Origin: Fervidobacterium changbaicum | GTDB taxonomy: Bacteria; Thermotogota; Thermotogae; Thermotogales; Fervidobacteriaceae | Assembly: GCF_004117075.1 (NCBI RefSeq) | Contig: NZ_CP026721.1 | Span: forward strand, 372,001-436,000 | Direction: 5' to 3' | DNA length: 64,000 nt | Part shown: piece after piece, positions 1 to 64,000 of the stretch | How positions within the stretch are numbered: the first letter of the stretch is position 1 | Layout: every line of letters begins with the position of its first letter | The notes under the pieces: generated by a model | What the model saw: the letters and a program-made list of their open reading frames with translations, nothing else | Database searches by the model: none | What the model was told of the DNA's origin: nothing | Translations under genes and position numbers: made by a program

Positions 1-32
1 CCAAGAATTTTTGATTAAATATCACTGATATG

Positions 33-50
33 TTCGGTAACGTTACCGAA
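33..50. promoter_or_regulatory. LacI-family operator upstream of the galactoside operon
   Basis: Perfect 18-bp palindrome TTCGGTAACGTTACCGAA with the central CG typical of LacI/GalR operators. It lies about 80 bp upstream of the GH42 gene, whose next gene is a LacI-family regulator, so autoregulation of the operon is the simplest reading. A possible -10 (TATAAA) lies at 99-104, but no convincing -35 was found. Confidence 0.75.
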
Positions 51-130
51 TAATATTGAAAAAGTACTTGGGCATGGCTTAACTTAGAGATGAGGACGTA
101 TAAAATAAAGATTTTGAGGAGGTTATTAAC

Positions 131-1987
131 ATGGACATTTATGGTGCTGATTATTATCCTGAACACTGGGACAAGTCATATTGGACAAAGCACATTGAGT
201 TGATGAAAGCGTACGGTATTGAATGGGTGAGAATAGGCGAATTCATGTGGAGTGTAGTTGAACCAAAAGACGGTGAGTTTGATTTCTCTTTGCTCGATGA
301 GGCAATAGAACTTCTTAGTAAAAACGGTATCAAAATAATTCTGGGAACGCCAACAGCAACTCCTCCAGCATGGCTCATCAATAAGTACCCTGAAATTCTT
401 CCAAAGGATTGGGGAGGAAGGACAAGAGGGTTCGGAAGTCGAAGACATTACTCGTTGAATTCCAAAGTGTACTTGGATTATGCGTTGAGAATAGTCGAAC
501 AATACGCATCAAGGTATGGCGACACAATTGATCTTTGGCAGATCGACAATGAATTTGGATGCCACGGCACCACGTACAGTTTTACCGACGATGACCTTAA
601 GGCCTTCCGAGAATGGTTGAAAGAAAAATATGGAACACTTGAGAACCTGAACAAACGTTGGGGAACGGTTTTCTGGAGTCAAACGTACAACGACTGGGAT
701 GAGATAGTTTTCCCAATAAACACTCCAACATTTGAGAATCCTCACCAAATGCTTGATATTTACAGATTCATGTCCGATAGTTCTATAAGGTTCCTAAGAA
801 TGCAAGTTGAACTGATTAGGAAATACTCTGCAAAGCCGATAACGCATAATTTTATGGTTGATTTCATGGATTTGGACTACCGAAAGATGGCTAAGTATAT
901 CGATTTTGTCTCATGGGATAACTACATTGCAACTGAAGAATACGATCCTTTAAGACAATCGGCGAATCATTCTCTGATGAGATCACTTAAACATCAGCCG
1001 TTCTTGGTTATAGAACAGCAACCTGGAAGGGTGAACTGGAGGCAGGTTAACAATAACTACAAGCCCGAATACCTCGCAATGTGGACCAAGCAAGCGTATC
1101 TGAACGGAGCTATGGGAGTTATGCCGTTTCGGTTTGAACAAATCCGTTTTGGAGCTGAGCAATACCATGCGGGTTTACTGGACTACAACGGAAGACCAAC
1201 GAAAAGATTGGAAGCTTATTCACAGGTTCGCAACGAAACTTCTGGAATATTGTATCCAGAACCGGAAGTAGCAATTTACTTCGATTATGAAAATGAATGG
1301 ATACACAGAATAAACCACCTGAATCGAAATTTCAGATATTGGGATGCACTTGTGGATATCTACAAAGCTGTTAAGAACTTGGGATACAACGTGGAATTCG
1401 TATTCAAAGATGATGAAATAGACAGGTACGACGTTCTAATAATTCCTTATGCCTCGTACATTTCTGAATCCTTCACCGAAAAAGTAAGAAAGTTCAATGG
1501 CCCCGTTTATATGACAGCGATGTCTGGAATAAAGGATGAGTACAACTGGATTACTGAGAGGATGCCTTGGAACCTTATTGACGAATTCGGGATCGAGGTT
1601 ACAGACTTTGGTGCAATCACAAGCGATGAGGCGTATGTTTTTGCACAACCTGTTACAACAACCTTCTGGAAAGACGAAATAGAAGTTGGCAACGCGAAAG
1701 TTATCGGATGCTTTAAAGATGGAAGTCCATTTATAACGGTCAAAGGTAACCGTTACTATGTGGGGGCTGTTCTCGATGAATACGGTTGGAAGTTGTTATT
1801 GTCCGAAGTTCTGAAGCCAAGGATTTCTGGATACGGTTATGAAATAACAAATGTAAACGAAGATGGTGCCAACAAGACATACGTTTTGAACATATTACCA
1901 AATGAAACTAAGATATATATCGATGGTCAATTACAAACGCTGGCACCATTTCAACTTAGGCTTACCATTAGACAAGAGAATTTCTAG
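131..1987 (+). CDS. GH42 beta-galactosidase
   Basis: Cytosolic beta-galactosidase of glycoside hydrolase family 42 that releases galactose from beta-galactosides, the first step of the downstream galactose pathway. The 618-residue protein has no signal peptide. The N-terminal TIM barrel opens with GADYYPEHW. The acid/base Glu is E141 in QIDNEFG and the nucleophile is E295 in FLVIEQQPG. The C-terminal half matches the trimerisation and beta-sandwich domains of the family. The start is fixed by a strong GAGGAGGT 7 nt upstream. It heads the operon GH42-lacI-GH36-galT-galK-aldolase. The exact glycosidic linkage preferred cannot be read from sequence. Confidence 0.93.
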   Translation: MDIYGADYYPEHWDKSYWTKHIELMKAYGIEWVRIGEFMWSVVEPKDGEFDFSLLDEAIELLSKNGIKIILGTPTATPPAWLINKYPEILPKDWGGRTRGFGSRRHYSLNSKVYLDYALRIVEQYASRYGDTIDLWQIDNEFGCHGTTYSFTDDDLKAFREWLKEKYGTLENLNKRWGTVFWSQTYNDWDEIVFPINTPTFENPHQMLDIYRFMSDSSIRFLRMQVELIRKYSAKPITHNFMVDFMDLDYRKMAKYIDFVSWDNYIATEEYDPLRQSANHSLMRSLKHQPFLVIEQQPGRVNWRQVNNNYKPEYLAMWTKQAYLNGAMGVMPFRFEQIRFGAEQYHAGLLDYNGRPTKRLEAYSQVRNETSGILYPEPEVAIYFDYENEWIHRINHLNRNFRYWDALVDIYKAVKNLGYNVEFVFKDDEIDRYDVLIIPYASYISESFTEKVRKFNGPVYMTAMSGIKDEYNWITERMPWNLIDEFGIEVTDFGAITSDEAYVFAQPVTTTFWKDEIEVGNAKVIGCFKDGSPFITVKGNRYYVGAVLDEYGWKLLLSEVLKPRISGYGYEITNVNEDGANKTYVLNILPNETKIYIDGQLQTLAPFQLRLTIRQENF

Positions 1988-1998
1988 GGGTGATGCAT

Positions 1999-2997
1999 TT
2001 GAAGAAATTCGTTACCATACGTGATGTTGCTAAAGCAGCCGGTGTTTCGATAAACACAGTGTCCAGAGCACTCAACAATAAACCTGATATAAACAAGGAA
2101 ACGAAAGAGAAAGTTCTGAAAGTAGCCAAGGAACTTGGGTACATAAAGGATGCTACCGCAACATCCCTAAGATACGGATTGACAAAAGTTATAGGCGTAA
2201 TCTTAGAAGATAGTTCGAATCCATTTTATTCAGAAGTACTCAAGGCGGTAGAGATGGCAGCACGAAGACGAGGCTTCAACGTCATATTCATGAACACGGA
2301 AAAAGATTACGAATTAGAGGAAGAAGCTGTGAGAACTATGCTCAGTAGGAGGGTCGATGGAATTATCATTGCTCCTACGCAAGAAAAGAGTGGAGATATA
2401 CAACTGCTCATGAAAGCCTCTGTTCCATTTGTAATTCTTGGTGTTCACTTTGATGAGATTGAACTGCCAGAGGTTTACAGTAATGATGTCAGGGGGAGCT
2501 ACTTGGCAGTGAGCCATCTGATCGAAAGAGGCAGGAAAAAGATAGTCTACCTCAGCGGATTTTTGTACAAATCGGTTGCGCGAATGAGACTCGAGGGCTA
2601 CAGAAAAGCTCTTCATGAACACCTGATCCCATTTGACCAAAGCTACGTCTTTGAGGTCGAAGAAGGTGTGGAGAACTCGTATCGAAAGATGATTGAAATC
2701 ATAGAATCAGGGTTGGAGTTCGATGGGGTATTTTGTTTCAACGATATTTCTGCAATCGGTGCAATTCAAGCACTCCGAGAAAAGGGTTATCTTGTTCCGA
2801 AAGACGTATCAGTTGTTGGATACGACGACATCGCTTTTGCTCACTTCATACAGCCGAGGCTGACAACCGTTCGTATAGATAAGCAAAGAGAAGGTGAGCA
2901 GGCGTTTGAATTGCTTTACGAGATGATCAAAAGAAAAGAAATCGTAAACAAACAAATAGTATTGGATGTGGAACTTGTTGTAAGGGAGACGACATAA
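1999..2997 (+). CDS. LacI-family transcriptional regulator of the galactose operon
   Basis: One-component repressor of about 332 residues. An N-terminal LacI helix-turn-helix (TIRDVAKAAGVSINTVSRAL) is followed by a periplasmic-binding-protein-like sensor domain (GVILEDSSNPFYSEV onward). The start is uncertain between GTG 1990, ATG 1993 and TTG 1999; TTG 1999 is preferred because AGGGGTGA at 1986-1993 is well spaced only for it. It lies 11 nt after the GH42 stop, inside the operon it probably controls through the palindrome at 33-50. The likely inducer is galactose or a galactoside, inferred from context. Confidence 0.9.
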   Translation: MKKFVTIRDVAKAAGVSINTVSRALNNKPDINKETKEKVLKVAKELGYIKDATATSLRYGLTKVIGVILEDSSNPFYSEVLKAVEMAARRRGFNVIFMNTEKDYELEEEAVRTMLSRRVDGIIIAPTQEKSGDIQLLMKASVPFVILGVHFDEIELPEVYSNDVRGSYLAVSHLIERGRKKIVYLSGFLYKSVARMRLEGYRKALHEHLIPFDQSYVFEVEEGVENSYRKMIEIIESGLEFDGVFCFNDISAIGAIQALREKGYLVPKDVSVVGYDDIAFAHFIQPRLTTVRIDKQREGEQAFELLYEMIKRKEIVNKQIVLDVELVVRETT

Positions 2998-3025
2998 TGA
3001 TCTATTTCAAAGGAGTGTGAGAAGA

Positions 3026-4693
3026 ATGTATGTATCAAGCCTGAGTGAAATCCGTAAAATAATGGGCTATCGTCAGTGTGACGGTTACGAAATACTCTTA
3101 GAAGTTTCGAAGATTCCTTCAGGATACAAAATTACAGGAGAAGTGAAGGGAAGAGTTGATGATGTTGAACTTTTCTCGTTTCCAAGACCAGACAAAGTTC
3201 TTGTAAACAATTGGCAATCTTGGGGACCGGCAAGAGTAATCACAAAGGAGTTTAAGCTTGATTTCCCAAAAGAACTGATTCAAAAATTCGGTTTCAGTGC
3301 ATCGATAATGCCTGAAGTTTATTTTAACAACCTTATCAGTGATTATTTCATAGCTTCAGAAGAATTTGTAATAGGTGCTCTGAAATCCCAAATAGGACAT
3401 GTTTATTTTAGACTCAACGATGATAACGTATCTGTTCATTCAAGATACTTCGGTAAAACGTTCCATGAATGGACACCTATTGAGCCAGTGGTTATCCTAA
3501 ATCTCGCTCCAGACGATGGACTTTTCTACTACGCTGAATTAATCGCTAAAGAAAACGATATTGCCTTTTCATCCCATAATCCTATTGGCTGGTCAAGTTG
3601 GTATCAATATTATCTTGATTATGACTACCAAAAGATGGTTTCCGACTTAGATAAATCAAAAGAACTAGATCTGGGCTATGAGGTTTTCCAAATAGATGAT
3701 GCGTGGGAAGTCGACATCGGAGATTGGATACCAAACGAAAAGTTCCCAAGTCTGAAAGAAATGGCCGATAAGATAGCATCATACGGTTACAAGCCTGGTA
3801 TATGGCTAGCACCTTTCAGTATCTCTGAAACTTCAAGCGTGTTTAAAAACCATCCTGACTGGCTTGTTAAGGATGAATATGGCCTGCCTGTTGTTGCATA
3901 CGAAAACTGGAACAAGAAGATTTATGCACTTGACACAACACATCCTGAGGCAATTGAATGGTTGAGGAAACTTTTTATTACATTAAAAGAAAGCGGATTT
4001 GATTACTTCAAGATTGACTTTCTTTTCGCAGGAGCGATCCAAGGTAGAAGATATGCAGAGAACACTTCTCCAGTTGAAGCGTACAGAAACGGGTTAAAGG
4101 TTATTCGAGAAGCCGTGGGAGATTCATTTGTGCTCGGTTGCGGTGCACCACTACTACCAAGTGTCGGTTTTGTTGATGGTATGCGTATTGGAGCCGATAC
4201 AGCTCCTTACTGGGATCCAAATGCACCGGATATAGGCTATCCAAATGCATATTACGCTCTTAGAAATGTAATCACCCGCGCTTTTATGAACAATATTTTG
4301 TGGTGGAACGACCCAGATTGCCTTATGCTTAGAAAAGAAGATACGCAAATCAACGATGCTCAAAGAGAACTCTACACTTTGGTTTCTTTATTCCTAGACA
4401 ATATGATAATTCAAAGCGACAATCTCTCGTACGAAATTGACATGAAACTCTGGAAACTTATCAAGAAGTATAAAACCTACGGACGTAGGAGATTCAAAAT
4501 CAAAGGTCTAATTGACGGAAAATATACAATAACAAGTTGCGGAGTAAACGGTTGTGATGAAGTGATTATTGAAGAACTTACTATCCCACAATACATGGTC
4601 AGTTACGATACACCGAGGGTCGAACTGAAAAAGATAGTAGAAAAGAGGACAGACGGCAGAACTTTCAATTACTATGAAGAAACACATCAGTAG
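3026..4693 (+). CDS. galA: GH36 alpha-galactosidase, short Thermotoga type
   Basis: Alpha-galactosidase of family GH36 that removes alpha-1,6-linked galactose from melibiose and raffinose-type sugars. At 555 residues it matches the compact Thermotoga maritima GalA (552) rather than the usual bacterial enzyme of about 720. An N-terminal beta-domain is followed by a TIM barrel (GWSSWYQYY, QIDDAWE). The nucleophile is D331 in YFKIDFLFAG and the acid/base is D391 in RIGADTAPYW; their spacing equals that of T. maritima D327 and D387. ATG 3026 is chosen because AAAGGAG at 3009-3015 is 10 nt upstream; the in-frame GTG at 3017 is too close. Cytosolic, no signal peptide. Confidence 0.93.
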   Translation: MYVSSLSEIRKIMGYRQCDGYEILLEVSKIPSGYKITGEVKGRVDDVELFSFPRPDKVLVNNWQSWGPARVITKEFKLDFPKELIQKFGFSASIMPEVYFNNLISDYFIASEEFVIGALKSQIGHVYFRLNDDNVSVHSRYFGKTFHEWTPIEPVVILNLAPDDGLFYYAELIAKENDIAFSSHNPIGWSSWYQYYLDYDYQKMVSDLDKSKELDLGYEVFQIDDAWEVDIGDWIPNEKFPSLKEMADKIASYGYKPGIWLAPFSISETSSVFKNHPDWLVKDEYGLPVVAYENWNKKIYALDTTHPEAIEWLRKLFITLKESGFDYFKIDFLFAGAIQGRRYAENTSPVEAYRNGLKVIREAVGDSFVLGCGAPLLPSVGFVDGMRIGADTAPYWDPNAPDIGYPNAYYALRNVITRAFMNNILWWNDPDCLMLRKEDTQINDAQRELYTLVSLFLDNMIIQSDNLSYEIDMKLWKLIKKYKTYGRRRFKIKGLIDGKYTITSCGVNGCDEVIIEELTIPQYMVSYDTPRVELKKIVEKRTDGRTFNYYEETHQ

Positions 4694-4717
4694 TATAGCG
4701 AAGGACGGTGAGGAGCG

Positions 4718-5671
4718 ATGATGGAACGCAGGTGGAATTTACTTACAGGTGAATGGGTCATGGTTTCCGCCTTCACGCAGGCAAGGCCAACAAACCCGAC
4801 GAACTTCTGCCCGCTTTGTCCCGGTGGTGACGAATTCGAAGGTGATTACGATTTGGTATCATTTGATAATAGATATCCATCAATGAAATTGGATGCTCCT
4901 GAAGTTGAAAGCGAAGGTATATATCAAAAAGCTCGTTCAAATGGAAAATGTGAGGTCGTTGTCTACACGATCGACCATGAGAGTGCAATGAGCATGATGC
5001 CTATCCATCAGATTGAAAAGTTAATCCGAATGTGGGCTGATAGGTACCTTGATTTAGCGCAGAACAGGTTCATAAAGTACGTCTTCATATTTGAGAACCG
5101 AGGGAAAGAAGTTGGAGCAACTCTGCCACATCCGCACGGGCAGTTGTATGCATTTCCATTTATTCCCAAACGTATAGAAGCCAAATTGCAAGCACTGGCA
5201 AAATATTATGACGAAAACGGAAGATGCGCAGTCTGTGATATAGTTGATAGTGAGGTAAAATTCGAAAAGAGAATAATATATGAAAACGAATCTTTCATTG
5301 CACTCGTTCCATTTTACGCACGCTGGCCTTACGAAGTTCACATATATCCAAAAAGGCACGTAAGCACGATTGTAGAGCTTACAAACATCGAAAGATATCA
5401 CTTGTCAAAAGCCCTAAAAGTTGTTACAATGAAGTATGATTTGCTATTTAAGCAAGCATTTCCTTACATGATGATGCTTTTCCAAGCGCCAGTCAACGAT
5501 ATCAGCTATTCACATGCGTTTCATTTCCATATAGAATTCAACCCTGTCAAGCGCGACAAAGATAAAATCAAATGGATGGCAAGTGTCGAGACCGGAACGT
5601 GGGCATTCATCAATCCGAAAATTCCAGAGGAAGCTGCAAAAGAACTGAGAAATGTGGAGGTTGAGGTGTGA
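4718..5671 (+). CDS. galT: Galactose-1-phosphate uridylyltransferase
   Basis: Leloir pathway enzyme that exchanges UMP between UDP-glucose and galactose-1-phosphate. The 317-residue protein carries the HIT-superfamily nucleophile motif HPHGQ (His140 is the equivalent of the catalytic second His) and CPLC (31-34) and CAVC pairs fitting the structural metal site. Two adjacent ATG codons (4718, 4721) follow GGTGAGGAG; the first is used. Its stop is separated from the galK start by one base, which implies translational coupling. Confidence 0.95.
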   Translation: MMERRWNLLTGEWVMVSAFTQARPTNPTNFCPLCPGGDEFEGDYDLVSFDNRYPSMKLDAPEVESEGIYQKARSNGKCEVVVYTIDHESAMSMMPIHQIEKLIRMWADRYLDLAQNRFIKYVFIFENRGKEVGATLPHPHGQLYAFPFIPKRIEAKLQALAKYYDENGRCAVCDIVDSEVKFEKRIIYENESFIALVPFYARWPYEVHIYPKRHVSTIVELTNIERYHLSKALKVVTMKYDLLFKQAFPYMMMLFQAPVNDISYSHAFHFHIEFNPVKRDKDKIKWMASVETGTWAFINPKIPEEAAKELRNVEVEV

Positions 5672-5672
5672 T

Positions 5673-6743
5673 ATGGGGGATAACAAAATAGTGATTTACT
5701 CACCGGGGCGCGCGAATCTCATTGGTGAACACACGGACTATAACGATGGGTTCGTACTGCCGTTTGCCATAAAGCGCTATATAAAGATAGAGATTGAACC
5801 ATCAAAAAGGTTTAAGGTATTTTCCCAGCAGTTGAAAAAGGGAATAGAATTCGATACACCAACGAAGACAAACTCTTGGGCAGACTATGTAATAGGCATG
5901 ATTGTGAAATTGCAAGAACATGGCTACCGAGTGGAACCGTTCACAATGCACGTTGATTCTGACCTCCCAATGGGTGCTGGGCTGTCGAGCTCTGCCGCTT
6001 TAGAAGTGGGGGCAGGGTATGCAATTTCCCAAATGATGGGTTATGAGATAAACCGCGAAGAGCTGGCCAAAATCGCACACGAGTGTGAAGTGGAGTTCGT
6101 TGGTGTACGTTGCGGGATAATGGACCAGTACACTGTTGCACTATCAAAAGAAGACCATGCTCTCTTTATTGATACGATGACAAGAGAATACAAATACGTC
6201 CCTCTACGCCTTGATGATACCAAACTCTACCTTATCAATTCCGGTGTTAAGCACGAATTAGGCTCGTCCGAGTACAACAAGAGAAGACATGAATGTGAAC
6301 TTTCACTTCAGGCAATGGGTAAGTCTTCGTTCAGGGAAGTAACACTCGAAGATGTTGAGAAAATCCAAGATCCCGTATTGAAAAAACGCGCATTGCACGT
6401 TGTTACTGAAAATGCAAGGGTATTGAAAACACTGACTGCACTCGAAGATGACAATTTGGTTCTTGTCGGAAAATACCTCTATGAATCACATTACAGCCTA
6501 AAAGATAATTACGAAGTTTCCTGCGAAGAAATTGATTTTCTTATCGAAAAACTCAGAGAATATTCAAACGTTTTAGGTGCAAGAATAGTGGGAGCAGGCT
6601 TTGGCGGAAGCATTATTGTACTTGCGAAAGGCAACTTTGAAAGCATATTTGAAAAAGTGGCAGCATCTTACAGAGTAAAATTTGGAATCTCACCAACTCT
6701 ATTAAACGTTGAGACCAGCAACGGGGTACACAGGGTGTTGTAA
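5673..6743 (+). CDS. galK: Galactokinase
   Basis: GHMP-family kinase that phosphorylates galactose at C1 with ATP and supplies GalT. The 356-residue protein contains the galactokinase signature GRANLIGEHTDYNDGF, the ATP loop PMGAGLSSSAALEV and the C-terminal GHMP motif GAGFGGS. ATG 5673 follows GAGGTGTG that overlaps the end of galT; an upstream in-frame ATG at 5652 lies within galT and would add seven residues before the conserved start. No UDP-galactose epimerase is present in the window, so galE must be elsewhere. Confidence 0.95.
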   Translation: MGDNKIVIYSPGRANLIGEHTDYNDGFVLPFAIKRYIKIEIEPSKRFKVFSQQLKKGIEFDTPTKTNSWADYVIGMIVKLQEHGYRVEPFTMHVDSDLPMGAGLSSSAALEVGAGYAISQMMGYEINREELAKIAHECEVEFVGVRCGIMDQYTVALSKEDHALFIDTMTREYKYVPLRLDDTKLYLINSGVKHELGSSEYNKRRHECELSLQAMGKSSFREVTLEDVEKIQDPVLKKRALHVVTENARVLKTLTALEDDNLVLVGKYLYESHYSLKDNYEVSCEEIDFLIEKLREYSNVLGARIVGAGFGGSIIVLAKGNFESIFEKVAASYRVKFGISPTLLNVETSNGVHRVL

Positions 6744-6781
6744 AATAATTTATCAATTCAAAATTTGAAAGGGGAAAGCAA

Positions 6782-7450
6782 ATGGCTAAGAGAAAGGTAG
6801 AAAAATTCTCATTCGATTACGACATTGCTGCATCAATAATCGACTACGCACGTAAAGTTTCCGAAGAAGGTCTAACGAAAGGTACATGGGGGAATATAAG
6901 CGTTAGAGATGGTGGGTACATATACATTACACCTTCAGGCTTTCCCTACGATAAATTGACACCTAAACATATCACCGTTGTGGATTCCAAAGGTAATAAA
7001 GTCTACGGTGAATTAGCTCCTTCTTCAGAGTTACCACTCCACATCGAAATCTATGATAAGAGAGCAGACGTACACGCCGTAATTCACACGCATCCTATTT
7101 ATTCTACAATAGTCTCTATAACTTTACAGGAAATCCCGCCAATTGTTGAAGATGCGGTCATGATTCTTGGTGAACGCCTTTTTGTCTCGGAATACGCGCT
7201 CCCGGGGACGAAAGAACTCGCTAAAAATGCTGTAAAGTCACTCGGAGACAACCACTGCGTCTTTCTAAAAAACCACGGCCTTGTGGCCGTGGGTGAGAAC
7301 CTACATGAGGCATTCGTTGCAACACTCGTTGCCGAAAAGACTGCACAGATATACATCGAAGCACTCAAAATTGGAAATGTTTCAGTCTTACCATCCGAGC
7401 ATGCAAGAGTACTGAGAGAAAAGTATCTTAAATCGTACAGGCAAAAGTGA
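6782..7450 (+). CDS. Class II aldolase/epimerase family protein (FucA/AraD-like)
   Basis: Zinc-dependent class II aldolase of 222 residues. It has GTWGNISVRD (phosphate binding), SSELPLHIEIY with the Glu equivalent to FucA Glu73, the metal-binding IHTHP, and KNHGLVAVGE with the third zinc His. The retained Glu favours an aldolase such as fuculose-1-phosphate aldolase, but ribulose-5-phosphate 4-epimerase cannot be excluded. It starts 38 bp after galK with SD GAAAGGGG and ends 2 bp from the convergent pyrE. Its role next to a complete Leloir set is unclear; it might handle another sugar released with galactose. Confidence 0.82.
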   Translation: MAKRKVEKFSFDYDIAASIIDYARKVSEEGLTKGTWGNISVRDGGYIYITPSGFPYDKLTPKHITVVDSKGNKVYGELAPSSELPLHIEIYDKRADVHAVIHTHPIYSTIVSITLQEIPPIVEDAVMILGERLFVSEYALPGTKELAKNAVKSLGDNHCVFLKNHGLVAVGENLHEAFVATLVAEKTAQIYIEALKIGNVSVLPSEHARVLREKYLKSYRQK

Positions 7451-7452
7451 TC

Positions 7453-8067
7453 TCACTTCGCGTTCATCTTCCTGCTCCCAGGTTTTACGGCAGGAATTCC
7501 GGACTTGCAAAGTGGACAATCCTCAGGCTTATAAGTGGGGAAGTCGAACTTCACCAAGTAGAAGTAAGGCTTCCCTTTAAATTTTTCGTTTAGATTTTCA
7601 AATGGATTCTCCATTCCTGACCTATTGATAACACTTGCGAATCCCACTATTTGCCCACCGGAACTTTCCACCACTTCTACAACTTCAAGTGTTGACTTAC
7701 CTGTTGTAACCACATCTTCGACGACAAGCACATTCTCTTTTTCGTGTATTTCAAACCCTCTGCGCAGTTTCATGATATTATCTTCCCGTTCTGTAAAAAT
7801 CGCCCGTGATTTCAGCTTTCTGCTCACCTCGTAAGCTACAATAACACCACCAAGCGCAGGTCCAACAACGACATCGACCTTCACTCCAGCATCTAACACC
7901 TTTTTGGCTATTAATTCGCCAATTTCTTCACCGTATTCTGGATACTCAAAGACCTTTGCACATTGTACATAATTTGTTGAGTGCAGTCCAGAAGAGAGTA
8001 TGAAATGTCCTTCCAACAAAGCCCCGGTTATCCTGAGGATTTCCAAAACTCTTTGTGTTACTTCCAT
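7453..8067 (-). CDS. pyrE: Orotate phosphoribosyltransferase
   Basis: Fifth step of UMP synthesis: joins orotate to PRPP to give OMP. The 204-residue protein has the PRPP-binding motif VVEDVVTTGKST and the GPALGG loop. The C-terminal tail carries CPLC, which could bind a metal and is absent from enterobacterial PyrE. The start overlaps the pyrF stop by 10 bp, with AAGGTGA upstream, showing coupling. Last gene of pyrCKDFE. Confidence 0.94.
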   Translation of the reverse strand: MEVTQRVLEILRITGALLEGHFILSSGLHSTNYVQCAKVFEYPEYGEEIGELIAKKVLDAGVKVDVVVGPALGGVIVAYEVSRKLKSRAIFTEREDNIMKLRRGFEIHEKENVLVVEDVVTTGKSTLEVVEVVESSGGQIVGFASVINRSGMENPFENLNEKFKGKPYFYLVKFDFPTYKPEDCPLCKSGIPAVKPGSRKMNAK

Positions 8068-8726
8068 AATTTCACCTTCTCTTTGATAAACTCAATTTTC
8101 TCTCTTGGGTCTTTTGCTTTATAGACTTCTCGTCCAAGCACAGCAAAGTTTGCAACTCCAAATATGTCCCACAGCGATACAACATCTTTTTGGTCGTCCT
8201 TTGACTGCTCCATTCTAATGCCTGGAACAAGTATCGCACCACCTATTTTGCTGCGCATCTTTAATGCCCATGTTCCAGGTAGAACAAACGAAGAGCCAAG
8301 TCTCGAAAGCCCTATGATAACATTTTCAAAATCTTCTAGCCTTCCAGGTAGTGATGTGAGCTTAATAACGGAGAATATCATCTTATCGGTAGAATCGAGC
8401 GCCGCCTTCACACTTTCTATACCTGCATTTGCATGGACCGTAAAACCAACGATGGCTGGATGATCCCACGCTCTTATAGACCTTGCAACTGTTGATGGAA
8501 TATCAGAAAACTTTAGGTCCAGAATCACCTTGTAACCTTTATCGTAGAAGTAATCTAAGACCCTCTTTCCTTGGACAGCGAGATTGTGACCTACTTTAAC
8601 ACAGTCGAAACTTCCGAACTTTTCAATAAACCCGATTGGATCTTCCATATCGAGGCTTAAAACAGGTTCGGTAACGACCCTTACTTTAGTATGCTGTGCA
8701 GCATTCGTACTAACCAACGTAAACAT
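8058..8726 (-). CDS. pyrF: Orotidine 5'-phosphate decarboxylase
   Basis: Final step of UMP synthesis: decarboxylates OMP. TIM-barrel protein of 222 residues with the catalytic DLKFSDIPSTV segment (the D-x-K-x-x-D-I motif). ATG 8726 is chosen because GGGAGGTG lies 6-7 nt upstream; a start at 8741 would add five residues and use no visible ribosome binding site. It lies between pyrD and pyrE. Confidence 0.93.
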   Translation of the reverse strand: MFTLVSTNAAQHTKVRVVTEPVLSLDMEDPIGFIEKFGSFDCVKVGHNLAVQGKRVLDYFYDKGYKVILDLKFSDIPSTVARSIRAWDHPAIVGFTVHANAGIESVKAALDSTDKMIFSVIKLTSLPGRLEDFENVIIGLSRLGSSFVLPGTWALKMRSKIGGAILVPGIRMEQSKDDQKDVVSLWDIFGVANFAVLGREVYKAKDPREKIEFIKEKVKLWK

Positions 8727-8768
8727 ACAAACACCTCCCACAGAATTTGAGATTCTATCTCCCTCGCA

Positions 8769-9608
8769 CTATCTGGAGAATTCTTTACCCATTTCATTCA
8801 ACACCGATTCATCGTGAAAGAGCGCACTACCGACACTTACGGCATTTGCACCAAATCTCAACATCTCACGCACTTGTTCTGGTGCGTAAACTCCTCCAGA
8901 GGCGATGATGTAAATATCTGGCAGAGCTTTTCTCACCTCGTACACAGCCCTAAGAGCGATAGGATAAAGAGCAGGACCTGATAGACCGCCCAATACCGTT
9001 TGTCCTTCACTATTAACCATAAGCCCACGGATTGTATTAATAACCGTTACTCCATCCCATCCTTCGCTACTAACAATCCTCGCCATCTCTTCCACAAATC
9101 CGCTTTCAATACCCAGTTTTGCAATGATAAATGCATCTGTTTCTGTTCTTATCGCTTTTAGCAATCTGCGCCACTCTTCTCTATCCACCATTATCGAAAG
9201 CCCTCCGTGGTGCACATTAGGGCAGGAGAAATTGTATTCTACAGCTATGAACTTATCCAAGAATGGTCTGCAAAGCTTTGTTATTTCAACGTATTCATCG
9301 AAAGAATCTCCTCCAAGGCTTAAAATTAGTGGTACTATTGAAGCCAATTTATCAATTGTCCCATCTTCAACCATTTTTCGTAAACCATCAAATCCCGGAT
9401 TTTCCAAGCCAATGCGGTTGATCAAAAATTCTTTTGAAGCGTACATCCTCGGTGGCTTATTACCCGATTTAGGATTGAGCGTTACAGTCTTTAAAGTATA
9501 GGCTCCAACGTACGACCAGTCCACGGAGCTAACATTGAGGTACTCACCAAATCCGCCAGGACCTGATGCAATCACAATGGGTGTTCTTAAATTTAGTGCC
9601 TTGCCCAT
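8769..9608 (-). CDS. pyrD: Dihydroorotate dehydrogenase B, catalytic subunit
   Basis: FMN-containing class 1B dihydroorotate dehydrogenase, which makes orotate and passes electrons to PyrK. The 279-residue protein has the active-site Cys segment FSCPNVHHGG, a conserved GLENPGFDG loop and the FMN-phosphate region IASGGV and GSALFHD. It overlaps pyrK by 16 bp. Pairing with PyrK indicates the NAD-linked heterotetramer, not the quinone or fumarate forms. Confidence 0.94.
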   Translation of the reverse strand: MGKALNLRTPIVIASGPGGFGEYLNVSSVDWSYVGAYTLKTVTLNPKSGNKPPRMYASKEFLINRIGLENPGFDGLRKMVEDGTIDKLASIVPLILSLGGDSFDEYVEITKLCRPFLDKFIAVEYNFSCPNVHHGGLSIMVDREEWRRLLKAIRTETDAFIIAKLGIESGFVEEMARIVSSEGWDGVTVINTIRGLMVNSEGQTVLGGLSGPALYPIALRAVYEVRKALPDIYIIASGGVYAPEQVREMLRFGANAVSVGSALFHDESVLNEMGKEFSR

Positions 9609-10306
9609 ATCTCATCACCCCTAAAAACTGGTCCATCGGTGCACGCGTGTTTAATTCCATTCATAGTCTCAACCGCACATCCCTTGCATGCTCCAATCCC
9701 ACAAGCCATGTATTCATTAAGCGATACGTAAACAAGCTTATTGGGCATATTCCTTACAGCCAGCTCTTCCATTATCCTTGAACCACTGACAAATATCCAA
9801 TCAAACCTCGAGTTGTTCAGTTCTTCAAGCAATCTCAAATATCCATCGTTGCCTACAACAGTATTTAGCTCGAATTGGCTCGTTATTTCGCGACTCAACG
9901 CAGACTTAGAAGCGACAAAGAGAGGGATTTTAAAGTGCTCTGAAAGATGTAATCCTTCAGCAAGACAAGAAGGTGCAACAACAACCGCCCCATTTCTATT
10001 TTCCGGAACAAATGCATTTCCCAGTGGTGCAAGTACGTTCAGTCTTTCACTTGTCTTGACAATGTACTCACTACCTTTACCAGCGATTTTGACGGATATG
10101 GCGACAGTACCTTCGATTCTTCCAAGTGTGAACGGTTTACGAGTTAATCCAGCACCGTCTACATTCACCATACAGAACTGCCCAGGGGAGAATTCGAGGT
10201 CTTCCTGAAATGAGATAAGATACGTTCTATCTGTGATCTCAATAGTGGATTTTTTGGTCAAGAGATACGCGTTGTATTTGACATTCTTAATTGAGAAACT
10301 CGCCAT
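9593..10306 (-). CDS. pyrK: Dihydroorotate dehydrogenase B, electron transfer subunit
   Basis: FAD and [2Fe-2S] subunit that moves electrons from PyrD to NAD. The 237-residue protein has a ferredoxin-reductase-like FAD domain (PGQFCMVNV, RKPFTLG), an NAD-binding middle, and a C-terminal cluster motif CGIGACKGCAVET followed by HACTDGPVF, giving the four Cys ligands. It overlaps the end of pyrC by 20 bp and pyrD by 16 bp. Confidence 0.92.
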   Translation of the reverse strand: MASFSIKNVKYNAYLLTKKSTIEITDRTYLISFQEDLEFSPGQFCMVNVDGAGLTRKPFTLGRIEGTVAISVKIAGKGSEYIVKTSERLNVLAPLGNAFVPENRNGAVVVAPSCLAEGLHLSEHFKIPLFVASKSALSREITSQFELNTVVGNDGYLRLLEELNNSRFDWIFVSGSRIMEELAVRNMPNKLVYVSLNEYMACGIGACKGCAVETMNGIKHACTDGPVFRGDEIWARH

Positions 10307-11447
10307 TCCAATACACCCACCTTCCGTTTCGCCTTACTCCCAAAATTCTTCCTTTCAACCTTTGCCCTTCAAATGCGCAGTTTTTCCCTTTACTCAAAAA
10401 TTTTCTACTCTCAACAACGTACTCAGCGCTTGTGTCAATCAGTACCGCATCGTCTGGAAAGTGCAAGTCTAACATTTCGTAGGTTTTATCAAGCACCCTC
10501 AGAGGATTAACGGTCAGATTCCTCAAGACTAGCTCTACATCTTGGAAAACTGTGAGATACACCGAGAACGCAACCTCTATGTGGGAACTTCCGTACGGTG
10601 CTTGTTCAAAACTATCACCCTTCTCAGGATGCGGTGCATGGTCAGTGGCAAAGCAGGTTATAACCCCATCTCGAACTGCCTTTACGAGTGCATCTCTATC
10701 TTTTGAAATTGGGGGATTAATCTTTTGGTTGGTATTCCTTATATCTTCCGGAAGGAAAAACACATGGTGAGGAGTTACTTCACAGGTGATTTGCGCTTTC
10801 CTTCTGAGAAATTCAATCATCTCTAAAGACTGGACTGTTGAAACGTGCTGGATGTGGAACTTATTAAAACCGAATTCCAAACCTGTCAAGACGGTTCGAC
10901 ATATCGCTATTGCTTCGTTTGAGTAAGTTCTTAATGCATTTGGAAGACTTGTTCCTATGTAAAAATCTCCTGGTATCTCGTGAATTTGCGAATGGTCAAA
11001 AACAAGTACATTTTTCTTTCTTGAAAACGCTCTTACCAAATCTTCGCTTGTGTATCTAATTCCGTCAGTCGACCAACCAGTGATGTTATCTTTGAAATTC
11101 TCAAGTTCGTCTAGGTCTTCAATATCTCCAAACAGACTTACAGTGTGCAAGAACTTCACTTCTTTACCTTTTGACAATCTGATATGATTTTCCAAAACAC
11201 CTAAATTCTCAATCGGCGGTTTTGTGTTTGGTTGTATAACGCACGCACCGAATCCTCCAACAAGTGCAGCACGGTTAAGTGAATCATAATCTTCTTGGTC
11301 GTTTAGCCTTACGTGAGTGTGAATGTCTACAAACGGTGGAGATAAGACAAGCGCTGGATTTTCTGTGTCAAACCTTTCAGGAAAATCGATATCAACCTTG
11401 GAGTTGACTATCTTAGCGGAAGCATAATCAAAGATCTGCACAGTCAT
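10287..11447 (-). CDS. pyrC: Dihydroorotase
   Basis: Amidohydrolase that cyclises carbamoyl aspartate to dihydroorotate. The roughly 386-residue type I enzyme has the metal-binding DIHTHVRL, the substrate motif QPNTKP, the later metal ligands in IQHVS, and TDHAPHP. ATG 11447 is chosen; the longer frame from 11522 would run through the attenuator hairpin. The GGGGGG run touches ATG 11447 and is better spaced for GTG 11441, so either start is possible. First gene of the operon. carA, carB, pyrB and pyrR are not in the window. Confidence 0.93.
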   Translation of the reverse strand: MTVQIFDYASAKIVNSKVDIDFPERFDTENPALVLSPPFVDIHTHVRLNDQEDYDSLNRAALVGGFGACVIQPNTKPPIENLGVLENHIRLSKGKEVKFLHTVSLFGDIEDLDELENFKDNITGWSTDGIRYTSEDLVRAFSRKKNVLVFDHSQIHEIPGDFYIGTSLPNALRTYSNEAIAICRTVLTGLEFGFNKFHIQHVSTVQSLEMIEFLRRKAQITCEVTPHHVFFLPEDIRNTNQKINPPISKDRDALVKAVRDGVITCFATDHAPHPEKGDSFEQAPYGSSHIEVAFSVYLTVFQDVELVLRNLTVNPLRVLDKTYEMLDLHFPDDAVLIDTSAEYVVESRKFLSKGKNCAFEGQRLKGRILGVRRNGRWVYWNGEFLN

Positions 11448-11470
11448 CCCCCCGATGCAACAATAAATAA

Positions 11471-11496
11471 AAAGAGACCTCAAATGAGGTCTCTTT
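11471..11496 (-). terminator. Transcription attenuator of the pyr leader
   Basis: Perfect 11-bp stem AAAGAGACCTC / GAGGTCTCTTT with a 4-nt loop. On the minus strand it is followed by TTTTTATTTATT. It ends about 25 bp before pyrC, so it works as a premature terminator in the leader. An upstream CTCTTT in the leader (plus 11586-11591) is complementary to its 5' arm and is a candidate antiterminator strand. Confidence 0.88.
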
Positions 11497-11650
11497 ATTA
11501 GAAGAAATATTGAATTTCGCATTATACAATAAGACTAAACAACCAAACAATAGAGCATTAAGAAACTCCAAAATTTTACTCTCTGAAAGAGTAAACAGAG
11601 CAGAACTAATTATAGCAAAATATACATCACATCTTCCTTGGCTTACCAGG

Positions 11651-11671
11651 TTTTGGCCTCGCTGGACCAAA
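11651..11671 (-). ncRNA. PyrR-binding hairpin in the pyr leader
   Basis: On the minus strand UUUGG and CCAAA close a hairpin whose loop is UCCAGCGAGG. This fits the known PyrR recognition consensus (UCCNGNGAGG core). It lies about 30 nt after the inferred transcription start and upstream of an intrinsic terminator, the layout of PyrR-controlled attenuation. PyrR itself is not encoded here. Confidence 0.85.
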
Positions 11672-11703
11672 TTAACCACGTTAACACCTCCGATTTCTGG
11701 AAA

Positions 11704-11733
11704 ATTCTACCACATCACAGTTCGATCTGTCAA
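11704..11733 (-). promoter_or_regulatory. pyr operon promoter
   Basis: On the minus strand a consensus -35 TTGACA (plus 11728-11733) is separated by 18 bp from -10 TAGAAT (plus 11704-11709), which places the start near 11697. The leader is then about 250 nt long. Confidence 0.85.
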
Positions 11734-11838
11734 GATAAGTAGTGAATAAGTACCAAATATACGTTGGAAAGTGTTGATTTCTATCAAAACTTGTTTTCTT
11801 AGGTGCATAATTTTTGTTTCTCACATACTCTACAACTC

Positions 11839-11873
11839 TTGACAACGTATACTGTAATATGGTACTATTACAG
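11839..11873 (+). promoter_or_regulatory. Promoter with GntR-type operator
   Basis: -35 TTGACA (11839-11844), 18 bp, -10 TACTAT (11863-11868). The -10 is embedded in an inverted repeat CTGTAATA-N6-TATTACAG (11852-11873). Its position over the -10 and just before a GntR gene suggests autorepression. Confidence 0.8.
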
Positions 11874-11911
11874 TAGATGGAACTGAATGAATTACTTTGG
11901 GAGTGTTGAGT

Positions 11912-12319
11912 GTGTGGTTTGTTGTAGATCCTCATTCTTCGGTACCGATTTATGCTCAGATTAAAGAAAAGATAAAGGCAATGATATTGAATTCGAAACT
12001 GAAGCCTGGTGATTCGTTACCTTCGATAAGAACTCTTGCGAAAGATATTGGGGTGAATGTGAATACTGTTGCCCGGGCTTATCGTGAGCTGGAATTGGAA
12101 GGTATTATACGTGCTGAGCGAGGCGAGAGGTATGCTGTCGTAGGATTTGAAGACAAGATTTATTTCGAGACTAAAGAGAGGCTTATCAAAGAACTAAAGA
12201 GTGTCTTAAAACGGTGCCAGGATTTGGGTATAAGTAAGGAAGAAGTTCTTAGGTTGTTAGAAGAGGTCTATATGCACCAAAATGAAGGAGGAGACGAGTA
12301 TGACAACTCTAAAGAATGA
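11912..12319 (+). CDS. GntR-family regulator, YtrA type
   Basis: Short repressor of about 135 residues. An N-terminal winged helix (VPIYAQIKEKI through LPSIRTLAKDIGVNVNTVARAY) is followed by only a short helical tail, as in the YtrA subfamily that controls ABC exporters. The start is taken at GTG 11912 with GGGAG 8 nt upstream; TTG 11897 is an in-frame alternative without a ribosome binding site. It overlaps the ATPase gene by 20 bp and probably represses its own operon through the repeat at 11852-11873. Confidence 0.88.
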   Translation: MWFVVDPHSSVPIYAQIKEKIKAMILNSKLKPGDSLPSIRTLAKDIGVNVNTVARAYRELELEGIIRAERGERYAVVGFEDKIYFETKERLIKELKSVLKRCQDLGISKEEVLRLLEEVYMHQNEGGDEYDNSKE

Positions 12320-13157
12320 AGATACTTTAGTTCTTAGCGTTAGGAATTTGAAGAAATACTACGGTAACATTCGGGCTGTAGACGGTGTTTCTTTTGATGT
12401 GAAAAGGGGCGAAATTTTTGCACTGCTTGGGCCAAACGGTGCAGGAAAGACAACAACCATCAAGTGTATTCTTGGGTTTAGGAGAAAAGATGAGGGTGAA
12501 ATTATTTTGAACGGGACTGTTTCTTTTGTTCCAGACGGAAAAGAGCTGTACGGCTCGTACACTGTAGAGCGTATGGTGAAAGTAGCTAAGGAGCTAACGG
12601 ATAGATTTGACGAAAAGAAGTGTATAGAGTATGTTGAAAGGTTTGAAATTCCGGTTGATGAGAAGGTATCGAGCTTGTCGAGTGGTCAAACAACGCAGCT
12701 TTACCTTGCTATCGCTTTTTCACAGCAATCAGACCTCTACATCTTCGACGAGCCAACATGGGGATTGGATCCAATAGTGAGGAATCAAGTTCTTGAGATG
12801 ATAAGAGAGATCCCGCTTGATGGTAAAAGTGTCTTTTATACCAGCCATATCCTGAGTGAAGTTGAAAAGGTTGCGGATAAAGTTGCAATTATGAGTAAGG
12901 GGAAGATAATGGATATCGGATATCTTGACGATATGAAGGAAAAGTACTGTGCTGTGAGTGTTCCTAAAGACCTCAAAGATGTGACGGTGGAAGGCTATAA
13001 ATACAAAAGTACAGAAAGTGAAGATATTTACATTGTGACTAAAGATTATGCAATTTCGAAAAATTTGGAATTTTCTGCTGTTCCTTTTGAAGCCATATTT
13101 GAAGCGCTCGTTTTGGATAGGAATAATTTCAACGCGAAGACTAAAGATATCCAATAA
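12300..13157 (+). CDS. ABC transporter ATP-binding protein
   Basis: ATPase of an ABC-2 type transporter, 285 residues. Walker A is GPNGAGKTT, the signature region is SSGQTTQLYLA (a variant of LSGGQ), Walker B is LYIFDEPTWGLDP and the switch His is in YTSHILSEVE. About 70 C-terminal residues form an extra domain. ATG 12300 has AAGGAGG upstream; the frame opens at 12282. It lies between the YtrA-type regulator and a single permease gene, as in YtrAB-like exporters. The substrate is unknown. Confidence 0.9.
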   Translation: MTTLKNEDTLVLSVRNLKKYYGNIRAVDGVSFDVKRGEIFALLGPNGAGKTTTIKCILGFRRKDEGEIILNGTVSFVPDGKELYGSYTVERMVKVAKELTDRFDEKKCIEYVERFEIPVDEKVSSLSSGQTTQLYLAIAFSQQSDLYIFDEPTWGLDPIVRNQVLEMIREIPLDGKSVFYTSHILSEVEKVADKVAIMSKGKIMDIGYLDDMKEKYCAVSVPKDLKDVTVEGYKYKSTESEDIYIVTKDYAISKNLEFSAVPFEAIFEALVLDRNNFNAKTKDIQ

Positions 13158-13175
13158 ATAAAGGTGGTGTGAAAG

Positions 13176-13925
13176 ATGAGGAAAGAGTTTTACGATATGA
13201 GAGTGAGATTTTTTGGGGTGTTTATCGTGATTTTAGGGCTCTTCTTTATAGTCGCTCCGTTCCAAAAGTTCACAGTTTCAATGCTTGAAGGTTACTCTGG
13301 CAATCCGATGATTGAAAAATTCTTGCCAGGAGCTATGTTGAACAGGCTTAAGGAATGGAACTTCTATATAAATTCTCAGTGGTATGGGAAGAATTTTGGA
13401 CAGATGGTTGGGATTATAGGTATAATAATGGGATTTCCGCTCTTTGCAAGGGAATTTGAAAATGGTACAATTATCTTCCTGCTTGTCAGAAAACCGCGCA
13501 GGTGGATATATTTCACAAAGTTCACGACAGCAGCCATTGCTACGGTTTTATTGATGGTGCTAGGTGCTTTGCTACCGTTAGTCTATTCAGTTGTGGTTGG
13601 CAAGGAGTATGCAGTTTCTGTTGTTCCGAAATTCATGGTTCATAACATCTTTGGAGCACTTTTGTGGTATGCTGTAAGTGCATTCTTCTCGGTACTCTTT
13701 AACGAACAGGTGAAACCACTTCTTGCATCACTCGGCTTACTTGCGCTAACAACCACGGCTGGGTTGCTTAAACCTTTAAGATACCTCAATACGTTCAGTT
13801 ACCAGCTTGGGATAAGTGTCTTTGAGAAAGGAAAAGTCGACGTTGGTTATACGTTTGGAGTAATTGTAATAATTTCTTTGTTCGTTGTGGCAGGTTATTT
13901 CGTTTTCGAGTGTAAGGAGGTTTAG
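13176..13925 (+). CDS. ABC-2 type transporter permease
   Basis: Membrane subunit of 249 residues with about six hydrophobic segments (for example FFGVFIVILGLFFIV, the segment near residue 85, ATVLLMVLGALLPLVYSV, and the last segment near VIVIISLFVVAGYFVF). The motif FAREFENGTI in the first cytosolic loop is typical of ABC-2 permeases. It has SD AAGGTGGTG and lies 18 bp after the ATPase gene, its likely partner. The substrate cannot be inferred. Confidence 0.85.
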   Translation: MRKEFYDMRVRFFGVFIVILGLFFIVAPFQKFTVSMLEGYSGNPMIEKFLPGAMLNRLKEWNFYINSQWYGKNFGQMVGIIGIIMGFPLFAREFENGTIIFLLVRKPRRWIYFTKFTTAAIATVLLMVLGALLPLVYSVVVGKEYAVSVVPKFMVHNIFGALLWYAVSAFFSVLFNEQVKPLLASLGLLALTTTAGLLKPLRYLNTFSYQLGISVFEKGKVDVGYTFGVIVIISLFVVAGYFVFECKEV

Positions 13926-13975
13926 TTTGAAGAGTTCTTTTGATTGATAGAATTTCTTTCGAAGGAGGGATACAG

Positions 13976-14299
13976 ATGATAGTGGTGACGACTGATTTCG
14001 TACCTGGGTATGAAATTGTTGAAACTCTCGGAGTTGTTACTGGGAGCATAGTTAACTCAAAACACTTGGGGAAGGATATCGCAGCTGCCTTTAAGACTTT
14101 AGCTGGAGGCGAGATAAAGAGTTATACTGAACTGTTGATAGAAAGCAGGAATATGGCTTTGAAAAGGATGATAGACGAAGCTGAGAAGCTTGGCGCAGAT
14201 GCTGTTGTTGGATTAAGATTTGGTTCTTCTTCGGTAATGCAAAGTGCGGCAGAAATCCTTGCCTATGGTACGGCTGTAAAGCTAAGAAAGAAGGATTAA
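13976..14299 (+). CDS. UPF0145 (YbjQ-like) protein
   Basis: Small 107-residue protein of the YbjQ/UPF0145 family, seen as MIVVTTDFVPGYEIVETLG, GSIVNSKHLGKDI and the C-terminal DAVVGLRFGSS. The family forms pentamers; its function is unknown. ATG 13976 with GAAGGAGGG is chosen over an upstream TTG at 13940. It lies about 50 bp after the permease gene and is followed by a terminator, so it is probably co-transcribed with the ABC system. Confidence 0.88.
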   Translation: MIVVTTDFVPGYEIVETLGVVTGSIVNSKHLGKDIAAAFKTLAGGEIKSYTELLIESRNMALKRMIDEAEKLGADAVVGLRFGSSSVMQSAAEILAYGTAVKLRKKD

Positions 14300-14303
14300 G
14301 TGA

Positions 14304-14328
14304 AAAGCCCCGCGGAAAGCGGGGCTTT
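14304..14328. terminator. Bidirectional intrinsic terminator
   Basis: 10-bp stem AAAGCCCCGC / GCGGGGCTTT with a 5-nt loop between the convergent UPF0145 and MFS genes. A short T run follows on each strand. Confidence 0.9.
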
Positions 14329-14358
14329 AATTTTGATGTATCTGTTGTTCGATAACTG

Positions 14359-15630
14359 TTATTTTCGAACCTTAACATCTCCTCTCTTCACAAACTGGAG
14401 TGTGAGTATGGCAAGTAAGAAAAATACCAACGTTAGAATGATGAGTGTATTGTAGCCTATCTTATCGATGAAAAATCCCGCCAGTGGAGGAGCTATGATA
14501 TTTGCAGCCATTGAGAAGAAGTAATACAAACCTGTGTAACCTCCAACTTTCTCTTCGACGGTCATGTCAACGATTGTTGGTAATGAATTGACATTAACCA
14601 TCGCCCATCCCAAGCCACCTATTGCAAAAAGTGCAAAGAATACTTTCGTAAGTAAATTCGCGTCTGAAATAAGCCTTGTCGAAACAATAACCCCAAGAAG
14701 TATTGCAATTACTATTAACAATCCGATAGTCATCGTTTTCTTTCTACCGATTTTAGAGCCTATGAAACCTGCAGGAATAGCAAAGAGCATGAACGTTAAA
14801 GAGAAGAATCCAAGGACGAGCGCTCCTGTGCTCTCTTTGATACCCATTTGGAATTTCGCATAACTTGTGAAGAATGTTTCGAGAGCGTTGTAGCCAATGA
14901 ACCACAAAAGGATAGATAAAAGCATCATGAGTAAGCTTTTTTCGTTCGATTTGAAAACGTCTCTTAAGTTTTCTGATAATTCAAGCATGGTCTTTTTGTA
15001 AACATTCTCAAACCTGATCTTCTCCCCACTTCTAGTGCGGTACTTTTCGTCTTCCTTAATGAAGAGAACAACAAGCAATTGAGAAAAGACCATAACGATT
15101 GCACCGACATAGAATGGAAGTGAATAATGCTTGTCGTAAAGCGGTTTGCCTGCAAAAAACGCAAGTAATGCACCAACACCGCCCATGAAATTTATAACTC
15201 CATTTGCTTGGCTTCTATATTCGGAAGGAGTTATGTCCGGCATAAGTGCGATAACGGGCGAGCGGAAGAGAGCCATGAAGAAGTTCATGAAGATGATATT
15301 GAGCATCATCAACCACAACAGTTGCCAGGCTCTTGTTAGTGGTATCAGTGCAAAGGTAATCGCCGAAAGTGGTGCACCAACGAGTATATAGGGCATGCGC
15401 CTTCCGAGTTGTGTTCTGGTTTGGTCACTGAGAACACCGATAAGTGGAAGCATGATGATCGCAAAGATGTTGTCAATGGTCATCACAAATCCGATAAGTG
15501 TGGACGACAAATTAAAGTCTTTGAGAAATATCGGAACATACGAGTTGTACAGTGGCCATAACAAACTGATACCAAAAAAGCCAAATCCAAGCAGAAGTAA
15601 CTTTGTGAATGAAAACTTTGTGCTCTTCAT
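14359..15630 (-). CDS. MFS transporter, sugar/cation symporter-like
   Basis: Major facilitator superfamily protein of 423 residues with about 12 membrane segments. The loop between helices 2 and 3 reads GVLSDQTRTQLGRRMPYIL, which resembles the D-(R/K)-T-x-x-x-GRR motif of the SLC45/GPH-like sugar carriers. A central cytosolic loop (residues about 185-215) is highly charged. Start ATG 15630 has a GGGGGGATGAGG ribosome binding region. No neighbouring catabolic gene indicates a substrate; a sugar is the best guess. Confidence 0.82.
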   Translation of the reverse strand: MKSTKFSFTKLLLLGFGFFGISLLWPLYNSYVPIFLKDFNLSSTLIGFVMTIDNIFAIIMLPLIGVLSDQTRTQLGRRMPYILVGAPLSAITFALIPLTRAWQLLWLMMLNIIFMNFFMALFRSPVIALMPDITPSEYRSQANGVINFMGGVGALLAFFAGKPLYDKHYSLPFYVGAIVMVFSQLLVVLFIKEDEKYRTRSGEKIRFENVYKKTMLELSENLRDVFKSNEKSLLMMLLSILLWFIGYNALETFFTSYAKFQMGIKESTGALVLGFFSLTFMLFAIPAGFIGSKIGRKKTMTIGLLIVIAILLGVIVSTRLISDANLLTKVFFALFAIGGLGWAMVNVNSLPTIVDMTVEEKVGGYTGLYYFFSMAANIIAPPLAGFFIDKIGYNTLIILTLVFFLLAILTLQFVKRGDVKVRK

Positions 15631-15781
15631 ACCTCATCCCCCCTATAAGAGATTTGCGTGAACATAGAGACAATACGATTATACAACAAATATTAAATTT
15701 CCTATCCTTCTTGCCTCCCCAATTCGGTTCCAACGAAATCTTGAGCGCAGCGATTGTGAAAAAAGTCATTTGTAAAATTTA

Positions 15782-15837
15782 CCAAACTGTAACATGTAAA
15801 TGATTGCGTTTGTTACCATGGTTTGGTTTAATATAAT
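15782..15837 (+). promoter_or_regulatory. Promoter and candidate operator of the sulfur operon
   Basis: A -10 TATAAT at 15832-15837 has a -35 TTGTTA at 15810-15815 with a 16-bp spacer. Around the -35 lie nested inverted elements: CCAAAC (15782-15787) with GTTTGG (15821-15826), and TGTAACA with TGTTACC. The leader also has a hairpin GTGGG-TGGAG-CCCAC at 15861-15875. The operator role is inferred. Confidence 0.55.
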
Positions 15838-15899
15838 TGGAAAGTGAAAAAAATCTCAAAGTGGGTGGAGCCCACAAAATAAAAGAGGGAGGGACTTTT

Positions 15900-16142
15900 A
15901 TGGCGAAATATGCAGTTACAAAGTCATTAGACGTCAGGGGAGAAGTTTGTCCAGTTCCGGATGTAGAAACAAAGAGAGCACTCAAGGATATGAAACCTGG
16001 TGAAATCCTTGAAGTTTGGGTCGATTATCCAATGTCGAAAGAAAGAATTCCCGAAACCGTCAAGGCAATGGGACATGAAGTTCTTGAAATTGAAGAAGTT
16101 GGTCCAAGTGAATGGAAAATATACATAAAAGTAAATGGCTGA
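15900..16142 (+). CDS. tusA: TusA-family sulfur carrier protein
   Basis: 80-residue sulfur carrier. TusA proteins hold sulfur as a persulfide on the first Cys of the CPxP motif, here C17 in DVRGEVCPVP, and pass it between enzymes. ATG 15900 follows GAGGGAGGG; the longer frame from 15837 overlaps the promoter. It is first in a five-gene operon with a thiosulfate transporter and DsrE-family proteins, so it probably receives sulfur derived from imported thiosulfate. It closely resembles the TusA domain of the regulator at 18282-18878 (CPVPD, VDYP, KER/AERIP and the ending IYIKV). Confidence 0.93.
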   Translation: MAKYAVTKSLDVRGEVCPVPDVETKRALKDMKPGEILEVWVDYPMSKERIPETVKAMGHEVLEIEEVGPSEWKIYIKVNG

Positions 16143-16160
16143 TAACAGGGGTGAATTGAT

Positions 16161-17156
16161 ATGGCTTGGTCAGGGTTAATAATTGGTCTCATTTTCGGTG
16201 TGATTTTGCAAAGAGGACGCGTGTGTTTTAACTCTGCTTACAGAGACCTTGTTTTCTTCAAAGATAACTATTTGATGAAACTTTATACGTTCGCTGTTGG
16301 GCTCGAGGCTATTCTTTTCGTTCTTTTTGCTCAATTCGGTCTTATTACGCTCAATCCGAAACCAATAAATCTCGTTGGTAACACACTTGGTGCCTTTACA
16401 TTTGGTTTAGGTATGGTTCTTGCAGGCGGTTGTGCTTCTGGTGTTACATACAGAACAGGTGAGGGTCTAACAACTGCTTGGTTTGCTGCTTTAATATACG
16501 GTTTGACAGCTACTTCCGTAAAGGGTGGAGCACTAAAGTTCATATCAAACTGGCTTGGACAATTCAACAAAACCGTTGAAAATCACGTTTCAAGCATATA
16601 CAAGCCACAATCTGGTTTGACACTTCCAGACGTCTTCCACATTAATCCTTTGGTAATGGCTATTATTTTTGCTGCAATCCTCTGGGTTTATGCATTTGGA
16701 ACAAAGACAACAAACAGGGAAACGAAGCTTTCTTGGAAGGTTGCAGCAGTGCTCTTGGCGATACTTGCACCGTTTGCCTGGTGGACAAGTCAGAAAGCTG
16801 GAAGAATGTACGGACTTGGTATTACTGGTGGTTGGATCAATTTGATAAAGAGTTTTACAACAGGTGAAGCACTTAGCTGGGAAGGTTTTGAGATAATAGG
16901 TATAATCATTGGTGCTGCAATTTCGGCTGTGCAAGCCAAGGAGTTCAAACTAAGAATGCCAAAACAGCCAAAGACATACGTCCAGGTAATGATCGGTGGA
17001 GTTCTTATGGGACTTGGTGCGGCAATGGCCGATGCTTGTAACATTGGCCACGCTCTCACAGGTGTTGGACTTATGGCAGTCTCCTCGATAATTGCAACAG
17101 TCTTCTTTATGCTTGGAAACTGGACAATGGCTTGGTTCTTGTTTGGAAGAAAATAA
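16161..17156 (+). CDS. tsuA: YeeE/YedE-family thiosulfate transporter
   Basis: Integral membrane protein of 331 residues with two Sulf_transp halves. The known thiosulfate transporter TsuA (YeeE) of Spirochaeta thermophila relays thiosulfate past three essential cysteines, C22, C91 and C293. Here Cys occurs at exactly residue 22 (GRVCFN), 91 (AGGCASG) and 293 (DACNIGH). It follows tusA by 18 bp with SD AGGGGTGA. YeeE genes are commonly beside a TusA-like gene, which fits sulfur hand-over to the carrier. Thiosulfate as substrate follows from the family. Confidence 0.92.
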   Translation: MAWSGLIIGLIFGVILQRGRVCFNSAYRDLVFFKDNYLMKLYTFAVGLEAILFVLFAQFGLITLNPKPINLVGNTLGAFTFGLGMVLAGGCASGVTYRTGEGLTTAWFAALIYGLTATSVKGGALKFISNWLGQFNKTVENHVSSIYKPQSGLTLPDVFHINPLVMAIIFAAILWVYAFGTKTTNRETKLSWKVAAVLLAILAPFAWWTSQKAGRMYGLGITGGWINLIKSFTTGEALSWEGFEIIGIIIGAAISAVQAKEFKLRMPKQPKTYVQVMIGGVLMGLGAAMADACNIGHALTGVGLMAVSSIIATVFFMLGNWTMAWFLFGRK

Positions 17157-17196
17157 GCAAGTCGATCATTTTATGTGAATTTGAGGAGTTGATATA

Positions 17197-17550
17197 ATGA
17201 AGATAGCAATTCAAGTGATGGTTCCCCCTTACACGTACCAGGATTTGGATACAGCTATCCATATCGCAGAAGCTGCACTAAAAAGAGGTCACGAGGTTAC
17301 TATATTCTTGTTCGCAGATTCAGTTCTCTCAATTAATTCTAAGGTTAAGCCGATAAGAACTGACAGGAATATACCTGAGAAAATGAAAGAGCTGGCAGCT
17401 AAAGGTGTACGTATTGAAATCTGTGGTATTTGTATGGATTACCGAGGAGTAACAGAAGATATGATAGTCGAAGGCTCAAGACCAAGTGGCTTACCTGAAC
17501 TGGCAAGTCTTTTTGCTAACTGTGACAGGTTCATAAGCCTTATGGCTTAA
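17197..17550 (+). CDS. DsrE/TusD-like sulfurtransferase subunit
   Basis: 117-residue DsrE-family protein. In the DsrEFH and TusBCD hexamers the DsrE/TusD Cys carries the persulfide; here ICGICMDYRG gives C76 at the position of the catalytic Cys, with a second C79 nearby. It lies third in the sulfur operon with SD TTGAGGAG and is followed by two other small DsrE-fold genes, consistent with a three-subunit complex in the cytoplasm. Confidence 0.85.
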   Translation: MKIAIQVMVPPYTYQDLDTAIHIAEAALKRGHEVTIFLFADSVLSINSKVKPIRTDRNIPEKMKELAAKGVRIEICGICMDYRGVTEDMIVEGSRPSGLPELASLFANCDRFISLMA

Positions 17551-17578
17551 TGATTATGGCATGTTGGGTGGTGAAATA

Positions 17579-17935
17579 ATGGCTAAGAAATTACTATTCG
17601 TTGTATACCAATCCCCAGTAGGTTCAATTTGGGTTAATGAAGCGTTTAGAACAGCTTTCGGAATGTACGGAGAAGACCTTGAACCAGCAGTTCTCTTGAT
17701 GAACGAAGCAACTGTTGCAGTAAGACCGACGTGTAAGCCAGAATGTCTCGGCCTTCTTCCTATCAGCATGGTGAAAAGATACTTAGCAAGGTACGGCACA
17801 CCTGTCTATGTAGTTAAGGAAGATGCCGAAAGAATGAAGGTTACAGAGGTTGATCCAGAATACGGTGCACAGTTTGTAAGCAAGGCAGAGCTCTCGAAGC
17901 TTTTCCATGAGTACGATTACGTTGTTTTTATGTGA
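17579..17935 (+). CDS. DsrF/TusC-like DsrE-family protein
   Basis: 118-residue protein of the DsrE fold. It begins MAKKLLFVVYQSP, contains a helix with NEAFRTAFGMYG, and carries C52 and C56 in RPTCKPEC. By size and gene order it fits the DsrF/TusC subunit, which is structural rather than catalytic in known complexes. ATG 17579 follows GGGTGGTG; the frame opens a few codons earlier at 17561. The Cys pair is unusual for a TusC-type subunit. Confidence 0.75.
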   Translation: MAKKLLFVVYQSPVGSIWVNEAFRTAFGMYGEDLEPAVLLMNEATVAVRPTCKPECLGLLPISMVKRYLARYGTPVYVVKEDAERMKVTEVDPEYGAQFVSKAELSKLFHEYDYVVFM

Positions 17936-17945
17936 GGTGAATGAA

Positions 17946-18221
17946 ATGGCTTTGATACTTGTGAAATACGGTGTCGATAATCCGGCCGAGAGAGTAAAAT
18001 TGGAGATTGCTAATGAGAACGATAAGGTAGTCCTTATTCAAAATGGTGTTTTTTTTGCAGTTGTTGAGGATGTTACAAAGCTGACAAAAGCAGAAGTGTA
18101 CGCACTTAAGAACGATCTTGAAGCAAGAGGATTTTGTACAGCCGATGTCAAAAACGTCAAACTTATAGATTACGATGGATTAGTGGAATTGATTGAGAAA
18201 GAAGAGAAATTCATAGGTTAA
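17946..18221 (+). CDS. DsrH/TusB-like protein
   Basis: 91-residue protein fitting the third subunit of a DsrEFH/TusDCB-type complex. It starts MALILVKYGVDNP, has the DsrH-like stretch DKVVLIQNGVFFAV, and a single Cys in ARGFCTADV. ATG 17946 has GAGGTGA upstream that overlaps the stop of the previous gene, so it is translationally coupled. The operon ends here, at the terminator at 18246. Confidence 0.8.
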   Translation: MALILVKYGVDNPAERVKLEIANENDKVVLIQNGVFFAVVEDVTKLTKAEVYALKNDLEARGFCTADVKNVKLIDYDGLVELIEKEEKFIG

Positions 18222-18245
18222 TTTCTTCACAAGAAGGGAAAAATC

Positions 18246-18269
18246 AAAGCGGTGGTCAACCACCGCTTT
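18246..18269. terminator. Bidirectional intrinsic terminator
   Basis: 10-bp perfect stem AAAGCGGTGG / CCACCGCTTT with a TCAA loop between the convergent DsrH-like and regulator genes, followed by a T run. Confidence 0.9.
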
Positions 18270-18281
18270 TAATTAACAGTA

Positions 18282-18878
18282 TTATTCGCTGGTATTTGTC
18301 TTTTTCACCTTGATGTAAATATAGAAGTTTCCTTGATTATCGATAGTTCTTCCGATTAATTCGTGTCCAAGTTGTTCGACTCTATTTGGGATCCTTTCAG
18401 CCGAAAGTGGATAGTCGACTATAACGAGTAGGATTTTGCCATCTTCCAACTCTGATAATACTTGCTGTGTTGTGAGGTCTGGAACAGGACACATTTCACC
18501 TCGCATATCTAATACATAATCAGGCTCACCGGATATTTGGACTATGGGTCTACTTTCAATTTCGCAAGCGGCAAGGTTTTCACAGAATCTGCCTTCAGCG
18601 TTAAGTTTATTGATGAAATTGATAGCGTACTGGAGAATTTTGTAAACTTCCTCCGAGGAGAAATCGAACATTTCTATGCCTTTTACAATTCTGGAATTTA
18701 GAATACCGGCTTCTTTTAAAGACTTAAGGTATCTGTAAGTTGTTGATATGTCAAGTCCTACGATCTTCGACACCTCTGTCGCGGTCTGGTTGTTGTCGTA
18801 GACCGCCATCAATATCTCTAAGCGTTTTTGATTGGCAAGTATTTTGAATAGATTCTCAAGTGTTAGTTTCTTTTTCAT
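18282..18878 (-). CDS. HTH regulator with C-terminal TusA domain
   Basis: 198-residue fusion not matching a standard named family. Residues 5-75 form an ArsR/IclR-like winged helix (LANQKRLEILMAV, then TATEVSKIVGLDISTTYRYL). Residues 80-118 are a linker with C99 and C105. Residues 120-192 are a complete TusA domain, DMRGEMCPVPDL with C130 as the sulfur-binding residue, ending NFYIYIKV. The TusA part is closely similar to the free TusA at 15900. It lies between the sulfur operon and a divergent flavoprotein gene. The inferred role is a transcription factor that senses TusA-type persulfide; the direction of regulation is unknown. Confidence 0.85.
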   Translation of the reverse strand: MKKKLTLENLFKILANQKRLEILMAVYDNNQTATEVSKIVGLDISTTYRYLKSLKEAGILNSRIVKGIEMFDFSSEEVYKILQYAINFINKLNAEGRFCENLAACEIESRPIVQISGEPDYVLDMRGEMCPVPDLTTQQVLSELEDGKILLVIVDYPLSAERIPNRVEQLGHELIGRTIDNQGNFYIYIKVKKTNTSE

Positions 18879-18893
18879 GTTCTTCCTCCAAGC

Positions 18894-18922
18894 TTGAAAG
18901 ATTAATAGGTCGTCATTATAAT
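18894..18922 (+). promoter_or_regulatory. Promoter of the lipoamide-dehydrogenase-like gene
   Basis: -35 TTGAAA (18894-18899), 17 bp, -10 TATAAT (18917-18922). The 83-bp divergent region also contains a second TATAA block (18926-18930) and minus-strand TATAAT copies that could serve the regulator gene, so the two promoters probably overlap. Confidence 0.7.
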
Positions 18923-18961
18923 TATTATAACACGAATAAACTGAATAAAGGAGTGGTGGAG

Positions 18962-20329
18962 ATGGTTTTTGATACAGTTGTTATCGGTGGTGGCCCTGGT
19001 GGATATGTTTGCGCTATAAAGCTTGCACAGTACGGAAAAAAAGTAGCACTTATCGAAAAGGAAAATCTCGGAGGTACCTGTACGAATTGGGGTTGTATAC
19101 CAACAAAGGCACTTCTAACAGCTACACACCTGCTCGATGAATCGAAAGAGAAAGCAAGTAAATTAGGTCTAAAAATAAGTGTTGAAGGGTTTGACCTTGC
19201 TGGGATTATGGCTCACGCAAACAAAAGCATTATGATGTCAAGGAAAGGTATAGAATTCCTTATGAAGAAAAACAACGTCACCGTTGTGAAGGGAACAGCG
19301 GAGGTAGTTAATAGGAAAAAGGTGAGGATTAAGGAAAGTGGCGAAGAGCTCGAATGTGAAAATCTTGTTCTTGCTCACGGTTCTGTTCCAACGATTTTTC
19401 CACCGTTCAGTGAAGTCGAAGGTATATGGACAAGTAACGACGTGTTCTTAATGAAAGAACTACCATCATCGTTGTTGATTGTCGGTGGTGGAGTTATTGG
19501 TGTCGAATTCGCAACGTTCTTCAGCTCACTAGGTGTAAAGGTCAAAATCGTTGAATTGGCTGATCATATACTTCCTTACGAAGACGACGACGTAGCGGAC
19601 GAGGTCAAGAAGTCATTCGCAAGGAAAGGTGTAGAAATAAAAGAGAAAGCGAAAGTGACAGGTGTGAAAATAGTCAGCAACGGTTACGAGGTAACAGTTG
19701 TTGATAGTGAAGGTAAGGAGGTAATTTCGGTAGTTGATAAAGTACTTGTTGCAGTTGGAAGAAGGCCGAATATTCCGGAAGATGTTAAGAATCTCGGCGT
19801 TGAAATAGAAAGAGGGATTAAAACTGATTTAAGGATGAGAACAAATATCGAAGGTGTTTATGCGATAGGAGACGTAAGAGGTCAAATTATGCTTGCGCAT
19901 GTTGCGGCGTACGAAGGTGTTGTTGCAGCAAAGAATATCGCTGGAATTGAAGCAGAGATGGACTACTCTGCTGTTCCATCGATAATCTTTACGAATCCAG
20001 AGGTAGCATCGACGGGTTTGAGAGAAAAGGATGTGGATAGAGAAAAGGTCAAGATATTCAAATTCCCACTCTCTGCAAATGGTAGAGCAAGGACAATGCT
20101 TGAGAATATAGGCTTTGTAAAAGTGATAGCAGATAAGAACGACGATACAGTACTAGGTATGTCAATTGTTTCTCCAGTTGCAACAGAACTCATCATGGAA
20201 GGAGTAATAGCTGTGAGGAATAAGCTCAGAGCACATCAACTTGAAGAATCGATCCATCCACATCCGACACTGAGCGAAACTATCTTAGGTGCACTTGAAG
20301 GGATTACAGACAAACCAATTCACCTGTGA
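18962..20329 (+). CDS. Dihydrolipoamide-dehydrogenase-like flavoprotein
   Basis: FAD/NAD pyridine-nucleotide disulfide oxidoreductase of 455 residues. FAD motif VIGGGPGGYVCA; redox pair C40/C45 in GGTCTNWGCIPTKAL; NAD motif IVGGGVIGVEFA; GD motif YAIGDVRG; C-terminal dimer domain with the catalytic HPHPTLSE. All residues needed for lipoamide-type chemistry are present. ATG 18962 with AAAGGAGTGGTGGAG is used; a start at 18860 would read through the divergent promoter. No E1, E2 or glycine-cleavage genes are nearby. Beside the TusA-HTH gene and sulfur operon, a role in reducing protein-bound persulfides or a lipoyl partner is inferred. Confidence 0.88.
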   Translation: MVFDTVVIGGGPGGYVCAIKLAQYGKKVALIEKENLGGTCTNWGCIPTKALLTATHLLDESKEKASKLGLKISVEGFDLAGIMAHANKSIMMSRKGIEFLMKKNNVTVVKGTAEVVNRKKVRIKESGEELECENLVLAHGSVPTIFPPFSEVEGIWTSNDVFLMKELPSSLLIVGGGVIGVEFATFFSSLGVKVKIVELADHILPYEDDDVADEVKKSFARKGVEIKEKAKVTGVKIVSNGYEVTVVDSEGKEVISVVDKVLVAVGRRPNIPEDVKNLGVEIERGIKTDLRMRTNIEGVYAIGDVRGQIMLAHVAAYEGVVAAKNIAGIEAEMDYSAVPSIIFTNPEVASTGLREKDVDREKVKIFKFPLSANGRARTMLENIGFVKVIADKNDDTVLGMSIVSPVATELIMEGVIAVRNKLRAHQLEESIHPHPTLSETILGALEGITDKPIHL

Positions 20330-20378
20330 TACGCTTTACTGAATCAGTGTATCAAAAAAGGGGCGAACGCCCCTTTTT
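20328..20378. terminator. Double hairpin terminator between convergent genes
   Basis: A weak hairpin built on TGATAC...GTATCA (from 20328) precedes a strong one, GGGGC-GAAC-GCCCC (20360-20373), flanked by A and T runs. It serves the flavoprotein gene and uvrB. Confidence 0.88.
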
Positions 20379-20382
20379 AATT

Positions 20383-22371
20383 TTATTTCTTGTCTTTGAG
20401 TTCTTCCCTAACTCTGAATAATTCATCCCTAATTCTTGCCGCATCTTCGTAACGCAGTTCTGAAGCGGCTTTGTACATTTCTTCCTCAAGTAATGCGACG
20501 TAGTCTTCCAATGGTAAGGATTCTTTCAGCGCGAAGATGCTATCTTCGTACACTTTGTAGAATTCCTCTTCTTTATCTCGAAAAGGTGCAAATATATCTT
20601 CCATTAGAGGTTTCACTATGGTCTGTGGCTGGATACCGTTTTTAAGGTTGTATTCTATCTGTATTTTCCTTCTTCTATTTGTCTCATCGATTGCTCTTTG
20701 CATTGCAGGAGTTATTCTGTCGGCGTACATGATAACCTTTCCATTTTCATTTCGGGCTGTTCGGCCTATGATTTGTATGAGCGTGGTTTCACTTCTCAAG
20801 AATCCTTCAGTGTCAGCATCAAGTATCGCCACGAGCGATACTTCCGGAAGGTCTAAACCTTCTCTCAGTAAGTTAACTCCTACAACAACATCCACTTCTC
20901 CCGAACGCAATTTTTTGAGCACTTCGAATCTCTTTATCGCATCAAGTTCAGAATGTAGATACAAGGCACGGATATTAAATTCTACGAGATATTCAGCAAG
21001 CATTTCAGCTGTTTTCTTGGTCAAAACAGTAACGAGCGCACGTTCACCACGCTTTTTGACTTCTACTATTTCTTTCACCAAATCATCGACTTGGTACCTT
21101 GTTGGTCTTACTTCGACAAGTGGGTCGATAAGTCCGGTTGGCCTGATGATTTGCTCGACAATCTGCTCAGATACCTCCATTTCAAATGGTCCAGGGGTGG
21201 CAGACACAAAAATTACCTGGTTCACTTTTGAAAGGAATTCCTCGAATTTGAGAGGTCTGTTGTCGTACGCACAAGGCAATCTAAAGCCATATTCAACAAG
21301 GCTTTTCTTTCTTGACATCTCACCGTGGTACATGGCTCTGAGTTGTGGAATCGTGATGTGGGACTCATCTATGAACACAATGTAATCTTCATCGTAGTAA
21401 TCAAGCAGCGAGTATGGTGGCTCGCCAGGTTGCCTGCCATCGAAGTGGCGTGAGTAATTTTCGATACCAGTGCAGTAGCCTAAAGTACTCAGTAACTCGA
21501 TGTCGTTCATCGTTCTTTGATAAAGTCTTTGAGCTTCAAGTTCTTTACCTTGTCTTCTCAATTCCGCAAGCCTTTCCTCAAGTTCTTCTTTTATACCTTT
21601 CACAGCTATTGCTATCTTTTCTTCCGTGGTGACGTACTCCTTTGCTGGATAGATGGTTATTCTGTCCAGTCGCTCTATTATTTCTCTGTTCAGCCTGTCA
21701 AATGTATAAATTCTATCAATTTCGTCACCAAAGAACTCGATATGAATACCTTCATCTTGATACGTCGGAAAAATTTCGAGCGTATCGCCACGAAATCGAA
21801 AGCTACCAGTCAGCCCGATGTCTTCTTTTCTCTCGTATCCTATACGTACTAAGTGTTTGAGCAAGTCGTTGAGTTTAACACGCTCTCCAACTGTGAGTTT
21901 TATGTTTAGAGTATCAAAATCGCGTGGATCACCACATGCGTATATCGCTGAAACACTTGCAACAACTATAACATCCCTTCTGGTCATTATGGATTTTATA
22001 GCACTCATTCTCATCCTTGCGATGACTTCGTTAATATCAGCGCTCTTTTCTATGTAAAGGTCTTTCGTGGGTACGTAAGCTTCCGGCTGGTAATAATCGT
22101 AGTAGCTTATGAAAAACTCGACCTTGTTATTTGGAAAGAAAGACTTGAACTCTGTATACAACTGTGCAGCTAAAGTTTTATTCGGTGATATTACCAGAAC
22201 CGGTCTTTCTATCTCTTTTATCACATTCGCCATAGTAAACGTCTTCCCGCTTCCTGTGACGCCTATAAGCGTTTGGAAGCGGTAGCCTTTTTTTAGACCT
22301 TCTACTAACTTTTCTATTGCCTGCGGTTGGTCACCAGCAGGGCTGTAATCGCTAACAAGTTCGTATAACAT
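20383..22371 (-). CDS. uvrB: Excinuclease ABC subunit B
   Basis: Damage-verifying helicase of nucleotide excision repair, 662 residues. Walker [16 protein letters not shown]; beta-hairpin segment [13 protein letters not shown] that inserts between DNA strands; DESH box ([11 protein letters not shown]); SATPGPFE; helicase motifs V and VI ([16 protein letters not shown] and QIIGRTARN); C-terminal UVR motif ([20 protein letters not shown]) that binds UvrC. Full length and intact. uvrA and uvrC are not in the window. Confidence 0.97.
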
Positions 22372-22427
22372 AGTCTCACCTTCATACTAATTCTTTTTTC
22401 AGTTCGAATTTATGATTATTTGAATGC

Positions 22428-24131
22428 TTACTTACTTTGCTGAAACCTTTCATCAGGAGTTACAAAGAGAGTTTTAAAATTTGAATAAAGCACAAGTCCT
22501 GGTTTAAAGCCCTTGGGCTTTTTCACGTACTTTATGTACGTGTAATCAACCGGTACCTTTGTAGAATACTTTCCCTTGCTGAACTGAGCAGCTAACTTTG
22601 CCGCGTATAAAAGAACGTCTTCTTCAACGGGCTTACCATTTGTTTTTATAACAACATGTGCGCCCGGCATACCCTGAACGTGTAGCCATATGTCATGCTC
22701 ACTTGATTTTCTAACCAGTTCGTCGTTCTGCTTGTTGTTTCGCCCTACTAATATTGTGAATCCGTTGTATAAATACTTCCTAGGTTCTGACTTTGTGTGT
22801 TCTATCTTCGATTTGTTGCCCTTCTTTTTGTGCTTGCTTTTTATCAAGTCATTTTCAATCATCTCATCTTCTATTTCTTCTAAATCTTCCAAAGTTTCGG
22901 CATTCTCTATGGTATCCTGCAACTGCCTTAAGTAATCCAATTCCTTTCTAAGTATGTTTTCGCGTTCTTTCAAACCTTCTGCCTTCTTCTTCAGTTTGTT
23001 GTACAGTTTGAAATATTTCACGCTATTTTCAATTGGTGAAAGATGAGTCTCTAGTGGAACTGACACGTTTTCATTCGTTTCCCAATCAAATAGCTCTACT
23101 TCGCAACCACCATGAGGAATTTGATAACTGTAAGCTTTTATCAGTTCTCCGTATTTTCTGTACTTCTCAGCTTCCAAACATTCTTCTTTCTCCTTTTCAA
23201 TCTGAGCCAGCAGCTCTTCCAGTGAGGAAATTCGGCTATTAACAATGCTTAACAGTTGGGAGCGCTTTTGAATTAATTTGTCTTTATTCTCGACAAAGTC
23301 AAAGTACTCATTTATACATGCGATAACATCATCACATCTCTTTAAATCATTGTATTTGTGTAACCTGAATGCAGAGATATCCGTCGGTTGCTCGTTTTCA
23401 TAGTATATATAGACGCTTTTTTGTTTAATTTCTTCCAGTATACTTAAAAGTCCAACAACTAATTTTTCTAATTCTCTTTCAGTGATATGTGATACCGGTT
23501 TGTCTTCCAATTCTGAGCGCAAAAGCAATTCTTCTGCCGTTTGTTTTGAAAATCCTTGAACTGTTGAATAGATAAATTCCGAAATCATTCGCTGTTTGTT
23601 TTGGAATTTCTCAAGAGCACTTTTCAGCTTTTCAAATGTTACCTCATCTATCGGGAGTTTCTCCGAGCTGAAAAGTGTGAATTGTTCGCCCGGGAAGATG
23701 TTCCTAACACGTGTTTCTATCCTTTTGTAAGCGTCTATTATAATACCGTTTTCAACAAAAATAGCGTTTGAATGCTTTCCCATGATATCGAAATACAGTT
23801 CGTACTCATGCTTCTCGCCAATTTCATCTATTTTGCGCAATTTCATTATCATTGTTCTTTCATACGCATTCGTAGTAAGTTCATGAACTCTTGCCCCACG
23901 TATTCTGCTACGTAGTAGTTCGACAAAAGTATGTTTGTCTGGTTCTTTAACTATATGATTCGTAAATGAGACGTGCGAATAATTTGGATTCAACGAAACT
24001 TTTAAGTCACCCTCATCGAAGGAGAAATAAATCACCTTGTCGTAAAGGTAGATGTTCCTTACGTTCTTTCCCAGAATTAAATCTCTGATCTTTTCCACAA
24101 CTGTTTTCATAACAAAGCCGTCGAATGGCAT
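22428..24131 (-). CDS. rqcH: NFACT-family protein (RqcH / FbpA-like)
   Basis: Homologue of RqcH/Rqc2, which binds stalled 50S subunits and recruits tRNA-Ala to add alanine tails; the family was once named fibronectin-binding protein. Order over 567 residues: NFACT-N (MPFDGFVMKTVVEKI, with DIMGKHSNAIFVENG), HhH and coiled-coil region (about 180-430, rich in Glu and Lys), and NFACT-R (ILVGRNNKQNDELV, HDIWLHVQGMPGAHVV). The usual Asp-Arg pair of NFACT-N seems to be Glu-Arg here (NAYERTMIM). Start ATG 24131 has GAGGGG upstream. It lies 32 bp after the dehydrogenase gene. Confidence 0.9.
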   Translation of the reverse strand: MPFDGFVMKTVVEKIRDLILGKNVRNIYLYDKVIYFSFDEGDLKVSLNPNYSHVSFTNHIVKEPDKHTFVELLRSRIRGARVHELTTNAYERTMIMKLRKIDEIGEKHEYELYFDIMGKHSNAIFVENGIIIDAYKRIETRVRNIFPGEQFTLFSSEKLPIDEVTFEKLKSALEKFQNKQRMISEFIYSTVQGFSKQTAEELLLRSELEDKPVSHITERELEKLVVGLLSILEEIKQKSVYIYYENEQPTDISAFRLHKYNDLKRCDDVIACINEYFDFVENKDKLIQKRSQLLSIVNSRISSLEELLAQIEKEKEECLEAEKYRKYGELIKAYSYQIPHGGCEVELFDWETNENVSVPLETHLSPIENSVKYFKLYNKLKKKAEGLKERENILRKELDYLRQLQDTIENAETLEDLEEIEDEMIENDLIKSKHKKKGNKSKIEHTKSEPRKYLYNGFTILVGRNNKQNDELVRKSSEHDIWLHVQGMPGAHVVIKTNGKPVEEDVLLYAAKLAAQFSKGKYSTKVPVDYTYIKYVKKPKGFKPGLVLYSNFKTLFVTPDERFQQSK

Positions 24132-24163
24132 TTATATACCCCTCTCCATTGCTCTAATATTTA

Positions 24164-25144
24164 TCAATACTCGTTTTTAAGATCCACGATGTTCTTTGGC
24201 ATTCCACCAGCGAGGATTCTCCTAAGATTTTCGATCGTTTCATCTATTCGTCCAATTTGTCCTTCTATTGTGAAACCTCCAACATGTGGTGAAATGACCA
24301 CGTTCTTGAAGGTATGGATTGGATACCGTGATGGCAACTGGACTGAATGGTCTGCATCCGGATATAGGTACCAAGTATCAACTGCGGCACCCGCAAGAAT
24401 GCCGTTTTTAAGCCCGTAGTAAAGCGCCTCCTCTTCGATTATTTGCCCACGACCAACATTTATTAGGAACTTTCCTTGCATTTGTAATATAAGTTCTTTG
24501 TTTATAAGGTGATATGTTTCTTTTGTAAGTGGGAGTGCAATGAAGATAATCTTGCCGAAATTTATAGCCTCTTCCAAGTTGTTTGTTACGTAATTTACTC
24601 CGTCAACTGGTTCCACCGTCTTTTTAAATCCCATAATCTCGCATTCAAAACCAGATAGTAGCTTTGCCAAATGCCGTCCAATTGTGCCAAGACCAAGGAT
24701 TGTAACGCGCTTTCCTTGTAGCGAAAACCAAAAATCCTCGGGTTTTGAACCAGATTCATAACCATGCCAAATACCTTTGGAAAGGTCGTTATGGTATTCA
24801 ACGATTCTTCCCATGAGTGCAAGTGCCAAACCTAAAGCTCTTTCAGCAACGATCTTCCCATTACCATGGTTGTTCGCAACAATTACACCTCTTTCAGCCA
24901 ACAAATCTATAGGAAGCCCGTTCACACCTGCCCAAGGAACTAAGACAAATTTTAAGTTTCTGGCATTGATAACTTGCTCTGGTGATAAGCCACCTGCTAC
25001 AACTACATCCGCCTCACCGATGTACCTTTGGGCATCTTCTCTGTCCTTTGCAATAACGAATAAATCGTTCGGGAATTCCTTTTTCAAGTCATTTACTCGT
25101 TCAACGAAATAGTCGATCATTTTTGTAAGGAAAAGAACCGTCAT
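24164..25144 (-). CDS. D-isomer-specific 2-hydroxyacid dehydrogenase
   Basis: NAD-dependent D-2-hydroxyacid dehydrogenase of 326 residues. NAD fold GLGTIGRHLAKLL; catalytic Arg in NVGRGQIIEEEAL; catalytic His in ISPHVGGFT. It lacks the ACT domain of SerA, so it is not a typical phosphoglycerate dehydrogenase; glyoxylate/hydroxypyruvate reductase or another 2-ketoacid reductase is possible. It has its own promoter with an inverted repeat at 25173-25190, upstream of a GGGAGGATAAGG ribosome binding region. Confidence 0.88.
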   Translation of the reverse strand: MTVLFLTKMIDYFVERVNDLKKEFPNDLFVIAKDREDAQRYIGEADVVVAGGLSPEQVINARNLKFVLVPWAGVNGLPIDLLAERGVIVANNHGNGKIVAERALGLALALMGRIVEYHNDLSKGIWHGYESGSKPEDFWFSLQGKRVTILGLGTIGRHLAKLLSGFECEIMGFKKTVEPVDGVNYVTNNLEEAINFGKIIFIALPLTKETYHLINKELILQMQGKFLINVGRGQIIEEEALYYGLKNGILAGAAVDTWYLYPDADHSVQLPSRYPIHTFKNVVISPHVGGFTIEGQIGRIDETIENLRRILAGGMPKNIVDLKNEY

Positions 25145-25172
25145 GTCCTTATCCTCCCTTTGGGTTCAATTT

Positions 25173-25200
25173 TTTAGTATGCCTACTAAACAATATTATA
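25173..25200 (-). promoter_or_regulatory. Promoter with inverted-repeat operator for the dehydrogenase gene
   Basis: On the minus strand the -10 TATAAT (plus 25195-25200) is followed at about +1 by the perfect inverted repeat TTTAGTA-TGCC-TACTAAA (25173-25190). A TTATCA 16 bp upstream of the -10 may be the -35. The position fits a repressor site; the regulator is unknown. Confidence 0.6.
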
Positions 25201-25249
25201 CCGCACTTTTTCAGCTTGATAATCTTGCTTTTATTGGTACGCGAAACTA

Positions 25250-25272
25250 AAAAATGTCCCCTTATTGGGGAC
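25250..25272 (-). terminator. Intrinsic terminator of the phosphate permease operon
   Basis: 6-bp stem GTCCCC / GGGGAC with a 5-nt loop (25256-25272). On the minus strand it is followed by A then TTTTTT. It lies 47 bp after the PiT stop codon. Confidence 0.8.
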
Positions 25273-25318
25273 GAGATTAACTGTATTGACGTTCAAGATA
25301 ATAAGCAATTCATGTAAC

Positions 25319-26527
25319 TTAGAAAACGCGAGTGAATAAAAGATAAAGAATGGCACTTACTCCGGCTGAGAAAGGAACGGTAACAAACCAGGATATAAGG
25401 ATATCTTTAAGAATTCCAAGGTTTACAACCTCGATACCTCTTGCTAAACCAACACCTGTCACAGCACCGACAACCGTATGAGTTGTACTTATCGGAAAAC
25501 CGAATATCGATGACAAAAGAACTGTTGTAGCTGTTCCAAAATCGACAGAAAAGCCTCTTGTATTATTCAGTTCAGTTATATTGTGCCCAATCGTTTCCAT
25601 AACCTTGTATCCGTATAACAGCACTCCAAGAGCAATACCTAACCCACCTATGAACAGTATGTATCGGGGAATCTCAATGCTTGAAATATTTGTCGTTTGG
25701 TTGTTCTTTATCATGAAGATTAGTGCTATGGGACCGACAGCGTTTGCCACATCATTAGCACCATGCGAAAAGCACACATAAGCGGAGGTCAGCACTTGAA
25801 CTTTTTTAAAGATATTCTCGACAGCTTGGTATTCATCTAACTGATTATTGTTCAGTCTTTTCCTCACGAGTAGATAAGATACTGTGAAAGCCAATGCAAA
25901 GAATAGCAATCCAATTAGTAGTGAAGAATTGTAAGGTTTTTTAAGTGTTTTGAGTGAAAAAAGGAAGGAGATGAGGAAGAAGGTGAAACCAACTAAGACT
26001 GGGGCAACTTTCTTTGCGGCATTCAAAGGACTCGAACGGTGAAGTATCGTTAAAACTATTATCTTAAATACTATAAAAGCCAAAATGCCTCCCACTACCG
26101 GAGAAATGAACCAAGACAGTACAATTTTTAGCAATTTTGACCAGTATACGACCTTAACCCCACCGCTTACCAATCCAAATCCTATCATGCCACCTATTAT
26201 CGAATGTGTTGTTGAAACGGGCATACCAAAAACCGTAGCGAGCATCACCCATATTCCAGCTGATAACAACGCAGCTATTGCACCGTAGATAACATGGTTG
26301 GGATTTGTAATATGTTCTATCGCCACTATACCACTTGCTATGGTCTTTGTAACTGTAGCACCGAACATAACAGCGCCGAGAAACTCAAGAAATGAAGCAA
26401 GAAGGGCAGCCTGTTTTGGCGTTATTGCCTTTGCTCCTACGGCAGTAGCCATACCATTGGCCACATCGTTTGCCCCTATGGCAAATGCCATGAACATTCC
26501 AACAAGCACCGCGAAGAGTGTGATCAC
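25319..26527 (-). CDS. pit: PiT-family inorganic phosphate permease
   Basis: Low-affinity phosphate transporter, about 402 residues and 10-12 membrane segments. It carries the duplicated PiT signature: GANDVANGMATAVGAKAIT near the N-terminus and SHGANDVANAVGPIA in the second half, with PVSTTHSIIGG and PISTTHTVVGAVTG. GTG 26527 is preferred because AGGAGG is 9 nt upstream and the protein then begins at the first membrane helix as in the family. The frame is open to GTG 26590, where it would overlap the DUF47 stop codon without a ribosome binding site. It is co-transcribed with the DUF47 gene. Confidence 0.92.
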   Translation of the reverse strand: MITLFAVLVGMFMAFAIGANDVANGMATAVGAKAITPKQAALLASFLEFLGAVMFGATVTKTIASGIVAIEHITNPNHVIYGAIAALLSAGIWVMLATVFGMPVSTTHSIIGGMIGFGLVSGGVKVVYWSKLLKIVLSWFISPVVGGILAFIVFKIIVLTILHRSSPLNAAKKVAPVLVGFTFFLISFLFSLKTLKKPYNSSLLIGLLFFALAFTVSYLLVRKRLNNNQLDEYQAVENIFKKVQVLTSAYVCFSHGANDVANAVGPIALIFMIKNNQTTNISSIEIPRYILFIGGLGIALGVLLYGYKVMETIGHNITELNNTRGFSVDFGTATTVLLSSIFGFPISTTHTVVGAVTGVGLARGIEVVNLGILKDILISWFVTVPFSAGVSAILYLLFTRVF

Positions 26528-26586
26528 GCTCTTTTCCCTCCTCTGTAGCATGAAATTTCTCGATTTCAGTTGTAGTGAATTAAATT

Positions 26587-27261
26587 TCACATGTGTGTTA
26601 TCATTCTGATTCTTTCAACAGCGTTTTTCGCTCTATCTTCTATCCTCATGAGAAGTATAACCAGGTTGTTTAAGAACATGATGTCAACAGGGTTCATTTC
26701 ATGTTTCTTTGCAAACAATTTTTTTCCAAGCGCCAAGCCAAGTCTGTCTGATGAGCGTTCTTCTGATTCAACTGTCTCCACACTTTTGTCTTCCTTTTCT
26801 ATTTCCTTTGGTGAAAATCCTGATTCGACTACTGTTTTCAGTTCTTGAACTGTTTCGTTCATGTGTTCCACACTTTTTCTAACAACATCCGCAAGTTCCA
26901 AAATGGCAGACTTTATTTCTTCCGATACGTTTTCTATTTGGTTGATTGTCAGAACTTTCACAACATCGTCTGTTAAGTCAATTATCGCATCTACGTTGTG
27001 GAGTATATCAAGAAAATCGGATTTATTGAAATAAGTCCATTTGAGTTTGCTATATATATCCCTTAGCTGGAGCTTGAGTTGGTCAGCATCGTGTTCCAAT
27101 TTGTCAACTTCGCTAAACTGTTCATCAATTGGCATGTTATTGAAGTATTTTTCAACCGCTGCATACATTAAATAAGCTGCGGAGACACAAAGTTTTGAAT
27201 GTTCGCACAACAATTCAAGAGGCGAACGGTAAGGAATTAGCTTTTGGAAAATGTTTGCCAT
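26587..27261 (-). CDS. DUF47 (PhoU-like) accessory protein
   Basis: 224-residue helical protein of the DUF47/PhoU-like family (PF01865), commonly encoded next to PiT permeases and thought to modulate them. Seen are the N-terminal IFQKLIPYRSPLELL, the metal-site-like region DKLEHDADQLKLQL, and LHNVDAIIDLTDDVV. First gene of the pair, with SD AAAGGAG. No enzymatic motif. Confidence 0.9.
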   Translation of the reverse strand: MANIFQKLIPYRSPLELLCEHSKLCVSAAYLMYAAVEKYFNNMPIDEQFSEVDKLEHDADQLKLQLRDIYSKLKWTYFNKSDFLDILHNVDAIIDLTDDVVKVLTINQIENVSEEIKSAILELADVVRKSVEHMNETVQELKTVVESGFSPKEIEKEDKSVETVESEERSSDRLGLALGKKLFAKKHEMNPVDIMFLNNLVILLMRIEDRAKNAVERIRMITHM

Positions 27262-27309
27262 CTGTCCACTCCTTTCCTAAAAGTATAAGTAGTTTTAGTT
27301 GCCGAAAGA

Positions 27310-27336
27310 ATTATAACACACGAAGAAGGTTTTCAA
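27310..27336 (-). promoter_or_regulatory. Promoter of the DUF47-pit operon
   Basis: On the minus strand -35 TTGAAA (plus 27331-27336) and -10 TATAAT (plus 27310-27315) with a short 15-bp spacer, about 50 bp before the DUF47 start. Confidence 0.55.
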
Positions 27337-27344
27337 AGCACGAG

Positions 27345-28133
27345 TTATTTAATTCTACTTAGATTTTTCTTTTCAAGTTGATATTCACTTAAGAATTCTT
27401 CGATAGCTTTAATTACGATACTTGTCTGCTCATATCCGCTAATTTTGGCTGGTCTATCACCTCGTTGCATTCCGTAACTTCCAAATTGTGCATGATTACC
27501 ACCGAGTATTTCAACAAATCTTGTTGACTTAGGAAAAAGAATCTTCTTTTCATTAATTTCACTTGGTGGTAGTACACCATCTTCAGAGCCATAGATACAT
27601 AGCGCTTGTATCGGCAAATGAGAGATATCTTTTGAAGGGTAAGATGCCAAGAATATAATGCCTTTAACAGCATTTCCAATTAGTTCGGGATGCTTGACCA
27701 AAAACTCAGAAGCGGCAACACCCCCAAGGGAGTGGCCAGCAAGGAACCATTCGAAATTCGTAAACCGATAGTCGTCTATAACCTTTTTTGCTGCATTGAT
27801 GTCAAAAATGGCAAAACTCATAGGAACTTTTAGAATCACCACCGTTATCCCTTTTTCCGCAAGCCTATAACCAAGAGGTGCATAAGCAACGTAATCAACG
27901 TGTCCTCCTGGGTAGAAGATAATTCCCACACTTTCAAAATCCTTCTTCTTGGAGTTTTTGGGAATGAAGTAGATGTTCTTTTCCTGAATTACCTCGACGT
28001 AGTTTGATGATTGCAAATATTGTTTCGCCTCAGCTGTCGGTCTCAAAGGACTGTAAGCCCAGGCAATGAAAAAAACAACGAGTGCCGTTAAAAAACTTAA
28101 AAGAACGTAAGGTATCCATTTTTTTCTTTTCAC
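27345..28133 (-). CDS. Membrane-anchored alpha/beta hydrolase
   Basis: 262-residue alpha/beta hydrolase with an N-terminal membrane segment (WIPYVLLSFLTALVVFFIAWAY) and no lipobox, so the catalytic domain probably faces outward. Nucleophile elbow GHSLGG, oxyanion region FYPGGHVDY, acid in GSEDGVLPP, and His in GGNHAQFG. Its start overlaps the GH35 stop (ATGA), so it belongs to the sugar locus. It may remove acyl groups from glycans; that is inference from context. Confidence 0.82.
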   Translation of the reverse strand: MKRKKWIPYVLLSFLTALVVFFIAWAYSPLRPTAEAKQYLQSSNYVEVIQEKNIYFIPKNSKKKDFESVGIIFYPGGHVDYVAYAPLGYRLAEKGITVVILKVPMSFAIFDINAAKKVIDDYRFTNFEWFLAGHSLGGVAASEFLVKHPELIGNAVKGIIFLASYPSKDISHLPIQALCIYGSEDGVLPPSEINEKKILFPKSTRFVEILGGNHAQFGSYGMQRGDRPAKISGYEQTSIVIKAIEEFLSEYQLEKKNLSRIK

Positions 28134-30283
28134 AGTTCGGACCCTCCATGTTGATTCGGTATCTTTTCAAAAAGAATTCCCTTCGATGAAATCTTCTTTG
28201 TTCCAATATCTATTTCATCAACCATTATTCTAACTTCTTTCGGAAAATTGTCTATATTAACAATGAGTAAAAACCTCTGCTGTGTTTTAACGTTCTCCAT
28301 AACGAATGGAAGAGCTCCAATTGCGTTTCTGGAATCTGTAAAAATCTTTATTCTGGGCTTAAATTCTAGAAGTTCAAGGACATGTTCGAAAAAGTTAAAA
28401 TTTGCATTTAAGTGTGTGGTGATAACAACAGCATTCTTATTTTTTAAAAATACTGAGCATACCGCATTCACCTGAGTAACATGGGCCAGAGTTGCAAGAG
28501 AAGTATTGCCATCATCATTATCAGGGATAAGTATTTCACGCGCCCAGTCGGTTCTGAATTCGCGGAACAGATTGCCCGATGAACTTACAGAAAGATAAAA
28601 ATGTGGAGCTGCAAAAAACTCTCTGCCCGGTTGGATTCTTAGAAAATCTATCAGAAGAGTACATAAGTCACCGTCTTCGTCGAATATGGGAAGGTCACCG
28701 TATATTATAGCCTTACCACCAGCACTTATGAAATCCACAATCTTCTGTTGAACTTCTTTTGACATATACCTAGCTGAAGGAACAATTAAGATTTCGCTAC
28801 TGCTAAGGGCTGAGTGTTCTAAGTCTACGAATTTATATCTATACCCCATAATAAAAAGAGTTTTCAAAAAACTATCCCATAGATTATATCCTCTAAGAAT
28901 CTCTATATTAGAACGTTTTTCTTTGTCGGATCCGTATGAGTACTCAGTTCTGTAGTATTCATCTAGGTAAGCGACTGTTATATTGTCGTACATTAACGAA
29001 AATTCATTACCTAAATTACGCTCAAGCATGAAAAGAAAGTTGTTAGCGAACTTTATATAATCATACGTATAATCGAGCTGGCCATTTGGTTTTACAGGTG
29101 CTGCAAACCCGTGTTCCTCCCCGGTGAACGCTATCCGGGCATTTCCGTCCTTTACGTCGTTCTTTAACTTTGGATTTATTCCACCTGAAAAAAGGTAGTA
29201 GTTCAGAAACCTGTTACCTTGAATGTATGAAACAATTGCCTTGTGCAATGTGGCGTTTGGATCAATTCTCTCACCTAAGTTGTTTCCATAATCTCCACTT
29301 CCGCATTCAAATTCCATAACTCCAAATGGTTTTCTTGTTATTGACCTGAGTACTTCATTTATGTTCCACAAATCGGTGACGTTTTTTATAGTGTAATCCC
29401 CTAGGTAAATATCTGTTGCAGGTATTACATTGTCCAGAATGAATGTATTCCTGAGTTGCGAAATACCTATTGGAAAAGTGTGAGCCCTTCCTCCTGAAGT
29501 ACCGTGTATGTTCACAATGAATGGAACTTGTATCCCTTTACTCCAGAACATATCTCTGAGGTTTTTAACATAATTCCCGAAATCGTAGCGTGAGAATAGG
29601 GAATAATCTGATACGAATTTCCGTACAAACTCATCACCAGGTGTACGCAGACGTTCAAAAGTTTCAGTGCTTTTAATAAGTTCAAAACCATATCTGTAGA
29701 AGTCATTATAGCGTTCTAATAACCAGTCTATGAACTTTCCCAATGTAAAATCCGAAAGATCTGGTGTATTATTAACCCACTGAAGCATTCCTATTTCATT
29801 GTCCAATTGGACAGCTACGATGTTACCTCCGTTTTGGACAAGCCTCGGTCGAATTATGTCAGCCACCACGGTATACCATCTATCAACTTCTGAGAGGAAA
29901 TCTGGATGGTTGTAGATAACTTGTGCACCTTCAACTTTCCTGTTGTTCCAAGTAATCGGGATAACATGAGGCTTTTCTTCGTATACCCAATAAGGAATAC
30001 CTTCGTTTTTCAGTTCGGCCATCACAAATGGTCCTGGACGAGCGATGAAGTACATATCATATTCTGCAACCAGCTCAATAAATCTCGCAACATCATATTG
30101 ACCAGAAAAATCGTATTCACCTTTATTTTCTTCATGTACCAACCAAGGAATATAAGAAGCCAACGCTTGAAATCCTGCATTCTTTGCCTTTAAAATACGA
30201 TCTTCCCAATCTTTTGGAGAGACTCGAAAATAATGAATTTCTGCAATATTCAAAAACTTCGCTCCTAAGGTGATTTTACTCAT
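28130..30283 (-). CDS. GH35 family protein (beta-galactosidase or beta-1,2-glucosyltransferase)
   Basis: 717-residue GH35 enzyme without signal peptide. The TIM barrel starts IAEIHYFRV; acid/base E163 is in QLDNEIGMLQW and the nucleophile E324 in GVMEFECGSG, aligned to the SEF motif of known GH35. A C-terminal beta-domain region follows. ATG 30283 has GGGAGGT; the longer frame to 30334 lacks a site. Most GH35 are beta-galactosidases, but this locus holds GH144 and GH94, and a GH35 from Ignavibacterium album in such a locus is reported to transfer beta-1,2-glucosyl units, so that activity is a serious alternative. Divergent from the LacI gene. Confidence 0.85.
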   Translation of the reverse strand: MSKITLGAKFLNIAEIHYFRVSPKDWEDRILKAKNAGFQALASYIPWLVHEENKGEYDFSGQYDVARFIELVAEYDMYFIARPGPFVMAELKNEGIPYWVYEEKPHVIPITWNNRKVEGAQVIYNHPDFLSEVDRWYTVVADIIRPRLVQNGGNIVAVQLDNEIGMLQWVNNTPDLSDFTLGKFIDWLLERYNDFYRYGFELIKSTETFERLRTPGDEFVRKFVSDYSLFSRYDFGNYVKNLRDMFWSKGIQVPFIVNIHGTSGGRAHTFPIGISQLRNTFILDNVIPATDIYLGDYTIKNVTDLWNINEVLRSITRKPFGVMEFECGSGDYGNNLGERIDPNATLHKAIVSYIQGNRFLNYYLFSGGINPKLKNDVKDGNARIAFTGEEHGFAAPVKPNGQLDYTYDYIKFANNFLFMLERNLGNEFSLMYDNITVAYLDEYYRTEYSYGSDKEKRSNIEILRGYNLWDSFLKTLFIMGYRYKFVDLEHSALSSSEILIVPSARYMSKEVQQKIVDFISAGGKAIIYGDLPIFDEDGDLCTLLIDFLRIQPGREFFAAPHFYLSVSSSGNLFREFRTDWAREILIPDNDDGNTSLATLAHVTQVNAVCSVFLKNKNAVVITTHLNANFNFFEHVLELLEFKPRIKIFTDSRNAIGALPFVMENVKTQQRFLLIVNIDNFPKEVRIMVDEIDIGTKKISSKGILFEKIPNQHGGSEL

Positions 30284-30448
30284 TTTAAATACCTCCCAAT
30301 CCAGAGTACAAAAAATACAACCACATTTTATCACTCAGCTGTAGAAGTGGAAAACGAAGACAAAATGAGCTAATGTGTGTGCTGAAGAGATTTTGGTACA
30401 TATTTGAATTCATTTGTTTAAGGATTAGAAAAATGGTGAAATTAATCG

Positions 30449-30456
30449 AAACGTTT
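30449..30456. promoter_or_regulatory. Candidate LacI operator in the divergent region
   Basis: AAACGTTT palindrome in the 227-bp region between the divergent GH35 and lacI genes, matching the core of GAAACGTTTC at 31705. It overlaps the expected -35 of the lacI promoter (TATACT at 30473), so autoregulation is likely. Apart from this site and an AT-rich possible GH35 promoter, nothing else was seen in 30284-30510. Confidence 0.55.
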
Positions 30457-30510
30457 AACTGAAATTATGTGATATACTTCATAATAGCATTGGGCAACGG
30501 AGGTGGTCAA

Positions 30511-31521
30511 ATGGCAACAATCAAAGATGTTGCTAAAAGAGCTGGTGTTTCGATCTCAACGGTTTCCTATGTCCTTAACAACACTGGCAAAGTGAGTGAA
30601 GAGACAAGAAAACGAGTATTAAAGGCTATTGAAGAACTAAATTACGTTCCAAATAACTTCGCAAAAAGGTTGAAGAGGCAGCAATATGACCTAGTTGCAC
30701 TGATAGTGCATGAAATAAAAGGTCCTTTCTACGATGCACTTGTCCGTGGCATACAGGACGTGTTGCATGCGTTCGGATATAACCTTCTTATCTATTGTAC
30801 CTTAGAGAACAGGAAACAGGATGTTGACAAATTTCTAAAGGTTGGAATAATTGGTGGAATGATTATTATGACTCCGGCGGTTAAAAACGAGGATATCATC
30901 AGATGGGCAAACGAGTACAAAATTATAACACTTGACAGAACCATAAAAGATAAAGAAGGGCGCGAGATAAAAAGCGTTCGGATAAATAACGAAAAGGGTG
31001 CCTATGAAGTTGTAAAGTATCTCTACGATCTCGGCCACAGAAGGATCGCTTTTATGAAAGGGCCAAAGGATTCACTTGATGCGAAAGAAAGATACAGAGG
31101 ATTTATCAGAGCAGCCCATGATTTGAGAATCGAAATCAGAAACGAGGATATATTGGAAGGTAACTTCACTGAAGAATCGGGATACGAAGTCATGAAAGGA
31201 TATCTTTCAAGGAATTCGAGGAAGGACCTACCTACCGCCCTTTTTTGCTCGAACGATGAAATGGCTATTGGAGCGATGCAAGCGATAAAAGAGATTGGTT
31301 TAACTATCCCCGATGATATTTCAATTGTCGGTTTTGACGATATTGAACTCTCATCGTATGTTGCTCCTGCATTAACCACTGTGAAGAGGCCCATGTATCA
31401 ACTTGGATCCCTTGCAGCTCATATGTTGCTTAGTCTCCTTAATAACACTGATGATTTCCTTTCAGATGTGGTGCTTGATGTAAACCTTGTCGTTCGTGAT
31501 TCAACAAGAAAGCTTATCTAA
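30511..31521 (+). CDS. LacI-family regulator of the glucan locus
   Basis: 336-residue LacI/GalR repressor: HTH TIKDVAKRAGVSISTVSYVL, hinge, then a sugar-binding domain (LVALIVHEIKGPFYDAL to the C-terminal VVRDST). ATG 30511 has CGGAGGTGG; the frame to 30469 would include promoter sequence. It lies between the divergent GH35 gene and the long glycan operon, with AAACGTTT-type operators on both sides (30449 and 31705), so it probably represses both arms. The inducer is probably sophorose or a related oligosaccharide; inferred. Confidence 0.9.
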   Translation: MATIKDVAKRAGVSISTVSYVLNNTGKVSEETRKRVLKAIEELNYVPNNFAKRLKRQQYDLVALIVHEIKGPFYDALVRGIQDVLHAFGYNLLIYCTLENRKQDVDKFLKVGIIGGMIIMTPAVKNEDIIRWANEYKIITLDRTIKDKEGREIKSVRINNEKGAYEVVKYLYDLGHRRIAFMKGPKDSLDAKERYRGFIRAAHDLRIEIRNEDILEGNFTEESGYEVMKGYLSRNSRKDLPTALFCSNDEMAIGAMQAIKEIGLTIPDDISIVGFDDIELSSYVAPALTTVKRPMYQLGSLAAHMLLSLLNNTDDFLSDVVLDVNLVVRDSTRKLI

Positions 31522-31697
31522 GCATCATTTCTATGTTTTAGAACACTTGATTCAGTATAACTGAAAATTCAAAGCAAAATGAAGCAGTCGTGAGAATTCT
31601 TCCTATAAAAGTTATTTTCTGACTGAAAGCACAACTTGATTTCTATTATTGATGTTTTGTTTTGCCAAACCGATTATGATAATATCATTTAGTGAAA

Positions 31698-31732
31698 TAT
31701 AATAGAAACGTTTCAGTAGAATTTCAGTAGAA
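31698..31732 (+). promoter_or_regulatory. Operator, -10 and tandem repeat before the second GH35 gene
   Basis: -10 TATAAT (31698-31703) is followed by the perfect palindrome GAAACGTTTC (31705-31714), then by two exact tandem copies of TTTCAGTAGAA (31711-31721 and 31722-31732) that end at the ribosome binding site. No good -35 was found. The rest of 31522-31697 shows only a short inverted repeat TTCAGT-ATA-ACTGAA (31551-31565). Confidence 0.7.
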
Positions 31733-31747
31733 CTTGAGGTGAGTCTG

Positions 31748-33850
31748 TTGCCAAAGATGGAAATCAAAGATGGAAAGTTCATTGTTGATGGGAAGAACAG
31801 ATTTTTGTTTTCTGCAGAATTGCATTACTTTAGGTTAGAACCAGAAGTATGGGAAGACCGTTTGGTGAAAATTAAGAATGCTGGTTTTGATGCAGTTAGT
31901 TTTTACGTTCCTTGGTTTTGGCATGAACCGTACGAAGGCTTTTTTGACTTCTCTGGCTTAACTGACCCTAAAAGAAATATTGTAGCTTTTCTCGAAATGG
32001 TTTCAAGATTTAACTTAAAGGTAATATTTAAACCGGGTCCATATATTATGTCCGAATTAAAGAATGAAGGCCTTCCGAACTGGTTGTACGATAGAATACC
32101 TCATGCAATTGCTAAAACGATGAAAGGCACACCACACCCAACAAGGGTTTTTTCGTATCTCCACCCAGATTACCTTTCGTATGTTAAACGATGGTATTCA
32201 GAGGTATCCAAAGTTATAAAGTCTTTTGAAAATGTGATAATGGTTCAAATTGATAACGAGGTCGGAATGCTTCAGTGGATAACTTCTTATGGCGACTACA
32301 ATGAGCATACTATAGAGAAATTCCGCACTTATTTAGAAGAAAAGCAAATGAAAGATTTGGCAAAAGAGCTTTTGAACTGGGCTTGCGGACGAACTTTCTC
32401 CAGAAATTTAGTTGTTGCTTATCACGATTTTATAAGGGAGTACTATGCCGAATATCTCTGCAACTTGCGAAAGTTTCTTAGTGATGAAGGTATCAATGTG
32501 CCAGTTATTGTAAACATCCATGGTTTTGATATGGTTGAGTACGCAAAGAGAGGAAAGAGATATCCGATAGGGGTTTCTCAGTTGTACAGAGCGTCCACCG
32601 ATAAGAATGTCATTTTATCGGGTGATTACTACATAGGTAACATAGTGCACGAAAACTTCAGTGATTTGGCAATTGCAAATGCGATCATGCTATCAGTACA
32701 GAATCCAGAGCAACCACTGTTCTCAGCTGAGTTCCAAAGCGGGTTCCAAATGGACAAGCCAAAACTTTTACCTTCAACTATTGACTTAACCTCAAGACTA
32801 TGCATCGGAAATGGTATGAACGGGATAAACTACTACTTATTCGTTGGTGGAGATAATCCATCAGATTCAGCACTAATGGGGACCTACCATGATTGGCAAG
32901 CACCGATAAGCCGAGATGGTGAGCTAAGAAGATCTTACTATGTTATTAAGGACCTGATCAGTAGTATTAGAAGTATTGAGGAGGAGCTCGTAAATTCAAA
33001 ACCTGTGTTTGATACTTACTTTGGTTTCATACCTGACTACTATTCAACTGAGCACTACAAAGAACATGGACTAAATGCTGTTTCTGATATTGAATTTAAA
33101 AGGGATGTTTCCATTTTTGACGGGGTTATAAGGGCGCTGAAATTACTTAACTACAATATCGGAGGGGTAAACCTAAGGTCACCAAATTTAGATTTGAACA
33201 TCAGAAGCCTGTGGGTCTTTTCCTACAAATGGATGCCATGCCATGTCCAAAAAATACTTGCTGAATACGTTGAAAACGGAGGGAAACTCGTCTTATTCCC
33301 AGAAATACCAGTAGAAGACGAATTTGGCAATGAATGCACAATTTTAAAGGACTTTCTAGGAATAAGGTCAGTTTCTAAACGTGGATGGGGTACGGTTTAT
33401 GCTTTTGGAATTGAAGTCAACGCTTACCACGTGGAAGAATACGAACTTGAGCCTCTAACTTATCAGTTTGCCAGAGACAAAAAAGGGAATATCTGCGGAT
33501 TTATAAGAAACGTAGGAAAAGGCTCGGTAGCTGTTTTAGGTTTCGGATTGGAGCTCGAAAGAGAGTACAAAGTAGATATTGTTGAGAATGTGTGTTCGCT
33601 ACTTGGAATTTCTAAAGCATTATTTATTGAAAGTAGGGATTTTGTAGATGGTTATCTCAGAGAAGGGACAGAGAACTTCATTGTTTTTTTGAACAACTAC
33701 GATGATTATCCAAAGGATGTTAAGTTAAGGTTATTTACCAACTACCTCGGAGAATTTTCTGTGGCAGCTCGAAAAGGAATTACTTTAGTCGTGTCAAAAG
33801 CTGAACTGCCAAACGAAACCGGGACAAAAAGACAAGTACAATTACTGTGA
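31748..33850 (+). CDS. GH35 family protein, second copy
   Basis: About 700-residue GH35 enzyme, cytosolic, related to the divergent copy at 28130-30283. The barrel opens SAELHYFRLEPEVWEDRL; the acid/base Glu is in QIDNEVGMLQW and the nucleophile Glu in FSAEFQSGF. TTG 31748 is chosen because GAGGTGA ends 5 nt before it; GTG 31739 overlaps that site and ATG 31757 is too far. It heads the long glycan operon directly under a LacI-type operator. The same doubt between beta-galactosidase and beta-1,2-glucosyltransferase applies. Confidence 0.85.
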   Translation: MPKMEIKDGKFIVDGKNRFLFSAELHYFRLEPEVWEDRLVKIKNAGFDAVSFYVPWFWHEPYEGFFDFSGLTDPKRNIVAFLEMVSRFNLKVIFKPGPYIMSELKNEGLPNWLYDRIPHAIAKTMKGTPHPTRVFSYLHPDYLSYVKRWYSEVSKVIKSFENVIMVQIDNEVGMLQWITSYGDYNEHTIEKFRTYLEEKQMKDLAKELLNWACGRTFSRNLVVAYHDFIREYYAEYLCNLRKFLSDEGINVPVIVNIHGFDMVEYAKRGKRYPIGVSQLYRASTDKNVILSGDYYIGNIVHENFSDLAIANAIMLSVQNPEQPLFSAEFQSGFQMDKPKLLPSTIDLTSRLCIGNGMNGINYYLFVGGDNPSDSALMGTYHDWQAPISRDGELRRSYYVIKDLISSIRSIEEELVNSKPVFDTYFGFIPDYYSTEHYKEHGLNAVSDIEFKRDVSIFDGVIRALKLLNYNIGGVNLRSPNLDLNIRSLWVFSYKWMPCHVQKILAEYVENGGKLVLFPEIPVEDEFGNECTILKDFLGIRSVSKRGWGTVYAFGIEVNAYHVEEYELEPLTYQFARDKKGNICGFIRNVGKGSVAVLGFGLELEREYKVDIVENVCSLLGISKALFIESRDFVDGYLREGTENFIVFLNNYDDYPKDVKLRLFTNYLGEFSVAARKGITLVVSKAELPNETGTKRQVQLL

Positions 33851-33869
33851 AAGGAGAGGAGAACGCATT

Positions 33870-36236
33870 ATGAAACTTTTTGAAAGTAAGTACGGCTATT
33901 TTACTTCTGATGGCAAAGAATATGTGATAACAAATCCAAGAACCCCAAGACCATGGGTTAATGTGATAAGTAACGGTGATTATTCGATAATTGCTTCACA
34001 CACTGGGAGCGGATATTCTTGGAGAGGTAATGCAGGGCAAAACAGGATTACAAGACTATATCAAGACCTCATCAAAGACAATTGGGGCAAGTATGTCTAT
34101 ATCAGGGATACTGAATCAGGGAAATTCTGGTCAGCAGGTTGGAAACCTGTGATGGCAGAGTATCAATCATACGAGGTTGTTCATGGAATTGGTTACACCG
34201 TCTATAGACATAAGGTTGATGATATTTACTCAGAGATGAAGGTCTTTGTAAGTATCGATGCACCCATAGAGTTTATGTATATCATAGTAAGAAACGATGC
34301 TAATAAAACGAGAAAACTCGATTTAACCACTTATTTTGAATGGGTTTTAGGAAACTTCCCGGATGAGCACAGAGAATTTCACAAGCTCTTTTTTGACCCG
34401 ACTTTTAAAAACAACACAATATTTGTGAAAAAGTACCTGGGACAGTTTCCCGATGAGAAAGGACGCTGGAATAACACAAGCTGGGATCACATCGCGTTTC
34501 ATAGCGTAAGTCTTGCTACTAAATCATTTACCTGCGATAAGGAATCCTTTATTGGAATGTACGGAGATGAAAGAAATCCGATTGCGATGAAACTCGAGAA
34601 ACTTGACAATAAATGTGACAGGTTTGGCGATGCGTGTTCTTCCCTCCAAGTTGAAATTACGTTAAATCCAGGCGAAGAAAAGAAAGTAGTTTTTACCATA
34701 GGTGCGGCAAAGATTGGGGAAGAAGATCCCAACTTGCTTGCTGAAAAATACACCAACGTTGAGATTGCGGAGCAGGAATTTGAAAAGGTTCGTAAGTTCT
34801 GGATGGACTTACTTGAAAGAGAACTGGTTGAAACCCCCGATGATGGTCTGAACATAATGACCAATTATTGGGCAAAGTATCAAGCGATATCTGGCAGAAT
34901 ATGGGCAAAGTCTGGGTACTATCAGGTATCTGCTGGTTATGGTTTCAGGGACCAGCTACAGGATTCTCAGATCTTCTTCAGTTTAAGACCTGAACTTGCA
35001 AAGAAACAAATTTTGCTGCACGCGGAACACCAGTTCCAAGAAGGTGATGTACTACATTGGTGGTTTACTATCAGAGGTGGTGGCCCAAGAACTCACTGTT
35101 CCGATGATTTGTTGTGGTTACCTTTTATCATTCAAGAGTACATAAAGGAAACAATGGATTATTCCATACTCGATGAAGTTGTACCTTACGTTGACGGTGG
35201 AAAAGGTACGATATACGAACACTGCAAAAAAGCGATAGAAAAAGCCTTTAAGAGGTTTTCACCAAGGGGACTACCACTGATTGGAGAAAACGATTGGAAC
35301 GATGGTATGAACGCTGTCGGTACCGATTGGAAAGGGGAAAGCATCTGGCTAGCGCACTTCATGTATCTACTACTTAAAGAATTCATTCCTCTGATGGAAC
35401 TAAAAGGAGATTCCAAGTTTGCGGCTAAGTGTAAAGATGTGTTGGAGGTTCTAAGAGATTCTGTAAATAAATATGCATGGGATGGAGAGTGGTTTATAAG
35501 AGCAACGAAAGATGACGGGGAGAAATTAGGATCGAAAGAAAACGAAGAGGGTTTCATCTTCCTTAATGCTCAAACCTGGGCTGTGATAAGTGATATTACC
35601 GATGAGGAACGAAAGAGAAAAGCGATGGAATCAGTGAAAAAATACCTTCTTAAAGATTTTGGAGCTCTGCTTTTGTATCCTGCTTACACTAAGCCAAGGA
35701 GTGACATAGGTTACATAACAAGATATGCACCTGGTTTGAGGGAAAATGGAGGAGTTTACACACACGCTGCAACATGGGCTGTTTGGGCTTTTGCTCTTAT
35801 GCGAGATGTTGAAGCAATGTACAAAGCCTACAAAGGAATTTGTCCACCGTACAGAAGTTTCGACATAGACAATTACTGGGCTGAGCCGTACGTGACTTGT
35901 GGTAATTCTGACGGTCCAATATCCCCACATTATGGCCGTGGCGGTTGGACGTGGTATACAGGTTCTGCACAGTGGTTGCACCGCGTAGCGACGCATTGGA
36001 TTCTTGGTATAAGACCTAATTATGGTTATCTCGATATAGATCCGGTTATACCAGCTGATTGGGACGGATTTACTTATAAGAGATTTTTCGGTGATACGCT
36101 TTACACCGTTGTTGTCAAGAATCCGAACAAAGTAAGTAATGGTGTAAAGGAGATTGTTTTCGACGGTCAGAAAGTTCAGAGGGTCCCAATTCTTTCCGAC
36201 GGTAGGTCACACACGGTTGAGGTTACGTTGGGATAA
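33870..36236 (+). CDS. GH94 disaccharide phosphorylase
   Basis: 788-residue inverting phosphorylase of GH94 that cleaves a beta-glucosidic disaccharide with phosphate to sugar-1-phosphate. N-terminal beta-sandwich (GYSWRGNAGQNRITRL), helical linker, then an (alpha/alpha)6 barrel with GYGFRDQLQDSQ, the general-acid Asp D478 in NDWNDGMNAVG, and GGWTWYTGSAQWL near the phosphate site. Cytosolic. Length resembles cellobiose phosphorylase (about 810) and is shorter than characterised 1,2-beta-oligoglucan phosphorylases (about 1100 as I recall). The locus suggests sophorose or cellobiose; the linkage is unproven. Confidence 0.9.
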   Translation: MKLFESKYGYFTSDGKEYVITNPRTPRPWVNVISNGDYSIIASHTGSGYSWRGNAGQNRITRLYQDLIKDNWGKYVYIRDTESGKFWSAGWKPVMAEYQSYEVVHGIGYTVYRHKVDDIYSEMKVFVSIDAPIEFMYIIVRNDANKTRKLDLTTYFEWVLGNFPDEHREFHKLFFDPTFKNNTIFVKKYLGQFPDEKGRWNNTSWDHIAFHSVSLATKSFTCDKESFIGMYGDERNPIAMKLEKLDNKCDRFGDACSSLQVEITLNPGEEKKVVFTIGAAKIGEEDPNLLAEKYTNVEIAEQEFEKVRKFWMDLLERELVETPDDGLNIMTNYWAKYQAISGRIWAKSGYYQVSAGYGFRDQLQDSQIFFSLRPELAKKQILLHAEHQFQEGDVLHWWFTIRGGGPRTHCSDDLLWLPFIIQEYIKETMDYSILDEVVPYVDGGKGTIYEHCKKAIEKAFKRFSPRGLPLIGENDWNDGMNAVGTDWKGESIWLAHFMYLLLKEFIPLMELKGDSKFAAKCKDVLEVLRDSVNKYAWDGEWFIRATKDDGEKLGSKENEEGFIFLNAQTWAVISDITDEERKRKAMESVKKYLLKDFGALLLYPAYTKPRSDIGYITRYAPGLRENGGVYTHAATWAVWAFALMRDVEAMYKAYKGICPPYRSFDIDNYWAEPYVTCGNSDGPISPHYGRGGWTWYTGSAQWLHRVATHWILGIRPNYGYLDIDPVIPADWDGFTYKRFFGDTLYTVVVKNPNKVSNGVKEIVFDGQKVQRVPILSDGRSHTVEVTLG

Positions 36237-36268
36237 TTTAACCACACTTCTTAAGGGAGGGAAGTAGT

Positions 36269-37573
36269 ATGAGAAGATTCTGGTTGCTTGGTTTGTTGGC
36301 GGTTTTTGCGGTATTGTCGTTCGGTAAAGTCACGATTACGTACGTGAACTGGAACAGTGGACTTGAGATTGAACAAGCCATAGTTCAGGAATTTATGAAA
36401 CTCTATCCGGACATTGAAGTGAAAATTGTCAAGCACGAAGGGAACTACGAGGACTGGCTAATTGCTCAAGCTGCAGCAGGCACATTACCCGATGTTATTA
36501 TGATTCCAAATATCCCTATGGCTTTAACAAACGATTGGGCACTTGATTTGACAAAGATGGCAAATGCGGATCCAGAATGGAAAAACATACCTGCACCTAT
36601 TAGAAATGCCACTATTTACAACAACAAGATTTACGCAGTTCCAGCAGGGTTGTACTTTATGGGCTATTTCGTAAACGACGACCTATTTGAAAAGTACAAC
36701 GTCAAACCGCTCAAATTTGCTCCATCCTGGAACGAATTCTTAACAGCTGTAAAGAAGCTAACAATACCAAAAGACGGTATTATAGGACTTGCAGAAGAGG
36801 TACAGATTCCCGAATGGTACCCGGCTATGAAAAACCTCAGGCTCGGATGGTACACATGGGATGGTAAACAGTACAATCTTGATGATCCTTCATTCATCGA
36901 GGCTGTAAATATTGCGAAACAGCTCTGGCAAGGTAAATACGTCTACGATGCGCTTCCGGAAGAGCAAAAGAAACAATACAACGCCGGTTGGTACGGCGAT
37001 GTATGGAACCAAGGAAAGATCGCAATTAGATGGGACGGAACATGGGCAACTCCATTCTATTCTACTCTTCCGTTCAAATCGCGGTTCATCGGTGTTCCTG
37101 GCGGAAGAACACCAGTTGTAGGCGATTTCTTTGTAATTTCTAAGACAACCAAATATCCAAAAGAAGCGTTCCTCTTTGCAAAATTTGTAACGTACGGAAG
37201 AGATGGTATTTTAAAGAGACTTGAACTCGACAAGAAGAATGAGTGGTCATCCTTACCTTTAACAACTGAAAAGGCTGTACTTGACAAATACTTCTCAGTT
37301 AAGAAGTTGTACCCGGGCCTTGACGAAGCTTATGGAAAGATTGGTGCTGGTATTATCGAAGGTGTAAAGATAGTCCCAGGTTACATTCAGTCAAGATGGA
37401 CTGCACCAACAGGTATTAAGGTTGGAAACAATCCAAATGCTAACATTGGCGATGTTATTTGGAATGCGATGAGAGGAGATATTAACATCGCAGACTACGC
37501 AAAGCAGTTGAACAAAATTGCGAACGAACAGTATCAGAACGCCATTAGGAAGATAGCCATTATGACAAAGTAA
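36269..37573 (+). CDS. Sugar ABC transporter substrate-binding protein
   Basis: 434-residue family 1 extracellular solute-binding protein. Sec signal MRRFWLLGLLAVFAVLSFG without a lipobox Cys, so it is periplasmic rather than lipid-anchored. The mature start KVTITYVNWNSG and TLPDVIMIPNIP are typical of oligosaccharide binders. SD GGGAGGG. It precedes a second, much larger binding protein and two permease genes. The ligand is probably a beta-glucan oligosaccharide. Confidence 0.92.
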   Translation: MRRFWLLGLLAVFAVLSFGKVTITYVNWNSGLEIEQAIVQEFMKLYPDIEVKIVKHEGNYEDWLIAQAAAGTLPDVIMIPNIPMALTNDWALDLTKMANADPEWKNIPAPIRNATIYNNKIYAVPAGLYFMGYFVNDDLFEKYNVKPLKFAPSWNEFLTAVKKLTIPKDGIIGLAEEVQIPEWYPAMKNLRLGWYTWDGKQYNLDDPSFIEAVNIAKQLWQGKYVYDALPEEQKKQYNAGWYGDVWNQGKIAIRWDGTWATPFYSTLPFKSRFIGVPGGRTPVVGDFFVISKTTKYPKEAFLFAKFVTYGRDGILKRLELDKKNEWSSLPLTTEKAVLDKYFSVKKLYPGLDEAYGKIGAGIIEGVKIVPGYIQSRWTAPTGIKVGNNPNANIGDVIWNAMRGDINIADYAKQLNKIANEQYQNAIRKIAIMTK

Positions 37574-37592
37574 TTTGTTTCATTATGCAGCA

Positions 37593-40523
37593 ATGGGAGG
37601 GAGTAAAATCCTTAGGCCTATAGAAAAAAACAATTTCTGGAGAATAGTAATTCTTGTAGCCTTATGTGCAATCAGCAATTTAACAGCAATCAATCTTTAT
37701 GCAATAACGAAAAATACTCAAACAATCGACTATATCACTTATCTGCAGCGTTCACCGACCCCTCTCGTGACTGGGGAGACCTTCTGGGAATCTCCCCAGT
37801 CCTTTACTGAATTATCAGAAGGGAGCTTTGTTAGTTACGAGATAGAGGTTCCGAAAGGGAAAACCGGGTTGTGGAACATACGTATTGATTATGAAGTTCT
37901 TTCTAATCAAATATTACCACCGGAGATTTCTATTTATCTGAATGGCAAGATTCCTTTCGTAGAGGCACGTTCAATCCCCTTGGTTCAGTACTGGGAGTAC
38001 GAGACAACGGCTTTTCCAAAAAACAGATATGGAGACGAAACGGTTCCAAATCAAAGGATAACGTCTGACACAATATCGTATGTGTTGAAAAATCCAAATG
38101 GAATTGACAAATTCCCGCTCTGGTTCAATATTAGTTCGCCGAAGGTTACTTTAACAGTTTTTGTTAACAGCGGGAAAATCGCCATTAAGAAGCTAGCCTT
38201 GGAAAGACCCGCGAGACTTATACAGTTTAAAGAAGTCGCCAAGAAAGTTGGTGGAAAGTTTTCAACGAATGAGAAACGTGTTATAACCCTGCAGGCGGAG
38301 AAACCTTATAGAAAAAGTGAAGCTTCGATCAATGCGGTTTCAGTAAGGTCCCCCGAAGTAGTTCCCTACACTACATACAATCTTCTTTTGAATACGTTTG
38401 GTGGTACCAACTGGAGTAGGCCCGGTCAAACCGTAACTTACCAATTCCCTGTTCCACAAAGTGGATATTATAAAATAGCACTCAAATACCTACAGAATGC
38501 AAAACCAAATTTCACAAGTTATAGAACTGTTTACATCGACGGAAGGGTTGTATATAGCGATTTACTCGAAGTTCCTTTTGAATATACGCCCAACTGGAGG
38601 ATTTATACCTTGAAATCGAGTGACAAGACAAGTGACGTTGTTGTTTATCTTTCCGAAGGTAAGCACACAATCTCTCTTGAAGTTAATGCTTCAGTCTACG
38701 TTGATGTGCTTTATAAACTGAAATCAATAATTGATTACATAAACAAGTTAGCACTGCAGGTGAAATACATATCTGGAGGTAGTTTAGACAAGAATGTCGA
38801 ATGGGAAATAAAGGAATACTTTCCAGACATAGAGAAAAGATTTAAATCATTGATAAACGAGCTGGAAATCATCAAAAAGCGTGTTGCTGATGCAAACGGA
38901 AACACATGGTGCGCAGAATATGTTTCACTAAACACAGCGCAGATGTTTTTAAAAAGACTTGCGAAAAATGTCAATAAAATACCAAACAAATTAGAAATGC
39001 TTGTAGGTAGCACAGGATCGGTACTTTCTGAGCTTTCAAATGCTTATAATGGTCTCCAGGAAATGCCTCTTACGATTGATGAAATTTACATTTACACAGG
39101 TAACAGTATAGACGGAGTTGTTAAGCCTTCGTTTTTGAAAGTATTTGTTGAAGGTTTGAAGAGATTTGTTCATTCATTCAAACCCGAGCGAAACTTAGCA
39201 TCTGCAAAGGATTTTGATAATAAAAGTGTCGTTTTAAAAGTCTGGGTCAACAGACCACGCCAGTATGTGGACGTTCTGCAGCAACTTATTGATAGCGATT
39301 TTACCAGAAAGACAGGTATCTATGTTGATGTTTCTATAATGCGCGATGAGGGCAAACTCATACTTGCAAATGCAGCCAAAAAATCACCGGATATAGCACT
39401 CGGAATAAGCAACTGGATACCTTTTGAAATGGGAATACGTGGTGCAGCATATGATTTGAGACGCTTCCCTGATTTCATCAGTTTCTCAAGGAATTTCTAC
39501 CCAGGCTCGCTTTTACCGTATCTCTACGAAAACCACTGTTTTGGTCTTCCAGAAACACTCGATTTTTACGTGCTTTTCTATCGAAAAGACATAGTTGACT
39601 ATTTAAAGATACCTCTTCCAAAAACGTGGGATGATGTGAAATTGGTACTTCCCGAGCTTCAAAGAAACGGTCTGAATTTTTATATACCACTTTCCGGGAC
39701 ATCGGCTTTCAAAGCATGGATGACCACCGCTCCATTCATTATGCAGTACCATGGTAAGCTCTTTACAGACGATGGCTTGAGAACAGCGATAGACAATCCA
39801 AGTACACTAAAAGCTCTAAAAGAAATGACTGAGCTATTCACCATGTACGGCATGCCTGCTCAAGTTGCAAATTTCTTTGAAAGCTTCAGAAAAGGTGAAA
39901 TCCCATTGGGCGTTTCGAATTTGAACACGTATATACAGCTTTCAATAGCTGCTCCAGAGTTGCGTGGTCTTTGGAGTATAGCTCCGTCACCAGGTGTAGA
40001 ATACAACGGTGTTGTTGAGAGGTGGCAAACAGGTTCAGCACAGGCAGTAGCTATCCTTAACGACACGAAATATCCAGTCGAAGCCTGGGAATTCGTGAAG
40101 TGGTGGCTTTCTAAAGAGACGCAGATGAACTTAGTAAATAGAATTGTCAGCACTTACGGAACAGAGTTCTTGATAATACCATCGAACCGGTATGCGATAG
40201 ATGGTATCCCTCTTAAAACGGAACACTTGAAGGTCGTGAAAGAACAGTTTAATTGGCTGCAAGAGGTTCCTAAAATGCCAGCGAGTTACATACTGGAACG
40301 TGAAATCAGTAACATCTGGAATAAGGTTGTACTTGAAGGTAAACCTTTAAAGGTAGCTGTTGATGATGGCGTAATTATTGTAAACAAAGAATTCGCACGC
40401 AAGTTAGAAGAATTTGGTTACTACAAAGACGGAAAGCCGGTTAAACCGTTCAAGATTTACACGCTACAAGACGTTTTAAATTGGTACAGCCAAGATCTAA
40501 ATACCGGGAATTCAAAGAGGTGA
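37593..40523 (+). CDS. Large membrane-anchored solute-binding protein with CBM-like N-terminus
   Basis: About 976 residues in four parts: one membrane segment ([23 protein letters not shown]), two beta-sandwich units similar to carbohydrate-binding modules (about 45-210 and 250-390, for example [20 protein letters not shown]), a helical linker (395-520) and a complete family 1 solute-binding domain (about 555-965). No lipobox; an uncleaved anchor is likely. The start is doubtful: ATG 37593 has no upstream site, while GGGAGGG lies just after it and faces only ATC at the right spacing. A strong stem-loop lies inside the gene at 37769-37801. Long binding proteins of this kind occur in Firmicutes beside Yip1 and DUF5696 genes. 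Confidence 0.85.
37769..37801 (+). other. Intragenic perfect stem-loop
   Basis: GACTGGGGAGA and TCTCCCCAGTC form a perfect 11-bp stem with an 11-nt loop, about 195 nt downstream of the preceding binding-protein stop and within codons of the next gene. No T run follows, so it is not a terminator; it could slow 3' decay or pause polymerase. Confidence 0.6.
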
Positions 40524-40527
40524 TTGT

Positions 40528-41421
40528 GTGAAGGTAAGAAAGAGTGAGCGCCGATGGATAATTACTTTTCTTTCGCCATACATAGTTCTCTTTGCAATAT
40601 TTATTATTGTCCCAACTATTTTAGCCATACTTCTTTCCTTCACTAACTTCAACACAATACAGTTCCCAAAATTCGTTGGATTGAAGAACTACATTTCACT
40701 CTTCACAACGGACAGTGTCTTCATGCAGTATGTATTACCAAATACAATAAAGTTCGCGGTATTAGTAGGTCCAACCGGATATTTTCTTGCGTTCATCTTA
40801 GCTTGGATGCTTGCGCAAATTCCAAGGATACCAAGAACTATCCTTGCACTGATTATTTACTCTCCGTCAATGACCGTTGGAGTAGCGATGCAAGTAATTT
40901 GGCTCACGATATTCAGCGGAGATAAGTCTGGTTACTTGAACAGTCTTTTGTTAAGACTTGGAATAATTGATCAGCCGATCCAATGGTTACAGTCACCTAA
41001 ATTCCTATTTCCAACAATGGTGGTTGTAACTTTGTGGAGTAGTATGGGAGTCGGTTTTTTGGCTATGCTTGCTGGTGTTTTAAACACGGACCCTGAAATA
41101 TACGAAGCAGGATACATAGATGGAATATCAAAAAGATGGCAGGAGATATTCTATATCACCATTCCTCTCATGAGACCTCAAATGTTGTTCGGTGCCGTTA
41201 TGTCAGTTGTTTCTACCTTTCAAGCAGGATACATCGGTGTCATGCTTTCCGGTTCAAATCCAACTCCACAGTATGCAGGGCAGCTTATTGTCAACCACAT
41301 CGAAGACTTTGGATTCATGAGGTATGAAATGGGGTATGCTGCGGCAATCTCCGTAGTGCTTCTAATAATGATATGGATTAGTTCCAAATTTGTCTGGGCT
41401 TTGTTCCTTGATAGGGACTGA
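40528..41421 (+). CDS. Sugar ABC transporter permease (MalF type), first pair
   Basis: 297-residue inner-membrane permease with six segments and the EAA loop [26 protein letters not shown] that contacts the ATPase. GTG start with AGAGGTGATT, 4 bp after the large binding-protein gene. Forms a pair with the next gene. No ATPase gene is nearby, so a shared MsmK-like ATPase encoded elsewhere is expected. Confidence 0.93.
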
Positions 41422-41459
41422 TTTTGATACGATCAACTTAACAACTCAGGGGTGATGGT

Positions 41460-42329
41460 ATGGCTTTCAAGGGTACGAAAATCAATCCAGAAAGGTTTGA
41501 TAAGAGTCAGTTGAAATTCTACGCAGTTCTCATTCCTTTTGCTGTTTTTATGTCTATACCTCTCATATTCATATTTTCAAATGCTTTCAAACCTTACAAC
41601 GAGTTATTTGCTTTTCCACCAAGGATATTCGTAAGACACCCGACACTGCAGAATTTCAAATCCCTTTTCAACGCTATGACTCAGTCCGGAGTTCCGGTGA
41701 GCAGGTATCTGTTCAACAGCATTCTTATATCTCTTAGTATTGTCGTGTTATCGATATTTGTCAGTACTGCGGCGGGATACGTGCTTTCGAAGAAGAATTT
41801 CAAGTATAAAAAATTGCTTTTCGAGATAAACACTTTAGCACTTATGTTTGTTCCAACAGCAGTTTCTATTCCCAGGTACATAATCATCGCAAAACTTGGT
41901 TTGGTTGACAATTTCTTAGCGCACATATTACCTATGCTTGCAATGCCTGTTGGTTTGTTCTTAGTTAAGCAATTTATTGATCAGATACCTGATTCGCTAA
42001 TAGAAGCGGCAAAGATAGATGGAGCTAACGATTGGTTTATATACCTGAAGATAATACTACCACTTACCAAACCTGCTGTTGCAACTGTTGCGATACTTGC
42101 GTTCCAAAGCGCATGGAATTCAACGGAAGCTTCCTTAATTTACATAAATAACGAAAGTTTAAAAAATTTTGCATACTACATGTCTACACTGAGCGGTAAT
42201 GCTGGAACAGTTGCTGGTGCAGGAATAGCTGCAGCTGCGGCTGCTATAATGTTTCTGCCAAACTTGATTATTTTCATCTTCACACAAAGCAAAGTCATGA
42301 ACACCATGGCACATTCCGGTATCAAATGA
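41460..42329 (+). CDS. Sugar ABC transporter permease (MalG type), first pair
   Basis: 289-residue permease with six membrane segments. The EAA loop reads SLIEAAKIDGANDWFIYLKI and the C-terminus lies in the membrane-proximal TQSKVMNTMAHSGIK, as in the MalG group. SD GGGGTGATGGT-like. Partner of the MalF-type gene 38 bp upstream. Confidence 0.93.
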   Translation: MAFKGTKINPERFDKSQLKFYAVLIPFAVFMSIPLIFIFSNAFKPYNELFAFPPRIFVRHPTLQNFKSLFNAMTQSGVPVSRYLFNSILISLSIVVLSIFVSTAAGYVLSKKNFKYKKLLFEINTLALMFVPTAVSIPRYIIIAKLGLVDNFLAHILPMLAMPVGLFLVKQFIDQIPDSLIEAAKIDGANDWFIYLKIILPLTKPAVATVAILAFQSAWNSTEASLIYINNESLKNFAYYMSTLSGNAGTVAGAGIAAAAAAIMFLPNLIIFIFTQSKVMNTMAHSGIK

Positions 42330-42373
42330 TGAATTGTTTTGTACCACTTAATTTTAAATAAAGGAGCGATGAG

Positions 42374-44398
42374 GTGTTGCAACTGGATAAAAAAAGAACT
42401 CTTTTGATAATTCTTCTTTTGACAACTGTTGTCTCTTTGCTGAATGCATACGCACCGTACTATACATACACACTGGGCATAGGTGATAACATTGTCCGCA
42501 TTCAAGATGCATTTATCCCTTGGCGAAAACTTGTTTTCGATACATCCTCTGTTTCAGACATATTTTGGCATAGTGGAAAGCTCTACATAAGTGATACGCA
42601 GAACGCAAGGGTAGCTGTAGTAGATTTGGAAAGCACAGAAGAAGCAACTATTTCTTACATTGGTGAAGGTACCCTCATGAACCCTGAAGGTGTTTACGTT
42701 GACGAAAATGGATACGTATATGTTGCGGATTCTTGGGCTCAGAATGTTTACAAGTTTTCGCCAAACGGCGATTTGGTTCTTACAATTTCCAAACCTGATT
42801 CGCCAATTTATGGCCGTAACAACAATTTTGTCCCTCTTAAAGTCGCCGCAGACAAACGAGGCAATGTGTACGTAGTTTGCCAGGGAATTACAAATGGGCT
42901 TGCAGTATTTAACAAAGATGGAAGGTTTTTGAGTTTCTTTGGGGCAAATTCTCCAAAGGTCACGCTTAGGATGATCCTACAACGATTGGTGTTTTCCGAG
43001 GCGCAGAAGGCGCAGCTTTTGAAAATTAGACCACCGTCACCTACAAGCGTTACTGTGGATTTCACAAATGCTATTTGGACTGTGACTCAGGGACTTAAGG
43101 AAGATGCCATCAAAAGATTCAACGTTGCTGGTGTGAATGTTTATCCAAAACTTTCGCTTTCAAGTGATAAGTTTGTGGATATTGATGTTGACTCACTTGG
43201 AACCGTGTATGCACTCGCAGCGGATGGTCTGATATACGTATACGACCTTCTTGGAAATCCCATCTTTGTATTCGGTGGTCAAAGCTTTTACGAAAATAGA
43301 ACGGGGCTTTTCCGATCAGCTGGCGCAATCGCAGTTACGGATGACGGTAAGATATTTATTTTAGATAAGGAAGATGGAACAGTGACAGTTCTCAAAATAA
43401 CGTCATTCGGTAAGCTTGTTTTGAAGGGCGTTAATTATTACAACCAGGGGATGTATCTGGAAAGCGAAAAGATTTGGAGAGAAATTCAGAAGACAAATTC
43501 AGCTTTCGTCCTGACGTATAGAGTTTTGGGGAATGTTGAGTTTAAGAAGGAAAATTACTCCAAGGCATTTGAGTATTTCAAATTGGCTCGCGATGCAAAA
43601 GGCTATTCCGATGCTTTCTGGTACATAAGAAACCAATGGTTACAAAAGATAGTGGGGCCGATATTTGTCCTGCTTGTCGTTATAGCTATCGCCGACCTTA
43701 TTAGAACGATACTCATAAGGCAGGGTTTAATAGAAAAGAGAGAAAAAAAGAGAATTCAGAAGGATAATTTCTTTATTTCACAATTACGGTACACGTGGCT
43801 TTTCATAAAGAATCCGTTTGACGCAGTCTATGAAATGAAACGCCACGATAGGATATCATGGATAACAGGGATTTCTTTGTATCTTCTGCTTTACATCGAA
43901 AATGTGGTTATAAGAATCGTAGGTTCACCACTATTTGTTGGTTTTGATGCAAAGAAAATAGACTTCTTTGGACTTTTTGTTGATACCTACAGATTATTCT
44001 TCCTCTTCGTTCTTTCAAATTTTTTGGTTAGTGAGATTTCGGAAGGAGAAGGAAAGTTCAAGCATATATTTATAGGAACAATCGCTTCCTTCTTGCCCTA
44101 CTTACTCTTTTCGGTACCCCTTGCTTTGATAACTAATCTACTAACTTTGAACGAATCTTTTGTATATACTTTTGGAATGCAGATAATCTGGGCATGGTCA
44201 TTTGTTCTGCTCTTTATAGTCATTGCGCAGGTTCACAACTTCTCATTTGGTGAAACAGTTAGGAACTTTTTACTCACAATTTTTGCAATGGTACTCATAA
44301 CAATACTGCTGATAATTATTGCTGTCCTTGTCAAAGAAGAATTTTCTTTCTTTACCTCTATTTTTGAGGAGTTGATGTACCGTGTTAAGGCTAAGTGA
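42374..44398 (+). CDS. NHL-repeat, TPR and Yip1-domain membrane protein
   Basis: 674 residues: N-terminal signal or anchor (TLLIILLLTTVVSLLNAYA), a beta-propeller of NHL repeats about 35-370 (PEGVYVDENGYVYVADSWAQ is one), a short TPR-like pair about 375-435 (YYNQGMYLESEKIW, KENYSKAFEYFKLAR), a membrane segment near 450, then a Yip1-like domain with four to five segments. The propeller is probably outside and the Yip1 part in the membrane. GTG 42374 has AAGGAG. It overlaps the next gene by 17 bp. Proteins of this build lie beside such ABC permeases in Firmicutes; the function is unknown. Confidence 0.8.
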   Translation: MLQLDKKRTLLIILLLTTVVSLLNAYAPYYTYTLGIGDNIVRIQDAFIPWRKLVFDTSSVSDIFWHSGKLYISDTQNARVAVVDLESTEEATISYIGEGTLMNPEGVYVDENGYVYVADSWAQNVYKFSPNGDLVLTISKPDSPIYGRNNNFVPLKVAADKRGNVYVVCQGITNGLAVFNKDGRFLSFFGANSPKVTLRMILQRLVFSEAQKAQLLKIRPPSPTSVTVDFTNAIWTVTQGLKEDAIKRFNVAGVNVYPKLSLSSDKFVDIDVDSLGTVYALAADGLIYVYDLLGNPIFVFGGQSFYENRTGLFRSAGAIAVTDDGKIFILDKEDGTVTVLKITSFGKLVLKGVNYYNQGMYLESEKIWREIQKTNSAFVLTYRVLGNVEFKKENYSKAFEYFKLARDAKGYSDAFWYIRNQWLQKIVGPIFVLLVVIAIADLIRTILIRQGLIEKREKKRIQKDNFFISQLRYTWLFIKNPFDAVYEMKRHDRISWITGISLYLLLYIENVVIRIVGSPLFVGFDAKKIDFFGLFVDTYRLFFLFVLSNFLVSEISEGEGKFKHIFIGTIASFLPYLLFSVPLALITNLLTLNESFVYTFGMQIIWAWSFVLLFIVIAQVHNFSFGETVRNFLLTIFAMVLITILLIIIAVLVKEEFSFFTSIFEELMYRVKAK

Positions 44399-46538
44399 GT
44401 CTGTTAAGAAAAATATAAAAAAGATTCTGCTCAGGTCAATAGTAATAGCTCTGATAGTTATTGTAATGGTGTGGTTAGTGAATTCTGGATCATCTGAAGT
44501 TACGGTTCAGAAGATAGAGAGTTTTTCAGAAAGCAGTTATGCATTCTTTTATCCAAACTATCATACCTATTTGGAGAATCAGTATTTGACTCTCATGTTC
44601 GATACGAAAACTCTGCAGTTCCGAGTCGTTGATAAAAGAAACAATGCACTCTGGAAATCAATTTTGGAAGAAGAAGACAAAGATTTGAACCAAACGTGGA
44701 ATGCGTTTTTCAATACACCTTTCACAGTCGAGTTCTACGATTCAACAGGCAACATCAAAAGAGTGTACTCTACAAGAGATGCTAAAATCATTCTCAAGAA
44801 GACTTCGTCAGATACGTTGAAGGCATCTGTTATGTTCGAAAATATAGGAGCATCATTTGATGTCTCGTATCAGTTGTTAAAAGATTCAATTCGGTTGAGA
44901 ATAGAAAACATAAAGGAAGGAAAGTATAAGTTAACAGGCATCTTTGCTTATCCTTATTTCGGTGGGACTTACGGTACAGTCAATGGAAGTTTTATTTTGG
45001 CTGATGGTGTCGGGGCAGGTATAGATCTGTCAAAAAGAACAGTTGCAACAGCCCCATTTAAAGCCCGAATATACGGGCAAGATATAGGGTTCAGGGAAGT
45101 ACTCCCGTATTCTTACTTCAAAAACGTAAAAGAACCGGAAAATTATGCATTGCCATTGTATGGAATCATATATTCCCAAAGTTTGCAAAATTCGGAAACC
45201 TCCGCAGGAAATAGTAGTGGTTTGCTTGCATTCATCGAAGATGGAGACATGTACGCTGAGATTAACGCTTTCAAAGCGGGTATTGTTACTGAGCACAATT
45301 GGATAACAGCGAGAACTGTTTTAAGAGATCTCCATAAGAAGCTCTTAAATAAGGCGGGGGAAGGTATAACAGTTCCGCAGGAAGAATTAAATACAACGAG
45401 GTATAGTATTAGATATTTCTTTGTTCCAAACGCCAATGAATTTTCATTATTCCAACGATTTGTTGATGAGTACTCAACAGAAAGAGTTGTGACGAATGAT
45501 TATACCTTCAAATTCGATATTCTAATGGCAGAAGCGAAAAAGTCTACATTTGGTTTCTCGCTTGTTAAGATGACCGATGGCGAAGAATTGCTGAAGATGA
45601 AAAACATTTTGAAACAATCTATACCTAACTCTCTATTCGTAGTTGTAGGATACACTAAAGGAGGTTTGGCTCTTAGTTCTCCAAAGCACCTCCCAGTTGA
45701 AAAACGCATCCTTGGTAAAACCCAACTGTCTTCGGAAGATTACTTCTATGTGAATTATATTCTTTCACCAAAAGAATCCAAGTCGCTTAGTAAAACCAAC
45801 ATTGCATTGAACAGGCTTGAACAACTTATGGAATTTGAAGGAAGATATGTTTTATCACCGGAGTTTGTAAAATCGTTCGTCGCTAAGGAGGAATTAGCAT
45901 TTGAAAAGCTTGGAATTAAAAGATTTGCGCTTGCTTCGGTTGGAAATTTGGCGTTTTCAACCGAGAATATGACGAGGGCCCAAGTGATTGATATATTGTT
46001 GGAAGCCTTTAAGAATCTTGAAAAGCCCGTTGTTTACGGAGCAAACTGGTATGCTGTTAAACTTGCTGGTGCTTTGTCGGATATCCCACTGACGAACTCG
46101 GGTTATGAAATCGAGGACAGAATTGCGCCAGTTGTACCTTACGTGCTTAGGCAGTTCCTACCAGTTTTCTCAGAACCAGTTAATCTTTCTTCGGATTACA
46201 GCAGGGACCTTTTAGCTTGCATTGAATACGGCGTGTTTCCTTCATTTTATTTAACTTGGGATAGTTCAGAAAAACTTATAGAGACACATTCCAAAGACTT
46301 GGTATCAACAAAGTTTGAAGATTGGCTTCCAAAGATATTGGATGCAAAAGGATTGTTTGATAACGCAACTTTGTTCTTAAAATCCAGATTAATTGCTCGG
46401 CAGCAAATTGGGCAGGATGTTTTTCTCAACACGTACGAAAATGGTACAAAGGTGGCGTTTAATTACAGTGAAAAACCTTTCAATTTCAACAATGTCGTTA
46501 TTCAACCTATGAGCTTTGCGGTAATTCAAGAGAGGTGA
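44382..46538 (+). CDS. DUF5696-like membrane-anchored protein
   Basis: 718 residues. One N-terminal membrane segment (SIVIALIVIVMVWLVNSG), then an extracytoplasmic part resembling DUF5696: a beta-sandwich start (LENQYLTLMFDTKTLQFRV) and a long region with barrel-like strands (KPVVYGANWYAVKLA, ACIEYGVFPSFYLTWD). It may be a divergent glycosidase-like barrel, but no catalytic pair can be named. GTG 44382, GAGGAG 10 nt upstream. Its TGA stop is the left flank of the IscB element; the last bases AGAGGTGA were probably the ribosome binding site of the next permease gene. Confidence 0.72.
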   Translation: MLRLSESVKKNIKKILLRSIVIALIVIVMVWLVNSGSSEVTVQKIESFSESSYAFFYPNYHTYLENQYLTLMFDTKTLQFRVVDKRNNALWKSILEEEDKDLNQTWNAFFNTPFTVEFYDSTGNIKRVYSTRDAKIILKKTSSDTLKASVMFENIGASFDVSYQLLKDSIRLRIENIKEGKYKLTGIFAYPYFGGTYGTVNGSFILADGVGAGIDLSKRTVATAPFKARIYGQDIGFREVLPYSYFKNVKEPENYALPLYGIIYSQSLQNSETSAGNSSGLLAFIEDGDMYAEINAFKAGIVTEHNWITARTVLRDLHKKLLNKAGEGITVPQEELNTTRYSIRYFFVPNANEFSLFQRFVDEYSTERVVTNDYTFKFDILMAEAKKSTFGFSLVKMTDGEELLKMKNILKQSIPNSLFVVVGYTKGGLALSSPKHLPVEKRILGKTQLSSEDYFYVNYILSPKESKSLSKTNIALNRLEQLMEFEGRYVLSPEFVKSFVAKEELAFEKLGIKRFALASVGNLAFSTENMTRAQVIDILLEAFKNLEKPVVYGANWYAVKLAGALSDIPLTNSGYEIEDRIAPVVPYVLRQFLPVFSEPVNLSSDYSRDLLACIEYGVFPSFYLTWDSSEKLIETHSKDLVSTKFEDWLPKILDAKGLFDNATLFLKSRLIARQQIGQDVFLNTYENGTKVAFNYSEKPFNFNNVVIQPMSFAVIQER

Positions 46539-46768
46539 CTTTGGTCAACCACCCACCACTGAAGTGGCGGGCTTGGAAAAAGCCCTGGTTGACTACCCTC
46601 AGCCTTTCGGCTACGTTAGGCTGGTCACGGCACCATGGAATGCTGCTCAAGTTCCATGCCCTGCCGTCTGCCACTAAACAGTCCTAATGGGTAGGGACAG
46701 TGTGGCAGACACGACAAGCCAGCCTAACTTTGGGGATGAGCACCTAACTCCGATAGGAGGCTTACCGC
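46539..46768 (+). ncRNA. Omega RNA (HEARO RNA) of the IscB element
   Basis: 230-nt non-coding region directly before iscB with dense, nested pairing: GTCAACCA (46544-46551) with TGGTTGAC (46586-46593); a GGGCTT/AAGCCC hairpin; a 10-bp closing stem GTTAGGCTGG (46615-46624) with CCAGCCTAAC (46719-46728). Inside that lie CATGGAA/TTCCATG (46634/46652) and GTCTGCCAC/GTGGCAGAC (46666/46702). In IscB systems the guide is the 5' end of this RNA and is copied from the left flank, here about 46523-46538. Confidence 0.85.
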
Positions 46769-48139
46769 ATGGTATTCGTGATTTCAAAAGATGGAAAACC
46801 GCTCATGCCAACCAAAAGACATGGAAAGGTTAGAAGGCTCTTGAAACAAGGACTGGCGAAGGTAGTGAACAGAGAACCATTTACCATTCAGCTTTTGTAC
46901 GAAACAACAAACTACACACAACCTGTTACTGTTGGAATAGACATAGGCTCTAAGGTTGTTGGTGTATGTGCTGTTACAGACAAAGAGGAAATGTTCTCTG
47001 CTGAAATCCAGCTCAGGCAAGACATCAGTAAATTATTGCTTGAGCGCAGGCAGCATAGAAGGTTCAGAAGATACAGAAAAACAAGATATCGCAAACCCAG
47101 ATTTCTAAACAGACGAAAGGAAGATGGTTGGTTGCCTCCAAGTTTGCAGTGGAAGGTAGATGCGCACGTCAGGATAGTAAACAAGCTCAGCAAAATAATA
47201 CCGATAACAAAAGTCGTTGTGGAAGTTGCACCATTTGATATTCAGAAAGTACTAAATCCAGACATAGAAGGAGAAGATTACCAAAACGGTCCGCAGAAAG
47301 GATTTAGCGATGTAAGAGATTACTGCCTTTGGAGAGCTGGATACAAATCTGAGCTATCTGGAAAAACTGGCATATTGGAAGTCCACCATATCATTCCAAG
47401 AAGCAAAGGTGGTACAGATGCACCGAGCAATTTAATAGTGCTAACAACACAAGAACACAAGATGTTGCACGAAGGCAAGATAAAGATACCTAAATCAAGA
47501 TTAGAGCAAATAAAGGTGTTTAAGGACGCGGCTCACGTTTCAACGATTGAACAGCACATAGTTAACAGGCTGAAGCAAAACTACCATGTCGAAATCACGT
47601 ATGGTAGTATTACAAAAGAAAGACGGGACATGTATGGACTTGAGAAGTCGCACAGAGATGATGCATTTGTGATAGCTGGTGGGAATATTCAAGAAAGGGC
47701 AAGCGAATGGTATTTTGGTAAATTCTTCAGGCGACAAAACAGGTCACTACACAAAGCCAATCCGATTAAGGGTGGAAGAAGACCGATTAACACGGTTAAG
47801 CAAGTAAATGGATTCATAAGGTTTGATAAAGTTGAGTGTGAAGGTGAGATAGCGATAATAACAGGTTTAAGAAGCAGCGGATATTTTTCGATAAGTAGTC
47901 TTAGTGGAGAAAAGATAAGTGACAGTGTAAAGTATACAAAATTAAGGCTAATTGAGAGAGCTAAAACGTTGATGTTCGAAAGGAGGGAAAGGGCTACTTG
48001 TTCATGGCTAAAGCCACGTGTATCCGTAGCCCGGTTTCATGAAATTAAAACTGCGCACTCGAGAAGCTTTAAAAGGTCTACTATTTGTTTCACCATGGAT
48101 AATTGGTTTTCTTATTTTTACGCTTATACCGCTCATTAG
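46769..48139 (+). CDS. iscB: IscB RNA-guided nuclease
   Basis: 456-residue IscB, ancestor group of Cas9. PLMP domain (KPLMPTKRHGKVRRLL); RuvC-I D58 in GIDIGSK; Arg-rich bridge helix about 93-111; RuvC-II E152 in VVVEVAP; HNH about 183-240 with H206/H207, N221 and H230/H234; RuvC-III H295 and D298 in SHRDDAF; then the C-terminal RNA/TAM-contacting part. All catalytic positions are kept. The usual zinc Cys pairs of the HNH are replaced (KSELS and LTTQEH). The frame runs past the right-end stem and about 100 bp into the permease gene, so the last 35 or so residues are host-derived. SD ATAGGAGG. Confidence 0.93.
   Translation: MVFVISKDGKPLMPTKRHGKVRRLLKQGLAKVVNREPFTIQLLYETTNYTQPVTVGIDIGSKVVGVCAVTDKEEMFSAEIQLRQDISKLLLERRQHRRFRRYRKTRYRKPRFLNRRKEDGWLPPSLQWKVDAHVRIVNKLSKIIPITKVVVEVAPFDIQKVLNPDIEGEDYQNGPQKGFSDVRDYCLWRAGYKSELSGKTGILEVHHIIPRSKGGTDAPSNLIVLTTQEHKMLHEGKIKIPKSRLEQIKVFKDAAHVSTIEQHIVNRLKQNYHVEITYGSITKERRDMYGLEKSHRDDAFVIAGGNIQERASEWYFGKFFRRQNRSLHKANPIKGGRRPINTVKQVNGFIRFDKVECEGEIAIITGLRSSGYFSISSLSGEKISDSVKYTKLRLIERAKTLMFERRERATCSWLKPRVSVARFHEIKTAHSRSFKRSTICFTMDNWFSYFYAYTAH
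47991..48032 (+). repeat. Right-end stem-loop of the IscB element
   Basis: Outer stem GGGCTAC / GTAGCCC (7 bp) encloses an inner TGGC-TAAA-GCCA hairpin (48005-48016). A subterminal palindrome at this place is what IS200/IS605-type single-strand transposases recognise. It ends 6 bp before the permease ATG. Confidence 0.75.
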
Positions 48140-48905
48140 AACATTCTTTTATAGCCTCAATGAAGTAAAAGTAACAGCGGAAGGTGTACGAACATTCTTC
48201 ATAGGCCTCAAAAATTTTAAGGATGCTTTGCTCTCGGATGTTGACTATCCTCAGATGCTTATTGACTACTTCCTGCAGATGATAGTTTTTGTACCCATAA
48301 TAGTTTCATTTGCAATGATCATGTCTCTATTGTTAAACATCGAACTAAAAGGCAGAAGTTTGTTCCGCACGATTTACTTCCTGCCAGTGGTTATCGCTAG
48401 TGGGCCTGTTTTTGAAAAGCTCATGAGCAAAGGAGCAATGACATTTTCCGGCTTGGCTAATCTCGGATTTGTGAAAATGCTGCAAACAAATCTGCCACCT
48501 GTCTTTTCAAGGGTCCTGGCAATGTTTATCTCAGGTTTCATAATGATTCTCTGGTACTCAGGAGTACAAATCCTTGTATACCTTGCCGGTTTGCAGAAGA
48601 TAGATAAGAGTATGTACGAAGCTGCAAAGATAGACGGTGCCTCAAGATGGCAGATTCTGTGGAAGATCACAATGCCCGTCTTAGCACCACTTACTTTTGT
48701 TAATACGGTCTATACCATTGTGACGCTTTCGACATTTGCAACCAGTCCTATAATCAAAAAGATACTTGTCGATATGTACAGACCAGAAAGGGGATTAGGT
48801 TACGCTTCGGCACTTGCCTGGATATACTTTTTGTCTATTTTGGCCGTTATAGGAATATTCTCTTTGATTTCAGCAATTTACAGAAGGAAGGTAAAGGTAG
48901 TATGA
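48039..48905 (+). CDS. Sugar ABC transporter permease (MalF type), second pair
   Basis: 288-residue permease with six membrane segments and EAA loop YEAAKIDGASRWQILWKITMPVLAP. The start ATG is only 6 bp after the IscB right-end stem and has no ribosome binding site of its own now; before the insertion AGAGGTGA of the upstream gene would have sat a few bases before it. Its first 100 bp are also read in another frame by iscB. Expression may therefore be reduced although the coding sequence is intact. It overlaps its MalG-type partner by 4 bp. Confidence 0.9.
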   Translation: MKLKLRTREALKGLLFVSPWIIGFLIFTLIPLIRTFFYSLNEVKVTAEGVRTFFIGLKNFKDALLSDVDYPQMLIDYFLQMIVFVPIIVSFAMIMSLLLNIELKGRSLFRTIYFLPVVIASGPVFEKLMSKGAMTFSGLANLGFVKMLQTNLPPVFSRVLAMFISGFIMILWYSGVQILVYLAGLQKIDKSMYEAAKIDGASRWQILWKITMPVLAPLTFVNTVYTIVTLSTFATSPIIKKILVDMYRPERGLGYASALAWIYFLSILAVIGIFSLISAIYRRKVKVV

Positions 48906-49855
48906 AAGGTATCGTGTCGAAAAAGGGAGAACAAATAATTCCAAAACAGATCAGCTTTTATTCTATTGAGAAAAGAACAAAGAGAGCAGTTGAAATAGCA
49001 AGTGTCTATTTTCTGTTGCTCCTTGTTGGCTTTGTTTTTGTCTATCCTATAATATACATGGTTTCGTATAGTCTCATGGATACATCTGACTTGGTAAATC
49101 CACTTGTAAAGTGGATTCCGACAAAACTCTATACTGGGAATTACAAAGATGCAGTAAAGGTTCTTGATTACGCCAAGACGTTAACTCAAACAATCATTAT
49201 TTCAACTATACCTGCGCTTTTGCAAACTATTTCGGCATCTGTTGTTGGATACGGATTTTCACGCTTTAATTTTCCGGGTAAAAATATAATGTTTGCTGCT
49301 GCCGTTGCTACGTTCATATTACCACCACAGGTTACCATGATCCCACAGTTCTTGATGTTCAAAGACCTTAATCTTTTGGGCACTTTGTGGTCACTCATAT
49401 TGCCAGCTACTTTTACTCAAGGTATACGAAGTGCTATTTTCATCATAATCTTTTATCAGTTCTTCAATATGTTCCCTAAGTCTTTGGAGGAAGCAGCAAA
49501 GATTGATGGCGCATCGACATTGACGATCTTTTATAGAATAGTAGCTCCTTCTGCATTACCCGCGTATCTGATATCGTTTTTGTTCTCCTTGGTTTGGTAT
49601 TGGAATGACACAGTAATCACTGCGCTCTATCTGGGTGAAAAGTGGACAACCTTACCTTTGCAACTTCAGAGATTTGAGGACATGTTCAGAAGAGTGTATC
49701 AATCAATTCCTGGTGTGACAACAGGTAGGACGCTTAATGAAGCCATCGTAATGGCTGGTACACTTCTAACAATATTACCTCTCCTTTTGATTTATTTCTT
49801 CGCACAAGACTGGTTTGTGGAAAGTATTGATAGGACCGGAATTACGGGTGAATAA
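48902..49855 (+). CDS. Sugar ABC transporter permease (MalG type), second pair
   Basis: 317-residue permease, longer than usual by a 35-residue charged N-terminal tail. Six membrane segments, EAA loop SLEEAAKIDGASTLTIFYRI. The start overlaps the stop of the MalF-type gene (ATGA), so its translation depends on that gene and may also suffer from the IscB insertion. Second pair of the twin-permease system. Confidence 0.92.
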   Translation: MKGIVSKKGEQIIPKQISFYSIEKRTKRAVEIASVYFLLLLVGFVFVYPIIYMVSYSLMDTSDLVNPLVKWIPTKLYTGNYKDAVKVLDYAKTLTQTIIISTIPALLQTISASVVGYGFSRFNFPGKNIMFAAAVATFILPPQVTMIPQFLMFKDLNLLGTLWSLILPATFTQGIRSAIFIIIFYQFFNMFPKSLEEAAKIDGASTLTIFYRIVAPSALPAYLISFLFSLVWYWNDTVITALYLGEKWTTLPLQLQRFEDMFRRVYQSIPGVTTGRTLNEAIVMAGTLLTILPLLLIYFFAQDWFVESIDRTGITGE

Positions 49856-49898
49856 ACTAAGTTAGGTTTAACAATAAACCACAAAGGAGATGATAACT

Positions 49899-52043
49899 GT
49901 GGAATTCGATATTGAAAGAATTCTCTCTGAAATGACTGTTGAAGAGAAGATCAACTTTGTCGTTGGTGTTGGTGTCCTTGGTGCATTTGGAAATCCAAAT
50001 CCAAAAGTTAGTGGAGCTGCCGGTGAAACACGCACTATCGAAAGACTTGGCGTTCCAAAAGCAGTACTTGCCGATGGCCCTGCAGGACTTAGAATCGATC
50101 CAGAACGCGAAAACGATGAGAATAAATACCATGCTACAGCATTTCCGATAGAGACCATGCTTGCTTCCACTTGGAACAGACAAATTCTAAGAAAAGTCGG
50201 AGAAGCAATGGGAGAAGAAGTAAGAGAATACGGTGTCGATATATTGCTTGCACCTGCCATAAACATCCACAGAAATCCACTGTGTGGCAGGAACTTCGAA
50301 TACTACTCTGAGGATCCATTACTAACAGGTGAAATGGCTGCGAGCTTCGTCGAAGGTGTTCAATCCCAAGGCGTTGGTGCTTGTTTGAAACATTTTGTTG
50401 CCAACGAACAGGAAACCAATCGTATGAGTGTTGATACGATAGTTTCAGAACGAGCTTTGCGTGAGATTTATCTAAAACCGTTCGAGATAGCCATCAAGAA
50501 AGCAAAACCTTGGACTGTGATGAGCTCGTACAACAAGCTGAATGGTAAGTATACATCGCAAAACAAGTGGTTATTGAAAGACGTGCTTCGTGATGAATGG
50601 GGATTTGAAGGATTTGTGATGACGGACTGGTTTGCTGGTGATAATGCGGCAGAACAGATAAAATCATGGAACGATTTATTGATGCCGGGGAACACATATC
50701 AGATATTCAAGAACAGAAGGCCGGAGATAGAGGAGATAAAGGGAGCGTACGAACGAGGAGAAATAACGGAAGAGATGTTAAATGAAAGAGTGAGGACGAT
50801 ATTGAAGGTGCTTGTCAAAACGCCATCGTTCAGAGGTTATAAGTACAGCAACGAGCCGAACTTAGAAGAACATGCTCAGGTAGCGTACGAAGCAGGTTGC
50901 GAAGGTGTTGTGCTACTGAAAAACAACGGGGCGTTACCCATAAAACCAGAAACAAGAGTTGCACTTTTTGGCACAGGTCAGGTAGAGACGATAAAAGGAG
51001 GAACTGGTAGTGGAGATACGCACCCAAGGTACACGATTAATTTCTTAGACGGGCTATTTGAGAGAGGAATAAAGGTTGATAAAGAATTGGAAGAGTTCTA
51101 TAGAAAGAAAGTTGCGGAACTCAGAGCTACAGACTATGCAATCACCAAAGGTCAGTGGGGGGAGGACATCGTTCCAAAACTTCCACAGGATTTGTTCACT
51201 GATGAGGAGATTGTGAACTATGCTTACAGAAACGATGTCGGAGTTTTTATAATAACACGAATCTCAGGTGAAGGGGCTGATAGGAGACTTGAGAAGGGTG
51301 ATTTTTACTTGACAGATGATGAATATCGCATTTTGGTAAAACTTTCAGAAGCTTTCAGGAAACAGGGAAAAAAGTTGGTTGTTGTACTTAACGTAGGCGC
51401 ACCTATAGAGATTGAAAGTTGGAAGGATATGTGTGATGCGATTTTATTGATATGGCAGCCAGGACAGGAGGCTGGGAGAATCTTTGCGGATGTGATAAGT
51501 GGGAAGGTTAATCCTTCCGGCAAGCTGCCAACAACGTTCCCGAAACGATACGAAGATGTTCCGTCAAGATCGTTCCCAGGAGAACCGAAAGACAACCCTG
51601 AAGTTGTCGTCTACGATGAAGATATCTACGTGGGCTACAGGTATTACGATACATTCAGAGTAGAACCTGCTTTTGAGTTTGGATTTGGGTTATCGTACAC
51701 GACATTTGAATATTCGAACTTGAAAATATACAGAGACGATGGAGATATCGTTGTGAGGTTTGAGGTGACCAACACTGGTGAGGTTGCTGGGAAAGAAGTT
51801 GCACAGGTGTACGTGAGAGCGCCGAGAGGGAAGATAGACAAACCATACCAAGAGCTCAAAGGTTTTGACAAGACGAAGTTGCTTGGGCCAGGTGAAAAGC
51901 AAAAGATAGAAATCAGAATTCCGGTCTCAAGTCTTGCAAGCTTCGATGGTCGATGCTGGGTAATTGAGAAAGGTGAATATGAAATCAGAGTAGGTGCTTC
52001 ATCAAGGGATATCAGATTAAGAAGAAAATACTTGCTGGATTGA
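49899..52043 (+). CDS. GH3 beta-glucosidase
   Basis: About 714-residue GH3 enzyme, cytosolic, close in length to Thermotoga Bgl3B (721). N-terminal barrel with LADGPAGLRI, KHFVANEQE and the nucleophile Asp in FVMTDWFAGDNA; alpha/beta sandwich with GEGADR and WQPGQEAG; C-terminal fibronectin-III-like domain (FEFGFGLSYTTFEYSNLKI). GTG 49899 is favoured, because AAAGGAG at 49881-49887 is too close to ATG 49890. It would take glucose off oligosaccharides made by the GH144 proteins; GH3 is also the beta-glucosidase family in known beta-1,2-glucan loci. Confidence 0.92.
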   Translation: MEFDIERILSEMTVEEKINFVVGVGVLGAFGNPNPKVSGAAGETRTIERLGVPKAVLADGPAGLRIDPERENDENKYHATAFPIETMLASTWNRQILRKVGEAMGEEVREYGVDILLAPAINIHRNPLCGRNFEYYSEDPLLTGEMAASFVEGVQSQGVGACLKHFVANEQETNRMSVDTIVSERALREIYLKPFEIAIKKAKPWTVMSSYNKLNGKYTSQNKWLLKDVLRDEWGFEGFVMTDWFAGDNAAEQIKSWNDLLMPGNTYQIFKNRRPEIEEIKGAYERGEITEEMLNERVRTILKVLVKTPSFRGYKYSNEPNLEEHAQVAYEAGCEGVVLLKNNGALPIKPETRVALFGTGQVETIKGGTGSGDTHPRYTINFLDGLFERGIKVDKELEEFYRKKVAELRATDYAITKGQWGEDIVPKLPQDLFTDEEIVNYAYRNDVGVFIITRISGEGADRRLEKGDFYLTDDEYRILVKLSEAFRKQGKKLVVVLNVGAPIEIESWKDMCDAILLIWQPGQEAGRIFADVISGKVNPSGKLPTTFPKRYEDVPSRSFPGEPKDNPEVVVYDEDIYVGYRYYDTFRVEPAFEFGFGLSYTTFEYSNLKIYRDDGDIVVRFEVTNTGEVAGKEVAQVYVRAPRGKIDKPYQELKGFDKTKLLGPGEKQKIEIRIPVSSLASFDGRCWVIEKGEYEIRVGASSRDIRLRRKYLLD

Positions 52044-52093
52044 GGGAATAAAAGTTTCAAAAATACGAATTGTAAATTTAGGAAGGTGATAGC

Positions 52094-53353
52094 ATGTTAA
52101 AAAGACTATCTTTTTCTATACTGTTATTACTTTTCACTATAACGCTTGCCACCAATCAACTGACCGATAATCTTCTGAAAGAATACAAAGGTTCCTTCTT
52201 ATACTTTTGGGAGCAAGCAAATACAAATAAGGATAGCCTGGGATACGGATTAATTCGAGATAGGTACCCAGGCAGCCCAGGGATAGCCAGCATAGCTTCC
52301 ACTGGCTTCGGTCTTACAGCAATAGTAATAGGTGTGGAAGAAGGTTGGATAACAAAAGAAGAAGGATTGCAGAGGGTTTTGGGGACTCTGAATACACTTC
52401 TAAAGCTTGATAATTTCCATGGTTTTTTCTACCATTTTCTGGATATCAACACTGGAAAACGGGCCTGGAATAGTGAAGTTTCAACAATCGATACAGGGAT
52501 ATTGATGTGCGGTGTTCTGACAGCTGGAAAATATTTCGGCGGTCAGGCTTGGGAAAAAGCTAAACAACTTTACGAAAGGATAAATTGGAACAAAATGATC
52601 CATCCAACGAAGAATTACTTCTTCATGGCATATACTCCAGAGAGAGGTTTTGAAGGTTATTGGGATTTCTATGCTGAACAGCTCATGCTATATATACTGG
52701 GAGCAGGTACACCGGTAGAAAAGTACCGTATTGACCAGAATGTATACTACGCATTTAGAAGAAGCTACGGTAGCTACAAAGGTGAGAACTTTATTCATTC
52801 ATGGTTTGGTTCGCTATTTACTTACCAGTATTCTCATGCATGGATAGATTTCCGTAATTGGTATGACAAATTCGGTGTCAACTGGTTCCAAAATTCCGTG
52901 GCGGCCAGTCTTGCCAATTACAACTTTTGCATGGATAATAAAGATAAGTTCAAAAGCTTTACCATAGGCTGGGGAATAACTGCTTGTGACACGCCGAAGG
53001 GTTACAACGGTTTATTAGGTGCACCACCATCTGGAAACAATAATACAGCACATCAAGTTGATGGCACGATAGCACCATCTGGAGCATTGGGTTCAATCGT
53101 TTTTACTCCCAAAGAATCGCTGTGGGCCCTTGAGAATTATTACAAGATGCCAAGCTTGGTAGGAAAATATGGTTTGAAGGATTCCTTTAACCTTGACTTG
53201 AATTGGTACGCTTCAGACTACATTGGTATTGACAAAGGCATAACATTGCTAATGATAGCAAATTACAAGAATGAACTTATTTGGAGAATCTTCATGGACA
53301 TCCCGTACATTCGAAACGGTCTGAACAACCTTGGGTTTGTTTATAAAAAATAG
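52094..53353 (+). CDS. Exported GH144-type endo-beta-1,2-glucanase
   Basis: 419 residues with Sec signal LSFSILLLLFTITLA, no lipobox. The mature protein matches the PF10091/GH144 (alpha/alpha)6 fold: FLYFWEQAN start, ASTGFGLTAIVIGVEEGWI, GYWDFYAEQLMLYILGAG, FGSLFTYQYSHAWIDFRNW, WGITACDTPKGYNG, DGTIAPSGALGSIVFTP, and DKGITLLMIANYKNELIWR. Characterised GH144 enzymes are endo-beta-1,2-glucanases. It would cut extracellular beta-1,2-glucan for uptake. The next gene is a paralogue without signal peptide. Confidence 0.88.
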   Translation: MLKRLSFSILLLLFTITLATNQLTDNLLKEYKGSFLYFWEQANTNKDSLGYGLIRDRYPGSPGIASIASTGFGLTAIVIGVEEGWITKEEGLQRVLGTLNTLLKLDNFHGFFYHFLDINTGKRAWNSEVSTIDTGILMCGVLTAGKYFGGQAWEKAKQLYERINWNKMIHPTKNYFFMAYTPERGFEGYWDFYAEQLMLYILGAGTPVEKYRIDQNVYYAFRRSYGSYKGENFIHSWFGSLFTYQYSHAWIDFRNWYDKFGVNWFQNSVAASLANYNFCMDNKDKFKSFTIGWGITACDTPKGYNGLLGAPPSGNNNTAHQVDGTIAPSGALGSIVFTPKESLWALENYYKMPSLVGKYGLKDSFNLDLNWYASDYIGIDKGITLLMIANYKNELIWRIFMDIPYIRNGLNNLGFVYKK

Positions 53354-53391
53354 TTGTAAAACTAATTTTGTTTACTGAGGAGCTGATAAGA

Positions 53392-54588
53392 GTGCGAGTA
53401 AAAGACATTCTCGATTTAGAAGAAAAACTGTCTTTTGAATTCTTTTGGAACGAAGTCTCTGAAACGGAAGAGGGCTACGGTTTGATTGTTGACAATACGC
53501 GTGATAATAATGTAGCAAGTATAGCTTCCGTTGGTTTTGGGCTGAGTGCTATACCAATCGGCATTGAAAATGGCTGGATATCAAGAGATGAAGGATATAT
53601 CAGGGCTTTAAAAACTCTGGAAACGTTTCTTAATAACGTTGAACATTCACATGGTTTCTTTATTCATTTCGTGAGGATGAAAGATGGAAAAAGAACTTGG
53701 CAATCAGAAGTCTCAGTTATAGATACGGCCTTGTTTCTGATGGGCGCACTTGTGGCTGGTGAATATTTTGGTGGAGAGGTGTACGAGCTATTTGAATCTA
53801 TATACTCAAGGGTGGAGTTCCCATGGTACTTGGACAAAGAAAGAAACCAGTATTACATGGGGTATAATTACGAGAGAGGATTTTGGGGGCATTGGGATGG
53901 TTATGCTGAACAGCTCATTATGTACGTTCTCGGTGTGGCTTCACCTACTTTTCCCATAGATTCCTCAGTGTATTATTCTTTTGAGCGAAAGAAAGGAAAG
54001 TACAAAGATTACGAATTAATCTACACATATACCGGTTCACTATTCACATACCAATTTTCACATGCATGGCTTGATTTTAGAAATATCGTCGATAAAGAAG
54101 GTGTTAATTGGTTTGAAAATTCAACGTTGGCAACTTTAGCCAACTGGGAATTTTGTAAAGATATGCACAGCGTTTACAAAACGCTGCATGAAAAGTCGTG
54201 GGGGTTAACTGCTTGCGATTCTCCGGACGGTTATCGGGGAGACTTCGGTGCTCCACCCTCTGCTAATAACAACTCAACTCACAAGACAGATGGCACTGTC
54301 CCCCCGTGTGGAGCTATTGGTTCAATAGTCTTTACCACTGCAATTGTCGAAGAAGCAGTACGCTATTACTTCGAAAAGGTTCCCCAGTTGTGGGGAAAAT
54401 ATGGTTTCAAGGATGCTTACAACATGGATAGAAACTGGGTATCACAAATTTACATCGGAATAGACAAAGGTATAGAGATACTCATGATTGAAAACTATAA
54501 GACACAACTTATTTGGGATATCACGATGAGAAACAAGTACATAAAAGATGGACTTCAGAAACTGGGTTTTGAAGAAAGAAAACAATGA
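53392..54588 (+). CDS. Cytosolic GH144-type beta-1,2-glucanase paralogue
   Basis: 398-residue paralogue of the preceding gene, with the same motif order (ASVGFGLSAIPIGIENGWI, GHWDGYAEQLIMYVLG, GSLFTYQFSHAWLDFRN, WGLTACDSPDGYRG, DGTVPPCGAIGSIVFTT). GTG 53392 has GAGGAG 9 nt upstream; it has no signal peptide. The upstream TTG 53368 lacks a site. A cytosolic GH144 would act on imported longer oligosaccharides. It ends the operon at a strong terminator. Confidence 0.88.
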   Translation: MRVKDILDLEEKLSFEFFWNEVSETEEGYGLIVDNTRDNNVASIASVGFGLSAIPIGIENGWISRDEGYIRALKTLETFLNNVEHSHGFFIHFVRMKDGKRTWQSEVSVIDTALFLMGALVAGEYFGGEVYELFESIYSRVEFPWYLDKERNQYYMGYNYERGFWGHWDGYAEQLIMYVLGVASPTFPIDSSVYYSFERKKGKYKDYELIYTYTGSLFTYQFSHAWLDFRNIVDKEGVNWFENSTLATLANWEFCKDMHSVYKTLHEKSWGLTACDSPDGYRGDFGAPPSANNNSTHKTDGTVPPCGAIGSIVFTTAIVEEAVRYYFEKVPQLWGKYGFKDAYNMDRNWVSQIYIGIDKGIEILMIENYKTQLIWDITMRNKYIKDGLQKLGFEERKQ

Positions 54589-54590
54589 AA

Positions 54591-54616
54591 AATGCCTCCG
54601 AGCGGAGGCATTTTTG
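54591..54616 (+). terminator. Terminator of the glycan operon
   Basis: 9-bp stem AATGCCTCC / GGAGGCATT with GAGC loop, followed by TTTGTTT, just after the last GH144 gene. Confidence 0.92.
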
Positions 54617-54638
54617 TTTCAGGTTCTCTTCGCTACAT

Positions 54639-54662
54639 GGGAGGGGAAGGGGGGTACTGGGG
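54639..54662 (+). other. G-quadruplex-like tract
   Basis: Four G runs (GGG, GGGG, GGGGGG, GGGG) separated by A, AA and TACT in an otherwise AT-rich 250-bp intergenic stretch. It meets the common G3+N1-7 rule on the plus strand. Whether it folds in vivo is unknown. Confidence 0.6.
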
Positions 54663-54742
54663 TTTCAGCGGTTCAAGACTGGTAACTATTTGATTACATA
54701 TCTATGTGACACTCTGATTGTATTCTTTTATCCTTAAAAAAT

Positions 54743-54783
54743 CCTTAGAATTCCCAATAAATTTTTCTAAGGTTTTTCTAAGC
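54743..54783. repeat. Inverted and tandem repeat upstream of the lipoprotein gene
   Basis: CCTTAGAA (54743-54750) and TTCTAAGG (54765-54772) form an 8-bp inverted repeat with a 14-bp spacer. TTTTTCTAAG then occurs twice in tandem with an 11-bp period (54762-54771 and 54773-54782). An AT-rich -10-like region follows (about 54797-54808). Confidence 0.55.
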
Positions 54784-54869
54784 TTTTCAGTAATAAAATA
54801 TATATGATCATCAGAAGTACGCTTATACAATTCCGTTAGCTCAAATTTCATGTAGGAGGAGGTGTTTGT

Positions 54870-55811
54870 ATGAATAAGATGCTTTTCATATTTGCAATGA
54901 GCGTTCTGGTACTCGTACTCTTCAGTTGTAGTCAGCTCAACCTCTTTGAGCCAAAGTCTAAGATTTCAGTCATTTTTTCATCAGCTGTTGAAGGCGAGGG
55001 TGACGTCACAAAAGTCCAAGAATACTCTTCGTATTCTTCTACAGTATTACAGGGACTGAACAAAAGAGAGGAAGCACCATGGATCAAGGATATACAACAC
55101 CTATACGTTAAGGTTTCCAAATTTTCATACAAGTATTCAACGGGTCCCGGGGCTGGAAAATGGGCAACTCCCACAACTGTTGAGAAAGTTATCGATTTGA
55201 CAGCCCTTGATAGCGAGACCGAGTGGCTGAAGTTCGATGTTCCAAAAGGAGCAGTTATAGTTGCCCTTGCACTCGAAGTCACACAAGCAACAGTAACTAT
55301 AAATGACCAGAGTTATCCGGTAACTATTCCAGCTGAAAAGGCAAGAGTTGTTCTTCCAAACCTCAACTGGGAAGTCAAAGATGATTCTTCGGAGATTGTC
55401 CTGAGCATTGACTGGAGCAGGAGTATCATAAAGTCAGGTCCGACAAGTTACATGCTTGTTCCAAGGGTTGCATACAGATGGCGGGGAACTCTTAAGTACT
55501 TATGGGCTATCTACGGGGATATAAAAGTTAACGAAGCCACACCAACCGAACCACTACTTATCGGTCTGTTCGAAGGAACAGATACAAGCGCTACACCGAC
55601 GGTTTTGAAGTTGATACCTCTCAGGAACGAAGGCAAGTTCTGGCTTGGTAAACACGAAAAAGGTATATATACTATTGTTGTTTGGGACAACCTAACTTGG
55701 GAATTTGAAGATGAAAAATACGTGATTTCTGCAAGAAAAGCAACGGAAACCACATTTGAGCACGGCAAGGAAACAGCACATACAGAACTTCACTTGGCTT
55801 ATAGTAAATAA
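54870..55811 (+). CDS. Hypothetical lipoprotein
   Basis: 313 residues with a type II signal: LFIFAMSVLVLVLFSC, Cys20 as the lipid-modified residue. The rest is predicted mostly beta (KISVIFSSA, IQHLYVKVSKFSYKY, AVIVALALEVTQATVTI). The pattern loosely resembles DUF4382-type lipoproteins, but I cannot assign a family. SD GGAGGAGG. It has its own upstream region with repeats and a bidirectional terminator behind it, so it is probably monocistronic. Nothing links it to the glycan operon except position. Confidence 0.8.
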   Translation: MNKMLFIFAMSVLVLVLFSCSQLNLFEPKSKISVIFSSAVEGEGDVTKVQEYSSYSSTVLQGLNKREEAPWIKDIQHLYVKVSKFSYKYSTGPGAGKWATPTTVEKVIDLTALDSETEWLKFDVPKGAVIVALALEVTQATVTINDQSYPVTIPAEKARVVLPNLNWEVKDDSSEIVLSIDWSRSIIKSGPTSYMLVPRVAYRWRGTLKYLWAIYGDIKVNEATPTEPLLIGLFEGTDTSATPTVLKLIPLRNEGKFWLGKHEKGIYTIVVWDNLTWEFEDEKYVISARKATETTFEHGKETAHTELHLAYSK

Positions 55812-55814
55812 AGG

Positions 55815-55847
55815 AAAAAGCCCCGACGGTCAACCTCGGGGCTTTTT
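55815..55847. terminator. Bidirectional intrinsic terminator
   Basis: 12-bp stem AAAAAGCCCCGA / TCGGGGCTTTTT with a 9-nt loop between the convergent lipoprotein and ABC permease genes. Confidence 0.92.
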
Positions 55848-55850
55848 ATT

Positions 55851-57392
55851 TTAGTCAGTTTGAATTAAGATTTTTCTGAGTTTTGTATAATAGAGATAAA
55901 TCAAAACAAATAAGGTAACTACAGAACCTACGAGTGTTCCCCAGGTTGCTAATATTTTCCATCCCTCTAACTTCGCTTTTGATATGAATAAATTCATTGG
56001 GAACAGTATTCCAAGAGCTATTCCAAGCATTATTCCTTCTATTAAGAATGTGGCTCCAACTGAGAACGGCTGATTTTTTGCTTTACCTGGGCTTTTGAGG
56101 CTGTAGTATGCTCCCACCAAAGCACTGAGTATAAACAAAGCAAAAGATATTGCAACGTAAATCAATGAAGTAGACGAAAATCGCCCAAACAAAGCCGAAA
56201 CAATTGTGATAATAATGAATAGTGAAATGTTTATAAATACAGGTATCATGAGTTTAGGGAGTATGAGATTTTTTGGCTTTACTGGGAATGTTCTTACAAC
56301 AGCTTTGTATTGCATCTCGTTCGCCGTTAAAATTCCAGACTCGATTGCACAGTAGATCCCAGCAATTGCGACGAAAGGAGTTACCGAGGCTATTGGAGAG
56401 TTTGAAGTAAAAAACATAAAGAGTGAGAAGAGCGCTGGATAAAGGATAAGGAATATGAACTGTTCATTTCTAACCAACAGTTTCATATCTTTCCAAAGTA
56501 TGCCACCCATTTTCGATGAGTACGATTCTTTTCTAAAATAGTCTTTTCTTTCCCTCACCTTACCACGTGTGCTTTCAAAACCCACAGTACCAGCAAGTTT
56601 CCAGAAAATAAACAGTGCTATTATGGATACAGTTAGTATCACCATCGTATTTGAAAGCTTTTCCGAATATGTCCATATGAGTATGTTGTATTTAGAATTC
56701 GCAAAAGATAACAATCTTATAAAGTTTTCGTTTTCTCCGAGATCTTTTATGCCAACATCTTGGAAATACATGAAACCAAGGTATATGAAGATAAGTGAAA
56801 GTAGTATTATGGTGTTCAATATTCTAAGGTATCTCTTCGATGTTACACCGCCAAATAAGACAGCCAGCACGGCAGAGATACTTGAAAGAAAGACCAAATG
56901 AATTATAGTTTGGATTATGAATGCTAATACGTTCTGCTTAATACTTATGGCGTACGCTAACGCGGTTGCTACGAAAAATCCAAGTGTAAAAGCCTGACTT
57001 GAAAGCGTCACGATTAAGTAGTACAAAGTTATTATGTTTCTTTTTATTGGTAATGTGAGGAGGAATTCCACGTCTTCGTTTCTTGAAAAAGCGTACATCC
57101 CGGTTCCAACGAACCCCACCACGTAAAAAAGAGAGAATATTGATATAGTCAGAAAATAAAAGGCCTTAGCAACATCTGGAATAGATACCAACGTCTTGTA
57201 GATTTGGTAATTTGAGACGTAAATGAATATCGACATCGGAAGAGTGGAAAAAAGCAATACGATAAGATATCTTAATCCTTGGTTTATCGAACTCTTTGAC
57301 TCTTTTTTCTTTCTTCTCTTTGAACTTTGTTGTTGATTTTGTTGCATCAAACTGAGTCCGATGTATTTGAGTAATATATTTAGCTCTCGCAT
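55851..57392 (-). CDS. ABC-2 type exporter permease, large
   Basis: About 513-residue membrane protein with 12 or so hydrophobic segments and a basic Gln/Lys-rich tail near the N-terminus (QQNQQQSSKRRKKK). RNEDVEFLLTLPIKR between segments resembles the coupling region of ABC-2 permeases that act with a single ATPase. ATG 57392 has GAGGGTGA; the frame extends to GTG 57401, which overlaps that site. It follows the ATPase gene at 57430-58218. The substrate is unknown. Confidence 0.82.
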   Translation of the reverse strand: MRELNILLKYIGLSLMQQNQQQSSKRRKKKESKSSINQGLRYLIVLLFSTLPMSIFIYVSNYQIYKTLVSIPDVAKAFYFLTISIFSLFYVVGFVGTGMYAFSRNEDVEFLLTLPIKRNIITLYYLIVTLSSQAFTLGFFVATALAYAISIKQNVLAFIIQTIIHLVFLSSISAVLAVLFGGVTSKRYLRILNTIILLSLIFIYLGFMYFQDVGIKDLGENENFIRLLSFANSKYNILIWTYSEKLSNTMVILTVSIIALFIFWKLAGTVGFESTRGKVRERKDYFRKESYSSKMGGILWKDMKLLVRNEQFIFLILYPALFSLFMFFTSNSPIASVTPFVAIAGIYCAIESGILTANEMQYKAVVRTFPVKPKNLILPKLMIPVFINISLFIIITIVSALFGRFSSTSLIYVAISFALFILSALVGAYYSLKSPGKAKNQPFSVGATFLIEGIMLGIALGILFPMNLFISKAKLEGWKILATWGTLVGSVVTLFVLIYLYYTKLRKILIQTD

Positions 57393-57429
57393 ACTTTTCA
57401 CCCTCGGCTCGGAAAATTCTAGGTTTCAA

Positions 57430-58218
57430 TCAAAGATTTTCGACAATTTCTTGAATATCTTCGGTAGCGGTGAGTGAGAGGAATATATCCTCCAAGGATT
57501 TACCATATCTATCCTTCAATTCCTCAACCGAACTTTCTGCAATTACTCTTCCTTTGTTTATTATCGCAACTCTGTCGCACATCTTTTCGGCAATTTCAAG
57601 TATATGTGTTGTCATGAAGATTGTTGTACCTTCGCTTGCGTATTTTCTAAGAAGCTCCTTAAGTATTCTTGCACTTTTTGCATCCAATCCTACTGTTGGT
57701 TCATCCAAGAACAAAACTTCTGGCTTTCTCATTAAAACCGAAATCAGCATTAGTTTCTGTTTCATACCATGCGACATTTCCCCAACAAACTTTGAAAGAT
57801 AATCCACACCAAACGCATTACACAGCTCTTGTATTCTTTCCTCCAACTGCTTTTTATCCAATCGATACACTGCAGCGATGAAATCCAAAAATTCGTACCC
57901 TTTCAAGTGTTCGTAAATTTTTGGTTCATCCGGTACAACACCGATTCTTCGCTTTATCTCAACCTCACTATCTTTCATGTCAAGTCCAAGAATCTCCACT
58001 TGACCACTCGTTGGCTTGAGGACACCAGTGAGCATTTTTATGGTGGTTGTTTTTCCCGCACCGTTTGGTCCAAGAAAACCAAATATTTCGCCATTTCTTA
58101 CTTCAAGGTTTATACCATCCACTGCGGTAAAATCACCAAATTTCTTCACAAGACCGACGGCTCTGATAGATATCTGATTCATAAATTCATCGGCTGCAAA
58201 CACATTCATTTTTGACAT
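57430..58218 (-). CDS. ABC transporter ATP-binding protein
   Basis: 262-residue ATPase of a CcmA/NatA-like exporter. Walker A GPNGAGKTT, signature MSHGMKQKL (variant), Walker B VLFLDEPTVGLD, switch His in TTHILEIAEK. The start is unclear: AAAGGAGGG lies 19 nt before ATG 58218, too far for normal spacing, and internal ATG codons follow closely. Paired with the large permease downstream. Confidence 0.88.
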   Translation of the reverse strand: MSKMNVFAADEFMNQISIRAVGLVKKFGDFTAVDGINLEVRNGEIFGFLGPNGAGKTTTIKMLTGVLKPTSGQVEILGLDMKDSEVEIKRRIGVVPDEPKIYEHLKGYEFLDFIAAVYRLDKKQLEERIQELCNAFGVDYLSKFVGEMSHGMKQKLMLISVLMRKPEVLFLDEPTVGLDAKSARILKELLRKYASEGTTIFMTTHILEIAEKMCDRVAIINKGRVIAESSVEELKDRYGKSLEDIFLSLTATEDIQEIVENL

Positions 58219-58333
58219 CGTATACAGGCAGCCGCTTCCCTCCTTTCTAACATCCGTGTTTTACTTCTTTGCTCAAGCTTTAGTTCTGTGTGCTATAAAG
58301 TATCACTAACCTTTTTGGTAAGCATACTGAATT

Positions 58334-58374
58334 AAAAAAAGCTAACCGCCCGAACGATTTGATAACGGGGCTTC
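58334..58374 (-). terminator. Probable terminator of the riboflavin operon
   Basis: On the minus strand AAGC...CCCG and CGGG...GCTT can pair around a 13-nt loop, followed by TTTTTTT. It lies about 100 bp after ribH. The stem is imperfect. Nothing else was recognised in 58219-58473. Confidence 0.5.
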
Positions 58375-58473
58375 TATTTAATTATACCACGTTTACCTGA
58401 GGCTTAGCTACATTGATTCTACGATTCGAATTAGAAAATCATCAGTACCCTTGCGTTAGTTAGAATATGCTTT

Positions 58474-58965
58474 TTACTTTAGCTTTGAAATCATCTTTTT
58501 CAAATTAGCCATCTCGAGAGCTGCTAATGCAGCTTCAAATCCTTTGTTACCACTCTTAATTCCGGCACGATTCAACGCCTGTTCAACCGTTTCGGTTGTC
58601 AAGACACCGAATGTGATTGGTACACTCGAAGTCATGTTGAACTGGGCTACAGCTTTTCCTATTTCGTTTGCAACGACGGTGAAATGATATGTCTCCCCTT
58701 GAATAACAGCACCGAGGACAATTATTGCATCAAATTCTTCTGAACAATTTCGAACCAGTTCGTTCAATACAAAGATGACTTCCATACTTCCTGGGACGCG
58801 AATAACAGTGATGTCTTGTTCTTTGACGCTGTGTCGTTTCAAGCAATCGACTGCGCCTTCGAGTAATCTTTCAGTAACTGTGCTGTTGAATCTTGGAACG
58901 ATGATTGCAAATCTCATATTTGTTCCCTCATAGCTCCCCTCGATGAGTCTTAGTTGTTCTTGCAT
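58474..58965 (-). CDS. ribH: 6,7-dimethyl-8-ribityllumazine synthase
   Basis: Joins 5-amino-6-ribitylamino-uracil with dihydroxybutanone phosphate. 163 residues with FNSTVTERLLEGAVDCL, the phosphate/active-site loop GAVIQGETYHFTVVANE and the C-terminal NRAGIKSGNKGFEAALAALEM. It starts 3 bp after the ribBA stop, SD AAGGAGG. Last gene of the riboflavin operon. Confidence 0.95.
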   Translation of the reverse strand: MQEQLRLIEGSYEGTNMRFAIIVPRFNSTVTERLLEGAVDCLKRHSVKEQDITVIRVPGSMEVIFVLNELVRNCSEEFDAIIVLGAVIQGETYHFTVVANEIGKAVAQFNMTSSVPITFGVLTTETVEQALNRAGIKSGNKGFEAALAALEMANLKKMISKLK

Positions 58966-58968
58966 TTA

Positions 58969-60153
58969 CTATACCTCCTTTTCGAATAATTCTTCAAGCT
59001 GATGATGAAACTTTATTAACTTGGTTTTTAAATAGAACTCGTTGTACCTTGTTATCTCCCCGTAAAGTCTTTCTGAATGTCTTATCCTAATTCCGTATTT
59101 TTCGAGTTCATCTACTTTTTCTTTGTTGTTAGTCAAAAGAATTACTTCCTCAACGCCGAGGGCTTTTAACATTTGGTAAGCGGCAGCGTAATCTCTTTCG
59201 TCCGGCTTGAAGCCAAGTGCTATGTTCGCTTCGTGCGTGTCGTATCCAGAATCTTGAAGGTTATACGCCTCTATCTTTTTTGATAAACCTATCCCACGAC
59301 CTTCCTGCCTCAAGTACAATAAGATGCCACCTTTCTCTGAGATCTTACGCAATGCGTTTGAAAGTTGACTTCCGCAATCACATCTTAGGGATGAGAGCGT
59401 ATCGCCGGTAAGACATTCGGAATGTACCCGTACGTATGGTGTTGTGCCTTTTTCCCACTCTTTCAAGAGTGCTATGTGTTCTTTGTGGTCCAAATTGTTT
59501 TCAAATGAAATGATTTTGAATTCACCGAATCTTGTTGGAAGTCTTGCTACTGACTTAACTTTCATAAGTTCTGTATTCTTGACATAGAATCTCCATATGT
59601 CCGATATGTTCAAAACTTTAAGTCCGAATTTTTTTGCTAATTGGAATACGTGCTCAATGTTGTGTGATTCACCGTTCTCATCAAGGATTTCCGTTATCAC
59701 ACTGAATGGTTTGAAACCGGAAAGTTTCATAAGTTCTACCGAAGATTCACTGTGCCCACGTCTCATTGTAAAGTCTTTCGCACCTATCAATGTGACATGA
59801 CCTGGGTATCTGAAATCTGAAAGCGTCGTTTGAATATTTGCAAGTTGTACACAAGTTTGCGCACGTTCAAAGGCGTTAATTCCCGTTCCGTTTCCAAAGT
59901 CTATTGGTATGAAATAATTAGCGTTGTAGTTGGTGGGAAGTTTGAAAAACCCCCTTTTTAAAAGGTTTTCCTCCGGCCCCACGATGCAAAATAGACCTTT
60001 TCCATATTTGAAAAAGAACTCTGCCACACTCTCATTCATGAGCTCAGCAGGAAAGACGAGGTCTCCTTCTACTTCTCGTTCATCATCCAATATGATAATA
60101 GGCTTGTTATTCAGAAAATCATTCCTAATTGATTCAAGAAGTTTTTGTTCCAT
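58969..60153 (-). CDS. ribBA: Bifunctional DHBP synthase / GTP cyclohydrolase II
   Basis: 394 residues. N-terminal DHBP synthase (about 1-200): DDEREVEGDLVFPAEL, GTGINAFERAQT, RRGHSESSVELMKLSG; the usual Cys of the CEI motif reads ITEI, so this half is somewhat divergent. C-terminal GTP cyclohydrolase II (about 205-394): zinc motif CLTGDTLSSLRCDCG, LRQEGRGIGL, and DTHEANIALGF. It supplies both precursors of the lumazine. SD AAAGGGGTG; the start overlaps the end of ribE by 43 bp. Confidence 0.93.
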   Translation of the reverse strand: MEQKLLESIRNDFLNNKPIIILDDEREVEGDLVFPAELMNESVAEFFFKYGKGLFCIVGPEENLLKRGFFKLPTNYNANYFIPIDFGNGTGINAFERAQTCVQLANIQTTLSDFRYPGHVTLIGAKDFTMRRGHSESSVELMKLSGFKPFSVITEILDENGESHNIEHVFQLAKKFGLKVLNISDIWRFYVKNTELMKVKSVARLPTRFGEFKIISFENNLDHKEHIALLKEWEKGTTPYVRVHSECLTGDTLSSLRCDCGSQLSNALRKISEKGGILLYLRQEGRGIGLSKKIEAYNLQDSGYDTHEANIALGFKPDERDYAAAYQMLKALGVEEVILLTNNKEKVDELEKYGIRIRHSERLYGEITRYNEFYLKTKLIKFHHQLEELFEKEV

Positions 60154-60713
60154 GAATCAAGCACCCCTTTCACGTATCTGGACATTATGTCAATCTCGTA
60201 GTTAACAGGTTCTCCTAATTTGAGGTGTTTCAGATTCGTGTTCTCAAGAGTATGAGGTATTACTTGAACTTCAAACGTTTCTTCAAAGACGTTTGCAATT
60301 GTAAGGCTCACACCGTTTATGGCGATTGAACCTTTTGAAACCACTGCCCAGCTTTCCTTTGGCTTTTCGAATACCATTATTAGAGAATTTTTCGCTGTTC
60401 TTTTCGAAAGAAATCGAACAGTTCCATCTACGTGCCCGGTCACAAAATGTCCGGAGAGCGACTCACCAACCCTCAATGAGCGTTCTAAGTTGAAATATTT
60501 TCCCAGCCTAAGGTTTGTTTTCCTTAGTGTTTCTTCGCCAACATCGAAATATAGCTTTTCACCAGCTGAGATCACTGTTAGACACACACCGTTAACCGCT
60601 ATACTTTCTCCAATTTCTGGAATGTTTTGTTCAGTATTCCAAGGATTTTCAACGATGAGTCTTTTTCCATCAAAGTAGCCTTTGCAGACAAATTGGATTA
60701 TTCCGGTGAACAC
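60111..60713 (-). CDS. ribE: Riboflavin synthase, alpha chain
   Basis: Dismutates two lumazine molecules to riboflavin. 200 residues with the hallmark start MFTGII and two lumazine-binding barrels, each with its repeat motif (GESIAVNGVCLTV and GSIAINGVSLTI; GHFVTGHVDGTV). The start overlaps the end of ribD by 16 bp. Confidence 0.95.
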   Translation of the reverse strand: MFTGIIQFVCKGYFDGKRLIVENPWNTEQNIPEIGESIAVNGVCLTVISAGEKLYFDVGEETLRKTNLRLGKYFNLERSLRVGESLSGHFVTGHVDGTVRFLSKRTAKNSLIMVFEKPKESWAVVSKGSIAINGVSLTIANVFEETFEVQVIPHTLENTNLKHLKLGEPVNYEIDIMSRYVKGVLDSWNKNFLNQLGMIF

Positions 60714-61798
60714 CTTTTCATCACCACCATCAGTTCTCTCTTGCTTTTTGAAACTTTGACGGAAGTTATTGAAAAATTTATATCACTATGTTCGATTTTT
60801 CTGCTTAGATTTTGGAATACACTTTTTCCAACCCCGAATGTCTTTGTAGCGTAAAACGCGTAGATCTCATCGCTGAATTGTAAAAATTGAGAAAAAATGC
60901 TGGCACCACCCTCTACCAAAACCGAATCTACACCCATTTTCCCTAAGATTTGCAAGACTTTTGTAGGTTCTGTTTCGTTTAAAATTCTTACATGGTCAAG
61001 TGCAAGTGTTGAGTTTGTCTTTGCGGTATTTGTAAATACAAATACTTCTCTGCTAAATTCAGGCCTAAAGATATTAAACGACGGATTGTTGAGTGTCACA
61101 CCTTCTTTGTCCAACACCACTACTTTTGGATTTTTGAGCTGAGTTTTGGAACTCTCAAAGCGAACGTTAAGTAAGGGATCGTCTTTGATAACTGTATTTG
61201 CCCCAACGAGTATCGCACTGTGAGTTTTTCTCAACTTATGTACTTCTTTGCGAAGTTCTGTTGTTATCCATTTCGAGTTACCATCTTCATCGGCTATCAT
61301 CCCATCAAGCGTCGCTGCGTACTTTAAAGTAACGTACGGTAATCCTGTGGTTATATATTTTAAAAAGAACTTAGTCAGCTCTTTAACGTCTTTTTCTAAA
61401 ATTCCTATTTCAACATCGATACCGTTCTTCTTGAGTTTCTCTAAACCGTTTCCACTTACCGGGTTCGGATCCAAAGTACCGATAACGACTCTTTTAATAC
61501 CGCTTTCTATTATCGCATCGGTGCAAGGAGGTGTTTTCCCGTAATGGTCGCAAGGTTCAAGTGTAACGTAAAGTGTAGCTCCCAATGTTGAGTGACCTTT
61601 TCTTTTTGCATCAAATAACGCTTCCCGTTCCGCATGTCGTCCTCCGTAACGTTTATGATACCCTTTCCCTATGATTTCTCCGTCTTTCACAATAACTGCT
61701 CCCACTGGAGGATTAGGATTTACACGTCCAAGACCCTTTTTCGCTAAGTTAATCGCAAGTTTCATGAAGTACTCGTCTTGTAATTTTTTGGCACGCAT
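60698..61798 (-). CDS. ribD: Riboflavin biosynthesis deaminase/reductase
   Basis: Two-domain enzyme, about 366 residues: N-terminal zinc deaminase (GRHAEREAL, TLEPCDHYGKTPPC) and C-terminal NADPH-dependent reductase (VTLKYAATLDGMIADEDGNSKWIT, VLVEGGASIFSQFL). ATG 61798 has AAAGGAGGT 11 nt upstream. The open frame to 61885 runs through the riboswitch terminator and is rejected. First gene of the operon under FMN control. Confidence 0.94.
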   Translation of the reverse strand: MRAKKLQDEYFMKLAINLAKKGLGRVNPNPPVGAVIVKDGEIIGKGYHKRYGGRHAEREALFDAKRKGHSTLGATLYVTLEPCDHYGKTPPCTDAIIESGIKRVVIGTLDPNPVSGNGLEKLKKNGIDVEIGILEKDVKELTKFFLKYITTGLPYVTLKYAATLDGMIADEDGNSKWITTELRKEVHKLRKTHSAILVGANTVIKDDPLLNVRFESSKTQLKNPKVVVLDKEGVTLNNPSFNIFRPEFSREVFVFTNTAKTNSTLALDHVRILNETEPTKVLQILGKMGVDSVLVEGGASIFSQFLQFSDEIYAFYATKTFGVGKSVFQNLSRKIEHSDINFSITSVKVSKSKRELMVVMKRCSPE

Positions 61799-61828
61799 GT
61801 CGAAACCATACCTCCTTTGTATAGTAAG

Positions 61829-61856
61829 AAAAAGCCCCGAGAAATACTCTCGGGGC
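61829..61856 (-). terminator. FMN riboswitch terminator
   Basis: On the minus strand GCCCCGAG / CTCGGGGC with a 7-nt loop, then TTTTTC. Its 5' arm GCCCCGAGAG is complementary to CTCTCGGGGC at the 5' edge of the aptamer, so the two foldings exclude one another. Confidence 0.92.
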
Positions 61857-61894
61857 AATTTATCTACAAACAGTTTTTTGTTCACAAACTTGTG

Positions 61895-62028
61895 CTACTC
61901 TCTCCCATCCGGACTTTCACCGTCGGCTCCGGAGTTCCACCGGATCAACCTTCTACCAAACTTTTGTATGGCAGAAGGCTCGCGGGCTTTCACCGCCGGT
62001 CGGGAATTTCACCCTGCCCCGAGAGTAG
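61895..62028 (-). promoter_or_regulatory. FMN riboswitch aptamer (RFN element)
   Basis: On the minus strand the classical RFN layout is visible. P1 is CTACTCTC (plus 62021-62028) with GAGAGTAG (plus 61895-61902). Conserved blocks include GGGCAGGGTGAAATTCCC, GACCGGCGGTGAAAGCCC, GATCCGGTGGAACTCCGG and GACGGTGAAAGTCCGGATGG. With FMN bound P1 forms and the terminator at 61829 folds; without it the antiterminator does. Confidence 0.97.
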
Positions 62029-62109
62029 CTGGTGTATCTAGCTATTAAATTTTTAGTTCTATTCTTTACGCATACGTTTTATCACAATAAGAGGAAAAAT
62101 CAAGAGTCT

Positions 62110-63111
62110 CTATTTTAAACTGCCGTTCTTAAACTTGAGCAAGAAGAACATGAACGGAGCACCTATTAGTGCTGTGATGATACCTACAGGTATTTCAACA
62201 GGATTCAGTAACGTCCTTGCCAGCGTGTCACAGACGGACATAAGCATACCACCTATGAGTATGGTGGCCAATAAGTTCTTACTGTGTTTCGGTCCTGCTA
62301 CAATACGTGCCATATGTGGGACTATAAGCCCAACAAAACCGATGATTCCTGTTTTGGAAACAAAGGCTGCAGTAACAAATGAGCCAAGTAGATAGAAGAG
62401 CCATTTTAATGCTTCTACGTTGATTCCCAAACTTTTTGCTTCTTTCTCACCAAGGGTCATCACATCTAAACGTTTGCTCAATGCAAATGAAAGCAGTACA
62501 AGTACTCCAAGAGAAATCGAAGGTACTATCAAATCATGAAACGTTATTCCAGAAAATGTTCCATAAAGCCATACATGTCCGCTCACAAGTGTCTTGTTTG
62601 CTATGTTTAAAAGCAACATACTTCCAGCAGAAAACAATGTGCTAACAAGCACACCGCTCAAGACAAGGTGAACTGTTGGAACGACGCTTCCTTTTTTTGC
62701 TAAAACAATGGAAAGTGTAGATGCAACCAGGGCGAAGATAAAGCTCATCGTTGGAATGCTGACATGTGCTATTGAGTTCACAATGAAATATATAGCCAGA
62801 AGAGCTCCAAAGCTTGCGCCTGCTGAAGTGCCAATAAGATAAGGATCAACAAGAGGGTTTTTCATGATAGCTTGGAATATGTTACCGACCAAGGAAAGAG
62901 CTATGCCTGTCAAGGTAGCCATGAGAACTCTCGGCAATCTTAGGTTGAAAATTAAGTACCTTTCGGAAGTTTCTTCGCCGATTAGTTTGAATAACCTTAT
63001 CGGACTTACGTAAACTGTTCCAAAGGATAAGTTAACTAGGAAGACGATGACAAAAACGACAGGGAGCAGATACCTCCCTGTCGATTTTAACCAGCGAATC
63101 AGCTTTTGCAA
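62110..63111 (-). CDS. FecCD/BtuC-family ABC transporter permease
   Basis: 333-residue permease for iron-siderophore, heme or cobalamin with about ten segments. Typical are the NLRLPRVLMATLTGIALSLVGNIFQ start region, NPLVDPYLIGTSAGASFGAL, GFVGLIVPHMARIVAG, and the C-terminal IPVGIITALIGAPFMFFLL. TTG start with GGAGG 11 nt upstream, which lies at the end of the binding-protein gene. The ATPase is probably farther along or elsewhere; it is not in the window. Confidence 0.92.
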   Translation of the reverse strand: MQKLIRWLKSTGRYLLPVVFVIVFLVNLSFGTVYVSPIRLFKLIGEETSERYLIFNLRLPRVLMATLTGIALSLVGNIFQAIMKNPLVDPYLIGTSAGASFGALLAIYFIVNSIAHVSIPTMSFIFALVASTLSIVLAKKGSVVPTVHLVLSGVLVSTLFSAGSMLLLNIANKTLVSGHVWLYGTFSGITFHDLIVPSISLGVLVLLSFALSKRLDVMTLGEKEAKSLGINVEALKWLFYLLGSFVTAAFVSKTGIIGFVGLIVPHMARIVAGPKHSKNLLATILIGGMLMSVCDTLARTLLNPVEIPVGIITALIGAPFMFFLLKFKNGSLK

Positions 63112-63114
63112 GAA

Positions 63115-64000
63115 TTACTTACCTCCGTAGAAGAAGTTGTAGAATACTTCAAGATAATCGAAAAGATGCGGAGCAGCTTGGCTTACTTCACTGCCATCAA
63201 CAATAAAGACTTTCCCAGTTTTTACAGCTTTCAAGCTTTTCATTATTGAATGGTTTTTTACAGCCTGTTCAACTTGCTTTGGATCTCCGTATGCGCCAAT
63301 AATTATGATATCCGGATCTTCTTTTACGAGCCATTCCCAGCTTACCGATAACCATCCATTGTTTCCGCTGTAAGGTGCCGCGATATTTCGTCCACCGGCG
63401 ATAACGATTAGTTCGTTCATATAGGAACCGGTTCCTGCGGTCCACAATTCTTTTACCTTGTCATCTGGAACAGTTATTGTAAAAAATACCGTGGGTCTTT
63501 TTTCCAATGGGATTTTCGAAGTTTTTTGTCCCATCTCGGTCATCTTTTGCCGGAGCTGATTTACAAGCTTATCGGCTTTCTCTTTAACGTTGAAGATCGC
63601 TCCCAACTGTCCAACAGCCTTTATTATATCGGTCAGTGTGTTTGCATTGAGAACGTAAGCTGTCAACTTTGCTTTTTCTAACTTTTCTACTTCAGGAAAC
63701 TGAAAACCACCGAACATTATAACGAGGTCAGGCCTTAACGAGTAGATCTTTTCAATGTTGAGAGGGACCATATTACCGATGTTTTCTGCCTTCTGATAAC
63801 TATCCCAAGCGGTGACACCTATAATGCGATTTTCTAATCCGAGTGCTTGTAAGTATCTTGTTGCGCTTGGTGCAGCGGAGACAACCCTCCTTGGTGGCAT
63901 CGGAATGTTTACGATCCTTCCAGCGTCATCAACAACAGCGATCGCAAGTGACAGGACCGACGCAAGAAGCACGACAGCCAGTACAACTTTCCTGAAAGAA
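63115..64000 (-). CDS. BtuF/FhuD-type periplasmic binding protein, 5' end outside the window
   Basis: Metal-chelate or cobalamin binding protein of the class III periplasmic fold. Visible are the end of a signal peptide (FRKVVLAVVLLASVLSLAIA), VVDDAGRIVNIPMPPRRVVS, APSATRYLQALGLENRIIGVT, and DPDIIIIGAYGDPKQVEQAV. The frame stays open to the window edge, and the signal peptide needs residues beyond it, so the apparent start GTG 63972 is not real and the gene is truncated here. It is directly before the FecCD permease gene, which it serves. The exact ligand is not readable. Confidence 0.9.
   Translation of the reverse strand, partial: SFRKVVLAVVLLASVLSLAIAVVDDAGRIVNIPMPPRRVVSAAPSATRYLQALGLENRIIGVTAWDSYQKAENIGNMVPLNIEKIYSLRPDLVIMFGGFQFPEVEKLEKAKLTAYVLNANTLTDIIKAVGQLGAIFNVKEKADKLVNQLRQKMTEMGQKTSKIPLEKRPTVFFTITVPDDKVKELWTAGTGSYMNELIVIAGGRNIAAPYSGNNGWLSVSWEWLVKEDPDIIIIGAYGDPKQVEQAVKNHSIMKSLKAVKTGKVFIVDGSEVSQAAPHLFDYLEVFYNFFYGGK

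Follow-up and report, generated by a model that had tools for sequence, protein, structure and literature searches.

A TusA sulfur-carrier domain fused to an ArsR-type winged helix: a predicted thiosulfate-responsive regulator in Thermotogota

A 64,000-nucleotide stretch of the Fervidobacterium changbaicum genome (the window, by which we mean the whole of the DNA analysed) encodes a protein, HTH-TusA, in which an ArsR-type winged helix is fused to a TusA-type sulfur-carrier domain. The reading that we prefer, with a probability of roughly 0.6, is that HTH-TusA is a local, one-target, thiosulfate-responsive regulator of the ArsR family, probably an activator, that controls the neighbouring tusA-tsuA-dsrEFH operon via a single cysteine (C130) and/or by docking to TsuA/DsrE. 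In that case HTH-TusA would probably be the thiosulfate sensor that has been missing in Thermotogota. The parts of the fold were already known, and public genomes have contained such genes for years; the new element is that the fusion is here recognised as a conserved family, which comes with a single predicted operator and a published inducing condition.

The regulator is encoded by a 198-aa ORF with an ATG start and a GGAGG a few bases 5' of it, and the features of interest are as follows.

18282 to 18878, minus strand: HTH-TusA regulator gene, 198 aa (ORF, Pfam/NCBIfam domains, AlphaFold2, Foldseek)
18693 to 18830, minus strand: ArsR-type winged-helix DNA-binding domain, residues 17-62 (HTH_5/ArsR, PF01022, 36.1 bits; cut-off 22)
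18309 to 18515, minus strand: TusA/TsuB-like domain, residues 122-190 (PF01206, 58.6 bits; cut-off 28.6)
18489 to 18491, minus strand: codon of C130, the cysteine of the CPxP motif (Cys in 36 of 36 aligned homologues)

The preliminary description of this DNA, made from the sequence without database searches, had seen a winged helix fused to an intact TusA domain (CPVP, with C130), and rightly so, both Pfam domains being above their curated cut-offs. An AlphaFold2 model computed from a 35-sequence alignment (mean pLDDT 84) has two confident domains and a long, disordered linker, the low-confidence part of which (residues 97-109) holds C99 and C105, the only cysteines of the protein besides the C130 of CPVP. 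By Foldseek, the N-terminal half matches YgaV (3cuo), SmtB, CzrA and SqrR (6o8k), which together with the PF01022 score places it in the ArsR/SmtB superfamily; with the metalloregulator model NF033788 it stays below the cut-off (30.6 vs 55 bits). The C-terminal half best matches TsuB in the TsuA-TsuB complex of S. thermophila (8j4c) and TM0983 (1jdq), which are also its nearest relatives by sequence, and its PF01206 score, CPVP motif with C130 and fold make it a member of the TusA family. It scores 15.6 bits with the TsuB/YeeD model NF041048 against a cut-off of 147.5 (this is an 'exception' model, and the free TusA, at 41.2 bits, falls short of it as well). The near-identity to the free TusA of the adjacent operon (15900-16142) that had been noted is one of motif, with RGE-x-CPVPD and DYPxS-x-ERIP in both, and not of sequence, the two being 49% identical over 70 residues.

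Full-length or near full-length HTH-TusA is encoded in 34 of 103 Thermotogota genomes, so the search across the phylum that had been proposed as a check uncovered a conserved family, and since its full-length homologues occur in six family-level groups with a single conserved domain order, a chance architecture is excluded. In a tree of TusA domains, 33 fused domains group in a single clade (99/96) with branches much longer than those of free TusA, and the recognition helix [DN]xSTxYRxL is kept in this main clade. Two further loci (L068 and L072) have a divergent form, placed before tusA and with a different recognition helix; in the same tree, they may or may not share the origin of the 33-member clade (AU p 0.65). 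Wherever contigs are long enough, the regulator gene adjoins tusA-tsuA-dsrEFH, usually with lpd, the exception being L050 (genome G046), where the regulator lies beside lpd and the thiosulfate operon is on a separate contig. One locus (L062), whose TusA matches the solved T. maritima protein TM0983 at each of 71 residues, has both HTH-TusA and the operator motif described below. The same TusA segment is identical in three other loci and does not by itself identify L062, which we take to be, probably, the T. maritima locus. Two variants on this arrangement were also seen: a Kosmotogaceae-like locus (L067:6755-7435) in which a TusA-only regulator remnant and lpd come directly after tusA, without tsuA-dsrEFH or the HTH half, and two loci of one family group (f10; L043:3452-3709 and L044:5787-6044) with a second short ArsR-type gene immediately 5' of the HTH-TusA gene.

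Among the phyla sampled, Thermotogota alone yielded the fusion. There was none outside this phylum among the best 80 genome-contig loci (in a scan that relied on two TusA peptide patterns, which divergent fusions in other phyla could escape), none, at the thresholds used, in 247, 301, 50 and 23 genomes around loci of Spirochaetota, Chloroflexota, Atribacterota and Hydrothermarchaeota, respectively, no full-length match in the plasmids searched and no fusion in the viral contigs searched. Another unusual TusA fusion, with the TusA domain in the middle of a protein of ~340 aa, was encountered in Metallosphaera (L115:6623-7642 and L147:6563-7585). In the open-access literature we found no characterised fusion of TusA with an ArsR or HTH regulator, in agreement with what the first reading of the sequence had supposed.

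C130 is the sole invariant cysteine of the family. No column of the HTH domain is a conserved cysteine in the 36 aligned homologues (position 30, which is Asn in the window protein, is Cys in 20 of them), and the two conserved sensor cysteines in the ArsR domain that define SqrR, BigR and SoxR are not found in HTH-TusA. A linker pair of the form C-x4/5-C is present in 15 of the 36 homologues and absent in both the nearest relative (L033) and L062, so the di-, tri- or tetrasulfide earlier imagined between C99 and C105, in a linker modelled with low confidence, is not a general feature, and a linker-polysulfide switch would at most be limited to some lineages.

The operon (15900-18221) is convergent to the regulator gene, from which lpd diverges on the other side.

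15900 to 16142, plus strand: tusA, TsuB-like free sulfur carrier (PF01206, 88.5 bits)
16161 to 17156, plus strand: tsuA, thiosulfate transporter (NCBIfam NF052577, 562.6 bits; cut-off 400)
17197 to 17550, plus strand: dsrE/tusD-like gene (PF02635, 94.1 bits)
17579 to 17935, plus strand: dsrF/tusC-like gene, divergent (weak PF02635 and TusC matches; position conserved)
17946 to 18221, plus strand: dsrH/tusB-like gene (PF04077, 65 bits; TIGR03011, 63.9 bits, cut-off 49.2)
18246 to 18269, unstranded: hairpin AAAGCGGTGGTCAACCACCGCTTT between the convergent dsrH and regulator genes (sequence)
18962 to 20329, plus strand: lpd, dihydrolipoyl dehydrogenase, divergent from the regulator (TIGR01350, 535 bits; synteny)

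The hairpin is likely a two-way terminator common to dsrH and the regulator gene; G+C hairpins are also found 5' of the regulator gene in several relatives. In many relatives lpd is a conserved member of the cluster, where its role is perhaps the reduction of carrier persulfide with NADH, and in one locus (L040:6286-7642) it is split over several frames, through pseudogene formation or assembly errors. In T. maritima, yeeE is reported to be induced 42.6-fold with thiosulfate and only slightly with S0, and belongs to a single transcription unit with dsrE/tusA homologues, in a study whose main text makes no mention of a regulator (PMC9431562). This induced operon is the orthologue of that in the window.

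The regions upstream of tusA have in common a 16-bp motif, TTWACCAARTYGTAAY, which is partly palindromic (TTAC-N6-GTAA) and which we propose as the operator.

15778 to 15793, plus strand: proposed operator TTTACCAAACTGTAAC (leave-family-out PWM)
15832 to 15837, plus strand: -10 element TATAAT of the tusA operon promoter, with TTTAAT 5 bp upstream as an alternative (motif spacing)

With matrices each trained without the family under test, the window operator ranks first of 127,970 positions, and the operator is first in 28 of 33 regions, among about 10,000-128,000 positions. In a set of 50 operons, 31 have a main-type regulator, and 29 of these carry the operator 5' of tusA, against 0 of the 19 without; the association has little phylogenetic power, as it amounts to only two to three independent contrasts. 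One locus (L057) has the regulator but no motif, another (L051) has only a degenerate motif, and L068 and L072, with their divergent recognition helix, have none. Of 15 other genomes, 11 have a single exact match to the pattern and four have none; in 10 of the 11 the match is at tusA (G082 has its exact match elsewhere, its own tusA site being a variant); the window's genome has two exact matches, the second inside a coding sequence. A wide regulon was rejected on the strength of these counts, a single exact site in 11 of 11 genomes with any match and two in that of the window. The intergenic region between the regulator gene and lpd (18879-18961), which the preliminary description had put forward as a further target, is not one by sequence: its best motif score is -2, vs 22.5 before tusA, and autoregulation or control of lpd from there was rejected for want of a site. 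Among the regulator genes scanned, only that of L050 has a fair site 5' of itself (13.8).

The position of this site is what points to activation. In nearly all families, 48-50 bp separate the operator from a -10-like hexamer downstream of it (in the window, the motif starts 55 bp from TATAAT and 50 bp from TTTAAT), with weaker phased G-AA elements in ~11-bp steps between operator and -10, and the best -35 match at these -10 elements is no better than in shuffled sequence (2.4 vs 2.6 matches). A conserved -10 without a recognisable -35, preceded at near-fixed spacing by a site, is the layout that led us to propose activation, which is less clear in the window promoter because of a passable -35 (TTGTTA, 16 bp from TATAAT). 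At -35, TTGACA/T boxes occur in some of the operons without the regulator; as a group, operons of this kind do not differ significantly in -35/-10 quality (p = 0.085), the direction being that expected of activation. Could HTH-TusA instead be a repressor at the same site, released by persulfidation like SoxR, SqrR and sHdrR? Those ArsR-type sensors of sulfane sulfur that have been characterised act as repressors (PMC10451225, PMC12423496), and the site is so close to the promoter that a bound protein could hinder RNA polymerase, but its location at about -60 to -45, the near-fixed distance to a -10 with no -35 hexamer, the TTGACA/T boxes of some operons without the regulator and the lack of conservation of the two-cysteine HTH switch make this alternative unlikely, albeit one to be reckoned with.

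Further evidence comes from what the TusA half has kept. In S. thermophila TsuB (StYeeD), alanine mutants of E15, C17, D42, Y43, E48 and R49 were impaired in TsuA binding (PMC11073785). When 33 fused and 28 free domains were compared together with StYeeD, four of these residues (C17, D42, E48 and R49, which correspond to C130, D155, E161 and R162) were found in 33 of 33 fused domains, Y43 (Y156) in 32 of 33, and E15 (E128) as Glu in 26 and Gln in seven. The fused, TsuB-like domains have therefore kept the TsuA-contact residues of TsuB/YeeD and most of the contact face (DYPxSxERI). At V16 and at many more positions that do not vary among free TusA domains the fused ones have changed, a pattern which argues that the fused domain keeps an active, partner-facing side. 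The conservation of C130 and DYPxSxERI could be partly structural, and the retained face would suit sulfur transfer and docking equally well. An explanation by docking without chemistry, in which the regulator is held at the cytoplasmic face of TsuA (or by DsrE/TusA) and freed by thiosulfate flux, C130 being a contact residue, accords with the conservation of precisely this face, with a long and disordered linker, and with the findings that TsuB C17A abolishes TsuA binding and that thiosulfate weakens the TsuB-TsuA complex (PMC11073785). We nevertheless find it rather improbable: the residues in question are also those around the reactive cysteine, which means that conservation cannot separate docking from chemistry, the interaction surfaces of the TusA family are common to other partners, and the regulator of G046, which is with lpd on a contig other than that of the operon, indicates that adjacency to tsuA is not strict.

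The tusA promoter has what may be a second input.

15843 to 15858, plus strand: Rex-like box AGTGAAAAAAATCTCA (resembles the T. maritima Rex operator; not tied to HTH-TusA)

The T. maritima Rex structure was determined with the operator TTTTGTGATAAATTTCTCAAAT (PMC8836258), L034 carries a comparable box, TTGTGAAAAAACTCTCAAAT, and similar ones occur at some operons without HTH-TusA. Resemblance to the Rex operator and presence without the regulator led us to set aside this GTGAA...TCNCA box as a site for HTH-TusA. A second Rex-like box lies at 15754-15769, in the same promoter region. These boxes suggest NADH-linked control of thiosulfate uptake, and an NADH-responsive Rex atop thiosulfate control would, if true, fit an electron-sink pathway. 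Since they imply further promoter inputs, since independent contrasts are few and since most regulator genes have no site 5' of themselves, one might argue that the TTWACC site is read by a different regulator, or is part of the promoter itself, and that HTH-TusA has its targets elsewhere or solely among protein partners. We would give such an argument little credence, because the site is missing from all 19 operons without the regulator as well as from the two loci with a divergent recognition helix, and because it is essentially confined to one promoter, as expected of a gene-linked local regulator. That the fusion is degenerate, its TusA half a leftover fold used for dimerisation and no longer for sensing, would account for the much higher rate of evolution of the fused domain compared with free TusA (as judged by branch lengths), but is highly improbable given that CPxP and the contact face are kept despite this drift, in one conserved clade across the phylum.

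Our preferred reading, regulation of the operon by HTH-TusA in response to thiosulfate, would work as follows. A dimer of the ArsR-type winged helix would bind the predicted TTWACCAARTYGTAAY site, centred near -53 of the operon promoter, and thiosulfate entering through TsuA would be captured on TusA-type cysteines. C130 would then acquire an S-thiosulfonate or a persulfide, either directly or with free TusA/DsrE as the donor, and, alternatively or additionally, the TusA domain of the regulator would be released from TsuA; the altered DNA binding would raise transcription of the operon. There is precedent for the chemistry, as YeeD/TsuB reacts with thiosulfate via its CPxP cysteine and decomposes it (PMC11073785). 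The original idea of a regulator that reads sulfur and governs the adjacent operon thus survives by indirect argument, with C130 as a likely reactive residue in view of its invariance, its TsuB/YeeD kinship and the conserved operator, at which HTH-TusA is predicted to bind. More tentative, at somewhat less than even odds, is the specific proposal that the sensor reads a covalent sulfur load (S-thiosulfonate or persulfide on a single cysteine) from the very relay under its control and switches on a single promoter, in which case a DNA-binding protein would itself be a stop on a sulfur relay. With carrier and regulator combined in a single chain that has only one invariant cysteine and a single predicted operator, HTH-TusA bears on two questions: (i) what regulates the thiosulfate operon and (ii) how sulfur passes from TusA to a regulator, the loading of SoxR/sHdrR by TusA having been described as an unanswered question (PMC11582611).

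How does HTH-TusA compare with known systems? The CstR/YrkD-type persulfide repressors have a different DNA-binding fold (CsoR/CstR), and we know of none with a fused carrier domain. They resemble HTH-TusA in controlling sulfur-handling clusters (rhodanese/TusA) by thiol chemistry (PMC9918477). With the ArsR-family sulfane-sulfur repressors SqrR, BigR, SoxR, sHdrR and YgaV, HTH-TusA shares an ArsR winged-helix fold and a proposed sulfur input, and, with SoxR and sHdrR in particular, genes that adjoin those for a YeeE-family transporter, TusA and DsrE. It differs in that SoxR senses with two cysteines of its own fold (PMC10451225), as SqrR has two within the ArsR domain, whereas the sole invariant cysteine of HTH-TusA is in the added TusA domain, and in that its promoter layout suggests activation. 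A split version of the pairing is seen in a Chloroflexota-group locus (L164:1-12206), where separate adjacent arsR-like and tusA genes lie near dsrE-like, Hdr-like and yeeE genes, but these are unfused and the adjacent TusA has CPGP and no TsuB-type DYPxSxERI. The closest relatives of the C-terminal domain remain TsuB/YeeD and TM0983-type TusA, with which it shares CPxP and DYPxSxERI; unlike these proteins, which are free or fused to TsuA, it is fused to a DNA-binding domain and has diverged strongly outside the active face. HTH-TusA is predicted to be an ArsR-family sulfur sensor in which sensing has shifted into a fused sulfur-carrier domain.
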